The notes under the pieces were generated by a model. That model ran no database searches. It had not been told where the DNA came from and saw only the letters and a program-made list of their open reading frames with translations. Of a stretch of DNA of 64,000 nt, positions 1-64,000 are shown in pieces. Position 1 is the first letter of the stretch. Every line of letters starts with the position of its first letter. The DNA is from Apostichopus japonicus (lineage: Eukaryota; Echinodermata; Holothuroidea; Aspidochirotida; Stichopodidae). The translations under genes were made by a program, and so were the position numbers. The stretch is taken from assembly GCF_037975245.1 (NCBI RefSeq), contig NC_092571.1, forward strand, positions 26,984,564-27,048,563. Direction: 5' to 3'.

Positions 1-582
1 TACTTGGGTGATAAAAACATTCTGATGCAAAGGATGCGTGAGTAATATAAACAAAAAGTTATATAAAAAATCAGTACAAAATTCGATTTCCGATCAAATA
101 TAGATTAAAAGTCCCATCAAACTTTCCAATGGAAAGTTTTCTTCCTCCTATTATATGAAAATAAAAAAATTAAACGTACGAACAGTTGACATTGACTAAT
201 ATTTATCCGGCTACAACTGTTAACACTTCTGTCTGTTTGGTTCCTGTAAGATAGGCTTGACACTAAATGTGAAACTGTGATTGGAACCCTTTAAATGTTA
301 GTTTAATGTGTAACAACTATTATATAATGACTAAACGATGTTTATTTGACAAAACCTAACTCTTTCAACGCTACAACAACTTTATTTAACTTTGGAAGTA
401 TTCAACTCTAATTTGTAATACATGTTAAAACTTATCAGTGCATTTATGATAATTTCGAATTATCCTGGTACTGAGTTTTATAGTGTTGGTATGAGAAAGA
501 TAATTTTATAATTACTACTCCCTACATAAACAGGGTGCAGACGGAGAAACAAGTTTTCTGATTCCTTAAATGAAAATCACTT
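1..582. other. AT-rich flank downstream of the Ig receptor gene
   Basis: I see no gene, RNA or repeat structure here beyond AT-rich sequence. On the minus strand it is the 3' flank of the receptor gene ending at 583. Two AATAAA hexamers read on that strand, at 382-387 and 341-346, about 200-240 nt past the stop codon, and are candidate poly(A) signals. Confidence 0.5.
382..387 (-). terminator. Candidate poly(A) signal of the Ig receptor gene
   Basis: AATAAA on the minus strand, 196 nt past the stop codon at 583. A second AATAAA is at 341-346. The hexamer is common by chance in AT-rich DNA, so position is the only support. Confidence 0.3.
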
Positions 583-2049
583 TTAAATTTGATTGCAATT
601 TACTTGTTTATGTTGAGGTGATATGCTATCATATAAAGGATTCACGTTATCTGGCCTGCTCGTTGAAGTTGTCTCATAAATTTCGTTTTCAACCATCTCA
701 ATCTCTTCTCCCTTCACTTGTTTGTCCGTTTTGGACGATTTTTTATGTTGATTCTCTCGTTCAGTATATGTTTCATATATAATATTATCTGTCATAGCTG
801 GTACATTTAATACATTATCATTGTCTGTCTGGGATACAATCGGTGACACAAGGTCATCATTTATGGTGATATCTCCATCATTTGCATTATTTGTACTAGA
901 GTTCTCTAAGCCTGGAACATACCTCGTTGAACGTGAATTTCTGTTGCAGTTGCGTACAGTTAAATGATATTTACGTACTACAATTATGACACATATAAAA
1001 GAGCAGATGAAAATGACAACTAACAAAACAGCTATTACTCGACCTGGGTTATTGGTTGCACTGATTTGGATCATTGATGTGATATTTCTATCTCCATAGT
1101 AACCAATACATTGTATATCCTCTGAGTTGACGTCACTTCCGGTATCCGTAACATTCAGTTCAATGTATGTGTCGCCTTCCTTAATATCATATTTCCAGTG
1201 ATTAGGGATGTTACTCCAGGTAAGGTTAACTTCACTTACATTACTGGTGCAACGTAATACTGCATTTCTAACATCACTAAAGTCGATAGTTGAAGGTGTC
1301 GCTGTGACAGAGAACAAAGGCAGAAACAGAATAGGTCCGAAGAAGCACGATCTTTGATAACTCTGATAAGGTGCTGGTAATTGTTGAGAGACATTGCAGA
1401 GAAAGACACTATTGTTAAATGATGATTTGAAGTACGATGAGAGTGATAGAGTCTTGAAGGGGTACGGGTGAGAGGATACTGTCCTGGTTGAGATGTTAGT
1501 GACGTCATTGATTTTATCTCCATCTCTGATGTAAGTTGACATCATCACTGGTGGGTCTCCTTCTTTTGAAGTACAATTCATTTCATTGACACTTTGTACC
1601 GAATCCTCAAATATGAATCGAGATTGATACGATGACGTACACGTAGGATTAACATTATCATCAATCCGAGTAAAACCCACTATTCTAGCAGATAATTCTT
1701 TTTCATTTCTACATTCAAACAGTGTGCCGTTTATTTCATTCGTTAATTTATTTATTGTAAACAAACCAGTTGTTAAATTAATCACTTCAAACTGATAGTT
1801 GGTAGCAAAATCATTTTGCAATTGCGAATCTTCAACTATTCTGTTAATTGTAGTATCAAGGCTTTTATAATTGACTTCTATCGAGCTGTTTGTCTCCTGT
1901 TCACAGTAAATTCCTACAGTACTTCCAAAAGGAAATAACCAATCATTCTCTTTCGCCCCAAAGTTTGCATATCGAATCGTCTCTTCAGAAGCAAGAATAG
2001 TAAAGAACGCAAAGATTGCTATCAATTTAAACGTCGCCTTTGAATTCAT
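583..2049 (-). CDS. Single-exon type I membrane protein with three Ig-like domains and tyrosine motifs in the tail
   Basis: 488 residues in one uninterrupted frame. Residues 1-21 form a hydrophobic signal peptide. Three Ig-like segments follow, each with a Cys pair: C49-C113, C159-C218, and C267-C314 with the usual Trp at 278. There are many N-x-S/T sites. Residues about 337-358 are a transmembrane helix, followed by a basic stop-transfer stretch (RKYH) and a cytoplasmic tail of about 130 residues. The tail has IIYETY (about 423-428), NEIYETT (about 455-461) and NPLYDSI (470-476). The last combines an NPxY (PTB/internalisation type) motif with a YxxI motif. These suggest a cell-surface recognition or adhesion receptor with tyrosine-based signalling or endocytosis. 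The ligand is unknown and I cannot name a family. The first ATG is the natural start because it begins the signal peptide. Lack of introns over 1.5 kb is unusual for an Ig receptor and may mean retroposition or a lineage-specific intronless family. A decayed paralogue fragment is at 50484-50718. Confidence 0.8.
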   Translation of the reverse strand: MNSKATFKLIAIFAFFTILASEETIRYANFGAKENDWLFPFGSTVGIYCEQETNSSIEVNYKSLDTTINRIVEDSQLQNDFATNYQFEVINLTTGLFTINKLTNEINGTLFECRNEKELSARIVGFTRIDDNVNPTCTSSYQSRFIFEDSVQSVNEMNCTSKEGDPPVMMSTYIRDGDKINDVTNISTRTVSSHPYPFKTLSLSSYFKSSFNNSVFLCNVSQQLPAPYQSYQRSCFFGPILFLPLFSVTATPSTIDFSDVRNAVLRCTSNVSEVNLTWSNIPNHWKYDIKEGDTYIELNVTDTGSDVNSEDIQCIGYYGDRNITSMIQISATNNPGRVIAVLLVVIFICSFICVIIVVRKYHLTVRNCNRNSRSTRYVPGLENSSTNNANDGDITINDDLVSPIVSQTDNDNVLNVPAMTDNIIYETYTERENQHKKSSKTDKQVKGEEIEMVENEIYETTSTSRPDNVNPLYDSISPQHKQVNCNQI

Positions 2050-2112
2050 TTTAAAGCTGCGTAATGTGCGAGTTATAGGAACAATGGCTGGCTCTGGAAA
2101 AAATCCCGTATA

Positions 2113-2120
2113 ATTTATAG
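2113..2120 (-). promoter_or_regulatory. Candidate TATA box for the Ig receptor gene
   Basis: CTATAAAT reads on the minus strand, 64-71 nt upstream of the start codon at 2049. A start of transcription about 30 nt downstream would give a short, intronless 5' leader of about 35 nt. If used, it argues that this intronless copy has its own promoter. Confidence 0.4.
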
Positions 2121-2129
2121 CTTAACAAA

Positions 2130-3030
2130 TTTCACTCGAACTACCCCTTAATAGGGATTCAATTCATAAGAGTGAAGGATATACGTTCGTTTTGTCCCAA
2201 ACTTGCAGAGAGTATCACATAATTCCATTGATTGTGGTTAGATTTTGGTGGAAGTAGTATATTTATGCGTCATTGCTTTACATCAACATTTGAACTTGTA
2301 CTTCAAAAGTTCGAAAATATACTCGAAATGTATTTGCTTTTCATTTATCAGTATTAATCATGCAAACGAAATGTTGTCCTATTATTTCTGTTCAACATTT
2401 CATCTGACAACTCGATCATCGCAAAATGTCGAAAAATTATATAGTTTGTATGAAAGACGTTTGACTATCTTAGTTGTAAAAGTGACCGTTGTTGTCGAGT
2501 TTAGGAGTACCATTTGTCATAAGTTTGACATATCGACTTCTCATTAAAAAGAAAACGATCTGACCTCTCATTTTGACGTCTTATCGAAATAGTGATGAAT
2601 ATCCTCCATTAACATATTTCGGACGAGAGGGGAAGTGTTGAATGACAATAATGTTGCTAACAGAACCCTTCTTCCTCTCGTATTGATTTGATTCGTTTAG
2701 CATGACTACGCTAACCCGATATCACAGTCCCGGTAGGCATGCTAGTGAATCTAATGCAAACTGTACCTGCGTCATTAAAATCCTTCAGAAATTACCCAGC
2801 ATAGCGTACTGGTCTAGAAGAATTAATCCATTTTAAAGATAATAACTAGAATTAAATCCAATGAGATGATTCCTTTGTATCTTCAGGTCCATAAATGCTT
2901 TACTTATATACGTCATCTGTCCATTATACACAAATTAGTCGATTGTCAACTCGTTCAACATTTTCCATCCGATATTTGAATAACAATATAATTGCAGGCT
3001 TCAGATTTTCAACTCGTGACTCCATCACAC
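2130..3030. other. Intergenic, nothing recognised
   Basis: Upstream flank of the Ig receptor gene. The 100-codon plus-strand frame at 2245-2547 has no domain, signal peptide or splice context and is treated as chance. Confidence 0.5.
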
Positions 3031-3140
3031 TACGACGTTGTCACAGAATGTTAGCACCAATCAAAATAGATCTCAGAAAAGATTTAGGGTTTCAGCCAAT
3101 CGCAGGCATTTCCTGGATAAACAACATGTCTGCGCCCTTG
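3030..3140 (+). repeat. Dispersed CCAAT-containing repeat, copy 1
   Basis: This segment matches 16811-16926 in inverted orientation. It shares GTTAGCACCAATCAAAATAG, a near-identical AGATCT block, CAGCCAATCG and GTCTGCGCCC. It holds two CCAAT boxes (CACCAATCA and CAGCCAATCG) about 40 bp apart, so it could be a duplicated promoter piece or part of an unnamed transposon. No ends or target duplications could be defined. Confidence 0.6.
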
Positions 3141-3549
3141 TGTAAACTTATGCCGATCCCGGTTTCAGTAGTGTACATGGAATTACGTACTAATAGCTAA
3201 GGCCTATACTAGTTACAGTTACTTTATTACGCTGAACAACCGAAATGAAGGCTTCAGTTCCTATTTTTGATATGAACGCAATGCATGTGTGCCCGGTGAC
3301 TGTGCTGAGGACTAGCAGGTAAAAGTGGTCGGATTTTCACAAAATAACGTTATTGCGTTACTTGACAAATTGACAATTCGTCCATATGAGTCAGTTACAC
3401 ACTGAGACTGGAGTAGGCTAGGCCCTAATAATTAAATAGGCAAAGGCCTAACGTTTACAGCTCGTATGGCACCTGTACCTATTTATCTGAAAACCAAAGT
3501 CATGATGAGGGACGTGTTGAAGATTCATGTGGATCTTCCAGGCAGGTAG
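3141..3549. other. Intergenic, nothing recognised
   Basis: No gene or repeat structure seen between the CCAAT repeat and the hAT-like MITE. Confidence 0.4.
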
Positions 3550-4068
3550 GTCTAGGCCAGGGTTGTCCAACCTTTTGCAGAGGAGGGCCACATGGAATGA
3601 TTATGATGAACCCTAGCCTGAACATGGGCAGCATGAACCCTAGCCTACGCTCGATTTTTTGCCCGAAGCCCAAGGCAACAAAATGTGAGCACTGCAAGCA
3701 GAGCGCACTGATTATACAGTTGTTATTCTGCCGATTCGAAGTAAGCTTTCACATTCATATGGTACGGATTCTAAAGTCAGGCCCTGATGGTACTGATTTA
3801 TTTTCCGTCCTGATAAAACGGATGAATAAAGTTCAGCCGCCCACCCCTCCCCCCCCCCCCTCCACTGAGAGAGTGTCACACAAACTGACCTGTATGCAGT
3901 TTTTGGACGCAGAAGGTTCGGATGAAGTTTATATAGCTTCAAATTGTTATCAAAATATCTGCTCACTAAAACTTCGCACCGTAGATAATCTCTGGCGGGC
4001 CGGACGCAGCCCTGAGGCCGGTCGTACTGTGGCCCGCGGGCCGTAGGTTGGACAGCCCTGGTCTAGGC
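3550..4068. mobile_element. hAT-type MITE with perfect 8-bp target duplication
   Basis: The element is 3558-4060 (503 bp). It starts CAGGGTTGTCCAACC and ends GGTTGGACAGCCCTG, near-perfect inverted repeats of the CAGNG type used by hAT transposons. GTCTAGGC flanks it at 3550-3557 and again at 4061-4068, an 8-bp target duplication as hAT elements make. No transposase is present, so it is non-autonomous. The two overlapping frames inside (3597-4046 plus, 3712-3966 minus) come from the repeat. The GGCCCGCGGGCC subterminal motif recalls other hAT MITEs. Confidence 0.9.
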
Positions 4069-4435
4069 TATATAATGTTTCTTCTCCAGTCCTACATTTG
4101 TTCAAACAAGAGGATATTATTCCTACTTCCCCATGATATTTCAAAAATATGATAGATTTGAAGACAAACAAAGGTGTGATTGAGATATTGAAATGCAATG
4201 GTCTCCAACTGTGTAAACTCATTGAACTTCAATAGGCCTGTACATGTTATGATATTCGTTGTAAATTGATTGTGCCATTAATAACATTGTCTGCAAAAAA
4301 AAAAACATTTTTACAGGTTGCACAAGATTATTCTTCCCCCGATGAAGTCTTCTCAAAATAGGTGGGCTGTGTGGAATGCAATGTATTTTCCATATAGTGG
4401 ATACTTACTCCACATCCATGACTTACTCCACTCAT
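4069..4435. other. Intergenic, nothing recognised
   Basis: AT-rich spacer with a short A-run near 4297. No gene evidence. Confidence 0.4.
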
Positions 4436-4545
4436 CATATTTATTTTTTTATTTATTTCAACTTTATTTTAAGAGGGTAGCTCGTTTAGCAATAGCTAAT
4501 CTTCCACGAGGCCCTCTGATAAGACATATAATAATATAAAAAGTA
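4436..4545 (-). mobile_element. 3' end of a LINE (UTR and A-rich tail)
   Basis: On the minus strand the block reads GAGGGCCTCGTGGAAGATTA, then a GAGCTACCCTCTTAAAATAA segment, then an (AAATA)-like tail. This is the typical 3' UTR and tail of CR1/L2-like LINEs. No coding part remains, so it is a severely 5'-truncated insertion. Confidence 0.5.
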
Positions 4546-4735
4546 TGAAAGTTTAAGAAGTCATAAATACAATAATAATGCTTAATAAAATAGTTTTTAA
4601 AAAAATAGTTTTCTAAAAAGACATATAATGAAAAATAGTTTTTAAAAAGACATATAATAATATAAAAAGTATGAAGATTTAAGAAGTCGTAAAAACATTA
4701 ATAATGCTTAATAAAAAAGTTTTTAAAAAAAAAAT
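4522..4735. repeat. Two direct copies of an ~87-bp AT-rich unit
   Basis: The block beginning AGACATATAATAATATAAAA at 4522-4608 recurs at about 4649-4735 with a few substitutions, separated by about 40 bp that repeat the AAAAATAGTTTTT end. It overlaps the 5' side of the LINE tail, so it may have arisen by slippage within that tail. Confidence 0.7.
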
Positions 4736-5892
4736 ATTTATTTATTCATACATTCATCCCCCTGCTGATGGTTCTCCAAAGTTTCATTCCCTACAGTATG
4801 TGTGGCAATTGTATTGAGGTATGATTTGTTCTTTGACATTCAACTCCAAAATTGGACTTCAGTTTTAAAGTTCCAGGTGCTAGAAACATAGACCAAATTG
4901 ATTTTTTTCTTTTTGGAACTTGTTAGGCCATTATATAATCTGTTCTGGTGATGCAGAATTCATTCAGCAGATGGTTCAATTCCATCAACAGATATCATAC
5001 AGCCATACAGTTTCCAAAAAGAAGGTCAAGTATTCGGCACCATCATGAGACTTGTAACAAAAGGAATTACAGGATTTTTCAATGGCAAAGCTCTCGTTGA
5101 ATTTCCTCACATTGTCTACATAGGAATTTTCTTTGTGATACAGTAATCTAGCTTTCTAGTGTCAATCACTCTACATAGCAAATGCGAACAGTAGGGGTAA
5201 TTTTAAAGTTATCATGACTTCATTATAGACCATCCACTGGTGTTCCAATGAAAGGCTCAAAATGAGTTGTTAGCTCGGCAGCTAACTTCAGTTTAAACAA
5301 CAAAAACTGTTAAAAGGAAACATGTTTGGATGGTGCCATCTCATATCTTGGAACTACTGGAACGGATAACTAATATATATATTTATATATAGAGAAGAAC
5401 AGCTCTCAGCAAACTGGTTAGACATGTGTATGGAAATATCTGTAGTCAGTGGACCTGCAGTTTCCCACCGGGATGCTCTGTAGGCCCATATGTTTAAACA
5501 AAAGAAATTTTTATTACACACATAGGCATACATTTCTCATCAGAAACTATGAAGTTGTGCAAATTGTTGAACTATGCAAATATTACAGCATGTTGTCATG
5601 GCTGAGCTAACAATGGATGTTTTTGAGCACCTCTCGTCAAGCCAATGTGTTCATAAGCACCATTAGATGACTGCATGGAAATAAACCCATATTTTCACTT
5701 GTAATCCATTTGTGCTTAACTTTGCAACTCACCACCCCAGATAAAGTTATCATGAACAATATTCATCTTGTATAATGTTCTCCAAATTTCTCCCACTTAG
5801 TATTTGCTATTCTGTGTTCCCCAGTTTTCCATTAAGGACATGCATTAGTCACTGATTCACATATTATCTGTCTAATTTTTGTCCATTTTAAG
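4736..5892. other. Intergenic; one unassigned open frame at about 4962-5146
   Basis: Within 4962-5146 a plus-strand frame stays open for about 62 codons without an ATG, containing GTIMRLVTKGITGFFNGKAL and ending in TAA. It could be a decayed coding fragment, perhaps of a transposon, but I recognise no family. The rest shows nothing. Confidence 0.25.
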
Positions 5893-5996
5893 GCACTGTA
5901 CCACCCCAGAAGTGTTTAATACTGAAACTGGTAAATGGAAAGTGGTGGACACAGCATACATAAGCCTATGGAGGAACATTACCTCAAAAATTGCAG
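5893..5996 (+). other. Exon-like segment of unknown gene
   Basis: A 104-nt segment sits between a pyrimidine-rich ...TTTTAAG acceptor and a GCAG|GTAC donor. It is open in one frame encoding HCTTPEVFNTETGKWKVVDT followed by AYISLWRNITSKIA. The composition (an early Cys, a W, one NIT glycosylation sequon) would suit an extracellular exon. No neighbouring exon was found, so it may be a lone relic or chance. Confidence 0.3.
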
Positions 5997-6408
5997 GTAC
6001 TTTATGAATAATTGTATTCATATCCACATACTGTATAGTTAATGTTGTGCATAGTGAGTGTGTCTGTAAAACTAGTAGGTGAGGTTGATCTCATATAGAA
6101 TGGTATATCAAGGCAGTGTCCAGTAAAAAGGAGACTTCAACTGCAATAGCAATTATCTCTTGATAATATATAACAAAATGACAATATGTGAGGAAGTGAG
6201 TGGGGTGGGAATTGGGGACAGCAAAATGAACACATAAATTGGTATCACTGTTCCTGTGGCTATGTAAAGGTCCCTTGGAATTTCTTTATATTCTTGCAAG
6301 GAAAAAGTTAATGAGTAAAATGTTTATGCAATACAGAGGCCGGGTAAAGAAAGTAGATATGCATTGAGGGTGTTTCAAGTATATCACTAATTCCAGGTGG
6401 GGTTCCTC

Positions 6409-6656
6409 TTAAAGGTATGCTATAATGGCCCCAAATATGCTAGATATTCAAATATGGTCACCTTTGGTCAAAATTATTAAACTTTTTTATTACAAACTTT
6501 GAGGAAATTTCCTAACTGGGACATTTAGTCATCTTGTGTGTCCTTAACAATTTCTTAGAAAAGTTTGTATAGTAAAGACCTCCAGGAAAGTACTTTTTGA
6601 AAACTTCTAGCAGTTATAGCATGCTATAATTTGGGACCTATACTGACTACCTTTAA
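6409..6656. mobile_element. TTAA-flanked MITE (Kolobok/T2-like or piggyBac-like)
   Basis: The element is 6413-6652 (240 bp). It begins AGGTATGCTATAATGGCCCC and its other end, read inward, begins AGGTAGTCAGTATAGGTCCC. TTAA stands on both sides (6409-6412 and 6653-6656). A second pair of inverted motifs (ATAGCATGCTATA) lies near the right end. TTAA targets occur in Kolobok/T2 and piggyBac elements; the TTAAAGG edge matches the T2/Kolobok MITE pattern. Confidence 0.8.
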
Positions 6657-6659
6657 AGC

Positions 6660-7620
6660 CAAAAGTTTGACTAATCTCTGTGCCAAAATACCCCCAAAAG
6701 TATGGACAAGTATTGTTATTCTATAGTGGCTGACACTGGGAACCACCACCTGTCAGTCAGAACTTTGTAGTACTTTAGGGTGGAGGTTGAGGGGGTAGGG
6801 GTATCTGACTAAAACTGAGAGGTGTTGCCAAGTAGAAGCATAAACACAGTATGTCTTCTGGGAAACAATATTCTTGATAGGGTTACAAGCAAATCATTTA
6901 AAACAAAGAAGAAATGGAAAAATAGAGACTTAACTTTAAACATAATGGTAACCTATGGGTTTTCTCTCCTGACCAATGCAGTAAGTACAAGGCACCTCTC
7001 AGTATGTGAAATGACTGTGTTTATCTAATGGTTTTAATTTGTTCTTTTTTAATTGAGAACTAGCCATCCATCATATCATCATCATAGCATATGAGTAAGA
7101 GTATAAACTTCTAGAAATAATTAAAAAATCATTGATTTCAATGCTTCATACTCATGGTTTAGTGGGCAATGACTTTGTGTAATACCCTGTAATACCCAGG
7201 ACACCTTGAAGCAGGAGCCACGACAAAGCAAAAACATGAGAAATGATCTGCAGAAAGTTATGAACAGTTGTTAATTTTGTTTTTAACTTCCTGATATCTA
7301 CAAAATATATTGTATTGCTTCCTAACTATTCGTTTATTTTACTACATTTTATTCATGAAGGCACCAATTCAATGCAAAGTGTGTTTCTTGAAATGCCGCG
7401 AAGATGGAAACAGTTGCTGACAACATCTGAAGTACGGTGGTTTGGAGCATTCAGTGTTTATGTGGTCCAAGCATGTTACAGCATTTGTTGAGTGAAATAG
7501 TGAACCATAATAACTTGCACACATCCACTAAGAAAAGCGGAGGGGTGAGGTGGGGAGGGTGGGCGGGTCGAGAGTTTCAGGTACATCAATCCATGGGCAA
7601 CTTAATGTATAAATGCCCTA
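6660..7620. other. Intergenic, nothing recognised
   Basis: No gene, RNA or repeat ends seen. Short open frames at 6822-7028 and 7437-7685 are not supported; the second ends in poly-Leu because it runs into a microsatellite. Confidence 0.4.
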
Positions 7621-7623
7621 AAT

Positions 7624-7823
7624 ATTATTATTCATCATCATTCTTATTGTTATTATTATTATTATTGTTGTTGTTGTTACTATAATTACTATTATTATTA
7701 TTGTCATTATCATCATTCTTATTATTATTGTTGTTGTTACTATTATTATCGTCATCATCATCGTTATCATGATTATTATTATTATTGGAAAATCGTTGTT
7801 GTCATCATTATTACTATTATTAA
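7624..7823. repeat. Interrupted ATT/GTT/CAT trinucleotide microsatellite
   Basis: About 200 bp of (ATT)n, (GTT)n and (CAT)n runs with single-base interruptions. Trinucleotide periodicity keeps frames open across it. Confidence 0.95.
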
Positions 7824-8219
7824 GGCTTCGGAGGGGGTGGAGTGGTATAGGCAGCTGGGATTGTAATGATTTTTACAGTACATTTCAATTAAGTTTATTT
7901 CAAGCTCTTTATCACATCTTTTCTCTTAACCTATATATTCATATTTTGTGTACCTCGTGTATTTTTACATTTATACTATATTTTTGGTTTGAAATAAAAA
8001 GAATAAAATAGAAAAGTCTGAGTCATTGTATTACAGTTGCTGTAGTTCTCTGGGCATTATATCCAGAAACAGGCCTCTTTTTGATTCCTTGCCAAAGGCT
8101 GAAGAAATCAATGCGATGGTGATTGTGTGGGTTTGCGGGTGTGTGTGTGCGTGTTTGTATGTAACACTCTCTTGTAAACACGATATCTCAATAATTGAAG
8201 CTTGTATTTAACTCATACT

Positions 8220-8600
8220 CTACATGTGGGTAACCCATATTAGGACTACTATTGTTTTTGGTGGAGGTCAAAGGTCATTTGAGGTCACCAGAGGTCAAAC
8301 TAAAAACCACTTAAACTGCTTGTAAACACAATATCTTATAGGTGGGGTAACTTGGAAGGATTTCATACTTAGTATGTAGATGGCCCATATTGTGTAGAAG
8401 ATCCCTATTATATTGGACACGGGTCAACAGTCATTTGAGGTCAGCAGAGGTGAAAGTCTGGAAAACTTGTAAAAAAATTACTCTAAAAGTGAAATTGCGT
8501 TAATTTCCAACAAAGCACGTAGATTGCCTTTGGTGAGAACAAAATCGCTGTGGAATTTCATGCGTGTCAAACTTCCTTTGAGGTCAAGAGAAGTAGTTTT
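8220..8600 (+). repeat. AGGTCA-rich dispersed repeat
   Basis: The half-site AGGTCA recurs many times: a DR1 pair at 8265-8277 (AGGTCAAAGGTCA), a DR4-type pair at about 8282-8297 (AGGTCA, 4 nt, AGGTCA) and further copies near 8436 and 8581. A similar AGGTCA-rich block is at 62480-62620. The flanking text has the repetitive character of an old element, but its ends cannot be set. Spacer on both sides, to 10490, shows nothing else. Confidence 0.6.
8265..8277 (+). promoter_or_regulatory. DR1 nuclear-receptor-type site
   Basis: AGGTCA-A-AGGTCA is the consensus for RXR heterodimers, HNF4 and COUP-TF class receptors. Whether it acts is unknown; no nearby gene is identified. Confidence 0.35.
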
Positions 8601-10490
8601 CAGAAAACCCATTCTACGGTACCCATCATCGACCATACTGTCATCACATACATGTTTCTGCCTACGATGATGAGCAAGCCTATATCATTTCGTCGTCCGG
8701 ATCAGGCATCCGTACAAAAGTGTCGCAACGAAACCGGTATATACGAGCTGCATTTCGTGTAAGTTACTGAGTTCCTGTAGGTTCTCTCTGGCCAGTATCT
8801 TTGTAGTAAGCAGTAAGATTTTGATATGTACTTGGTATGTCGAGGATCCATATCAATTAAAGAACCCTATTGTTTTGGTGAAGGTCAATACAGCCCAAAC
8901 TGTGAAACCTACAAACATGATATATCCAAATCTCTCAAGTTGAAATCAAAGCCCTAACAAAATTTCTCCTATGGGCAAGGAATCACTAAATCTTTGACTT
9001 TCTGGTTTCTCATTTGCTCATTACTAGGCTGCTCATTGTCCTTTTGTAAATGATGTATTCATCCTTTAAGAAAAGTGAATAATAAAGAAAAATACCCCAG
9101 TAGCACGGCTAATAAATGAGCAGTGATGTAAGATGTTTGAATAGCTATACCTACCGGACCAAAGTTCAGCAGGCTGATTCGAAATATACCAATAACAGAT
9201 GAGAACAATTTGCGGAAGGAAGGAGTGCTTCTATATAAACCTTCACATGATCAGCTATACACAATAGTGCACATGTTTTGTAGCCTTTATAGTCCAATAC
9301 ACCTGTTTTCTTAAAGTTATTCCGTAAGAGTGGGGGGGGGGTCTTTGAAGGGGGGAAGGGTCCGATCTTCGAATTTTATGGCTTATTGGGTCACTAGTTC
9401 CCAATCATATTCGAGACGGATGCTCATACCATTTCTGGTTTAGAAGTTAAAAATGGTTAAAGTGCTCAACTGGCCATATTTTCAAACTGAGGCTAAAAAT
9501 CGAAAGAAACTTGCAGAACTAATAGTTCTATAGAAAACTTCCCCACCTTCCAAACGAGTGTGATAACGTCACAGAATCACAGGAGAATGGCATGTCCAAA
9601 ATATTAAAGTCTTAAGAAAGTCAAAATCTTGGTTGGAACTAAATTTTATATGTGCGGCATTAAGTGGAAAGGTTTTCGACCTCGAAAAGAATTTTCCAAA
9701 CAATTATGGCGTTAACCCTCACCCTATAGGTTTACCATTAGGGTTAGCCTGATTAATTATGGTGTCTAAATGAAGAGGTCTATAGGAAGCTGAACCTCCG
9801 AATGCATATTATGGCAGACCGATGCTTTCACGTGATATCCATGTATTAGCTCAGTGTAAGTTGCTCTCCATGTGAGGGCGCTTCATAAGAATACTTTCTA
9901 AGGCAAACACCACAGCACTGGAAAGATCTGTCAACTTGAAACTTATAATTACCTTGAAAGCTAATTGCAAAGGTCGTTTTGAAAATTAAATCCCGATTTT
10001 CCCGTCTTTTAACTCCAAGCGGATGTGATGTAGTCGTGTACGTCAATATGTCGGAAATGCAACATGCAATGGCATAATAATTTGTGGCGTATATACAGCA
10101 TGCCACTTTCTCTTACTTCTCACGTTTCATATCTTTTCTTTTCTACTTGAATAAAAGTCGGCATGTTAAAAAGACATAAACAATTTTTAAAAAATATAAT
10201 AAGAAAGTTACCAGAGGTCGGAGGCAATTGAAATGACATTGAAAAAATGAGCTTGGTTTTTCATATGTAAATATAGAATTTCAAGCCAGTCGGGCAAAGT
10301 TTACATTGGCACCAAATACCGCTCCACAATATAACGTCATAAAAATCGATAAAAATACTGTTTGCCCTAGAATTGGACTCGCTGGGTCCATTGATGCAAT
10401 GATCAGGACGATCAAATGCATTATTTTAGAAAGTGGGAGGAAAATGAAAGGGTAGATAATTATGATATCATTCCGAGTCTATACAGCTAG

Positions 10491-11216
10491 GGGAGGCCAG
10501 TGGCGTAGCCAGAGGGAGCCAGATTTTTTACTTTCAAATTTGCTTTGTGCTACAGTCTTGCCTCCCCCCCCCCCCCCAAATGAAATCCAGTGATGTATTC
10601 AAAATACTTCTTTTTACATTTTTTCGAGTTCTAATCAAAAGTATTCATACCTCAGGGCTCATGTTCATACTTCATGTAAGGTCAGAACTTGGAAATCACA
10701 CCGAGATATTATACATTTTGGGCCTTTATCATACCCACATACGGAGACCGTTGATCAATGTCGTCCTACAGAATAAGCGCCAATAATTTGGCCGGTTGTA
10801 ACTATTACAAACTAAAGCTAGCAACCCATGTGTATTTTCAGCGACTTATGATGCCACTTGTGGAGAATTTTCACTGCACGTATAGGCCCAATGGGCCTAG
10901 TGTAACTTGTTTGTGTGGAAATCTGGGCATGTAGGCCTAGTGAATTAGAGTAGCTAATTTATTCATTGTAGGCCTATCCTTTCCATAATGTGCGGAATTA
11001 TGCAGAAACCACGATGTCTCTGCAATAGAGGTAAATTAAGTGAAAGTGTGTCATGTTCCACTGAACCATTGGATGTGTATTTGTGCAGACGAGGTAACCC
11101 GTTAATACATATATTTCTTGGTAATTCCTACCATCAACCATCGAGGGATGGTAGGAATTAACCCTCTTTAAGAAAATCTTGCCCCCCTAATGTTAGCTAC
11201 GCCACAGTGGGAGGCC
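10491..11216. mobile_element. MITE with 8-bp target duplication GGGAGGCC
   Basis: The element is 10499-11208. It starts AGTGGCGTAGCC and ends GCTACGCCACAGT. GGGAGGCC flanks it at 10491-10498 and 11209-11216. The 8-bp duplication and CAGTGGCG-type ends fit a hAT-like non-autonomous family, related to the CAGTGGCGGAGC elements at 37.5 and 40.9 kb. It contains a C-run near 10563 and no transposase. Confidence 0.85.
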
Positions 11217-11255
11217 ACGTTGACTTAGAACTTATGTTGTTGGTACAAGACCACA

Positions 11256-11930
11256 GATGGGACCAAGGGCGGCGGAAGCACTTTTAATCTGGGGGGGGGG
11301 GGGACCGACATCAAAGGGCACTTTGCAGAAATTCGATTAGACTGATGCAGCCTTATATTTAGTACCCTTTGTAACTCTTATTGTATTATCTTATTTGCGT
11401 ATACACATCACTCCATCAACACCGCCCCCCCCCCCCAATAAGGAAAATATGCATAGGCCCTACTAGCACTGCAATATCCAATGTGCAAATTGGGAAACAA
11501 GGAACAAGTTTTCTTTTGAGACAAAATGAGGTGAAATCATGCTAGTTGCTAATGTAGGAATCTTCCGAATTAGAGTTTATTTCTTGTTACTATCTGAACA
11601 ATTTTTTCCATTCGAAATAGCTTTGAGTTTGACCCACAGAGATTCATTAAAAGTCAGGGGCGTAGCCAGGATTTGCAAAGTTGTATGCACGACTATCTGA
11701 GCGGAGCGCCACCATCGGTTGGCGCGGAGCGTAAAAGAAAATTGTTGGTTTTACAAACCCCTCAGATGGCCGGAAACAGCTCTTCCCGAGTGTTCATTCT
11801 GGTTCCCTGGCCTCTTGCTAACTTGAGACACCTCAATTTTTATGTAGAAAAAGGGCACATTTTTAACCTGAGGAAAAGTGGGGGGGGGGGGAGGCACGTG
11901 CCCCCCGGTTCCGCCGCCCTTGGATGGGAC
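11256..11930. mobile_element. MITE with 8-bp target duplication GATGGGAC
   Basis: The element is 11264-11922. It starts CAAGGGCGGCGGAAGC and ends GGTTCCGCCGCCCTTG, good inverted repeats. GATGGGAC is at 11256-11263 and 11923-11930. It has G- or C-runs near both ends (about 11291-11303 and 11881-11891). Its right half, from about 11655, carries the GGAGCGCCACCATCGGTTGG core shared with repeats at 37.6, 40.2, 48.0 and 48.7 kb, so the element looks chimeric or holds a second truncated MITE. Confidence 0.85.
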
Positions 11931-14574
11931 TCACTATTGTTTATAGTCTTTTCCCGATTTAAAATGTCTCGTAGTTAAAATGGCAAGCGAATGTGGCCAA
12001 AGAACACTTATATTAACAGAGGGCGCTCTTGTTGGCTTACATTTAGAGTTTATTTATGTTCTACTTACATTCAGAGCCATGTATACCTCTTTCTTTCCAT
12101 TAATGTAAAATACATAACCTGTCATTTTTCAAAGCTCGAAGCCTTAATGTGTTGAGATGTTTCATCCTATCAGACCAACCTATGAGGTTATTGAGCCCCC
12201 CCCCCACTCCCCTTGGCAGTAGTATACTGCATGATGTTGGTGCGAAGAAGAGTTTTGCCTGACCATTGCCTTTTCCAAACTTAAATGATCGGGCTGTTGT
12301 TTAGCATTAGGAGTGCTGTTGTAGGTGCAACTTCTCGAGATTTCCCTACAAAAACACTTGGGTATGGGGGAGGGAGCAGAGTGGAAATGTTATACATAAA
12401 TCAGCCTCCCTAGAGAGATAGTCATGGTGGGGGGGGGGGGAGACACACCCAAAATGTTCTGCTCAGTATGTGCGGTACACATGCTGACGGAGTTAGTGTG
12501 AAGGTTGGTTGCAATGGACCCCCCCCCCACACACACACACACACACCTACCCAGTGTTAACACTTCAAAGATCAATATGTACGTTTTCTTTTCCTTCACA
12601 AAAAAAGTAAAGTACAACTTCTTCTTCATAACACCTAGTCTTCGACTTTCCTTCTTTCATGCCGTGGCATCAATCCCTTTAATCCAATTTAACACTCATT
12701 TAGCAATCAGGAGTTCGAATTGTAGCAGACTGAATTGTTTGTCACCTTATCTGAATATTCAATGTGACAGCATTATGGTCTGCTAGTGACCGTGTCCAAA
12801 GAATGCAATAGCTTTGTGACATAGTTGTTACAACATCAAATGATGTTATAGCATCACAGGCAATTGGGTTCATCTAATAATTTTAAATTATTTTTTGCTC
12901 GAGAGCACCATGACAAGATTTCTGTCCCTTCCGTAATAATAACATTGTCAGGAATGGGGATTTTCATTCATCTGTCAATAATAGTTAATGAAATAAACAA
13001 TAAAATACCATTATCAATTGCGACTTGAGTTTATTGAAATCACCAAGTACAGTCCTCTTGTTGCAATGTCACCAGATGTCACTAGAATAACAAAACAAAT
13101 CGCTGCTTTTCCCAGCAACTAGATCGTAAGTAGAAATAAGCACATACTTATTTACATATGAAACACAACCAGCTATGGTATTTCCAAGATACATTTGGCA
13201 TAGCAAGGTACTGTCAACCAGAATGAAAACATTTCATGGTTCCTGCTGCTGCTCATTGAGTAACAGGGAACACTCCAAGTATTTAATGATGAAGCAAGAT
13301 CAATAATTGCCTTACAAAGCCACACCTCCTCATAAATACACACGTTATCCATTATAACACACATCGCCATGTGTAAGCTACCTATCAATAACACACTCAC
13401 CTTTGATGAAACTGTGACTTATGGTTGTCTACTGTAGGTTTAACCCTGTGACCTCATTAATATTCATGATATGAGCACCAAAATCAATATTTTTATCAAC
13501 TAGTTATGGACCACCCACCCACCAAATATAGCACTGATCAATCATAGCCCTTGTTGAGTTATCGTGTATACAAACTTAAGTGTCACACACATACACATAT
13601 ACACACTGACACACCGACCTGACTACAAAGCTTTCAGCAAGAAACCAAAACTACAAAATGCCATACACAAAATGCACATAATTTAAGTTTGCTCTTGTGT
13701 TTGATCCAGGCACAATGCAACATGATATTTCTTGTTAATTAAACAAAGAGGTAATTGCATACTTCCTTGACAGCAAGCAAATGTTAATTGACTGTCAAGA
13801 CTGACTGAAACCACAGAATGTTTAACATACAATGGGTGGGTTCATTTGCTGCAATGTTCAGAAAATAACATTATATGAACCCTGCTGAAGGATAACTATT
13901 TCCTGCCACAACAAATACCTTTTCACAGTGAAAAGAACCTTTTTAGACTAAATAGATCTGTCAATAAATGAACAGAACATATGTCACCTGTGATTTGCAA
14001 AGGGCATATTTCTATAGCGTTTTAATGTTAAAATTTGTTATTTATTTTAACGTTGTTTAATTATGATAGTAACATGAGCAAATACTGTATACCTACAAAC
14101 CTTTTCTGCCACACCCCTTTTTTATCATCATTGAACAAACATTCCAATTGTTATTCTGCTTGCATACAGTGCTTTCTCAATTGACTTGAATTGTGATCAA
14201 TAATAACATTGAGTTGCTTTTTATAGTTATTGGGATCATTTGCTTGATCCTATGAAGTTTTACAGTACCTAAAGGAGTAAACATATATAGAATGCCTGCA
14301 AAGGTAAAATACTAACTGTATCCAAGGACAGTGTTTAACTTATCACAATATGAGGTTAATTGCATTATACCATACTGCAGCTTTAAACAACTACATACAC
14401 ATAAACCTGCAAGACCAAGAAATATGCCTCCTCCCAATCCATTGCCTTCTCAGGTATGCATAGTATTCCTTTAATATTAGCAATCATGGCTGGTGAAAGA
14501 CATATAAATTGATAAAACTAAATTATAATTTTCAGTTGGAATGTCCAGCCAAATCAGTCTCCATGTGATTACTG
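11931..14574. other. Intergenic, nothing recognised
   Basis: Contains short C/G-runs, a (CA)n run at about 12529-12547 and AT-rich spacer. Open frames such as 12390-12629, 12505-12786 and 13173-13400 have no domain or splice support. Confidence 0.4.
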
Positions 14575-15015
14575 TCATGTCTTTCTGCTACTACTTGCAC
14601 TCATGAAACTTTCTCTATGAGGCTTCTTATGCCCTTCAGCATGTCTCTTGACATAAATAGAATGAAAAAAGATAAAAATTTTCAACACAATATGCATGAA
14701 AATATGAGTGTGATGTCGGGTATTTGTGTGAAGTATTTGCCAGTGTTGCACACTTTTGGCAAAAGTTTTGCTCACTGCCATAGGTGAAATTATTGAATTT
14801 CTTCTCATACAATGTCTGAAAATTTTGCCAACAGATGATTGAATGAACACCAGCCCAGCGACTAAACTAAACTGAGAGGATGAATATTTTAAGTTGCCAC
14901 AGAAATGCTTGTGGTTGCAATTGTGACCTTGCAGAGGAAATTGCATCCAACTTTCACAAAAATCGAGTCCATCACAAAAAGAGTTTCCAGAGCACTTAAA
15001 CAACCATAGATACAT
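14575..15015 (-). pseudogene. Decayed C2H2 zinc-finger-like coding fragment
   Basis: A 146-residue frame with recurring finger-like cores: GNSF (about 11-13), GKIF (63-66), SKTFAKS (82-88), LKIF (111-114), and a HAEGHKKPH stretch (125-133) resembling the H-x3-H plus linker of a C2H2 finger. Several expected Cys positions are lost in this frame. In another frame the DNA around 14690 gives F-S-C-I-L-C, where the second Cys pair would be expected, so the fragment appears frameshifted. Spacing is irregular (19-31 residues against the normal 28). I read it as an old multi-finger pseudogene; chance is the alternative. Confidence 0.35.
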
Positions 15016-16589
15016 GTAATACAGCTAATCCATTAAAATCACACTAAAGTTGTGAAATTTTAACCCTTAATTTACATAGCTTTTTTAATACTACTGATAA
15101 GTTACCACTGTAAACTGGTCATATACAGTATACCAAAAGATTGAGTGATTTGCAAACCCTGAAACTGGCATGTTGTATGATATGCTGCAGGTTTCCTGTA
15201 AACAAGGCTCTACTTGATTCATAAATAAATACTCGACCACATCATGTGTCAAGGTGAAAGAAAAAGACATAATTTTATAGAATTCCTAAATACAAACTGT
15301 AAATGATGACATCCTAGGCTGCTAGCACAGATACATGTATGGTGAACAAACTTACCACCTTGATCTATTACATGTTAATACGAGTAGGAAGCTAATTGTA
15401 TTTTGCCAATTTTGAGCTGTCTACATAAACTTAATAGTTCAATCTTTTGTCAAGCAATCCCACTTGCCTCAAACACAAGACTGCAGGGTTTAAAGTTGGT
15501 AAAGGATGGCTAAGCCAAAGGCTGTCATACAGTTGCAGTGCTATGAGGGGTTTTCACACCGCCCATTCAGTAGTTACTTCAAAAAGGTACTGTAGAAAGA
15601 TGAATAATAGATGGATAACAGCTAGATAGATTGACAGAGTGAAGATGCTGAGTCACAATATATCAAGTGGCATAGCTGGTTCAAGCTAAAAGTTACATTC
15701 CAATATGGGAGAGTCTTTCAAATATCCAGTTGCTCAGACTTACCCCAGTATTTTATATACACTGTGCTTGCTCTCCATTAACCCGGTGCCACTCCATTAA
15801 ACTATGGAAGAACAACATTTTGCTCCAGAGTCTTCGTTCATCATGGACATACTGTTATTTATCATGATGGCACTTCCATAGACCAGTCATGGAACCATGC
15901 AAAATATTTTGTGTGTCTTTGAGTGCAGCTTTACTTTCCTTTCCAATGTTTTTGGTTGTGCTTCTACTGCCAGCACTATCCTTTTTTATCAGCATGTTAA
16001 CAATCATTGACATCTACTGCCAGGGTGTGTTTTCAGTAAACCATCTTTTGAAACTAAGGCCAAATTGGATAGTCACTGCTTTTAAATGACATATGAAGTT
16101 CTCTTGGATCTCATGCTGATCACCTGTCACAATTTTATTCAAATAGCTTAACACCCTGTCCAAACAAGGATCTCAATCACTGCAGTTTACAAAGTCATTA
16201 CAAACTAAGGGCTTCCAATTCCATCCACAAAAGTCCATGAAATACGTACAGTATAGCCAGGCTATAGTGCTGAATAACATGTGGATTGAGTACTTGGTAA
16301 TAATATTATATTTATCAAATTGCAGACAATACGTTGCACATTGTTATACGGTGTACATAGGACAAACAATGGGGCATTAGACATATTGTGAATCACCTCT
16401 GGGTCAGCATGACGCCCCTCCCCCTTGGATTCACCAGTAAAAAACTAAGTATTGATCCTAGGCCCTAGGGTACTATTACTTATTAAAATACCAGAGTGAA
16501 TGGCCGTGCATGACACTGGCAGTACAGTTTACAGGCCTAAGTAAGGCTAACACAGTTACATTCCTAACATGCAGTTACGCCTATAATAG
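15016..16589. other. Intergenic, nothing recognised
   Basis: No gene, tRNA or repeat ends recognised. Small frames at 15447-15629 and 15889-16089 are unsupported. Confidence 0.4.
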
Positions 16590-16680
16590 TAGTATATAGT
16601 ATTACTACTAGTAGCATACTACTACTAGTAGTAGTAGAACTAGTTTATACTATGCCTACTACTAGTAATAGGTAGGCTAT
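16590..16680. repeat. ACT/AGT microsatellite with palindromic phase switches
   Basis: Runs of (ACT)n and (AGT)n alternate, producing local palindromes such as ACTACTAGTAGT. A similar ACT run is at 61545-61612. Confidence 0.8.
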
Positions 16681-16810
16681 ATCGAAATTCGGACTTCTTC
16701 ATCAATTCCAAAGCGCCCGAATCGACCGCTCGCCATTTCTTCATTTCTATGATCCTTCAACTTAACTATACACGCTTGAAGTCGGGCTCGAAGTCGCCAT
16801 TCTTCTCGTC

Positions 16811-16926
16811 TACGCTTCGCACTTTGTTTACATCTATGGGCGCAGACATCTTGATTAGGGGTGCTTGGCAGCGATTGGCTGAAACCCCAGACCTTCTCTA
16901 AGATCTATTTTGATTGGTGCTAACAT
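16811..16926 (-). repeat. Dispersed CCAAT-containing repeat, copy 2 (inverted to 3030-3140)
   Basis: Reverse-complement match to 3030-3140, including both CCAAT boxes. It directly abuts the tetranucleotide tail of the SINE at 16937-17204, so the SINE inserted next to or into this repeat. Confidence 0.6.
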
Positions 16927-16936
16927 ACTGTGACAC

Positions 16937-17204
16937 CGTATGTATGTATGTATGTATGTATGTATGTATGTATATGTGATCTTCCCGCAAGCAGGAACTC
17001 GCGAAAGAAGCCATGGAGGCTTATAGACTCGCAAGCTGACCGAAGCCAATCTCTCGGCACACATCCATTTAACGTCCATGTCGGGAAGTTGTTATTGAAC
17101 AACACCCTTGCCAGACGACACACATTGCTGTCGGCGGGGAATCGAACCGGGGATCTCATGACTGGGAGACGCCGGCGTTAACCACTAGGCTATACACTCC
17201 GCCT
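16937..17204 (-). mobile_element. tRNA-headed SINE with (CATA)n tail
   Basis: On the minus strand it starts near 17204. The pol III A box TAGCCTAGTGG is at 17182-17192 and the B box GGTTCGATTCC at 17138-17148, spaced as in a tRNA, followed by a non-tRNA body and a (CATA)n tail at 16937-16973. GGAGTGTATAGGC is doubled at the head. It would be transcribed by RNA polymerase III and mobilised by a partner LINE, which is not identified. Target duplications could not be read with confidence. Confidence 0.85.
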
Positions 17205-17321
17205 ATACACTCCGTCACCCTCATCAGGAATGAAATGCTCCGTCCTTCGTCTTCGTCTTCGATACGGTGACACATCCGCAAAAAGGGACAATATCTCACC
17301 ACACACACGTCAAGAGAGTAA

Positions 17322-18701
17322 TTAATTAGATCTGACCCGAGTACTGATATAAGTGACAGGATTCACAGAACCACTGGAACTACTAATGAGGTCTGAAGGC
17401 AGACTATTCCAATCCCTAATTGTATTTGGAAAAAAACTATACTTATAGCAATTTGTACTGGCATACAGCTGGCAGAAATGCATATCATGCATGTTCCGAC
17501 TCCTACGCAGAGGCTTTCTTAGGCAGTCAATAGGGATCTGAGCCTGACCATAGATGCCCTTAGCAAATAAGATGATTCTACTTTGTCTGCGCCTCTCTGC
17601 CAAGGGCACCAGGTTTAGGTCCCGTAACAGAGATGAGACAGAGCCAGGCTCTCTTGAATAATCTGAAGCGATGAAACGGGCTGCACGCCTCTGAATGTTT
17701 TCGAGGTTGTGCTGCAAGAAAGCTTGGTGGGGATCCCAGACAGAACTGGCATATTCCAATACTGGCAGGAGGAGACCTTTATATGCAGCCAATTTTGCAT
17801 CCTTCGAACAGGGGGATAAGTTTCTACGAAGAACTCCCAATATCCTATTTCCTTTATTACACACATTTTGAATATGCTTTCCCCAGTTGAGATCTGAAGT
17901 GATATGAATACCCAGATATTTAACACAATCAACCTTAACCAAGTGAACCCCATTGAGCATGTAATTGAAAATTACAGGTTTCCTCTTTCTAGTAATGGTC
18001 ATAATGTTACATTTCACCGGCTGGAAACTCATGCCCCAATCTTTAGCCCATTGCCCTAGTATATTTATATCTTCCTGAAGTTGATGACCATCACTGACAT
18101 CATCGATAACCCGATAACAGACACAGTCATCAGCGAACAGTCGGACACCAGAAGAAACAGCATTACCAATATCATTTATGTAGGCCAGGAAGAGAATGGG
18201 TCCCAGAACTGACCCTTGCGGAACACCGGAAGTAACCTTAGAAGGATTAGACCTAGACCCATTGACAACAACCGACTGCTCTCTATCACTCAGAAAAGCA
18301 TCCACCCAGCAGAGAACCTGATGTGAAACACCCATAGTGTACAGTTTAGATTTCAATAATTCGTGAGGAACAGTGTCAAAAGCCTTCTCAAAATCAAGGA
18401 TGAAGACATCCACTTGCTTTCTTTGGTCAAGGGAGGAGGCCCATTCGTTGATGACAGAAACGAGCTGGGTCTCGCAGCTATGGTATTTCCTGAATGCATG
18501 CTGATTGGCAGACAAGATGTTATTATTCTGGAAATGCTCCATGATATTAGAACTGATTATGTGCTCCAAGAGCTTGCAGCAGATACTAGTAAGGGAAACA
18601 GGGCGATAATTACATGGCGAGGATACATCATTCTTCTTATATATGGGGCAGATGTTAGCAGTTCTCCAATCCAGACACTTTCGATGGAATGCCTTGATCG
18701 T
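17322..18701 (-). CDS. LINE reverse transcriptase, 5'-truncated (FADD type)
   Basis: A single frame of about 460 codons runs from 18701 (no ATG; a stop lies just upstream) to 17322. Early RT motifs are present: WRTANICPIYKK and NYRPVSLTS near 18650-18600, then DFEKAFDTVPHELL, SGVPQGSVLGPILFLAYIND, the catalytic FADD (in RLFADDCVCY), and the thumb/C-terminal KYLGIHI and WNSLPSDL. These place it in the Jockey/CR1-like non-LTR group. The endonuclease and N-terminal RT regions are missing, typical of incomplete reverse transcription during insertion. The intact RT portion suggests a fairly recent copy. About 40 nt of 3' UTR follow to roughly 17280. It lies about 100 bp from the SINE head; a functional link is not shown. 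Confidence 0.9.
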   Translation of the reverse strand, partial: TIKAFHRKCLDWRTANICPIYKKNDVSSPCNYRPVSLTSICCKLLEHIISSNIMEHFQNNNILSANQHAFRKYHSCETQLVSVINEWASSLDQRKQVDVFILDFEKAFDTVPHELLKSKLYTMGVSHQVLCWVDAFLSDREQSVVVNGSRSNPSKVTSGVPQGSVLGPILFLAYINDIGNAVSSGVRLFADDCVCYRVIDDVSDGHQLQEDINILGQWAKDWGMSFQPVKCNIMTITRKRKPVIFNYMLNGVHLVKVDCVKYLGIHITSDLNWGKHIQNVCNKGNRILGVLRRNLSPCSKDAKLAAYKGLLLPVLEYASSVWDPHQAFLQHNLENIQRRAARFIASDYSREPGSVSSLLRDLNLVPLAERRRQSRIILFAKGIYGQAQIPIDCLRKPLRRSRNMHDMHFCQLYASTNCYKYSFFPNTIRDWNSLPSDLISSSSGSVNPVTYISTRVRSN

Positions 18702-18766
18702 TTATCGTGAGGGATATTCATTTGGTTTTTTACTGAATGAGAGCGCTATTTACGAACGAAGTGATT

Positions 18767-18823
18767 ATTCGCAGGGCAGCCCGGCGAATAACGTACACAG
18801 ACACCTTATTCGCAGGGCTGTGA
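18767..18823. repeat. Solitary copy of the palindromic 42-bp minisatellite unit
   Basis: ATTCGCAGGGCAGCCCGGCG through ACACCTTATTCGCAGGGCT is one and a half units of the array at 39300-39730. It shows the unit is dispersed, not only tandem. Confidence 0.75.
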
Positions 18824-19211
18824 CGATTTTGAAAATAGGTTTATTATTGGCTCTCGATGACATCATTTTTATGTGACGTCATTCATTTAACCTCTGCACC
18901 TTAACGGCGCGCAAACCCGAACACCGAATTTCTTTGATCAATGTATTGTAGTTTGAGGCTTTCACTTCAGAATCAGATTCACTGTCTTTGCCGGGTTTTT
19001 ATGGAGAAAGTTCCTGCGACATTTTAAATATCATTAATTATTAGCAAAATATTATTCAAATATGATTTGAACCGACTGACATAAGAAGAAACTTACGATT
19101 CAACCCCTGCTAGGCCCAACGTAGGTAGCCTAGGCCCTAGCCTGAAATACTAAATGAACAGACCAACGGTTAGCCACTGCCTAGGCATGCTAACGTTAGG
19201 TGTAGGTAGTG

Positions 19212-22200
19212 ATGGAACAGTTGGCTCCAAATCATGAGTTTGAATCGTTTGCAAGTTTTCAGCGTTTTTTTCAAGAATTTTGCTCAACAAAGAACTATAT
19301 TTATTGTATTGGAGACAGCAGAACAGCCACCTACGCTAATAAAAACTTGCCACAGGATTCAACACCCTTCAACGCTGCTAAATTCAAGTACTCATATGTC
19401 AAGTATGTGTGTAAACACTACGGTGAGAAGAAAAAAACAGAGAGCAAAGGGATTCGCCCAAATCAAAGGTTTGTTTAATGTTTCAAAGTAGCTATTCTTA
19501 CGACTGTTCGTAAGAATAATTTCCGACTACGCATGCGCAGTTGCTATTTTTATGACAGGAGTAACAATAATATCCGGTTAGGGTTAGTGTTAGGATTGGG
19601 GTTTAGGGTTAAAGTTAGGGTTACCCCTACTACATGCGCAGTTGCTTTATTTACTTAAATGCGCTTGAATTCGCCTTTGTCGTAAGAATAGTTATAAATA
19701 ATTGTTACGACTAGTCGTAAGAATAGCCAAGGCCGTAATGTTTATGCACTTGTCAATTGTATGACGTACCACAGGTCCCCCGGGGATGGGTGCGTCATTT
19801 GCATCCTTGAGTCTTGACGCACCCCTGCGTAGTATATTTAATGTACCTGACCATTGCATATTTTTACACACCTTAATTTTATTTTGTGATGCACCAAATG
19901 GGGCAAATGACTGCATGTCCTTATGACGCACATACACTGTGTAAATACTACTAATAGTAATACTGTACTACGTTCCAATATTTGCTTTACCACCTTTCAT
20001 AGGGAAATACAAGTTACAAGTGACGCATCCATTTCTTATAGCGTGACGGACCATTACTTTAGTGTACTTTGACACACCCCGCACCCCTGCGTCCAAATTT
20101 GACTGGACATGACGCACCCATTGGTTCTGTGGTCTGTCATGCAATTGACAAGTGCATCAATCATTTATCATAATCTAGACGCTTGACTCATTAACGTATA
20201 GGGCACGCTACCATTGATTTTCATATCGGTGCTTTGCGATAGGCTGCATAGGAAAAACCTAAAATTGTGTCGATTTTTGTTTTTTTTAAAAAAAAACTAT
20301 CACATCGCCCCATGCCAATTACAAATTTGATCTTCAAATTGGCCAAGAATGCCCACACCCCTCCCATGAATCCCATTCCAAATCCTATCATCAGCCTGCC
20401 TCTTCCATGCAGTGGGTGGGGCTTAAAGTGAAAATCATGAAATGGACATATTTTGGCAACCGAATGTCCATTGCTTTTTTCATATTGTTATCTCACTTGG
20501 AACACTGGTAGCCCTTGAATAGCAGATTGTTTGTGGTGACAATGTGATGCATATCAATGAGTGAGCAGGGCTTTAAGTGCTAATCTTTAAATGGTCATAA
20601 TTTGACAGTCAAGTGTTCCATTTGTTTTTGTATACAATGTGAAAACAGCAGCGCCGGAACCACATAACCTTTTCGTCATTGTATTAACATTTTATCATAT
20701 TTAACAACAACAAAATTTCTGCTGCTCATTTTTAGTTCTGCCTTTTTTTTAAAAGAACATTTACTTTCTTTTTTCCAGAACTTTCAAAACGGGTTGCAAG
20801 TCATTCATTCATCTCGCTGCTGACAGAGTAAAAGACAAGCTTGTTGTTGTTTCTTGTGAGCTTGAACACACACATGAGACGAGTGAAGAACACTATCAGC
20901 GATATCCAGAAAGCAGAAGACTGTCTGAAGAGAGAAAGGAAATAGTAGGTACTTTATCTGCATTATCCGTGGCTCCCGCTGATATCTGCCAACATATAGC
21001 CAAACTGCATGGTAAGATACTGACAGTTCAAGATATTCAGAATGTAAGAAATGAGGGGAAAACAAAACATGAACTAAACAGCATTCTGGAAGTTTTAGGA
21101 GAGTTTTGCCAGAAACATGAAGAGAATACTGTAGTACTAAAGACAAGCAGTGATGGAGAGCTCCAGGGAATATTTCTCCAAAGTGTGGAACACAAACAAA
21201 GCCATGTGAAATTCCCAGAGTTGGTTCACATTGATGGAACCTACAGGGTTAATAATAGGAAGTTCTGCCTATATACAGCTCTGGTGGAAGATGGCAATGG
21301 ACATGGTGTTCCCGTCGGGTATGCGCTATTGAAAGATGAGTCGAAAGAAAGTATCAACTTTTTTCTGAAGACTCTAAAAGATTCAAATGAGGGCATGACC
21401 AGAGCAAGAACATTTATTATTGACAAAGATTTCACTGAAATAGCAGTTTTGAGTGAATTATTTCCTGTGGCCAACATTCAACTTTGCCTTTTCCATGTGC
21501 TTAACTTTTCGCCTGGCGATTAATAAATTGGCAACGACAGAAGATGTAAAGCAGGCAATAAGGACTTGCATACAGTCTATTGCTTATGCCAACTATGAGG
21601 AGATATTCAACCAGTCAGTGAAGAATATGGAGGAAGTTGCCACATCTGACTTTATTAAGTACTTTCATGACAATTGGAGCAGTTGTGTTCATCTTTGGGC
21701 CGCTTTCAAAACAAAATCGTACCAGAACCTGAGAACCCGCACCAACAATCGCTTAGAGCGTCACAACAAGGAACTGAAAACTGTTTTAAACAGTCAAATA
21801 ACAATTGCAGATTGCATCAAGGGGATACTAAGGAAGGCTATCCACATGAAGAACAAAACTACACAGGGTCAATTTCTTTCTTCGGTTTGTGTTTCATATA
21901 ATGTCCATGATACAAATGACACAATAAAACAAATCCGGAATGTTGCAACACAATATGCAGCAAACTTGACGATAAATCAATATCAACTGGCACAACAGCT
22001 AAAGCCGAATGCAGCTGTCGTAATTAATGCATCACATTATTCAGTTTCGCTTCAGGGCAATTTGGCAGAAGTTGAAGTTAACCCGAAATGCTCTTGTTCA
22101 TGCAGTTTTTGGAAGATCACACAACTGCCGTGCCGACATATATTTATCATTGCATTACAAGAAAATCTGCAATTTGATGACAACTGGATACCCGATAGAT

Positions 22201-25200
22201 GGCGCAAGTCCTATCAGAGACAAGCTTTTGATTTCCCATGTTCAACTACAGCTGGTATTTTTGTAACATCCACTGAAACCAAGAAGTTGAACAGAATTCA
22301 GAAGTTCAAGAAAATGCAGCAAACACTGCTTAAAATTGGTGACATTTGCTCAGAAGTTTCACAAGAGGAGTTTGAACACAGGTTCCAGCAAGTAAGCACT
22401 CTCTATCAGGCATGGGAGAAAGGTCTGACTGTCAACATTGAGGTAGATTTAGTCCACTTAGAAATAAATCAGGCAAGCACAGATGTGGACAAAGATGAGC
22501 AGAATTCAAACAGCCATTCCTCCAGTCAAACCAGTTCAAAACTAGATGATAACACTTCAGCAGTCAGTAACATTAAAAAGTCAGACAGCCTTTCAGCAAG
22601 CAATGACATAAGAATTTCAGACAACACTTCGGCAGGCAGTGACATCATCAAATCAGACAGCACTTCAGCAGTTAGTAACATCAGAAAATCAGTCGACACT
22701 CCAGCAGGAAGTGACGTCAGAGACTCAGACAACACATCAGCAGGCAGTGACGTCAGAAATTCAGATACTTATACAGGCAATGATGTCAGACAATCAGACC
22801 ATAATACATCAGCAGGTAGTGATGTTAGAAAGTCAGGTAACACTCCAGCAGGAAGTGACATCAGAAAATCTGATGATAAAACTTCAGCAGGCAGTGACAA
22901 AACAAAATCAGTGAGTCCAGAGAATAAGACAAAGCAAAACCTCAAGAGAAAAACACCATTTCAACTGGAAAAGGATGGATTGTACTTGCCACGACTATCA
23001 AAAGTCAGGGGACGACCCAAGGGGAGTATGACCTCGGTTCTAGGAATTAGCAAAAGGAAATCACCACCAGTTGATAACACATCAAAGATTGCAGATGTTG
23101 GTCAACGTAGTAAGCGACAGATTAAGACCTCTGAAGAATCTCAAAAGAAGAAGCTAAAGAAGAATAAAGTAAAGTTGGTACAGACGAAACAGGTTACAAA
23201 TAAAGAACTGGAGAGAAACTTGGAAACATACACTGATGTATCAAATTTGAAGGCAGTATTAGCATTCCTGTCTGAAATTAGACTCAATATTTCAAAAGGT
23301 ATCAATGGAAGCTTGAAATTGTTGAAAATAGACTCACATGATCCTGCTAATGGAATCATATATGAAGCTGCTCAAGACAGTGATCTTGAAACTGTTTCTG
23401 ATACTATATTGAATCTTTCATCAACACTAATTCAGGGAGAAACACCTGGAAGGCGGACAGATTTGTTTCAGCTCTTGAGCTCAACTGTTCTGATTGCAGT
23501 GAAGGATGGTTTAGACATATCATCTATAAAGCAAATGCTGACTAAGAGGCCATCACATCTTGCTGATCTCCCAGAGACAGTGGTCAGTATACCCAAGGAG
23601 AAAAGAAAACTTGGAAGCACCACATTTGTTCCAACTGATTTGGAAACACTTCTACCTGGCAAGTGGCTTAATGATCAGGTAAGGGTTGAATATGACTTTG
23701 TATATGAAAATGTGCTCTAAATTATTTTCAGATATTTATTGACTTCACTATTGAATCAAGTTGAAGTGAAGCAAAAGTGCTATGCACACATAGTAATTGC
23801 TGGAAAAATAGTTGAACAATGATATTTGCCCTGAATACATGTGCATGAAAAATAATGAAAGAAATGTGCCATTAGCAAATTTACCAAACATGGGACACTC
23901 ATACTTTTGTGATCATTGCTGCCTTAGTGTGAATATGTTTCAAGTTTAATATTCAATAGAAGACGGACAGTTAGAGGTGCTTAAATTTGTCTGCCTCTAG
24001 ATCTTGAAACAAAAAGCATCAAAAGATTTGCTTGAATGTGATCAAATTGTGTCCTACAGTGCCAGTGTGCTGCTTGTACTGTCAGAAAATACTTTTTATA
24101 AAACTTTTATAAAAGATTTATAAAGCTTTCTTTACATTGCAATAGTTAAGATAAGAAAAATATTCAATAATTCAGTCAAGCAGCTTGCATTTCTCTTGGT
24201 TGTTGAGATGCAAGAACCCTTTTAAGCAAATACACCATGTTAACATGATTGGAAAGTTAGGCCTATTGCTGCAAAAGACTGCATTGAAGTGCATATATAG
24301 AGCTTGTTGTAAACTATCTCAAAGCACTTTACAATTATGACCCTGGTCACTGGGCCTTAACACTCCTGAAACCATTCTCAACTCACTGAGGAGTATACTG
24401 TGTGTACACTCTAAAACATGTGCAGCTTTAGTCAAAGGCTACATTGAAGTTGGATGTATTTTAGCTGAAAGTACATCAATTAATAAGGGGCTATATACTT
24501 AAAAACTACTGTATGTTTGAAGTTGAGACAAATTTTTATATCTTCCAGATCATACACTGCTACTTGAATTTACTAATGCAGGAGCACCCTGGAAAGTGCT
24601 ATGTGTTACCTTGCTTCTTGGCCATGAAATGGCAAAAAGGTCAATACCAAGACTGGCTGTACAAGAAGGTAAGCATCAATATTGATATATAAATTAACAC
24701 TCTCATAATAAAGCTGTGTGTCCGTAGTGCGTAATCTGTGAAGGCAAATTGTTCTCATTGATTCAACGTTATGTTGTTTCCACGTGTCCATAACGTAAAT
24801 TGGAAACACCCTAATGTGAAATCAATGAGAGTGACTAGTCTTTACAGATCACGCATCACACCCTTCAGACACATGGAAAACATGTTAAGCTTAAAATTGC
24901 CTTTTTTATACTATCATAAATTCAACACTTAGTTTATGAATTAGATAATTAATAGTTACTGCAATTTCAAATAAATGTATTCAGTGGTCTGTGGATGACA
25001 AATAACCAAAAATATATATACCTGTATATTCCTAAGATAAACTTAGTACAACATACAGTTTAAGAGGTTAGATGGATACAATACTCATTTCATCACTTAC
25101 TTGAAGGTTGAATATTCAAAAATATTCAAAAATTTCCACTTACTCCACTCAATCTGCCAAGTTTTCTTTTGAAGCTACAGTAATAAACACCATCAATTAT

Positions 25201-28200
25201 TGTACCAGAAGCCATCTGTGGAGCTTCAGGACCTTGCACCTAAATATGTGGTCAACTTGGAAGCCCATCATCCTTATGATTTTTATCACAGAAGTATTGC
25301 TTGTCTAGAACTTAAAGGGTAAATAGACTGTTTTTGTTATTTACAGGTGGATTTTGGGAGCTTTCATTGGATTTTTATGCCAGTCCACAAAAACAACCAC
25401 TGGTTTCTTTTAGTAGTGGATATGGTTGAGCAGACAGTTGGCATCCTTAATTCTTTGCCTAATGAGAAGGAAGAGTCTTCAATCTTGGAACAATGGGAGT
25501 AAGTTATCTTTGTAGTTCACTCTGTCATAAACTGAAAGATATATGACCTAGAAATATTATATGTTGAATGATAGAGCTTTATTACCTTCCATTGGGTATG
25601 GGAGGTACCTAAAAATTGCCAAAATTCGTTTTAGACAAATATTACCATCCTCATAAAGTTTCATCGAAATCCAAGAGGGTCAACATGGGAACTTATCAGA
25701 AATTTGGTTGATTTGATATGGATTGACTCACCAAGATTTTTAATAGAATAGCAATATGTACGGTTCTCATTGCGTTTAATAGCTATGCTTGAGCTTTACA
25801 AACACCAGTCATCAAGTTTTGTACATCACCCTACCTGTTATTAAAGTTTAAGGCCCTTTCACACATACACATGACGCGACGATGAGATTTTTCATCGAAT
25901 TTGCGATAAAACGTGAATGAAATCTCATCAAAATCTCATCAAAATGTAACTTCAAAAATTTAACATTACAAAAGCACACTGTTGTTAGCTCAGAAATATA
26001 TGCAAAAATGAAGGTTCATGCATGTTAGGCCAAAAATCGCACAAGGGCAAAAAATTGCGTGGTGACCCAAAGCGATTTTTTCTTTCCGGAAAATATTTCA
26101 CAATTATTTTATGTTTCGGGAAACTTTTGCACTCAAACTAAAGATTTAATGAATATCTTCATTTCGTTTAAAAATAAACACAAATGATACTTCCATCAAC
26201 ATTTTATAAAATGTTTTATGCAAAAATTGTGTTGTGTGCAGTGGGCAAGGACCTTTACACTGAACACATAACACAAAAAAACCCATTTAAATGATACTGA
26301 GGGGTCGGGGGTAAGCCTATCAAGAAGTTGAGATACTGTATGCCAGTGATACAGCATTAAAAGTAGAACTTGAAGCAACGCTTGGCAGCCTTGTCAAGAG
26401 TAACACATAAATCAGAAGAGTAGACAAAAACTATGGTGGCTAGAAATGGCTAGAAATACCTATCCAAGTTTTTGAAAGCCATAAATTCACAATCATACAT
26501 GCTATTATACTGACAAAATTTTGTTGAAGTACATAGAAGGGCCATTCTATGGAAAGTAACATATGGCCCCAGCAGACCCTAAGAGTCACCCAAGGATCTG
26601 CTGGGGCCATTCTATGGAAAGTCACACACATAATGTACCAGTGAATGGCCCCAGAAGTACCTAAAATTCACATTAAGTCCAATGCAAAAGCCATTTACAG
26701 TAGTTTGGAATAACACAGAAGTATTGTAGGACTCTGGGAGTTTCCAGGCCTGGTCTTACCCCTATCACCCACTGATTTGTTAGGAAATAATGCAGATCTA
26801 TTTTCCTCCTTTTAGTACATACATCACACAACGGAGTGATGTCACTGGCATCTCATGTGGTAAATTCAGACAAATCCGGTGCAAATCAGGTCGACAGCAT
26901 GATGGACATAGCTGTGGAATATTTGTGCTGATGGTAGGTTATGACTTTTATTCTTTAATTGTATGCTAAATACAGAGTGTGTACCAGATAAGGCTGGCCC
27001 TTTCAGTACAGGCTTTGAAAAGAAAAAAAGCTGTTGATAATCTGCCTGCAGATAAAAGGCAATTGCCCTGTCCTTACTGCAAATATCCTTGCCTCGAAAA
27101 TCCGACTTAATAGTTACGTTACCACAACAGTTGAATTTAATATCATCATTGGTATCTATGGACTACCAAGTAGGCTTCTATGGGAATTACTGCCAAGTGG
27201 ACAGGGAATATATAGAAGTCATTTTAATTGTGGGCGCATTGTTTAACAAGTCCTAAAATTTGGTCAATTGTGGCAGTGGTTAATGATGTAGTTTGAATAA
27301 ATCATTTCTATTACAATTTCTTCTAAAAAGGATGGCATTGAAAAATTAATTTTCCTTATAATTAGAATTTGCAGGGTAAACTCCATCTAATCTGTCCACA
27401 TGTCATTCCAAACAACCACATTACTTCAGCTGGTATCTTAATTTCTAATGGAAATTCATAATAAGTGCCATTTACATTTTGACTGTTTATGATATTTGCA
27501 AACAATTATAACAAAGTTTAAAGTCTGAAAGTTAGCAAAATATAAAAGAATGTTAATGGAGCTTTGCAGCTGGCGTATACTTAAAAACTCAGACTTGCCA
27601 ACTTATGCCACATTCGTTTTTAATCACACGTTTGGTTTATCAATCCTCTTTGATATTTGATGAGTGAGTTACAGTGGGCTTTCGTACAACATAACTGATA
27701 ATCTCTACTTCTGAGCATACATGTGGCTTTAAGAATCACTCACATGTTGTAGGCACTGCCACACATATTTGCAGTCTTGAAGTTCAAAATGCTGTGAAAC
27801 AACCAAAATAGGGGCCCAATGCCATTGTTGAATATGTTGATGCTTAATGTTTGCTACATGCATGCAAAGTTTAAACACTCTTGAAGATGGAATAAATTTT
27901 TCAAATTGTTTAGAAAAAAATCTCAAATTTGAGATGTTGGGTTACATACCCATGTTGAGCTGAAATACCACATAGTTTGAAAGTTTGGAATGCAATAAAA
28001 GACCTTAATTAAACTATATGATATTGTGATAGCCCCACCCATTCCACCTTAATTTTGGATATTTTGTACTATTTATCATGAAATATGTTTCATTTTATCT
28101 ATTCCTTTTTAGTATATGCTAATCCTATTTTGTTTTCTACTTCCTTATAGAATGCTGAGGCAATGTTAAACATGGTCAACCCTTGTGTAATGAGACAACA

Positions 28201-28417
28201 TCACAGCTCAATGTACAGGACGTATGTGATGAATAGGCTCATTCGGGATTCTAAGGGAAATAAGAATGTATACTGTGACCTTCCATTTTGTCTGAAACCT
28301 TCAGGTAAAGTGTTGTGGGTCGAATGTGACCACTGCAATAGGTGGTGTCACTTTGCATGTTGTCAGGTTTCTTCTGTGGATCATAGGCAACCATTTAAGT
28401 GTGTTATCTGCAAATAA
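19212..28417 (+). CDS. Six-exon MULE transposase-derived gene with SWIM, Ulp1/SENP-like protease and PHD finger
   Basis: Exons: 19212-19468, 20779-23678, 24549-24668, 25347-25498, 26816-26933, 28151-28417. All introns are GT-AG with compatible phases. Order of parts: ZSWIM3-like N-terminus (exon 1, KGIRPNQR across the junction, then TFKTGCKSFIHL); DDE-type core with HIDGTY, FIIDKDFTE and RLERHNKE; SWIM finger CSCSCSFWK...LPCRH (about 22090-22140); a 13-residue Ser/Asp-rich repeat; an AT-hook (RGRPKG, about 23008); Ulp1-type C48 protease with LPGKWLNDQ (end of exon 2), NHWFLLVVD (His, Asp; exon 4) and QHDGHSCGIF (Gln, Cys; exon 5); and a C4HC3 PHD finger in exon 6 (ECDHCNRWCHFAC). Likely a nuclear, DNA-bound protein that could process SUMO-like proteins and read histone tails. 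It may be a domesticated or autonomous MULE; no terminal repeats were found. Exon 2 has a frame break at 21503: the expected VLKTFR reads as shifted, and exon length modulo 3 also says 2 nt are missing. The start ATG is 19212; the in-frame GTG before it is not needed. Confidence 0.85.
19491..19727. mobile_element. Fold-back MITE in intron 1, with telomere-like core
   Basis: It starts GCTATTCTTACGACTGTTCG and the other end, read inward, starts GCTATTCTTACGACTAGTCG, inverted repeats of about 30 bp that also contain internal palindromes (TTACGACTAGTCGTAA). The middle holds degenerate TTAGGG runs at about 19577-19625 between two GCATGCGCAGTTGCT-like blocks. Target duplication unclear. Confidence 0.75.
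19744..20157. mobile_element. MITE in intron 1 with ATGCACTTGTCAATTG ends
   Basis: The left end ATGCACTTGTCAATTG and right end CAATTGACAAGTGCAT are perfect inverted repeats. Homology continues inward (ATGAC..ACCACAG, then GGGTGCGTCAT). 414 bp, no coding capacity. Target duplication not resolved. Confidence 0.8.
22541..22912 (+). repeat. 39-bp coding minisatellite in exon 2
   Basis: About ten degenerate copies of a unit encoding NTSAGSDVRKSD with one extra residue. The Ser/Thr/Asp-rich, probably disordered spacer separates the SWIM finger from the AT-hook. Copy number may vary between individuals; it stays in frame because the unit is 39 bp. Confidence 0.9.
24717..24873. mobile_element. Short fold-back MITE in intron 3
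   Basis: It starts TGTGTCCGTAGTGCGTAATC and ends in an imperfect inverted copy (GATCACGCATCACACCCTTC then AGACACA). A second inner pair, CTCATTGATT and AATCAATGAG, makes it strongly self-complementary. 157 bp, non-coding. Confidence 0.65.
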
Positions 28418-28681
28418 GAAATTGTTAAAGGAATATTCCCATTGATTTTTCATTTTTTGATAATTGATAGGGAATATTTTTACAATCAATCTGGAGAAGA
28501 AACTTCTTTGATACCATTTCCCATCCTCGAGTTATGGAATTTCAAAGTTATAGCAAAACTGATTTGCACACTGCCAATGGATATGGGTGATGATGTCAGA
28601 TAGTCATGGGTGATGATGTCAGATGATGTCAGATGTCAGACACTTGAAACAATATTTGTTTCTCTTTATTATTACATAAAG
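28418..28681. other. 3' flank of the MULE/SWIM gene, squeezed against a transposon
   Basis: Only 268 bp separate the stop codon from the TTAA-flanked element starting at 28686. A short tandem of GGGTGATGATGTCAGAT lies near 28587-28640. No AATAAA is seen here; the first is at 29250-29255, inside the element, so the transcript may end in transposon sequence. Confidence 0.4.
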
Positions 28682-29037
28682 TTAAAGAGGCCATGACACG
28701 AAAAATCCAACTCATCGAGAGTAACTTCCTCTGAATCTATGAGAAAATCTATGTTCAAAACTATCCTCAACACCTTGAAAACCTCAAGGACTAATTAGTA
28801 ATTAACGTTTTAATATTCGCATCCGAAAATAGATATCTGAGAATGCGATTTCACAACAAGACAATGATGACGTCATGTTAGGAACACACGTGCAAAGCCC
28901 AGGCATGTATCGGATACGCGACGATCATACCGTTCCATATACACGCACATTTACACTGAGAGAACAACCACTGTATTACGCTATATCGTTAGAAATTTCA
29001 AGTTTGTTTTTCAACTGTTGTAAACTATCCGGGAGAA

Positions 29038-29280
29038 ATGCCAGTCCGTTATGTTGTTGGGGGTTGCATAAATATCATTACCCATGCAATTAGCCTTCAT
29101 CCATGGTTGAAGGACGAAAAAAACACGGCGATTATGACCAAGTTAGTGCACAACACCAGGGCCGATTTCACTGGGCCTAGCCAGTATGCAGCTCCGAATG
29201 AAGCGAACACTTCACGGAAGCATACTACGATCCCTCCTTTTTGTTATGAAATAAAACAAATGGACTTTAACGGTTCGACA
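29038..29280 (+). pseudogene. Degenerate THAP-domain exon of the TTAA element
   Basis: 81 codons beginning MPVRYVVGGC and continuing LHPWLKDEKNTAIMTKLV and ADFTGPSQYA. THAP domains typically start with M-P-x-x-C-x-x-x-x-C, then a hydrophobic L-H-x-W-P core with basic and Trp residues, and end in C-x-x-H-F. Here the first Cys position is R or Y, the Trp in the IWTKF-like position is M, and the C..HF end is missing. The zinc site is therefore broken. It would have been the DNA-binding N-terminus of the transposase. Confidence 0.6.
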
Positions 29281-30669
29281 TAAAAGAGTCATTCTTCTGT
29301 CAAGTAATCCACAAAAAACTACTCTGAAGACCAGATCGGGGAACAGGAAACCTCCAATGGGGCAAGTGGCGATCCTTAGGAGGTAGCGCGCCGAGCACTA
29401 GTAGTACTATAGTATTAGCGTTACTACACTGAAGTCGCAATAGACGAAGAGATTTTACTGTATCATCTAAATTAACACCCCCTTCATTGCTCTATTGTAT
29501 ACTAATAAGCTATGAGGTTAGCTTCAAATGCAATGGGTTACATCTTCTTGTGAACAAATCTCAGTGCCCCAATTTATTTCTGGAATATGCTGGATCAGTT
29601 AGTTATAGCAATAATTTCTTATTCCTATTCCAGGAAAACCATTTTTTATGTTGTGGAGGGAGTGGGGGTAATGGGGATGGGTCAAAATAGGTAGGTAAAA
29701 AGATTTTATTCCAAAGGGTGTTTAATTAAATCTCAAAGCGATTTATTTTAAAGTCACAGAGCCAAAAATTCACACAACATAGTTCAAGTGTTAAATCATT
29801 GAACAAAATTTATTCAATATCAGTTCTAGACAGTCATTCTGGACAATCTGAACTAACATTAACAACAATCATTGTATTATATGACATAAAAGTAAAACTG
29901 TACTTTCCATAAACATTATCATTCTTAAATAACACTAATGTGATTTGTGACATCAAAGGAGGTTAAAAGAAAACAACTTACATGAATTTTTTTGCTTTAA
30001 GCCTACAAAGCAGTTGCATGTCCATCGCTATCAATCGTTGTTGTGACAAATTAATTAGAATAATCCAGAATCAAATACAATAAAGGGTTATTTAAACCAA
30101 GAAACACTGCACGAAGTAACTCACATGCAAAAATGTTACACAAGCACGACGACACGTACAACACTGATGATGGGCAATGTGAAACACAGCATCACACGCA
30201 TTAAAACAATCAAAGACCATTAACAGGGTGTACTGCTGAGTTTTTGAAGAAAGACTACAAAACAAACCAACTGCTGCTGAAGAAACAAAGTCTAAACATT
30301 CAAGAGTTCTGCTGCCTCCATTGGTCTTTATTATGACTTTTCTGTCAAATATCATTGGTGATATGGATATTTTGGCTTCCAGATTAAAGGTACGAATCAA
30401 ACGTCTGGGAGGTAAATGCCCCTAAAAAGGTCAATGCCCGTTCCCTTATGCACATATTATATGACATCACGGTCACGCCAATACTTGTGTCCAAATGCTT
30501 CAAAACATGCCTTTTCTTTCATTGTTGATGTTGGGTCTGGAAAATAACCTTTTCATCCTGAATTAAAAGTCTTGAATTTCAATATATCAACACTGAGGGA
30601 ACCCTGACGGTTGATAATCCAACACAATTGTAGTTTAGAAAAGGTGTTCCTGGAGGAATTTCTCAACCA

Positions 30670-31546
30670 AGGCTTCCTATACAATGAGTTTTCTCCTGGC
30701 AACTTGAATCCAGTGTAATGACCATTGGCTGGAAAATCACTTCTGATCCTTTGGACTGCACATGATGGTAGCACAACCCTGACGTGTCTTGCTTGGAACC
30801 CCAAGTATCATTGAACCTGTTGACCGTAGGCTATGTATCTGTACTGCCTGGGAAAAAATTTATGAAAGTTAAAAATGTATTAATGTTGGCCATGATGTCC
30901 ACAATAACAAGCAGGCATACAATGTACAGTTATGGTTACATTTGTTGTGATTTTACACCTTCCGTGTATCATGAAACATTCTTTTGTTTCAGAAAATTAA
31001 TTTGCAAAACTCCAGGCCAAAGTACTAGCCAAGTAATAATGAGTATGAAATAACACATATGCCTACCTAGCATGGCTGCATAATGCAACTTACATCCCCG
31101 AGCCAAACTTTCAGTATGCAACAACCCTACTAGTACTACACACTCTACATATGAGTTGTAAGTTACCGTAACACAACGCACAATACGGTTTAGGGTGTTC
31201 CGCGAATTCCAACAACACATGCACAAAATGGACTGGATTTTGTTTTTAAATGCTTCGTTAATAAATTCTTACCACGTTGTATGTTCCTTGCAATGGTTTC
31301 GAACGTATTTCTTCTTCGATATGTTGTGGAGCTTCAATTTCGGCTCGTTTAACAGGCTCGAACTGATACGGTTCTAACACCTCCGCTCCACCCTCAACGT
31401 TCGGTTCAATATTGGAATGATCATCGCCTTCACTCTCTGCTTCGAATATGAGAAAGGGCACTCTAATTATAGCCCAATTTCTCACTGCCTAGTGAAGAAC
31501 CATTATCACTTTGAACTTCGGTTGCCGCAATTGGTTCTGGATCCGT
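30670..31546 (-). pseudogene. Decayed second ORF of the TTAA element, P2X7-tail-like
   Basis: Minus-strand pieces: MTDPEPIAATEVQSD from 31546, a frame shift near 31490, then an acidic segment FEAESEGDDHSNIEP through EPYQFEPVK and IEEEIRSKPLQ to a GTAAG donor near 31270. A second exon near 30790-30670 reads GRHVRVVLPSC-like (RHVRVVLPSCAVQRIR) and FPANGHYTGFK. The acidic YQFEP segment and the R-x-V-V-P-S-C...YTGFK block match the P2X7-like intracellular domain found in many invertebrate, often transposon-linked, proteins. The Cys-rich middle exon was not found. Role in transposition unknown. Confidence 0.45.
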
Positions 31547-31924
31547 CATTTCACAGGAAATTTTGATTTGATATCGCACTTGTGATCGGTGTTTTGTTTA
31601 GTAACTACTAGTGGTATGTGTACTTGTCTACTGTGTACGTGAATGGTATATTCGGAGGATCGTAAATGTGTTCAAAACGTGACGTCAGATGACGTCATGC
31701 GAATCGGAAAATTTTCGAGTAAACAAAGTTTCAAACGCCGAAAAGGGTAAATTCATTCTCAATTTTCGACTTGAAAAATCAAGTTTTAAACTGGCAGAAT
31801 GGTTGATACATGTTCTAGAGAACATTCTTTGATGGATCCCAAAAATATAGGACTTTGAAATTTTCGTGTCATGGCCACTTTAATTTTCTCTAAACCCTTA
31901 CCTTCAGTAAGGCTAAAACCTGAA

Positions 31925-34900
31925 TATATTAAGAAAGCCTAACTATCTTCCAGGTCACAATTTTAGAGAGTGAAACATTTGCAATAAGCCAGTCCTGCCA
32001 TCTGCTAGTTTTCTACATGTATGCAATTTTTTTGACTTTTTGGTCACTTTTATTTTTTCTTTAGTTCTTATTCTTGATAAGCATATCTCAGGAACCACAC
32101 ACTCAAGTTATTTTATATTCTATACAGTTATGATGTTGTCTCTTGCCTCTGAAAGAAATTTTTAAAGCCAAAGATTTATTCCATATTTATAATGTTTATG
32201 ATGTATTCCAGACAAAACATTTTAAAACTTTTTCTTGTATCAGCAAAACAAAGAAGGAGGGATAAATATGTTAATGATAGCTGTGAAATATACCAAACAA
32301 CTTAAATTGAAATACATATTCTTTTCATTTGAAAACATTTACTTGTATATCAACAAAATGTAAATATGTTAAGATAGACACGATGTATTAAGAAACAAAG
32401 GTTTTCATTTCTATACATTTTCAAGCAGAGTTTTATGTTTTGTTTCATAAATATTGTTTATACTTCAAAGATTTTGTAGCATTTATAAACAGGGTAGGAA
32501 TGTAAACATGTTTAATACAGAAAGCAGTTGGAAAATGACATCTTGAGGTTTTTTTTAAATTCAAACTTATATGCGGTCAGAGCGGATTGTAGAAGCTAAG
32601 GTATTCCATATCTGTAAAGCTGAAAGACTTATCACTATTTTCAAACAACAAAAACTAAAACCTTTTTTTCTGGTATCAGCAAGACAAGTAGAAAGGATTA
32701 AGATTTTATTGAGAGCGGTGGAATAGACCAAAGACTCCAAATGTACACCAACCAAATGTAAATATGTTAAGAGTTGGTTTAATAGGATGTATTAAGAAAC
32801 GGAAAACCTCTTTATATTTCTACACTTTAATCAATATAAGTGTTTTAAGTAATATAAGTACATTTAATAATCTGATAAGAACTATACCTATCTGTGCATT
32901 TCATGGATGTTGTTTACACAGGGTCTGCATTCCCAGAATATTCTTCAAATTATTCTTTCAGTTTCATTCTGGTATTTTATGTTTTAATGATAAAGTTTCA
33001 ATTATGTTTTCTGTGTGTGTACCCTGTTGCTCCAATGGTTATAATCGATATATTAAGAAAGCCTAACTATCTTCCAGGTCACAATTTTAGAGAGTGAAAC
33101 ATTTGCAATAAGCCAGTCCTGCCATCTGCTAGTTTTCTACATGTATGCAATTTTTTTGACTTTTTGGTCACTTTTATTTTTTCTTTAGTTCTTATTTTTG
33201 ATAAGCATATCTCAGGAACCACACACTCAAGTTATTTTATATTCTATACAGTTATGATGTTTGTCTCTTGCCTCTGAAAGAATTTTTTAAAGCCAAGTCT
33301 TTATTCCATATCTATAAAGTTTATCATGTATTCCATATCAACAAAGCCAAAGACTTGTCCTTATTTTTTCTTTTTCAAACAGTAAATTTTAAAACTTTTT
33401 CTTGTATCAGCAAAACAAAGTAGGAAGGATAAATATTTTAATGATAGCTGTGAAATAGACCAAACAACTTAAATTGAAATACATATTCTTTTTGTTAGAA
33501 AACATGTCATGATAAATTTACTTGTACATCAACAAAATTTAAATATGTTAAGATGGACAGGATGTATTGAGAAACAAAGGTTTTCATTTCTATACATTTT
33601 TAAGCAAAGTTTTATATTTGTTTCATAATTTGTTGTTATATTTCAATGATTTATAAGCAGGGTAGGAAAGGAGATAAGTTTAATACAGAAAGCAGTTGGA
33701 AAAAGACATCTTGAGGTTTTTTTTTTAATTCAAACTTATGCGGTCAGAGCAGATTGTAGGAGCAAAGGTATTCCATATCTGTAAAGCTGAAAGACTGATC
33801 ACTATTTATTCTTTTTCAAACAACAAAAACTAAAACCTTTTTTCTGGTATCGGCAAGACAAGTAGAAAGGATTAAGATTTTATTGAGAGCGGTGGAATAG
33901 ACCAAAGACTCCAAATGTACACCAACCAAATGTAAATATGTTAAGAGATGGTTTAATAGGATGTATTAAGAAACGGAAAACCTCTTTATATTTCTACACT
34001 TTAATCAATATAAGTGTTTTAAGTGATATAAGTACATTTAATAATCTGATAAGAACTATACCTATCTGTGCATTTCATGGATGTTGTTTACACAGGGTCT
34101 GCATTCCCAGAATATTCTTCAAATTATTCTTTCAGTTTCATTCTGGTATTTTATGTTTTAATGATAAAGTTTCAATTATGTTTTCTGTGTGTGTACCCTG
34201 TTGCTCCAATGGTTATAATCGATATATTAAGAAAGCCTAACTATCTTCCAGGTCACAATTTTAGAGAGTGAAACATTTGCAATAAGCCAGTCCTGCCATC
34301 TGCTAGTTTTCTACATGTATGCAATTTTTTTGACTTTTTGGTCACTTTTATTTTTTCTTTAGTTCTTATTTTTGATAAGCATATCTCAGGAACCACACAC
34401 TCAAGTTATTTTATATTCTATACAGTTATGATGTTTGTCTCTTGTCTCTGAAAGAATTTTTTAAAGCCAAGTCTTTATTCCATATCTATAAAGTTTATCA
34501 TGTATTCCATATCAACAAAGCCAAAGACTTGTCCTTATTTTTTCTTTTTCAAACAGTAAATTTTAAAACTTTTTCTTGTATCAGCAAAACAAAGTAGGAA
34601 GGATAAATATTTTAATGATAGCTGTGAAATAGACCAAACAACTTAAATTGAAATACTTATTCTTTTTGTTAGAAAACATGTCATGATAAATTTACTTGTA
34701 CATCAACAAAATTTAAATATGTTAAGATGGACAGGATGTATTGAGAAACAAAGGTTTTCATTTCTATACATTTTTAAGCAAAGTTTTATATTTGTTTCAT
34801 AATTTGTTGTTATATTTCAATGATTTATAAGCAGGGTAGGAAAGGAGATAAGTTTAATACAGAAAGCAGTTGGAAAAAGACATCTTGAGGTTTTTTTTTT

Positions 34901-35150
34901 AATTCAAACTTATGCGGTCAGAGCAGATTGTAGGAGCAAAGGTATTCCATATCTGTAAAGCTGAAAGACATCACTATTTATTCTTTTTCAAACAACAAAA
35001 ACTAAAACCTTTTTTCTGGTATCGGCAAGACAAGTAGAAAGGATTAAGATTTTATTGAGAGCGGTGGAATAGACCAAAGACTCCAAATGTACACCAACCA
35101 AATGTAAATATGTTAAGAGATGGTTTAAAAGGATGTATTAAGAAATGAAA
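31925..35150. repeat. Three-copy satellite with ~1.17-kb higher-order unit
   Basis: Unit starts are near 31925, 33050 and 34224. Copies 2 and 3 are nearly identical; copy 1 is more diverged and about 50 bp shorter; copy 3 is truncated near 35150. Each unit holds two recognisable related submonomers of about 390 bp: AAATATGTTAAGA recurs at about 32362, 32760, 33543, 33932, 34713 and 35106. The paired 100-codon frames at 32764 and 33938 are just this repeat. The array begins about 45 bp after the TTAA element. Confidence 0.9.
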
Positions 35151-37518
35151 AAGGCTTTTAATATTTTTCAATTTTAAGTAATTTAGCTCAGTTTTGTTTT
35201 TCAGTTTTGAAGCAATTTTAGGATTGATTCTTGGTTTCCTATATCTGTTTTTTTTTTAGATTTTCTATTCAATCTGTTTATATTAAGAGAGGAAAAGATT
35301 AATGAAAGAGTATGATTTAAATCACAATCACATACAAGGCGTATTATAGAATTAAACATTTTTTGTGAGGGAAATTATGAGCAACTATTCCATATTTAGG
35401 TTATGATTATAAAATCTAAATCTGATGACACTTTCCTCTTTATTGATTCAAATGGAGATAGCTTCAGGCCCAGTTAACTTGCATGATCAGAATGTGGAGA
35501 TTCAAATACTAATCTCATTCCACTCATGACTGCCACATTACTGTGCTGCAGTCAAAACGAGTAAGTTCACACTACTGCAATCCTTGAAATTCACTGGAGC
35601 TTCAAAGGGTTTTTGTGCTGCCTTTGATTGCCTACAGCTGTCCCCCTATAAAATTAGAGATAGTTGGATGCCATTTAAATTATTTGATCGAAGTCACCTT
35701 AAAATGCCTTCCCTGAGATCAGTTTCCAGGACTGTTTCAGTTAATTAACACAAACAATTTTTGTGACTCATTATTTTATTTTTTATTTTATTAATATTTT
35801 TGGGGGTTTTGAAGAGAAAACACCAAAGCAACTATTTATGGCGTTGCCCCTTTAAGTTTAATTAGCATTTTGGTTTTCCTATTTACTTGTACCTTAAAGG
35901 ATATGTGCAAAACACAAAGCCTTTCGTGATGCATAAAGTTTGGTAAACATAACTCACAAATGTTGTGTATGACATAATATGTGCATGATATATAATTATG
36001 ATAATATGCTTTGTAGAGCAAATGCTTTATTTAAAGGTATTATGTAGCAATTCTTCCTGATTAAAGGGGAATATTGACATGAGAAAAATTTCCCAAATGT
36101 GTTTTTCTTGACCCTTCCACAGATAAAATGTATTTGTTCAACAAAATGAATGAGTAATTCAGTTTTCAGACTGGAATTTACATTAAAACCCCAAATTATT
36201 TACATTTAACTGCAGAGGAGGGAAAATAAAGATGAATAAGTTCTTTCAGTGGGGATCTTACCCGGTACTGGTACCCGGTACCTATTGATTGAGTTGAAAG
36301 AATAGCACACTCTGCCACATACTTGACGGGAAGTCAAAGAGTAATTTTAAGGTTGTTTTCTCTTCAGTGTTATAGTAGGAGTTCATGAGGTAGTGATGAT
36401 TATTTTCATTGGCTCATTTCATTCAGTTTTAACCAGTCACAGACAATTCGTTCCCTTAAATTAAATTTAGAAAAATATGCATCAATTTCTTTTGAAATTG
36501 ACATATCAATGTATAAGATAAAAATATTCAAACAGATTTGACTCAAAATTGTGGAAATGTTTCTCAAACTTCATCCAGGATTAGAATAATCCACAGAGTT
36601 AAGATAGATTAAATACTCCCATCCATTATTCAGTAAAGTATTGTAAATTCTGTGTACTTTTCTTATTGCTCCTTGCGTTAAGACCCAATTTATATCATTT
36701 TTTGAGACAAAAAGTGTATCTTTCATGAGTTGTTTGCAAAAACTTAACTTGTAATGTACAGTAAATAGTTTTGAAATACAAAAGTACAGTGATACAAAAG
36801 CTAATGTTGCCTTCTTATTTCTCAATTTGCATAGAATATGTAGAAAGTAAATTGCAAATATAGCTTTGAAAGTATGGTTGACACTATGCAGGGGTTGGGG
36901 TGAATGGATCCTTCATTTTTTTTTTTTCCAGTGCAGCTATTAAACCCAGAAAAGTCATAGTTTGAAGGATGACCATATTCCATCACTTTCTCAGGAATCT
37001 TAGATGAGGTTTTATCACCAAAAAATTCATGGCAGACCATCAGACCCAATTTTAATTTCTCATCAATTTAGCTTGTTTATGCTAAAACTAATAGTTGTAT
37101 AAAAAACAGTGTTAGACGGCCAGTTAATGCATCACTTTACAAGCTTCCAAGGAACGGCATAGCTAAAGGAGGCGAGGGTGGTTCCCCCATCCTCCCCTGC
37201 CCAAGGAAATTGGCTCATTAGGAAATTTCTCGGGTCCCCATACTGATATCAATTTCAAAATGTGTATGAGGCAAAAGCCAATTTCAGGGACATCAAATAT
37301 CATATGTTATGGGTCCCATATTTATGAGATGCAAAAAGGGCCTCTGAAAAGTCAATTTTGGGGTCCTCAGTTATGCCAATCTTTAAGGCCCCATAACGTG
37401 AAATATAGGTTCTACTTAAGCCATATTTGAGGGGCTTGAAAGGCTGGTTTTGCTATTGATACCAGTCAGTTTAGGGGCCTTGAAAAAGCCAACCTTTTGG
37501 GCCCAACTAGTCTTAGCC
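35151..37518. other. AT-rich intergenic; degenerate short tandem text at 37200-37510
   Basis: No gene recognised. At about 37200-37510 phrases such as GGGGTCC, AAAGCCAATTTT and GGGCCTTGAAAA recur irregularly, and similar text resumes after the MITE at 38653-39050, so the MITE at 37527 split an old low-copy tandem repeat. Confidence 0.4.
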
Positions 37519-38652
37519 ACTTTATACAGTGGTGGAGCTAGGGGTATTGGTCAGGGGGGGGGGAGGGGGAAAGAATGGTCTGTAGGGGCGCTTTCGATAC
37601 TATCTAAGTAGAGCGCCACCACAGGTTGGCACGGATCGTTCAGAATTTTTTTGAGTAAAGATACTCCCTAGATCAGGGTTAATGATGAGATTGTCGAAAA
37701 GGTGCACCACTATAAATATCTAGGTACTATCATTGACTGTAAACTTAACTTCATAGACCAGGTTGATGCAATTAGATCAAAAGCTTGCCAACGATTTTAC
37801 TTTTACGTAAACTGAAATATTTTAATGTCGACAACACTATTCTTTTACTTTTTTACCAATCAGTGATACAAAGCGTGTTGACTTTTAGTATTATTTGTTT
37901 TTACGGGCTGCTTACAGAGGATTCTTCGTTTAAATTATAGAAGGTTGTAAGGGCTGCCAGCCGTACGATTGGTAGGGATATTTGTTTGAAAACTGTTTAT
38001 GAACTCTACATTGATATGGTGCACCAAAAAACCCATGGAATCTTAAAAGACCATACACATCCTCTTTTCGAGAACTATGTATTCTGCCGTTCAGGCAGCA
38101 GACTTCGCATGCCACGGTCTAAGCATAACAGATTCAGGTTTTCTTTTGTACCCAATTCTGTTTCTCTTTCAACCTGAGGGCTGTTAGATAGGTTTCTTTT
38201 GTTTTATAATCTTGTTTTTTTGTATATATATGAATATATATGTGTATATTTTTCTCACATGTATGGATATTTTTGCTGTTGATATTCTTACCTTTTCATT
38301 CAACTTCTCTGTGTTTTGTTTATACTAATATTTAACTGTATTCTGAATGTAACTTTAAAACTTTGATTTTTTATCTAGATCGCCAGAAATGACCCTTTCC
38401 AGGCCTTGCTAATTTGCAGATAAACGAAGAATAAATAGGTGTCATCGCCATTTTGTCAGAATATTACACCAACAAGATGTGACAAATGTCAATAGGTATT
38501 TGAGAGCGCAATAAAAAAGTAAATAATCGCGAGTAAGTAAAAAGTGGTAAAAAGCTGAAAAGGGTGCTAGCAGTTCATTTGAGTCCGTCAGGGGGGGGGG
38601 GGGGGGCATCCGCTCCCTCCAACTTTATGGATGCTCCGCCACTGACTTCATA
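37519..38652. mobile_element. MITE copy A with CAGTGGYGGAGC ends, broken by a LINE tail
   Basis: The element is 37527-38644. It starts CAGTGGTGGAGC and ends GCTCCGCCACTG. The 8-bp flanks are ACTTTATA (37519-37526) and ACTTCATA (38645-38652), 7 of 8 matching. Inside is the ACTATCTAAG..GAGCGCCACC core and a run of 16 G near the right end. Without the LINE at 37675-38374 it is about 418 bp. Same family as copy B (40881-48286). Confidence 0.85.
37675..38374 (+). mobile_element. 5'-truncated LINE insertion with 7-bp target duplication
   Basis: CTAGATC stands at 37668-37674 and again at 38375-38381. Between them is the C-terminal end of a non-LTR reverse transcriptase: HYKYLGTIIDCKLNF near 37710, then after frame breaks SIICFYGLL, HPLFENYVFCRSGSRLRMPR and NRFRFSFVPNSVSLS ending near 38177, followed by an AT-rich 3' UTR. 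The order KYLG, HPLF, SGSRLR, FVPNS is typical of the CR1/Rex-like C-terminal region. The coding part has at least two stops or shifts, so it is dead. Confidence 0.85.
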
Positions 38653-39071
38653 AGCTACTTTTTGGAACCCCAGCAGTTCAATTTTAAAAGCTTATTTTAA
38701 GGCTGCTTATCTTGGCATTCCCCAAAAGCCGACATTGCCTGAAAGCCAATATGGTCAAGGGTGTGACACTCCCTCCCCCCCCACACCTTTGCATGCAAAT
38801 GAGCAGTCACTCTGCAAAAACAAAGGTGAAAATGAGAGATGACACTTTTTTATGTTGGCGGTACTCATGCTAAACTGGTTCAATCTAAAGGCCCTAGGTT
38901 CCCAAAACCAATCCTAGCAGCATTAAGATAGGACTTCCAAAGGCCAGTAAATTCCCCAAAATATCGGGGCTCCCAATTAAAACTCTCCAAAAGCCAGCTG
39001 GTGCCCAAAAAGCAAACTCGAATAGCCCCAAAAGTTACTGAGCCCGTTAACCCAGTCTAAGGCTGTCGTGT

Positions 39072-39279
39072 GAATAAGGTGTATACTTTTTAAGAAAAAG
39101 TCGCCCAGGACGAACCTGGGCACGAAAACCAAACTACTGAACAACTGATCCGCTTCTAACCCCAGTCCCCTTGCATCGGGACTGTGACTGTGTGATCATC
39201 GTCAGGTGTGCATCACCATTCCCCTCGAAAGGGAACAGATACTACACATGATCTTAGCCAAAAGGCGAATAAGGTGTAT
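39072..39279 (-). mobile_element. Retroposon with a U2 snRNA-derived head
   Basis: GAATAAGGTGTAT, 13 bp, flanks the insert at 39072-39084 and 39267-39279. The insert, 39085-39266 (182 nt, minus strand), begins with 34 nt matching the U2 snRNA 5' region: GCCTTTTGGCTAAGATC, then a run through GTGTAGTATCTGTTC, the branch-point-recognition segment, with one mismatch to vertebrate U2. The first ~11 U2 nt are missing. After it the sequence departs from U2 and forms hairpins: CCCTTTCGAGGG, CAGTCCC..GGGACTG, and GCCCAGG-TTCGT-CCTGGGC, then TTTTT (a pol III stop) and a short ACTTTTTCTTAAAAAGT end. A small, structured, retroposed RNA gene family is the best reading. Confidence 0.75.
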
Positions 39280-39299
39280 GTGTCTGGCTTTTTGCTGCC

Positions 39300-39730
39300 C
39301 TGCGAATAAGATGACTATGTCCGGCTATTCGCAGGGCAGCCCTGCGAATAAGATGTCTGTGTCCGGCTATTCGCAGGGCTGCCCAACGAATAAGATGTCT
39401 GTGTTCGCTTATTCGCAGGGCTGCCCTGCGAATAAGATGTCTGTGTCCGGCTATTCGCAGGGCTGCCCTACGAATAAGATGTCTGTGTTCGCTTATTCGC
39501 AGGGCTGCCCTGCGAATAAGATGTCTATGTCCGGCTATTCGCAGGGCTGCCCTGCGAATAAGATGTCTGTGTTCGCTTATTCGCAGGGCTGCCCTGCGAA
39601 TAAGATGTCTATTTCCGGCTATTCGCAGGGCTGCCCTGCGAATAAGATGTCTGTGTTCGCTTATTCGCAGGGCTGCCCTGCGAATAAGATGTCTATGTCC
39701 GGCTATTCGCAGGGCTGCCCTGCGAATAAG
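39300..39730. repeat. 42-bp palindromic minisatellite, about 10 units, in alternating dimers
   Basis: Unit about CTGCGAATAAGATGTCTGTG then TCCGGCTATTCGCAGGGCTGCC. Units alternate between TCCGGCTATTC and TTCGCTTATTC forms, an 84-bp higher-order period. Each junction TTCGCAGGGCTGCCCTGCGAA is a near-perfect 21-bp palindrome. Because 42 is a multiple of 3, frames stay open on both strands (39206-39772 plus, 39254-39739 minus) as 14-residue repeats; these are not thought to be genes. Confidence 0.95.
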
Positions 39731-40197
39731 CCCCACCATTTACGAAAGTCTCAAGACACATACAGTGAATGACAAAAACGCATATGGTGACCGAGTCATT
39801 TTTGCACAGTAGTGTAGTAATGGCACATACATTGTCACCCCTCTCGCGGTCGGCATAACATCGGCATAGCACCTCCACAAGTGGTAAGTACGGCATTAGT
39901 TGATATCAAACTTAAGATAAAAACATATCATTCTGCATAATCATTAACTTTACTAGCTAACATAAGCCCACTTTACATCTCTATAAGAACAGGTTGGACC
40001 ATTTTGAATCTTGAGTACAACTACAATGCTGATATTTTATATATGCTATACAATATTTTCAGGGATTCCATATCTGAATTGTCAATCTCTTGTTTTAAAT
40101 CTTGTATTATGTAGTCAAAAACATATGTGAATCGGCTTATGTACTTCTTTTTCTGTGGGAATCACAACGGTATCTCTTTTATTTTTTGTCCATTTAC
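39731..40197. other. Intergenic, nothing recognised
   Basis: No gene or element ends seen. Confidence 0.4.
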
Positions 40198-40450
40198 GGG
40201 CGCGTATCCAGGATTTTCTAACCCGGGGGGCGCGAATTACTATCTAAGCGGAGCGCCACCATCGGTTGGCGCGCAGCGTACAAGAAAATTTCTGGTTTTG
40301 ATACCCCCCAGATCACCGGAAACGGCACTTCTCGGGCTTGAAATGACCAACCAGATGTACACTTTTGGCCTGAGAACCAAGTATTTCCTACTATTTTTTT
40401 TCCATCCATAACCTTTTTGAAGATTGTCAACCAGGCACACGTCATGTTCG
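40198..40450 (+). repeat. Copy of the GCGCCACC-core dispersed repeat
   Basis: It starts GGGCGCGTATCCAGGATTTT and contains ACTATCTAAGCGGAGCGCCA followed by CCATCGGTTGGCGC, a hairpin-forming core. The same core is at about 11688, 37600, 47960 and 48676. Right end not defined. Confidence 0.65.
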
Positions 40451-42307
40451 ACCTGATCGCATGTCATGTGGGTCTTTGCTTTTGTAGGTGATTTTACGTC
40501 GCGGCCCACAATACCCGTTAGCCCCACTTTTCAAGGTTTTAAGCCCCAAATTTGTTCAGAATTTGAAAATTCACATTTCTCGTGAATAAACTCACTTCAA
40601 AACATACCCATAATGTTGTGCAAAATTTCATCTATGGACAACCAATATAGAAAAACTTCCTTCAACCCCTAACAGTCCGGTCAAAATTGCACGAGTAGAG
40701 GGAAGTGTGATGCAGAATGTTGGTCAGAAATTTTCGAAAATTCAGACACAGTTAATTTATTGGTGTACAAATATTAAACCTCTTATAACGGCTATTATAA
40801 AACTTGGTTGAAGGAAATGAAAAAATAGCAGATATTTCCGAAACCAAACACTACACACATAGGCGTAGGAGGCGCGGCGGCAGTGGCGGAGCTAGGGGTA
40901 TTGGTCAGGAGGGGCGAGAATGGTCTGTAGGGGCGCTTTCGACACTATCAGAGCCGTATATAGAGTTTGGCCAACCATGTAACCGATTTGGATTGGTCGA
41001 GAGGGACAACGCCCACACAGGGTGGTAAAATAGGTCTACTTGAAAACTTTATAGCAGGCCACACGCATACTCACAGTGTGTAGACTATCGTTTGTGTACA
41101 CGAAAAAAGTACGAAATTATGAAAGAAATGGTGCTGGGGATGCTGCAATCGGTCAGAACATGGATATTGTTGTTTGATTTACCGACTGACCATAAAAGAA
41201 GAGGAATATTTTGGAAGTAGAAAGAACAAGATGGAGATCTAATGAAAAAAGTCTGTGTAGCCTAGGCCCATAGCCATGCATAGTGTAATACGAGTAATGT
41301 ACCAACAATGCGAGAATTTTACGTTCAGACTGGTTTCTGTAATTACATTCATGGCTATTCTCTCTCGTTTAACGATCCACAAATTCGATTTCATTATGCC
41401 AGCTCTCCTAATAATAGGCATGGCAGTTTCAGTCGCACATATAGCTATCCTAATTCCTAGTTATTGTATGCATAGGCTATGCCTAGCCTAAAAAAGTATA
41501 ACTTTTAGTTTAATGTAAAAGGGTGGGCTAGGCATAACGTAAGGCCCTAATCCTAAGTTAAGCCCGAAGCATAAGTTAAGCCTGGGCTTAATTAGACCTG
41601 GACCATTCTTGCTATTACTACAACTGTTATAGCACATTACATAATATGGCACAGTATAAGGCCCAATTAAACTAGGCCTAAGGAAAACAAAGTAGCCTAG
41701 GCCTAAACTAGTTAGGCTAGGTCTATACTCATTGGCAACTTGTGGGTTGTGTACACATACAGGCCTAATTATAAAGACCCTTTTAGTATGCCATAAACAA
41801 GTGCCCAAATGGTTAAATGAGCTTGGTTTGTGTTAATTGTCAGCATTGGCCTAGCCTTTTTAGGCTAACATGAATTCAGCCTTATTTTTTCTTCTTGACA
41901 TGTGACATGTGCTCTGAAGATAAACTAACATAAAAAGCCACAGTTAGCAGACTGTGATAAAGTCGAACCTGGTGAGTGACTATTAGACTGAAATCCAGTT
42001 CCTGCAACCACAGCAATAAAGTCTTTGTTTTAATCAATGCACTTGTGTGTTTGAAACTTTCAAATGGACACTCAATGGCAGTTGGTTAAGATATAAGGTT
42101 TTACCTTCATCATGGAGAGTTGAAGGGAATCTGCCTCATCATCTGAATAATGGACTCAAGGATAGCATCAACTCATGATTGGATAATAATTTTGAGCAAG
42201 TAAATATCTGGCAATTTGAAAGTTTGTATTATTTTTTTACATATTATTTTAGCTGTTTAGCTCACACACAAGCAAATGATCAAGTGACAACAACCGATGC
42301 AGTATAT

Positions 42308-42674
42308 TTAAAGGTATTGAAGACTCGCCCTAAACCGCATGCCGCGCTCTGTAAAAGTTTACTTTCCGTTGCTTGCAAGTGAAGTTTTTTTTGTGTCGCT
42401 ACAAAATGCAGACAGTAATGAAACCTGATACCTTGTTATCTTTTATCTAGACCTGAGATGTCCACGCTGCTATGTGCACTGTGTTGTGGGTATTGACCGT
42501 GATGTTTGTATTGACTGTATGTACACTAATGTCTATTTACAGATGGTAGCAAGCTGTGTGTGTATTTTCTGGGATCAATGGTGGTGTCTAAAACTTCTGT
42601 TACACCACATTCGAAACTAGGTCAGATAACGGGCATGAGACGTTTCTTTGTGCGGGAGTCTTCACACACTTTAA
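42308..42674. mobile_element. TTAA-flanked MITE nested in element 1
   Basis: The element is 42312-42670 (359 bp). Left end AGGTATTGAAGACTCGCCC; right end read inward AGTGTGTGAAGACTCCCGC. TTAA stands at 42308-42311 and 42671-42674. Non-coding. Confidence 0.8.
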
Positions 42675-43049
42675 GGAGAAGTATTTATATCCCATTAATA
42701 GAGAAAGAATTATGTTTCAATTGGTAGCATGCAACTTTAAATTTTGCAAACATTAGATACAATCAAACAAATGACAAGGTTCATTTACAAGGTAATCTAC
42801 TGCCCTATATTTCACATTAATCTGTCACAACAGAAGTTCACAGCTTTCAATAATTATACAAACAAATTCCCCTGATGGGTGCTTGGTTAGATTCCTGCAA
42901 GTTTCAAGTTTATCAATGTAATTAGTTCTGAATGTGGCAATGTGGAGAAGCTTTGGGATAATCTGTGGATAAGACTGCCAGACTATCAACAAGATTCCAC
43001 ATCCATGCAACTCCAACTGCTTCCTTCACCTCCTTGCAGATGTACCACA

Positions 43050-43600
43050 TGTCCAAAAAAAGTCAGCATTGGTTAATGTAATTAAAATCTGGCTTCCTCC
43101 TGAGCTGGCAAATACACATGAATTGTCAAGTACAGAGGTCAGTGTGAAACCACTGAAAGATCTTCTCAGCTTTCAAGATTACAAAGACTTATAGCCAAAT
43201 TGACAGAGGCCACACTTATACCATTCCACTCTCATAAGATGAAGGTATCACACACACTTCATTTTGCTTCTGTGATGCAGTGCCTGGTAGACTGTGAGGG
43301 TCACCCAATGGATGTTTTAACAACTGCCTGGTATATAGAGCTCTGCAACAGATAATTCATCCTGATGTCGAGTCTCATCCTGTCATGGCCTTGAGCAAGT
43401 TGAACCCACTTCAACACAAAGCAGCTATTGAATTCTTGTCTAGGTACTGTCAAATCCACATCACCATCATTGCTGGTTCCAGCTAAGCCGACCATAATAA
43501 AAGAGTACAATGAGGGTTGTTTAATTCACCCAACAGAGCTTGCATTCCAGTACCTTTGGGCAGCTGAAGAGATATTCAGAAATTGTTATATGAGTGTGTT
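43050..43600 (+). pseudogene. Broken coding remnant, possibly P-type transposase C-terminus
   Basis: Consecutive plus-strand fragments in shifting frames: VPHVQKKSALVNVIKIWLPP.. after a CTTGCAG acceptor, TLHFASVMQCLVDCEGHPMD, ESHPVMALSKLNPLQHKAAI, and GCLIHPTELAFQYLWAAEEI followed by FRNC. The last resembles the conserved G-G-L-x-x-P-S...A-E-x-x-F-R block near the end of P/THAP9-type transposases, which suits the element's ends. At least three frame breaks. I cannot find a DDE motif, so the assignment is tentative. Confidence 0.4.
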
Positions 43601-43659
43601 TGTATGCATGCATATGTGTGATTTTCTTGCTTTACAGAACAGCTCCATTTTGATAAGCT

Positions 43660-44030
43660 ATGTTGTAGGGACCGAGTGAGAGAGAGAGAGAGATGACATT
43701 TGTACACTCCAGGGTCTGGTGCAGCTCTGTTTATTGACACATAATCACAATATAGTACTATACCACAGTAGGCTACACTAACAGTTAACTAATACTCACA
43801 AGGTTATAACCACACCCAAGCAACCTAGTTGCCCAATCACAAACATACAGGAAGAATAACAGTTTACCATAACATAATACAATGAGACCAGAGTCAGCAG
43901 ATGATTACATAATAACATCTGGGCATAGAGACACATGCAAGTAATTACTATAATAGCAGGTGCACAATAGGTAAAGGTAAGTAACAATAGGCAATAGATG
44001 CATGCTGTGTAGGCTGGAACCCTACAATGT
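43660..44030 (-). mobile_element. Solo LTR nested in element 1
   Basis: 43664-44026 (363 bp) starts TGTAGGG and ends CCCTACA, the short inverted ends of an LTR, flanked by ATGT at 43660-43663 and 44027-44030. On the minus strand an AATAAA lies about 60 nt before the end, so it reads in that direction. A (GA)n run is near 43676. No internal retroelement region remains, so it is a solo LTR left by recombination. Confidence 0.7.
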
Positions 44031-44569
44031 AACATGGAAACCTGCCAATCATATGTTTGAAATAGGACAGGCTGAAACGATTCTTAAATGAAAAGCTTAA
44101 CGACTTCTTGCATTTTGATACATCACTGTTCAGGTTAGGCCGGTAAGGGCAGTATGAAGAATAAGTAACAATTAATAATTATCATTATGGCCATTTGCTG
44201 TCTGCATAATAACAAACTGAATGATGTCATCAGCCCTGTGCTCAGTTGACAGCACTGACAAGTAGGCACACTATGTCAGTGTGATCCATGAAACCTTATT
44301 AAGGACATGACCGTATAGTATATATGTTAATGGAAAATACATAAGCTACAACATACACCAGTATTCAGTTGTTGCAGGTTTTTTTTTTCTCGACAGACTC
44401 ATTCAATCTATTGCACCTACTATAGCCTAGTACTACATTCCTGAGAAATTAACACCACAATATCAGTCTTAGGTTTGCCCACAGACTCCCAACTATTGCT
44501 AACTCCTACACTCAAGTATATAGTTTAGTTTAGTAGAAAAAAAGACCAGGAGAGACACTCAAGTCCCCA

Positions 44570-44870
44570 TTAAGGACCCTAAGGCTATATGAGAGGAATA
44601 AAACCGAGGACATCAAATGTCATACCCAATTACAATGCTTAATGTACTCATCCAAAGCATTCTTAAACCCATTCACACTACTTGCAATTCAACCTTCTCA
44701 GGCAATCCATTCCATCCATTCACAACCCTTGTATTAGACTTTAGAGAAAAAGTTATGCCGAATATTAATCCTACTTTGTAACTTCTGGAGTTTAAGACAA
44801 TGACCTCTGGTACAACTACTTTTGGCAAACCTGAAAAGATCAGTGAAGCATAAATTGTCATTTTATGTGT
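44570..44870 (-). mobile_element. Decayed LINE C-terminal fragment
   Basis: Minus-strand frames give CTRGHCLKLQKLQSRINIRH then, after a shift, TRVVNGWNGLPEKV and SVNGFKNALDEYI. The order TRGH, R..FFS, RVVNxWNxLP, FKNxLDxY is the usual C-terminus of CR1/L2-like reverse transcriptases. A frame break and an internal stop show it is dead. Confidence 0.75.
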
Positions 44871-45485
44871 AGGCCTACTCTATTTAATTGAAGGATCTAT
44901 TAATGTAGGCCTGATGCTATAGTTGTGCGTCTGTGATCTAGCCTAGCCAGGACTGTGATGTGTGTTTTTCGTTTGTACGACTAAAGTAGGACTAGTACTA
45001 GTATGAGGCGTAAAATAAACAAGTGTAATGACAGGTTTTCAGCTAGTTTTCTATGCATTTCAGGTGTGAAGATAAACGTAAATGTCATTAACTAACGCAT
45101 ACTCTAATTCGTTACCTGATATCCATTTTGTTCCTCGTATGCCTGTCAAAATCTGACATTCTGAGTCGCTTCGTTTGTTCGCAACGAGCACAGTGTGCAA
45201 AGCTGTGTGATGTGTTTCGTGTTTCGCGCAACTGGTAACGACATCTGGACCTATTTTGATGCCCATGGTTTGCGTGTGACGTCACAAATCGCCAGTTGGC
45301 CAAACTCTCTCTATATACGGCTCTGGACACTATCAGAGCCTTATATAGAGAGAGTTGCGACAACTCGGGTCCCGGAATTTTCGATCACGTGACCTCATGG
45401 CACCATTTTGGGGCCAACTAATTCTGGCCGTATGATCGACAACAACGTACGTTCGAGCAGTCAACATCTGCGCTGCCATCACAAA

Positions 45486-45638
45486 ATGCCTGGCTGTTCA
45501 GCGTGGGGCTGTTCAAATCGTCCCGAAAACGGTTCAAAACTTTTCAGATTCCCAACAAACCTAGATAGGAGGAAAACATGGGAGGCAAAAGTAAACAGGC
45601 TTCACTGGAAGGCGAACTCCAATCACAAACTTTGTGAT
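45486..45638 (+). CDS. THAP-domain first exon of element 2
   Basis: 51 codons starting MPGCSAWGCSNRPENGSKLF, then FRFP and RKTWEAKVNR, ending HKLCD before a GTGAGT donor at 45639. The M-P-x-C-x-x-x-x-C start, the FRFP core and the invariant Trp (KTWEAKV) match the THAP zinc-coordinating DNA-binding domain (C2CH); the final C-x-x-H-F would lie in the next exon, which I could not find. In P-type transposases this domain binds DNA inside the element ends. The exon is intact and uses the first ATG. Confidence 0.85.
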
Positions 45639-47234
45639 GTGAGTACTTCACCTAGGCCTAGTAGTACAATGAACTAAGATTCGTAACACTAGGCCTAGCC
45701 TAGTCCATATAACCTTAACCAGGACTGTGGGTTACACCAGACAGTCCTTACAGCTATGTATGGTGCACTGTGCAGTGTACATACACGCATAGTTAACATC
45801 ACAGAAAACAGCATAAATTTCAGGCATGAAAATGGTCTATTTTTAACAAGTTCTGATCAAGAAAGTTGCGATGTTGGGATGAGATCTGTTATAAGGTGCA
45901 TAAAAATATCTCTGCAAAGTTTAGTGGGTATATTCCTTAAATTGAAGGCTCCAGCGTGGCAAGACAAATCGGGGATCTACGAAGCACAGTACTAGTGTGC
46001 AATACAAATCACCAAGGGCTAGCCTAGCCCCCTAATGAAAAACTGCTTGGCTCCATTGTGTCATGAGCTTGTTCGGATTATTATTTATGAAAATTTGGGT
46101 GGCGATCTGGCAGACCATTGAAATGATTAATCATTCTGCTTTGCACTTGATGATTTGAATTGAACTGGTCCAGAACTCCACTATCTTTTATGAAATAATA
46201 TTGAAAAATTAGGTTACTAAAATATCACTGTAGGCTAGGTAAAAATATTTCCTAAAACATTGTGTCCTGTTAGAGGATAGCAGGTAAAACTAACAGAGTC
46301 AACTGAAAACCATAGGCCAAATTAGGCTCAGGAATCATGTTTGTCCATGTCATACATAGGTACGGTATACAGATCCTAATTCATATTCTTACAACCGGGC
46401 AGTTCCAAGCAAAAGAGGACATAACCCAGGAAATTCAATTTGACTGAGCCTAGGCCTAGCATTTTACCATGGTTGGCGGGCAACTCACCCCCCCCCAGCA
46501 ACCCCCCCAAAAGAAAACTTCTCTAATTTTCGACTTCTGACAACATATTTATGCTTCTGTTGGGGGGGGGGGGTTGTCCGGGGGGTGTTGTCTGGTCACG
46601 ATTACCTTATCCATTAATAATAGAAGCCCATGCCTAGTAATAGAGGCTCAATTGGTATTTTGAAGAATTACTGACTTTTTGGATCCTATAGTATATAGAT
46701 GCAGCTTTTTCAAGTTATTAGACATAAAATTCGTAGATAAAAGCCTGACTCTCATACAAAAATATTCTGAAGTAGATCTTTTCAAATTCCAGCAGCAGCT
46801 TAGTTCTCATAACGCTGAAATATCCTACTCACATATACCATATATTTGCGATGTGAGTTCCAGATTAGTGTAAATTCCTTACAGCACCCAGTTTGGGTCA
46901 TATTATGGTATTAAAGTCCTGTCAGCTGCAATTTATTATTCGTATTTCATACATTTGAAATAAAGTGTTGCATGAAAATCTTCATTTGTTTTACTTTAGT
47001 ATTTGTCTGTTTACTCTTTGTCTGTTTAAATTGTATTTTTTACTGGACTTATGGGTTACACATCTTAAACGTGTTAAGGCATAAATGTGTAATGCCTGGT
47101 AGGAATTCTAGATATACTTCCACAATTTTGTCCGTATATACTGTAAATGCCCTTCCCTTGCCCTATTTCATTGCCCTATTTCCCGGCAGAGAGTTATATT
47201 AAACAGATATGCAGAGGATTGTGCAAGTAACCAC

Positions 47235-47366
47235 AATGTAATCATGATTGTAATCACGATTACATTACAATGTAATCGTAATCGATTACTTCAACTTTAG
47301 GCTGTAATCGTAATCGTAATCATACATTCTCAAGTAATCGTAATCGATTACATTCAGATGTAATCG
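47235..47366. repeat. Cluster of TAATCG repeats with two TAATCGATTA palindromes
   Basis: TAATCG or its complement recurs many times. The palindrome GTAATCGATTAC is present at about 47279-47290 and 47339-47350. TAATNNATTA is a dimeric paired-type homeodomain site. It may be a subterminal repeat of element 2 used in transposase binding; no factor is known. Confidence 0.7.
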
Positions 47367-48615
47367 CCCCAAGCCTGATGTGATTGGTCCATTTAGTTAC
47401 CATAGCAACCAATTTTCAAAGACCTAGCTTCATGATTCTGTGCACCATGTCAGTACCAGTCACATGTCCAAATATCAACTTCATCAGCCATTGCTAGCTC
47501 AAGTTACAGTTAATCCCAATTTTGACCAATCACAGGCTTTGTTTGGTTACCATGGCAACAATGGAAGAATGTACATTATTCCGCAACTGTGCAATATGTG
47601 TTACAATATGATATATAACCAGTCATAATACAATTTTACCGTACCAGAATATCAACTGTTGAATTTGGACTTCCAAATGTGCCAACCTCATCCCCTTGAA
47701 CTTGAGCGCAGCCAATCCCTCCCCCCCCCCTCCCGTTCGACACTCGACGCCCTACTTACACAGCCTCGGCGCCCAAAAGCACCACAACATTATCAGGCCA
47801 AAAATAAAACCCAGAATCCCGCTCACACTTCTACAATGCCATCGAAAAATTCCCCTATCCACCTGAACGCCCATTCCCACACATACTGTATGTTGCCCAT
47901 TTGGCCCCAAAATGGCGCCCAAATTTCAGTTGTCGCAACTCTCTCTATATAAGGCTCTGGACACTATCTAAGAGGAGCGCCACCACTGGTTGGCGCGTAG
48001 CGCACAGACAATTTTTGAGTAAAGATACTCCCTAGATCGCCCGGCCGGAAATGACCCTTTCAGGGCCTGGCTAATTTTTCAGATAAACGAAGAACAGGGT
48101 CTCATCGCCAAATTACACCAACAAAATGTGACAAATGTCAATAAGTAGATGAGAGCGCAATAAAAAAGTCAATAATCTAGAATAAGTAAAAAGTGGTAAA
48201 GAGCTGAAAAAGGCGCCAGCAGTCCATTTGAGTCCGTCGGGGGGGGGGGGCATCCGCCCCCTGACCGTATGGATGCTCCGCCACTGCGCGGCGGGGGTGA
48301 AGCCCCTAATTCGCCATTACTAATGTAAAAGAAACTTTTGACATAATTGGACCTCCATGCTTTTTATACATCTACATGAGACATGTCGTTGTTTACATTA
48401 GCATCCCGCGGTATACTGCGCAATTTGAACGGACCGTACGGTACATGATGGATGCTTGCTTACATGATATTGACATTTGTACGTTGAACGCGCGCTTGGC
48501 GCGCGAAAATTTTTGGTTATTTTTTCAGGCAAGTCGGACAGTTTTGAGGATTTTCATCCTGGAACGCCATTTTCATGCTCACTGATATGATGTGATATCT
48601 GCTGTTTGCGTCACA

Positions 48616-48960
48616 AATTCGAACAGGCGCGTAGCGAGGAATTTGCCAAGGGAGGGGCGAAGCCTGTAGGCAAATTATCTAAGCGTAGCGCCACCATAGG
48701 TTGGCGCGAAGCGTACAAGAAAATTTTTGCCGAAAATGCCTCCCAGATCGCTAGAAATGGCACTACCCAGGACCATTTGTTAGCGCGAAGCGTACAAGCA
48801 AATTTTGGCCGAAAATGTCTCCCAGATCGCTGGAAATGACACTCCCCAGGCCTTGTAAGTTGCATCTAAGCACTTTCTATTTTGAAATTACTAAGCGATA
48901 TCATTTAAAAAAATGCTGAATGGGGGGGGGGGGGCGGTCGCCCCCATCCCAAAATGCGTC
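48616..48960 (+). repeat. Copy of the GCGCCACC-core repeat with internal duplication
   Basis: It begins AGGCGCGTAGCGAGG and contains ATCTAAGCGTAGCGCCACCA. The segment GCGCGAAGCGTACAAG..AAATTTT..CCCAGATCGCT appears twice (about 48702-48755 and 48782-48835), a tandem duplication of about 80 bp. A run of G (about 48920-48933) comes before GCGGTCGCCCCC. Confidence 0.65.
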
Positions 48961-50483
48961 ATGTTCCCCGACGACACGGTCGAGTTCGAGACCAGCCACA
49001 GTTGGTTTCATAGCACAATTCTACACACGCGTTATGATAGACCATATATAGTATATATATAGATCATTAGTGAGAGAGGAAAATGGAAACGTAAAAAAAT
49101 GGAGTTGTCGGTGTAAGGGGTAGGGTGAGGCACACTTTTACGAAATCATTGATCCATCACTGGCTACCCTTCAGCGCTGTAATGATGTCACTGTTCCTCT
49201 TTCTCTTCCCGGTGTCTTCGCGTTTTTCTTTTACTCCCTCCTTTTCTCCTTCTTCTCTCTTTCTTCTTTTCCCTTCCTTCCTCTCCTCCTCCTCTTTTTC
49301 CCCTCTTTTTTTCCTTTTTTCGTCTTTTTTTTCTCTCCTCTTTTTCTTACCCGGGGGCGCGCCCCCAACGCCCCCCCCCCCTGGATAAGCACCTGATTTA
49401 AAGAATACGGGAAATAAATGTTCAATTAATACATTTCCAGGAACAATTAACAAGTGGTAATTTTCCATTATATCCCTTCAGCGCCTTGATCCGTGCCTGT
49501 GTTATACGTCTCTTAAAACATGGACGTTACAACCGGGACATTTGAAAGCAAATATAATTACTGTACCCTGGTACCAGCGTTTGAATATAGACGTATTTTG
49601 GAGATACCTGTACATATGCTGAAAGAACCTGTAAAACGCATTGGTATTTGAAATGCAATCTAATTTATTATTTGCTTATCGACAAACATCTATAAATATC
49701 GATAAATATCGACAAATGTATTTAAATAATCATGACAAATACATGGTGATACACCTACTTCAAACACCCAGCCTGTCACGTCATACTATGATACTTTGGA
49801 CATATTAATGAAATGCCAATTCGTCCAATAAGAAAAAAAAACTTCTCGTGTAACCGCTGTCCAACTAAGACTATTCCAACTACTTTCGAATGTCACCATG
49901 ACCAATTTCAGAAGAACTGATTCAGCAGTCTGAACGAGGAAGGGACATCCACAATGACGACAATGACAAAGGTATATCTGAAAATGACTGTTTTTCACAC
50001 TATTTCTTGTGAATACGTCACAAATCTAACAAACCTTGTTGACACGAGGTTCTCTACCTGCAAAGTAATACAATTATCAAATTGCCATTTTACACACTAG
50101 ATACCAAGCACTAGTTTGCAAAACGTTATAGTTTTCAGATTTTGTACCGTTTAGTACATCTGTTTGCAACGGTAATGTACATATATCTGAAGTTTCGTGA
50201 TGTGATGTCCTTTCTACGCTTAGGTATATTTCCATCATTAATGCCACATGCAAAATAATTTTCCGTGATTGGCTATAGGTAAGCTGAAACATGAAGTTGG
50301 TAGTGTGAACTGTAGAATCACTACTATGTTTTAATCGTGTTTTTATAAAGTAAGCCCGACGGAGACGTAGAAAAATAAAATAAATAACAATTGCATGATA
50401 TTGATGATCAACATCAAACATATTGCTAGACTGGTTGCAAGGAAAGAATGTGTGTCTAACGTATTGTGCTATTGTTGAGATGA
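48961..50483. other. Intergenic; pyrimidine-rich block and a repeat end
   Basis: 49190-49350 is a long CT-rich tract that keeps frames open on both strands. At about 49352-49394 GGGGGCGCGCCCCCAACGCC, a C-run and TGGATAAGCACCTG look like the inverted right end of the GGCGCGTATCCAGG family at 40198. A minus-strand frame at 50077-50421 starts with a hydrophobic AIVIYFIF and basic LRLRRAYF and lies just after the Ig fragment; it might be that pseudogene's membrane segment but this is weak. Confidence 0.4.
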
Positions 50484-50718
50484 CTATGTATCCATAGTAA
50501 CCAACACATTATATATATATATACATTGAATTGGCGATATCCGTAATATTAAGTTCAATTGAGTTGTTTTCTGTGTTAACATCATATTTCTAGTGATTAG
50601 TTATTTTCTTCCATATAACTTCACTTCACTTAGTACATCACTGCAACACCCTCAGTATTTTATCCTGACATCACTGAACTTGATTCTGCGTGTAGTCAAT
50701 TTGACAGAGAATAAAGGG
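50484..50718 (-). pseudogene. Decayed paralogue fragment of the Ig receptor (third Ig domain)
   Basis: Nucleotide similarity to 1093-1325 in the same orientation is clear: TCCATAGTAACCAAYACATT, TATCCGTAA, AGTTCAAT, ATCATATTTC.AGTGATTAG, ACATCACTGAA/AAGT, GACAGAGAA. It covers codons about 240-320, the Ig domain with C267 and C314. An AT repeat has replaced part of it and the frame is broken. A second locus of this family once existed here, beside ELP5. Confidence 0.8.
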
Positions 50719-51231
50719 AGGAGAATAATAGGCTAACTTATATCAATTGATCTCGGAACAGACGGTGTGTCAGAGACGAAGATGAAAAAAGAATAAATAG
50801 GATCTATCATACTTATAAACCCTATCATGTGTGGCTCATAATAACAAATATTGTAAGTCTTTAGCTGTCATGACTAGATAAAGGTTATTTAATGCTTTCT
50901 GTTTGAATCGTCACGTACAAGAGTTGATTTTAATTAATTACATTTTTTATCATTTGCTATGTTTAGAAATGTTAGTTTCTTCTGAAACGTCGGTTAAATT
51001 TCCAGGCTTTCCTGACATGTTAAGGAAGATATCAAAACGTATAGAGAGCAAATAGAAATCATGAGTGAATCTTTCTCCATAGTTCAGTTTTGTCTAATTC
51101 AATGCATTATAGATTTAGTAAAAATATGAATCGAACGCAATATATATTTTAGTAGCGTTTGATCTCAAAAGTTTTCAACTTCAATCTTGGCTTGCTCTAA
51201 ACGCAGAGTTGACAATAATGTATACATGAAT

Positions 51232-54200
51232 GGTAAGACCATATTCTCCTAGCTTTCCTTTCTGAATCTTTCAAAGTAAGTTTACAATCCAGGTTGGCTG
51301 TTGGATCAGGCTGAAAAAGTAAATTAACCTATAAATTAAGGAAAACAATAGCATACAGCTGATCCTATACCGTAATATTTGGAAGGTCATCAGCATGAAA
51401 AAAACTGTGTCTGATGACACAATAATCATTTAGGATCATAATTGTATTGAGTTTTATACCATTTTAAATTTATATAAAACTTTTCAAATTTGTAAAAGAC
51501 AGGAAAGGTGAATAAGGGGGTGGGTGAAGAAAAAGGAGGGATGAAGGAGGGTAGGGGCATATGGTAACAGTTATACTTCTGAAGTTCAATTCAGTTGTAT
51601 CTTATATAAAGACACCTACCTGAACTTCTATAAATGGAGTTAATGCTTGCTTTCCAACTTGCAGCACTGAAAAAAAAAACAATGAATCTGTCATTTACTG
51701 TGTAGTTTTCTTTCTAAAATTAAGATATTAAAAGATAAGTGAAACAGTAGTATTACAGTAATATACTGAATCATAATATGAATCATATTAAGTGTCTCAA
51801 AACTCAATTAGTCAATGTACAGCAATATATTCATGATTGCTATACACATGCTATTACTACAAAAACGTACAGGATCATAACAACAGAACAGCGATTTCTA
51901 ACTAAATTATCAAAACTTATCAAGCAACATAATGCAGGAGCACATCCCAACACTTCCTGTTCACAACACACAGACATGAATACAGTGGTGTCAAGTCCAA
52001 GGCTGCAGTAGTCCCCCTTTTCAAGGTTTCATATTTCCCCACTTACTAAGAAAAATACACTACATACTTAAACCCTTTTTCCTGGGTCCCCTAATTGACA
52101 TACGGCCGTGGGATGTCCCTGCCCCCACCCACCCCCCATCCCCACATGCTTGTGTGTTGTCTTTACTTGTCTCTTCACCTTTCCACTTTTCTTGTTTACG
52201 ATAATTTCAAAACTTCCAACAGCTTCATCTGATGCTGACGAGGTTGGTCTGATAGGTAATAATCTGACTTGTATGTTAGCTTCATGTCTCAGAGCATTCA
52301 GTGTTTGCTCTGTATGTAAGTCTGCATGTATTAAGCCCAGCACACAGACACTCTGAATCTCTGTCAAAGAAGATGGAGAGAAGATTAAAACATTTGGTGT
52401 TATTTAAAATTTGCAACAGTTTGTCAAGCCGTCTAAACTTTCACACCTGATTGGATAATGGATTTACCATCAGTCTATCTACTTTATAAAATACATTTAC
52501 AATGTATGCTGTTTCAAACCATTTGTCTGCATGTAATCTACAAGTTATTAATGTTAGTGTTGCTCCAGCAAATGGCAGAATAATCCATAACAGAAGGCTT
52601 GTTGTTTACAATTCCCAAAGAATCCAGGGCAAATTAGTGTGCATCATTTGTGAAAAGTTAGCAACGAGAAATAGAAGGTGTTGCACATAGAAGGCATAAC
52701 ATGGGATAAAATTACTATTCAAAAACTGGTGAATAGCAACAAGACATGGTAATTGTCATACAAGGAATGCATTCTACATGAAATATAAAATGTAATGAAA
52801 GACAATGGTCTATAGAATGAGCAAAGTTTCTGAAAATAATTCCCTTCAGTAACAAACATTATTATTAAAATAGCAAAATAAGCACAAAATTCCATAAATG
52901 CCCTACAGTATTTAGACTTTTTACCTGGAATACCTTGGGTAGCATGCAAGAGAGACCATAAAGATGTGGAAATGACAGAGTAAGTCTGATATGGCAGGAA
53001 TGAACTGATGGCATCAACTACTACAGCAATCTTTGAGCACGGTGAGGCCCTTGGTGTGGACCAGACCCCCGAGAAGAGATCTTCATCAGAATTTACTCTC
53101 AAAGTGTCATCTCTAGAAACATTCCTACAGAATGGCAAAAAAAAGAAAAGAAATTTCAAACATTTCACTTACTGGTGATTGTCAAAACATCATGAATGCA
53201 AAGGTTATGATTATCATCGAACATTTTTGTGTTACTAACCATCCAAGGGGGTTTGTCCAGTAGTCATGAACGACTACTTTACTAAAGGCTTCAGGTTCAA
53301 AGAATTTCTTTACTTCATCTGGTTCAACTTCGGATATTATAACGTGAATTTCATCCACTCTGTAATGAGAACAATAGTCTTGCTGTCATTTTAGTAAGTC
53401 GATTATTTTTATGTCTTTACTGTACATCATGTACTGTACTTTTGTCTGATTCAGGTTTCAAACTTAACCCTGCTACATTGGCTATTGTCATTTACAGGAA
53501 ATGTCATCACAAATAGTAGAAAACTCTTTTACTGCATTTCTTACAGCCTGGACATGACTAGCTTTTACCATAGCAACAGGGTTAATAAGCTAAAAATTAA
53601 CATTTGACTATTTACTGATTCACCCATCTAAAGCAGGATTCTCATAAGACATATATGCGAGGTAGTTGCCAAGTATACAGATTTTCTATTGTTCACCAAG
53701 AATCTTGCATACAAACACAGTAGATAATGGTATAACTTTAAAGAGTCAATGGTTCACAAAGATTATCTTTAAATCTTGCAGTATGATCAGACATACTTTG
53801 ATAGTGATTTGTTCAATCAAGTAGGATAGTTCTGTACTCTTTCTATAATTCATATGCAAGTTGTAAGGAGCGTAGTTTAGTATACCATTTAAAGTAAGCT
53901 TGATTACTTTACAAGGTTTTTTTTGTGATATTAGACTAAGTAGTGCAGTATTGTACTTGTACTAACAAGGCTGCACGGAGATTTATCCCTATACATGACC
54001 TTTGACACACTGCAACGCCATTGTTATCAACTGCTCACTTTCACTTGATTATAACATACGTAAATGTACTGTTCTCAATTTACATCCTGTATACAAACCA
54101 ATGTGGGTCTTTAGTGATGGAAAGACAATTACTTTCATGTGCTACAAGTACTGTATTGGTACAGTACTCTTTTATGGTTTTCTGCTTAGACTTTCAGAAA

Positions 54201-54498
54201 GTTGTGTTTGTACTATCATACTATATTGCAAATTCTATGAAAAAAAACTATCCATAGCTAAGTTCTACTAATTACTGCTTATATCCAACGAACAAGCTAC
54301 AGAATAGAACATTGTATGCCTGCATATACATGTGAAAAATACTAGAGCATGACAGAAAACAGCTCAACAAATCAACCTCATCCAATATGCATAATTCAAA
54401 GAGAGAAAACAAAATGACAAGTACAAAGATTCCATACCTGTCCAGTACATGGTTCGCTAAGGCAAATAGCAACTGCTTGCCACTATGGTTAAGTGAGT
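51232..54498 (-). CDS. ELP5: Elongator complex protein 5 (ELP5), partial gene model
   Basis: Exons on the minus strand: 54438-54498 (DSLNHSGKQLLFALANHVL), 53240-53359 (VDEIHVIISEVEP, VHDYWTNPLGW), 52925-53124 (SKIAVVVDAISSFLPYQT, VISTSLWSLLHATQGIP), 52179-52360 (EIQSVCVLGLIHADLHTEQT), 51620-51666 (LQVGKQALTPFIEVQ), about 51232-51310 (PDPTANLDCKLTLKDSERKA). The first four join in frame with GT-AG sites. The pattern matches ELP5: a W/H-D-x-x-x-(D)PL-W segment, V-x-(L)D-x-(L)SxLL, VLGL-(L/I)H-x-(D/E)LH, and PxPTxxLxxxLxLxxxExxAR. ELP5 is a RecA-fold, non-catalytic subunit of the Elp456 ring that supports tRNA wobble-uridine modification in the cytoplasm. The first coding exon and the acidic C-terminal exon were not found. 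The 51620 exon needs one extra nt to join in frame, and the last exon gives ENMVLPF only if one G is restored near 51240. Confidence 0.8.
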
Positions 54499-55620
54499 CT
54501 GTGAGAAAAACAAAACAGGAATGTCCTCAAAGAGCAGAGCTAGGGAAATTGTGTTTACAAGAAAAAAAGTTCCTTGTTTGAAAGTGAATATCCCAGTCTA
54601 GTGTACAAACACATGTATACAGTATCATAACTATCATTCTACACAACAGTAATTTAGTTGAGAGTACAAATTTACTTTGCCACTCTTTTCAGTGTGAGGT
54701 GATGTTCATATTGTATTTAAGATTTTGCAACATATTTTGAAGGTGTTTCCACCATATGAAAAATATTATTGCATATAATTTCCCAGAATGGTTATTAAAA
54801 CGTGTCCTATGGGAGAACATCTCAACCTGTGGTTTGAAATGTTTGAAATTGGCCTGGGAGTTACAAATTCATTGACATTTTTTGGTACAAGGAGAGTGCA
54901 ACAGTAATTAGGTCTTGCCAATTTGTCTGGTGGTGAGGAGGGGGGGGGGGGAGAGGGGATGGCTATGCCACTGCCAGAGGGGCACACTGTCTTTTTGTTG
55001 CCCTGGAGACCAGATGTCTGTCAGTCACCAACAGGCATCATACTGCAAGTTGCTTTTATGTGCAGTAGATAATTGTACTTTCATTATTTGGATCTTTAAA
55101 CCAAAATTGCAGTTGAAGAAAATAATGTTCACAGTTTCTTTCTGAAAAAATATCTGCACAAGTTTTACTTTATACTCCGGTCACTACTAATGTTATCAGA
55201 AACAAGTTCAGATATTATTTCACTGTAACTTGTGTGATATGGTTCCGGTTGTGTGGAATTGCTGGTTACATTCAATTTGGATCCTCCAAATCCTCCAATC
55301 CTCCAAAAGCTGCTCTAAAGAACGAACATGCCTTTGAAATCAAAAGCATCTACTCTAGGAAATGTCATAGATTATGCACAAGTTTCCAATCTTAAAAATA
55401 CCTCATTTAACAATTGTGATGAAAGCAATAAGTCAATAGAACATATTGTAGTTTCTAAGATTGACACCTTCTTACTGTTACGTTGGAATGCGAGAGGTCT
55501 CGATAATTAATTTTAACGAGACACAAGCCTGGGTTCGTTTCCGTAAGAAACACAGACAAATTGACAAGTCTAGAGATTTTAAATGAGAACGTAAACTATA
55601 TTGAACAATGGATTTCGAAC
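54499..55620. other. ELP5 upstream region, first exon not found
   Basis: The first coding exon of ELP5 should end with one nt of a split GAC codon in this direction. I could not identify it. A short CCTCCAAAT/CCTCCAATC tandem is at about 55282-55308. Confidence 0.3.
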
Positions 55621-56436
55621 CAACAACAACAAGTGGTAATTACAAATATATAGAAAATTACTCACAAACTTAACAAGATAGGATACACTTTAAAACACGC
55701 TGGTCTCTTCCAACGGCGATATCCCTCAGCGGCCACGACCTTGATGACGACGATTCTCGGTCCGTTGTACCGCGAAATTCACTGGTCCTCGACGAAGTTT
55801 CTCGCGATCCCAGAAACAGCAGTCACCTTCTTTCCGGCGATGCTCCAAAATAGAAGACGGACTTCCAGCCACAATAGAGTGAAGCACAAGTCGAACTTCT
55901 CGCCGACTAAATATTACCAGAGTCAGTCCAAAATCAGCTTTATAGCCACTAACTCCTGGCGTAACGAACTTCCTCAACGGAGACAGAAATTCTTCACCTT
56001 CTCCGAAATAAAGACTGAAAAACTGTAGTTTCACAGCAAAGTCCTCTTCAAACTTCTGAGTGGAAGTGTAGAATCAATCTTAGTATCGATATCTCAGTCC
56101 CTCAGAAACTACTGGTAGTTGAGCACTGACGATATATAGTAGAATGGTATAATAAGTGTCGTCGCTTGTATTCGTTCAGAAACTGAGAAACTCTCCGATC
56201 TGGGCGGGTTTTTATACGATTCGCCATGTCAAGAATCATCTAGATCTTTCTGGATACACTTGACCCAGTTTCTCTATTCTTGGAAGTCCTTTGCATATCT
56301 TGCGAACGTTCCAGAGAATCCACGAAGATGCCGTGCACAGCTTACACGCGATTCCACGTAAACCGACGTTAACCCGAGACCAGCGCGTCATCATAAGGAA
56401 TATACCAGAACAATCGTGTATTATAACATTGTGACA
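55621..56436 (-). mobile_element. Candidate LTR of a Gypsy-like retroelement
   Basis: On the minus strand the block starts TGTCACAATG at 56436, has GTATAAAAACCCGCCC (TATA at 56209-56216) followed by an initiator-like region, and about 180 bp on has a 102-codon frame with no domain. Near 55615-55630 TGGTTCGAAATCC could be a primer-binding site. The 3' end and target duplication were not fixed, so a host promoter is an alternative. Confidence 0.35.
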
Positions 56437-57033
56437 CGGTAACCCGACCTAATTTCTCAAATACTGATTTATCACGTAGGCAATTTCAATTACTCCCCAC
56501 ATTATAACATTAGGTTTCTCACTAGCAGTGACTAGCGTTAGGCTACAATGGGCCCTCGTAACATTACCATGAGTATATTTCTTTTCAGATATGAAAAAGG
56601 CCTAATGTTATGATTTTTGTTTCAATTTGCGTAAATGATAACATATATATTATCGGCTATCATAGGCGTTATTATCCATTATACAACTAACAAACAGTCA
56701 CCACTCGTAACTGTCAATGCAAATATCTTCTATCAATGCCACGCTTGTTGCACATGTTGACAGTCCAAAGTTTGTTTTTGATTGATTTAATACTTCTCAG
56801 GCAATGCATACAGGTATATATGTAATTTGTACCTTTCCTCAGTTTCTAAGAAGATCAGTATTAGAGAGTGCTCAAGTCAGAATGTCGAGTAACAAGTGCT
56901 CTCATTTTCCATTGTTCACCTCATTATTTGTGCTACTCTGGAGGAGTCATGATTATCACTGAGATGAATTCTAGAAGTTGAGATTCAAATATTGCTTTTA
57001 TTTACATCCTTGTGGGAGAAGTTGAAAAATTTA
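56437..57033. other. Intergenic, nothing recognised
   Basis: AT-rich spacer with no recognised feature. Confidence 0.4.
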
Positions 57034-57584
57034 CATACCTGTCAACTCTCCCGGTTTAACATGGAGAATCCCGGTTTATACCCAAATATCCCGGCCTCCC
57101 AGTTTCATATTCTATTCTCCTGGTTTTTGTTATGTTCTACACTTGCAACATTTCTGAAAATAGCCAACAATTAGTCCTATGCTTAGTAATTCCCCACAGT
57201 AATGCTGAACAGGAAAGGCTATTCATTGTAGTTTGCAAGAACAAGGCAGACAGTCGGTCAAGTCTCAACCTTGATGGGACTCTATCTAGCATAGCCATGA
57301 AGTCACAGTACCCAGAGTCCAGAGTTCAAATGGCAGCAGCCTACTGTACTAAAGAAACCCTGTATAGAAAGCGAAGCAAGCTGCTGTAAACTACAACAAG
57401 AAACACTGATTTGATGATTCTCTCACTGTATTGCATAAGTAGACTATACTTATATCTAATCTAGTATTTATATCATTTCAGTTGAAAATTACAAACCTCC
57501 CTATTTTGCCCTCGTTTTCCCTATTTTTTGTCCCTGGAAAATGTTATTCTCCTTATTTTGGGGTCCAACAGGTTGACAGGTCTG
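57034..57584 (+). mobile_element. Internally deleted hAT remnant with C-terminal dimerisation piece
   Basis: The left end is CATACCTGTCAACTCTCCCG and the right end, read inward, CAGACCTGTCAACCTGTTGG. Between them a frame at 57132-57389 encodes IPHSNAEQERLFIVVCKNKA followed by SRSSLNLDGTLSSIAMKSQ. H-S-N-A-E-x-E-R-x-F...R-x-S-L-x-x-x-x-L is the hallmark of the hAT C-terminal dimerisation region. The catalytic part is absent. An 8-bp target duplication was not convincing. Confidence 0.75.
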
Positions 57585-57728
57585 AACTTAATACACTCTC
57601 ACATTCAAACCACAGTTCATAAACTGTTCCTAGAAATCGCTGAAATAAAATTCACAGACACAGACAAATTTACAGTAAAAGGAAACTTGTAAAGTATTTG
57701 GAAAACCAAAAGATGTAACTTGGCGGAA

Positions 57729-59025
57729 TCGATGTTAGAGCAGAATGTAATACCGAGAAGCTAAGGCTTCGCAGAATTGTCAGATTGTAAATGTTAGAGT
57801 AGCCTTCATGCGTACTTTCTTCGCGTTGGAGCTGAACATCTCAATGTGTAAAAAACAAATAAAATACATGTCCATCCTTAACATTAAGAATGGAACTTTA
57901 TTTCAAATATGATTAGAACAATAACGCCATATATTTATTAGATCGACGGTTTCGTTGTCTTTGTGTAACCGGTCATACTAATTAGCGTCAACAGGCCGAT
58001 TTCACGACAACTCAAGACAACAAGTGTAAAATACCATCAAATACAATGGTTGTAATCAAAGTGTACTGGAAACACGTTTAAAACTGACTGAAAGTATCGT
58101 GCATACATATTTTTCACGGGAAAAAATGTGTTTTTCGTAAATATAGTCTTTAACTTTCTCCATCCGTAGAATTGGACGACATGATGCTATTGCGCATGCG
58201 CAAAGACTTTGGACCGCACCATTATGATATGGGTTAGTTTGTGTTAGGGTTTGTGAACTACCTTTGGATACCGTGTTGGTAAGGTGCAGAGCCGTATATT
58301 TAGGCTAGAATTTATACGGCTCTGGTAAGGCGGGTTGACGTACTTAAGAAAGCACCAAAGTAGTATGATGAATGAACTCCACATCAAATCATTGAATGTT
58401 TTTAAAATAATGAATATTTCTTATTGTTTTTCCCTTGTAATTTACATAAGTTTTTATTAATTTTGGTAACTATTATTTTGTCTGGTTTTATTATTCTCTC
58501 CATGTATTTTATTCTGTATAAGTCTTTGCTTATTTTACTTTTGACGTCAGATTGTAAAGACATTGACACGAGTGTTTGAGCACCATTCTCGACTTAAAAA
58601 TTGCACTTATCTGTAGTGTAATGGTGCGTTCCAATGTCATTGCGCAACGCACTAGCATCACGTCGTCCAATGCTATGGACGGAGAAACTTGACGATTTTT
58701 ACGACAAAAACATTGTTTTCCCGTGAAAAATATGTATGCACGCTGGTTCCAGTCAGTTTTAAAAGTGTTTCCAGATATACTCTGATTACATCCATTGTAT
58801 TTGATGGTATTTTAATCTTGAGTTGTCGTGAAATCGGCCTGTTGATGCTAATTAGTATGACCCTGTGAAGCACAAAATTAGTTTGAACAGCACACTCTTT
58901 GCTTTTTACATTGCGATGTTCAGCTCCAATGCTTAGAAAGGTCGCATGTAGGCTACTCTAACGTTTAAAATTCGACAGTTCTGTGAAGCCTAAGCTTCTC
59001 GGTACTACATTCTGCTCTGACATCA
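57729..59025. repeat. 1.3-kb inverted repeat (fold-back element)
   Basis: The left arm 57729-58222 pairs with the right arm 58619-59025. Examples are AGCAGAATGTAATACCGAGA against its inverted copy near 59000, CAGGCCGATTTCACGACAAC against 58825-58845, and TTGGACGACATGATGCTA against 58658-58676. The arms differ by substitutions and indels, so it is old. The loop of about 400 bp contains the 38-bp element at 58287. No coding capacity. It resembles long-TIR fold-back transposons; a hairpin transcript would be double-stranded. Confidence 0.85.
58279..58332. mobile_element. 38-bp minimal transposon: two abutting element ends with target duplication
   Basis: 58287-58324 starts CAGAGCCGTATATTTAGG and ends TTTATACGGCTCTG, the same termini as element 1 at 40949. 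The flanks are GTAAGGTG (58279-58286) and GTAAGGCG (58325-58332), 7 of 8 matching. It looks like a P-like element deleted to little more than its tips, either before insertion or by later internal loss. Confidence 0.75.
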
Positions 59026-59984
59026 ATTCATTTTTCAATGCTCTTTGGAAATTTGCGATCACGATATAGGCTAGGCCTAACTAATTGAATGAAAAAGTTC
59101 AGTCTAGGCTTACTGTATATTATAATAGAAATTCACTTAGTCTAGAGATGATAGCGAAAGGCCAGTGAAAGCTCTAGCAGGGTGAGGCTAGGCTTAACGT
59201 ATGTCAATAGTCTGGCCACGTTTAAACAATCGATAATTTAGGCCTTACTTACATAAATTAATTATTAAATTCGATGTCCTATACGATCACATTATCACTG
59301 TCACCGGTCCTATACAATCACATTATCACTGTCACCGGTTCCGCGAAACTGAAATTATTGACGTTGTTGTTGTACCTGCTAGGCCTACCTGGTAAGCCTA
59401 ATATTCCGACATTTTACGTCGAGACCATACCTTGCAATAAGACGAACGAACTTGCATCCAGGTTTGATAAATTAGGTAATAGCAAGGAAGGCATCACGTA
59501 TAATCCTTAGTTTGTGTTGATATATACGAACTGATTGACGCTAGAGAACAATAACTGCGACCTTATGGTACGCCGTTTTAAATATTTACCTCATTGTACT
59601 TAAAGCCCAGTTACATCTCACCGGATTGCAATAACGGGGAAGGGAACAAAGATAAAAAATTGGAACTCCGTTGATGTACGTTTCCGTTTAGTATGCGGTT
59701 CTCCTCCGTACGTCTACGTTTCACTACCGGGAGGGTCCGGTTTGTCCGGTGTTGATTTTGAACATGCACAAAACTTGGAACGGACATCCACCGAAAAATG
59801 TCTCCGTTTTTATTCGTTACTATTCGTTCTGTACGCGTTTGGCATACTGTATTTCTCCGTCCGTCTCTGGTTATTGCTATTGCTCACCGGATCATTAACG
59901 GACAAAGAACGGATGAAACGTAGAAGTACAGCACCTTTATCGTACATTCGACGGACGCTAACGTAGAAATAACGGAAGTGCAAA

Positions 59985-60668
59985 GGAATAGAACTGATAA
60001 CCTGCCACAACACATATTAAAGACCCTTTATCAAACTTTAGGGGTCCCACATGTTTCTTATTGCTCGATAATTTGGTCTGGTACACGTGATACTAATCTT
60101 AAGCCACTTATTATATTACAAAAGAAAGCTGTCCGCCACATATCACATGCTGCACCACGTGATCACACCAACCTTCTATTCAAGGATCTGAATGTATTGA
60201 AAATTAATGACATAATACGTGTAAATCTTGCCACCTTCACTTATAAGGCTTGGAATGGACTCCTACCTAATGCATTTCATAATTATTTAATCAGTAATTC
60301 GGATATACATCACCACAACACAAGACATGCAAATCATGCGCATTATCACAACACGAATACCTCAACAGGAATGTTAAGTCTCAGAAATCGAGCAATAAAA
60401 ACCTGGAATTCTATTACTGACATTATTAAAAATAAATTATCGTGTAGGACATTTAGAAAATGTTATATTAAAGAAATAATTGCATCATATTAATTAAAAT
60501 ATCATATAATTGATTTATTGCCGAAACGTTTAATTTGATCTTTAATTTTTTCTTCTCTTTTCTTTCTTCAGGGAGTCTTCTACATTGTTAAGCTATTGTA
60601 TGCTTTATAGAAGACTTCCTTTCACCTTGTATATTTGCACGTGAAAAAACAAAATAAATCAAATCAAA
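59985..60668 (+). mobile_element. 5'-truncated LINE inside the Harbinger element
   Basis: The ORF ends at 60493 and encodes a non-LTR RT C-terminus: LPQHILKTLYQTLGVPHVSY, CSIIWSGT, LQKKAVRHISHA, the HHHNTRHANH region, LSLRNRAIKTWNSI and FRKCYIKEIIASY. A 3' UTR with AATAAA and a (CAAAT)-type tail ends near 60668. The frame is intact over about 165 codons. The target duplication is not clear. Confidence 0.85.
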
Positions 60669-60883
60669 TAATGAACAGATAGGTAACGGACGTAACACGG
60701 AAGAAACGGAAGAACTCAGGCCAGGAAAGTACAACAGACGGACATAGAACGGAGATGCAGCGTACCTCCACCTTGTCCACTCCAAGCGTCCCACGCCTCA
60801 TTCTGCTCCTATAACCTCTACCGTCAACATCTACATCATAGACCCTTCAGAAAGATTCAAGCTTAAGCTGAATTCAGACCACA

Positions 60884-61130
60884 GTGTCAGCTTTACAAGC
60901 ACAGATGCTTATCATTGAAGCCAACATCAAGACCAATGAACAAGTCAAGAAGAGAAGGAAGAGACGTGCTCGGCGTAAATGCTGGTCTAGGGCCTTGCTA
61001 GGTCCACAGAGAAGACGGCAGTTTGGTCTTTATGACCAACTAATGCAGGAGCTGCGAATAGAAGACCAAATTCTTTCATCGACTTCATGAGGATGCCCCC
61101 TGATTTTGAGACACTCCGGAGGCCCGGGCA
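60884..61130 (+). pseudogene. Harbinger transposase N-terminal fragment, frame-broken
   Basis: KKRRKRRARRKCWSRALLGP then GLYDQLMQELRIEDQ, after which the frame shifts at an A-run (61068-61070) to SFIDFMRMPPD. The basic R-x-x-W-x-R...G-x-Y..L-x-x-E-L-x-x-E-D...F-x-x-F-x-R-M order is the start of PIF/Harbinger nuclease transposases. Restoring one A joins the two frames. The DDE core is absent; CCGTT repeats follow at once. Confidence 0.75.
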
Positions 61131-61544
61131 GGTTTTAGACCGTTACTACTCCGTTGCTAGTCCGGTATGTCCGTTACTTTTCCGGTACTCTTACGTTTTG
61201 TATGTTCTTTATCCGTTAATTGTCCGTTGTAAATTCGTTACTCTCCGTTGGTGTTCGTTAGTTCGTTCGTTGTTATTCCGTTGTTCATCCGTTGTTCGTC
61301 CGTTGCTGTACGTCCCTTGTACGTTTTTAATCCGTTTCAACGTTGAACGTCTGGTACGTTGCAACCCCCAGATGCATGCGCGACAACTTTTGCCAACGGA
61401 AATAACCGGATGACTGTTTTTCGCGCATACTCTTGTCCGTTCGTGCAATCCGGTGAGATGTGACAGCTAGGGCCTTTAAAGTAGAATTAATTCCACTAAA
61501 GTAGAATAAACTTAAGCTTAAGTGAAATGATTGACTACTAAGTT

Positions 61545-61612
61545 ATAGTACTACTACTACTACTACTACTAATAATACTACTACTACTACTACTACTACT
61601 ACTAATACCACT
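61545..61612. repeat. (ACT)n microsatellite
   Basis: Nearly pure ACT/AAT triplets, with a matching Ser-rich frame on the minus strand that is only the repeat. Confidence 0.9.
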
Positions 61613-61830
61613 GCTTGATGGTACGTCGTATTGTAGTCGTTCACATGCCCTCGAAAGTACCCATTCCAACTGCATCAGCAACAGTTTACAACGATTGATT
61701 GGCTGGCTGGCTGCATTTTCCGAGTGTAAACGCATGGTGTTATGTTCGTACATACACAACGGAAGCTGGATAAATATGGGGGAATGGTCGCACATAGTTA
61801 TGTAACTAGGATGTCTTGTAAATCAGTATC

Positions 61831-62247
61831 ATGGGGGTGATCGTTGTTGCTAACATCCACCTGTATCACCCCATGCCAACCAACCTCGGGGTCGTTTTGG
61901 GCAGGGGGGCAGTAATCTCCCAAATCAGGGGACCATGGCTAACAAATCGAATATGTAACTCAATACCACTGAGGGCGCTCATGGTAGCTGGCATCACATT
62001 TTATCACCCTATATCAACCAAACTCGGGGACTATTTTGGGAGGGGGTTAGTAATCCCCCAAATCAGCACAAAACGTAATGTTTCCGACTTTGAACACGTC
62101 TTGTGGCCTACAAACCATATCTTTAACTCAGTCATTTGTGTAGACGTTTCTGAAATGACAATCTATCACCCCATGCCAACCGTTCTCCGGGGACGTTGGG
62201 GTAGGGGGTTATTCACTTTAAACTCATCACAAAAGCGTATTGTTTAG
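61831..62247 (+). repeat. Three diverged tandem units of 139-160 bp with an open frame
   Basis: CACCCCATGCCAACC at 61868, CACCCTATATCAACC at 62007 and CACCCCATGCCAACC at 62167 each start a block with CTCGGGG..GTTTTGGG..AGGGGG and TAATCCCCCAAATCA. One 138-codon frame spans all three, but its repeats show no domain. I treat it as a non-coding repeat. Confidence 0.7.
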
Positions 62248-62479
62248 GATTTTCCCGTTGACTTAATAATTTTGGCAAAGAAACCATCGATATTTCAAAT
62301 GATAGTGTAATCGCTTTTCACACGTATGCGTGTATGCGTCAATAACTGGCGAAACTGACCTAAATTGTGCGACACATTGTGTCGCGAGCTCCTCCTAGAC
62401 CGTAAGTCTGATAAGTTCAACCTTTTTAGGGAAGGTACCTGCATGTCACCTGCAAACTCGTGCCTGCGTGACCGATGAA

Positions 62480-62620
62480 GTTATAGTTCAAAGGTCAGAG
62501 GTCAAATTCCCCAAACTGATTTCTAGCCGTTACCTGCTTGTCAGTATGTGGTTCAGTACTTATGTGGTTGGGATCGAGGTCAAAGGTCAATGTAAGTCAC
62601 AGGTCAAAGTGGCCTAAATT
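62480..62620 (+). repeat. AGGTCA-rich repeat with two DR1 sites
   Basis: AGGTCAGAGGTCA at 62492-62504 and AGGTCAAAGGTCA at 62577-62589, with further AGGTCA copies. The context resembles 8220-8600, so both probably come from one dispersed family. Confidence 0.6.
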
Positions 62621-64000
62621 ATGTGGAGGGCAGGAGATGAGATCTGCAACCCCAGTTATTACCCTAGCTTTTTTGTGAACTTGGATATATACAGAGACTA
62701 ATGTATATCAAATATGGTATGCATAACACACATTGTTTTGAAATTCACTTTATTCAGAACTATATGACATTGGTTTTTTTCCAAGCTGTGTGGAATTAAA
62801 TAACATATCCATTTATATGTGTGTTACATCGTCGATTGTTACATCTAGCTCTCATGCCGGATTTGTTTGTACTATAAAATCAAAATAAGACCAGAAAGGA
62901 GGAGATCTATTAAGATTTAAAGGGGATATACTGAGTTGAATCAGAGGATGCATCACCTTACAGTACTTGCAATGGCTGTGTTTGGTAATCTTTTTTATGC
63001 ATGACGAGACATTCACCAAAGATTTGTTCTTTACCAAATTTGATCAGAAGTGGAAACAAAATATTGCTATCCATTAAGCTGCAAACTTTAATTTGACAGT
63101 ATACTACAAAAAAAAAAAACACAGTATTGTCTGACAATCGCTGAACTGTACCAAAGCATTTATAAGTTCATCATGCTCTCTTGCATTCCGTTGAGGACAT
63201 ACATTTATAATGTACGGCATTAGTACAGCGCAAGTGCCATGTATGTATACGTGTGTTAAAACTGTTTAAAAGAGGTCATGGAATAGCGCTTAAAATATTA
63301 CCACCTTTCGACTGAAGTATCGGTAAGCTGATAATACATATATGTTGTGGCATAGAGTCAGTGTGAAAACGAAGTTAACAATTGACATAATGTTTTAATT
63401 TCTAGAGGCGTTTGGATCATAAATAATGCACCAAATTGTCTCTCAAAATGATTTTCTTAATTTATTAAGGCAAGAACCACATGCATTTAAAGCATTAACT
63501 CAGAGCAAATATAATATTATAAAATACAATATATAATTTATCCATGGTGATATACATATGTAAAACGTATATAAGATAATATAAAACACCATTGAAATAT
63601 ATGGATTATGTTTCACTGACGCCACATAGAACGATAATAAACTGTAACAAAAAGTTTTTTTTTTGTCGTAGAAGATTACATATACTGTAAGGCAAGATAG
63701 TACGATTTCAGCTGTCTTTCTTAAATTGTAAAACTAAATTGCCATTATTGCATATAATGTAGAAACCTCCATTTACAATTATTTCACCAATAAACTTAAA
63801 GAAATGTTGAGGACACTTTGGCCTAGATTCGAAAATCATGACTCAAGTATCATGCAAGAACAATCTCATCCTCTTGAAATATGTAATGACCAGCAATGAA
63901 AATACGTACAGTATAAATTTGAAAGGCATAACAACCTGCATGGTAATTTTATATGAAATATATGAGGATCAGATATAAACAGTAAGAGTTCGCATAGAAT
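62621..64000. other. AT-rich intergenic, nothing recognised
   Basis: Only A/T homopolymers (near 63109 and 63652) and short unsupported frames. Confidence 0.4.

What the first reader, a model, noticed from the sequence alone, without database searches (positions are those of the whole stretch)
39072..39279. Small retroposon whose head is the 5' region of U2 snRNA
Seen: 34 nt on the minus strand match U2 through the branch-point-recognition segment, followed by about 148 nt that are not U2 but fold into several GC-rich hairpins (two with UUCG loops), then TTTTT. A 13-bp direct repeat flanks the 182-nt insert. Known: SINEs with U1 or U2 heads have been described in other animals, and snRNA 3' processing or template switching can make chimeras. 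Inference: an unnamed snRNA-headed SINE family, or a retroposed copy of a small RNA that carries U2's branch-point-recognition sequence and so could pair with introns.
Basis: partly seen in the sequence, partly recalled or inferred. Interest (0 to 1): 0.82.

Follow-up and report, generated by a model that had tools for sequence, protein, structure and literature searches.

The report
U2 snRNA-headed SINE family in echinoderm
This is one copy of a family of more than a thousand short jumping DNA elements in a probable echinoderm genome; each full-length element starts with the first 45 letters of the splicing RNA U2, a rare kind of origin for such elements.

Summary
Minus strand 39266-39085 is a 182-nt retroposon with a perfect 13-bp target-site duplication. 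Its first 34 nt equal nt 12-45 of the host's own U2 snRNA genes. It is a 5'-truncated copy of a ~195-nt SINE whose full-length copies begin exactly at U2 nucleotide 1. The head-body junction occurs at 1,205 places and the mid-body at 1,757 in the 672-Mb genome (2 or fewer mismatches; reversed controls 0). Of 64 non-redundant copies, 26 have strict duplications of 8 bp or more, against 0.2% with mismatched flanks. Some copies are nearly identical to the consensus, so activity looks recent. The host is probably an echinoderm (mitochondrial code). New here: the body folds back on the U2 head and pairs about 33-35 of its 45 nt, including the branch-point-recognition segment. No tRNA-type promoter, no U2 promoter end upstream and no tail-sharing LINE was found. 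The closest known kind is SINEU, the snRNA-headed SINEs of crocodilians (recalled). I rate it a new family of that known kind.

The parts
39085..39266 (-). U2-headed SINE copy, 182 nt, 5'-truncated by 11 nt
   Evidence: 3 differences (2 substitutions, one 1-nt gap) from the working family consensus over 183 columns; 1,205 junction and 1,757 mid-body places in the genome
39233..39266 (-). Head: identical to host U2 snRNA nt 12-45, including the branch-point-recognition segment
   Evidence: Exact match to host U2; host U2 genes
39146..39232 (-). Body: part that in full-length copies pairs with the U2 head (consensus 46-132)
   Evidence: 33-35 of 45 head nt paired with the body; 0-2 of 300 shuffles reach this. 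This truncated copy itself folds differently
39085..39145 (-). 3' tail: hairpin 39103-39121, terminal hairpin 39085-39101 (ACUUUUUCUUAAAAAGU), no poly(A)
   Evidence: Sequence, folds; the last 27 nt found with 2 or fewer mismatches at 808 places
39267..39279 (.). Target-site duplication, copy at the element's 5' side (GAATAAGGTGTAT)
   Evidence: Identical to 39072-39084
39072..39084 (.). Target-site duplication, copy at the element's 3' side
   Evidence: Identical to 39267-39279

Best explanation
It is a copy of a non-autonomous retrotransposon (SINE) family of about 195 nt: U2 snRNA nt 1-45 as head, an 87-nt body that folds back on the head, and a ~65-nt tail with two hairpins and no poly(A). 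SHOWN: more than a thousand dispersed copies; exact start at U2 +1 in full-length copies; target duplications in many copies; 5' truncations; at least two subfamilies, the younger with near-identical copies. INFERRED: an RNA starting at U2's own first nucleotide is reverse-transcribed at a nicked target by an APE-type LINE in trans, beginning at the ...AAAAAGU 3' end. INFERRED, weaker: the head is kept because it sets the RNA's 5' end (snRNA-type initiation or capping) and because it forms half of the RNA's main helical domain, so that mutations on either side would unfold the RNA. The partner LINE and the promoter remain unidentified.
For: BLASTN of the window element gave 44 matches on 18 contigs (40 of 2,521 first-look candidates scored), 40 of them at 94-100% identity. 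Head-body junction 1,205 places, mid-body 1,757, tail 808, reversed controls 0 each. Host U2 nt 1-45 equals the head of full-length copies. Target duplications: 47 of 86 copies with 8 bp or more by a lenient rule, control 1.6%; 26 of 64 non-redundant copies by a strict rule, control 0.2%; 19 of those 26 start with AT. 32 of 86 copies (21 of 64 non-redundant) start at U2 nt 1, the others at later points down to index 29. Non-CpG divergence 0.018 (29 copies) and 0.040 (43 copies) from own consensus. Head-body pairing exceeds shuffles in both subfamilies.
Against: No LINE with the same tail was found: 12 places have the tail hairpin with foreign letters before it, and the four fetched were two bare tail fragments, a mutated full SINE and a cluster of old SINE fragments; 13 places have only the terminal 20 nt, against 17 in the reversed control. 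No A or B box better than shuffles, and three T-runs of 4 or more that could stop Pol III. No transcript data. By the strict rule 38 of 64 copies have no exact duplication of 8 bp or more, and 27 of 64 none of 6 bp or more; some of these are old copies.
Confidence: 0.93

Rival explanations
1. A functional small RNA carrying U2's branch-point-recognition sequence that pairs with introns, of which this is a retrocopy.
For: The U2 segment GUGUAGUAUCUG is intact in the family consensus; the RNA is predicted to be strongly structured (z -4.2 and -4.6).
Against: Copies are dispersed over many contigs. The branch-point segment is predicted to be paired with the body. U2 beyond nt 45 is missing (alignment). 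No RNA data were available either way.
Confidence: 0.04
2. Retropseudogenes: independent chimeras made by template switching from U2 to other RNAs, not a self-propagating family.
For: U2 sequence at the 5' end with a non-U2 3' part; LINE-mediated snRNA chimeras are known (recalled).
Against: The same junction recurs at 1,205 places and the same body at 1,757, with subfamily-diagnostic substitutions: a family with source genes, not independent events.
Confidence: 0.02
3. The SINE arose when a U2-targeting non-LTR element (Keno or Utopia type) or another insertion landed in a U2 gene, so that the U2 5' end plus element-derived body were co-transcribed.
For: The host's U2 array carries a Keno-like element (APE endonuclease) whose U2 flank resumes at nt 38/39, and other units broken after U2 nt 31 and nt 50; the SINE head ends at nt 45. 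Utopia and Keno share the nt-39 site, and Utopia occurs in echinoderms (PMC4640811).
Against: Head ends at 45, not 38; no convincing similarity between the SINE body or tail and the Keno-like 5' or 3' end regions (alignment scores 36 and 23, no shuffle control). None of 7 Keno-like 3' junctions lies in a SINE head. The insertions at nt 31 and 50 were not identified.
Confidence: 0.06
4. The body is a decayed inverted copy of the U2 head (fold-back origin by strand switching near U2 nt 50).
For: Predicted pairing is colinear from the hairpin near nt 46-52 back to nt 3 of the head in both subfamily consensuses.
Against: Sequence identity of the body to the reverse complement of U2 1-45 or 1-50 is not significant (p 0.08-0.14), and a control segment, U2 51-100, scores about as well (p 0.08) for the young consensus.
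Confidence: 0.15

Closest known systems
SINEU (SINEs with U1- or U2-derived heads, crocodilians; Kojima 2015, GBE 7:1702, doi 10.1093/gbe/evv100)
   Same: SINE with an snRNA-derived 5' head. The class is listed in Repbase (PMC5753468 and PMC4455052, passages) and mentioned in PMC8010984 (passage). U1/U2 heads in crocodilians are recalled; the paper itself is not held.
SINE2/tRNA, SINE1/7SL, SINE3/5S
   Same: Size, dispersion, target duplications, 5' truncation.
   Different: Head is U2 snRNA; no A/B box above chance.
U-snRNA retropseudogenes (e.g. U6 or U2 pseudogenes)
   Same: Contain snRNA sequence.
   Different: Here U2 1-45 is fused to one constant non-U2 body at 1,205 junction places, without poly(A).
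Keno / Utopia U2-targeting non-LTR retrotransposons (PMC4640811)
   Same: Linked to the same part of U2 (site at nt 39; section 6 read).
   Different: They insert into U2 genes and encode proteins; this element carries U2 sequence inside itself and is dispersed.

Membership tests
SINEU (snRNA-headed SINE) | 5' head derived from an snRNA gene | tested here: met
   Head 1-45 identical to host U2 1-45
SINEU (snRNA-headed SINE) | Multi-copy family propagated from source elements, with subfamilies | tested here: met
   1,205 junctions and 1,757 mid-bodies; co-varying diagnostic positions 67, 121-123, 140, 176 in 89 copies
SINEU (snRNA-headed SINE) | Shared body/tail sequence with crocodilian SINEU families | not testable with these tools
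   Paper not held and no Repbase sequences among the tools
SINE in general | Target-site duplications from target-primed reverse transcription | tested here: met
   26 of 64 non-redundant copies with 8 bp or more by a strict rule, control 0.2%; 47 of 86 by a lenient rule, control 1.6%
SINE in general | Internal Pol III promoter (A and B box) | tested here: not met
   Best A-box and B-box matches equalled by 298-300 of 300 shuffles. Consensus matching only; whether SINEU has such boxes I do not recall
SINE in general | 3' tail shared with a partner LINE | tested here: inconclusive
   No tail-sharing LINE within 2 mismatches; a diverged or extinct partner is not excluded
tRNA-headed SINE (SINE2) | tRNA-derived head with boxes A and B | tested here: not met
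   Head is U2; boxes at chance level
U2 retropseudogene | U2 sequence with poly(A), no constant foreign body | tested here: not met
   Constant body and hairpin tail, no poly(A), in the 30 best matches; 1,205 identical-type junctions

The most novel reading that the evidence does not exclude
A SINE that spreads by imitating U2 biogenesis: the RNA starts at U2's own +1, is made by snRNA-type (not tRNA-type) transcription, and its body has evolved, or arose as a fold-back copy, to clasp U2's 5' end. The branch-point segment would thus be hidden, and the U2 head would be both the 5' end and one strand of the RNA's main helical domain.
Probability: 0.2. Interest if true: 0.65.

Novelty: new member of a known kind. 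Interest (0 to 1): 0.48.

Why it matters
snRNA-headed SINEs were, to my recollection, known only from crocodilians. None of the listed papers in the searches made here described one in echinoderms. Papers listed of papers found: 30 of 48, 15 of 2,696, 8 of 8, 20 of 1,746, 6 of 6, 15 of 15, 12 of 90. The library holds only open-licence PubMed Central text, so this is weak evidence of absence. An independent case in a distant phylum would show that U2's 5' end is a reusable SINE head. It sharpens an open question: how a SINE whose head comes from a gene with (as recalled) an external Pol II promoter is transcribed at all, since the full-length copies examined carry neither A/B boxes above chance nor a shared upstream block. 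Near-identical copies make this testable.

Tried and rejected
Partner LINE by shared tail: none. Of the 12 places I fetched four (L102-L105): two bare 38-nt tail fragments without an obvious RT frame in the 1.5 kb before them, one mutated full-length SINE and a cluster of old SINE fragments.

Source copies behind a real U2 promoter: patterns joining the last 13 nt upstream of either U2 gene type to the SINE head gave 0 and 0 matches at up to 3 mismatches. Only those 13 nt of two promoter types and the young head-body junction were tested.

Inverted-copy origin by identity: not significant (p 0.08-0.14 for U2 1-45 and 1-50, 0.16-0.18 for 1-60), and the control segment U2 51-100 gave p 0.08 with the young consensus, although pairing is above shuffles. 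Keno-like element as source of body or tail: no convincing similarity. SINE heads as landing sites for the Keno-like element: 0 of 7 junctions.

Rfam on the window: 0 families at gathering score. Rfam on L003: U2 for the head; the other four listed matches have E 5.9-8.4.

The covariation support is thin: two subfamily consensuses, and an older 17-copy subset of the second, share the fold, with the GAG/AGA difference at 121-123 re-registering one helix. No formal pair count was run.

My first duplication count (47 of 86) let letters of the element count and included clustered and duplicated copies; the stricter recount is (26 of 64). The truncation point at U2 nt 23 shrank from 7 of 86 to 3 of 64 in that recount.

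Full report
OBSERVATION. On the minus strand, 39266-39085 is a 182-nt insert between identical 13-bp repeats (39072-39084 and 39267-39279). Its first 34 nt equal nt 12-45 of this genome's own U2 snRNA genes. Those genes were found with the Rfam U2 model: 46 scored places, all over the cut-off, 42 of them on contig C16, mostly in tandem with a 645-bp spacing (letters of six).

A DISPERSED FAMILY. BLASTN of the insert against the window's own 672-Mb genome listed 44 matches on 18 contigs; 40 of 2,521 first-look candidates were scored. Pattern counts with up to 2 mismatches were 1,205 for the head-body junction, 1,757 for the mid-body and 808 for the tail, on both strands, with 0 for each reversed control. 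Only the first 100 places of each were listed. The counts differ along the element presumably because each 27-nt pattern tolerates only two changes and because copies are truncated.

ANATOMY. I fetched the 30 best BLAST matches (L001-L030), 20 stretches chosen from the body and tail lists, among them a tandem cluster (L037-L056), and 40 more from those lists (L057-L096). Of these 90 loci, 89 gave 105 stretches alignable to a working consensus; L081 held only the tail part (consensus 132-196). Full-length copies begin at A1 of U2 and match U2 1-45: ATCGCTTCTCGGCCTTTTGGCTAAGATCATGTGTAGTATCTGTTC, then the body. 92 of 105 stretches end at consensus 194-197...CTTAAAAAGT(ATA), with no poly(A). Of 86 copies of at least 150 nt with an intact 3' end and flanks, 32 start at U2 nt 1; of 64 left after dropping clusters and shared flanks, 21 do. 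By a strict rule that uses no element letters before the final AT(A), 26 of the 64 have exact target duplications of 8 bp or more and 37 of 6 bp or more, against 0.2% and 2.6% with mismatched flanks; 19 of the 26 start with AT. A more lenient rule gave 47 of 86 against 1.6%.

AGE AND SUBFAMILIES. Of 89 aligned copies (L002 and stretches under 150 nt were dropped), 29 carry AGA and 43 carry GAG at 121-123. Mean non-CpG divergence from their own consensus is 0.018 (0.000-0.052) and 0.040 (0.006-0.116). The sampling favours young copies, because L001-L030 were the best BLAST matches and the others were chosen from exact pattern matches. The window copy has 3 differences from the young consensus over 183 columns.

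HOST. The COX1 gene on contig C35 reads sensibly with the echinoderm/flatworm mitochondrial code (AAA=N, AGA/AGG=S) and is followed by what I read by eye as nad4L, cox2 and atp8, an order I recall as echinoderm. The species is unknown.

STRUCTURE. A full-length copy (L003) folds at -73.9 kcal/mol (z -4.2, 0 of 200 shuffles), and an older-type sequence at -73.5 (z -4.6, 0 of 200). In both, the head pairs with the body: the expected number of head bases paired with the body is 33.2 (young) and 35.2 (old) of 45. With the body shuffled, 2 and 1 of 300 reach this; with the head shuffled, 2 and 0 of 300. Two subfamily consensuses, and an older 17-copy subset of the second, give the same domain. The GAG/AGA difference keeps a helix with U2 nt 3-10 by re-registration. 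U2's branch-point-recognition segment lies inside this pairing. Identity of the body to the reverse complement of the head is not significant (p 0.08-0.14; a control segment of U2 scored alike), so a fold-back origin is possible but not shown. The window copy lacks the first 11 nt and folds differently.

TRANSCRIPTION AND MOBILISATION. A and B boxes match no better than in shuffles, and there are T-runs at 15, 150 and 180. The 80 nt upstream of 35 full-length copies share no block like a promoter: the highest column frequency is 0.60, and several of the 35 are tandem or duplicated copies. No copy lies directly behind the last 13 nt of either tested type of U2 promoter. No other repeat was found to share the tail. 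How the family is transcribed and which LINE moves it are therefore open; target-primed insertion by an APE-type LINE is inferred from the duplications.

U2 ARRAY. One gap in the array holds an element with a zinc-knuckle ORF1 and an endonuclease-RT ORF2 (Exo_endo_phos, RVT_1; zf-RVT below its cut-off), inserted after U2 nt 30, with U2 resuming at nt 38/39. PMC4640811 (section 6 read, other passages seen) gives nt 39 as the site shared by Utopia and Keno, and an APE-like endonuclease as the mark of Keno. I therefore call it Keno-like. Its 3' end joined to U2 occurs 7 times, all in that array, and in no SINE head.

COMPARISON. SINEs with snRNA heads are an accepted class, SINEU (Repbase lists in PMC5753468 and PMC4455052, passages; PMC8010984, passage). 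The founding paper (10.1093/gbe/evv100) is not held; what I say of its content is recalled. The present family meets the head criterion and the copy-number and duplication criteria, fails the A/B-box test, is inconclusive for a LINE-shared tail, and cannot be compared with SINEU in body or tail. Searches of the paper library (listings only, some capped far below the number found) showed no echinoderm snRNA-headed SINE. I file it as a new family of a known kind, with a head-clasping body as its distinctive feature.

Noticed in passing
L106 (G000:C16:31109000-31115600): Keno-like non-LTR retrotransposon inserted in a U2 gene (U2 to nt 30, then element, then U2 from nt 38/39); 7 such 3' junctions, all in the C16 U2 array.
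   Followed up: partly
L034, L035 and L036 (rows): Other U2 array units broken after U2 nt 31 (L034) and after nt 50 (L035, L036) by further unidentified DNA.
   Followed up: no
L005, L010, L056: Head-to-tail clusters of the SINE (3, 2 and 9 whole or partial copies).
   Followed up: partly
window 39294-39730 and L002: 42-bp tandem repeat next to the SINE; a similar block with the same SINE insertion lies on contig C20 (846 of 934 aligned columns identical), so this SINE copy was duplicated with its surroundings.
   Followed up: partly
copies: A recurrent truncation point at U2 nt 23, just after U2 stem I: 7 of 86 copies, but only 3 of 64 after removing clusters and shared flanks. Possibly a reverse-transcriptase stop.
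   Followed up: partly
window 17000-17240 (-): tRNA-like sequence with a GGTTCGATTCC box just downstream of the RT frame 17322-18701 (-); looks like a tRNA-headed SINE (by eye; ARAGORN found no tRNA).
   Followed up: no
window 20753-23717 (+): MULE-like transposase with ZSWIM-type RNaseH-like and SWIM zinc-finger domains, split over two frames.
   Followed up: no
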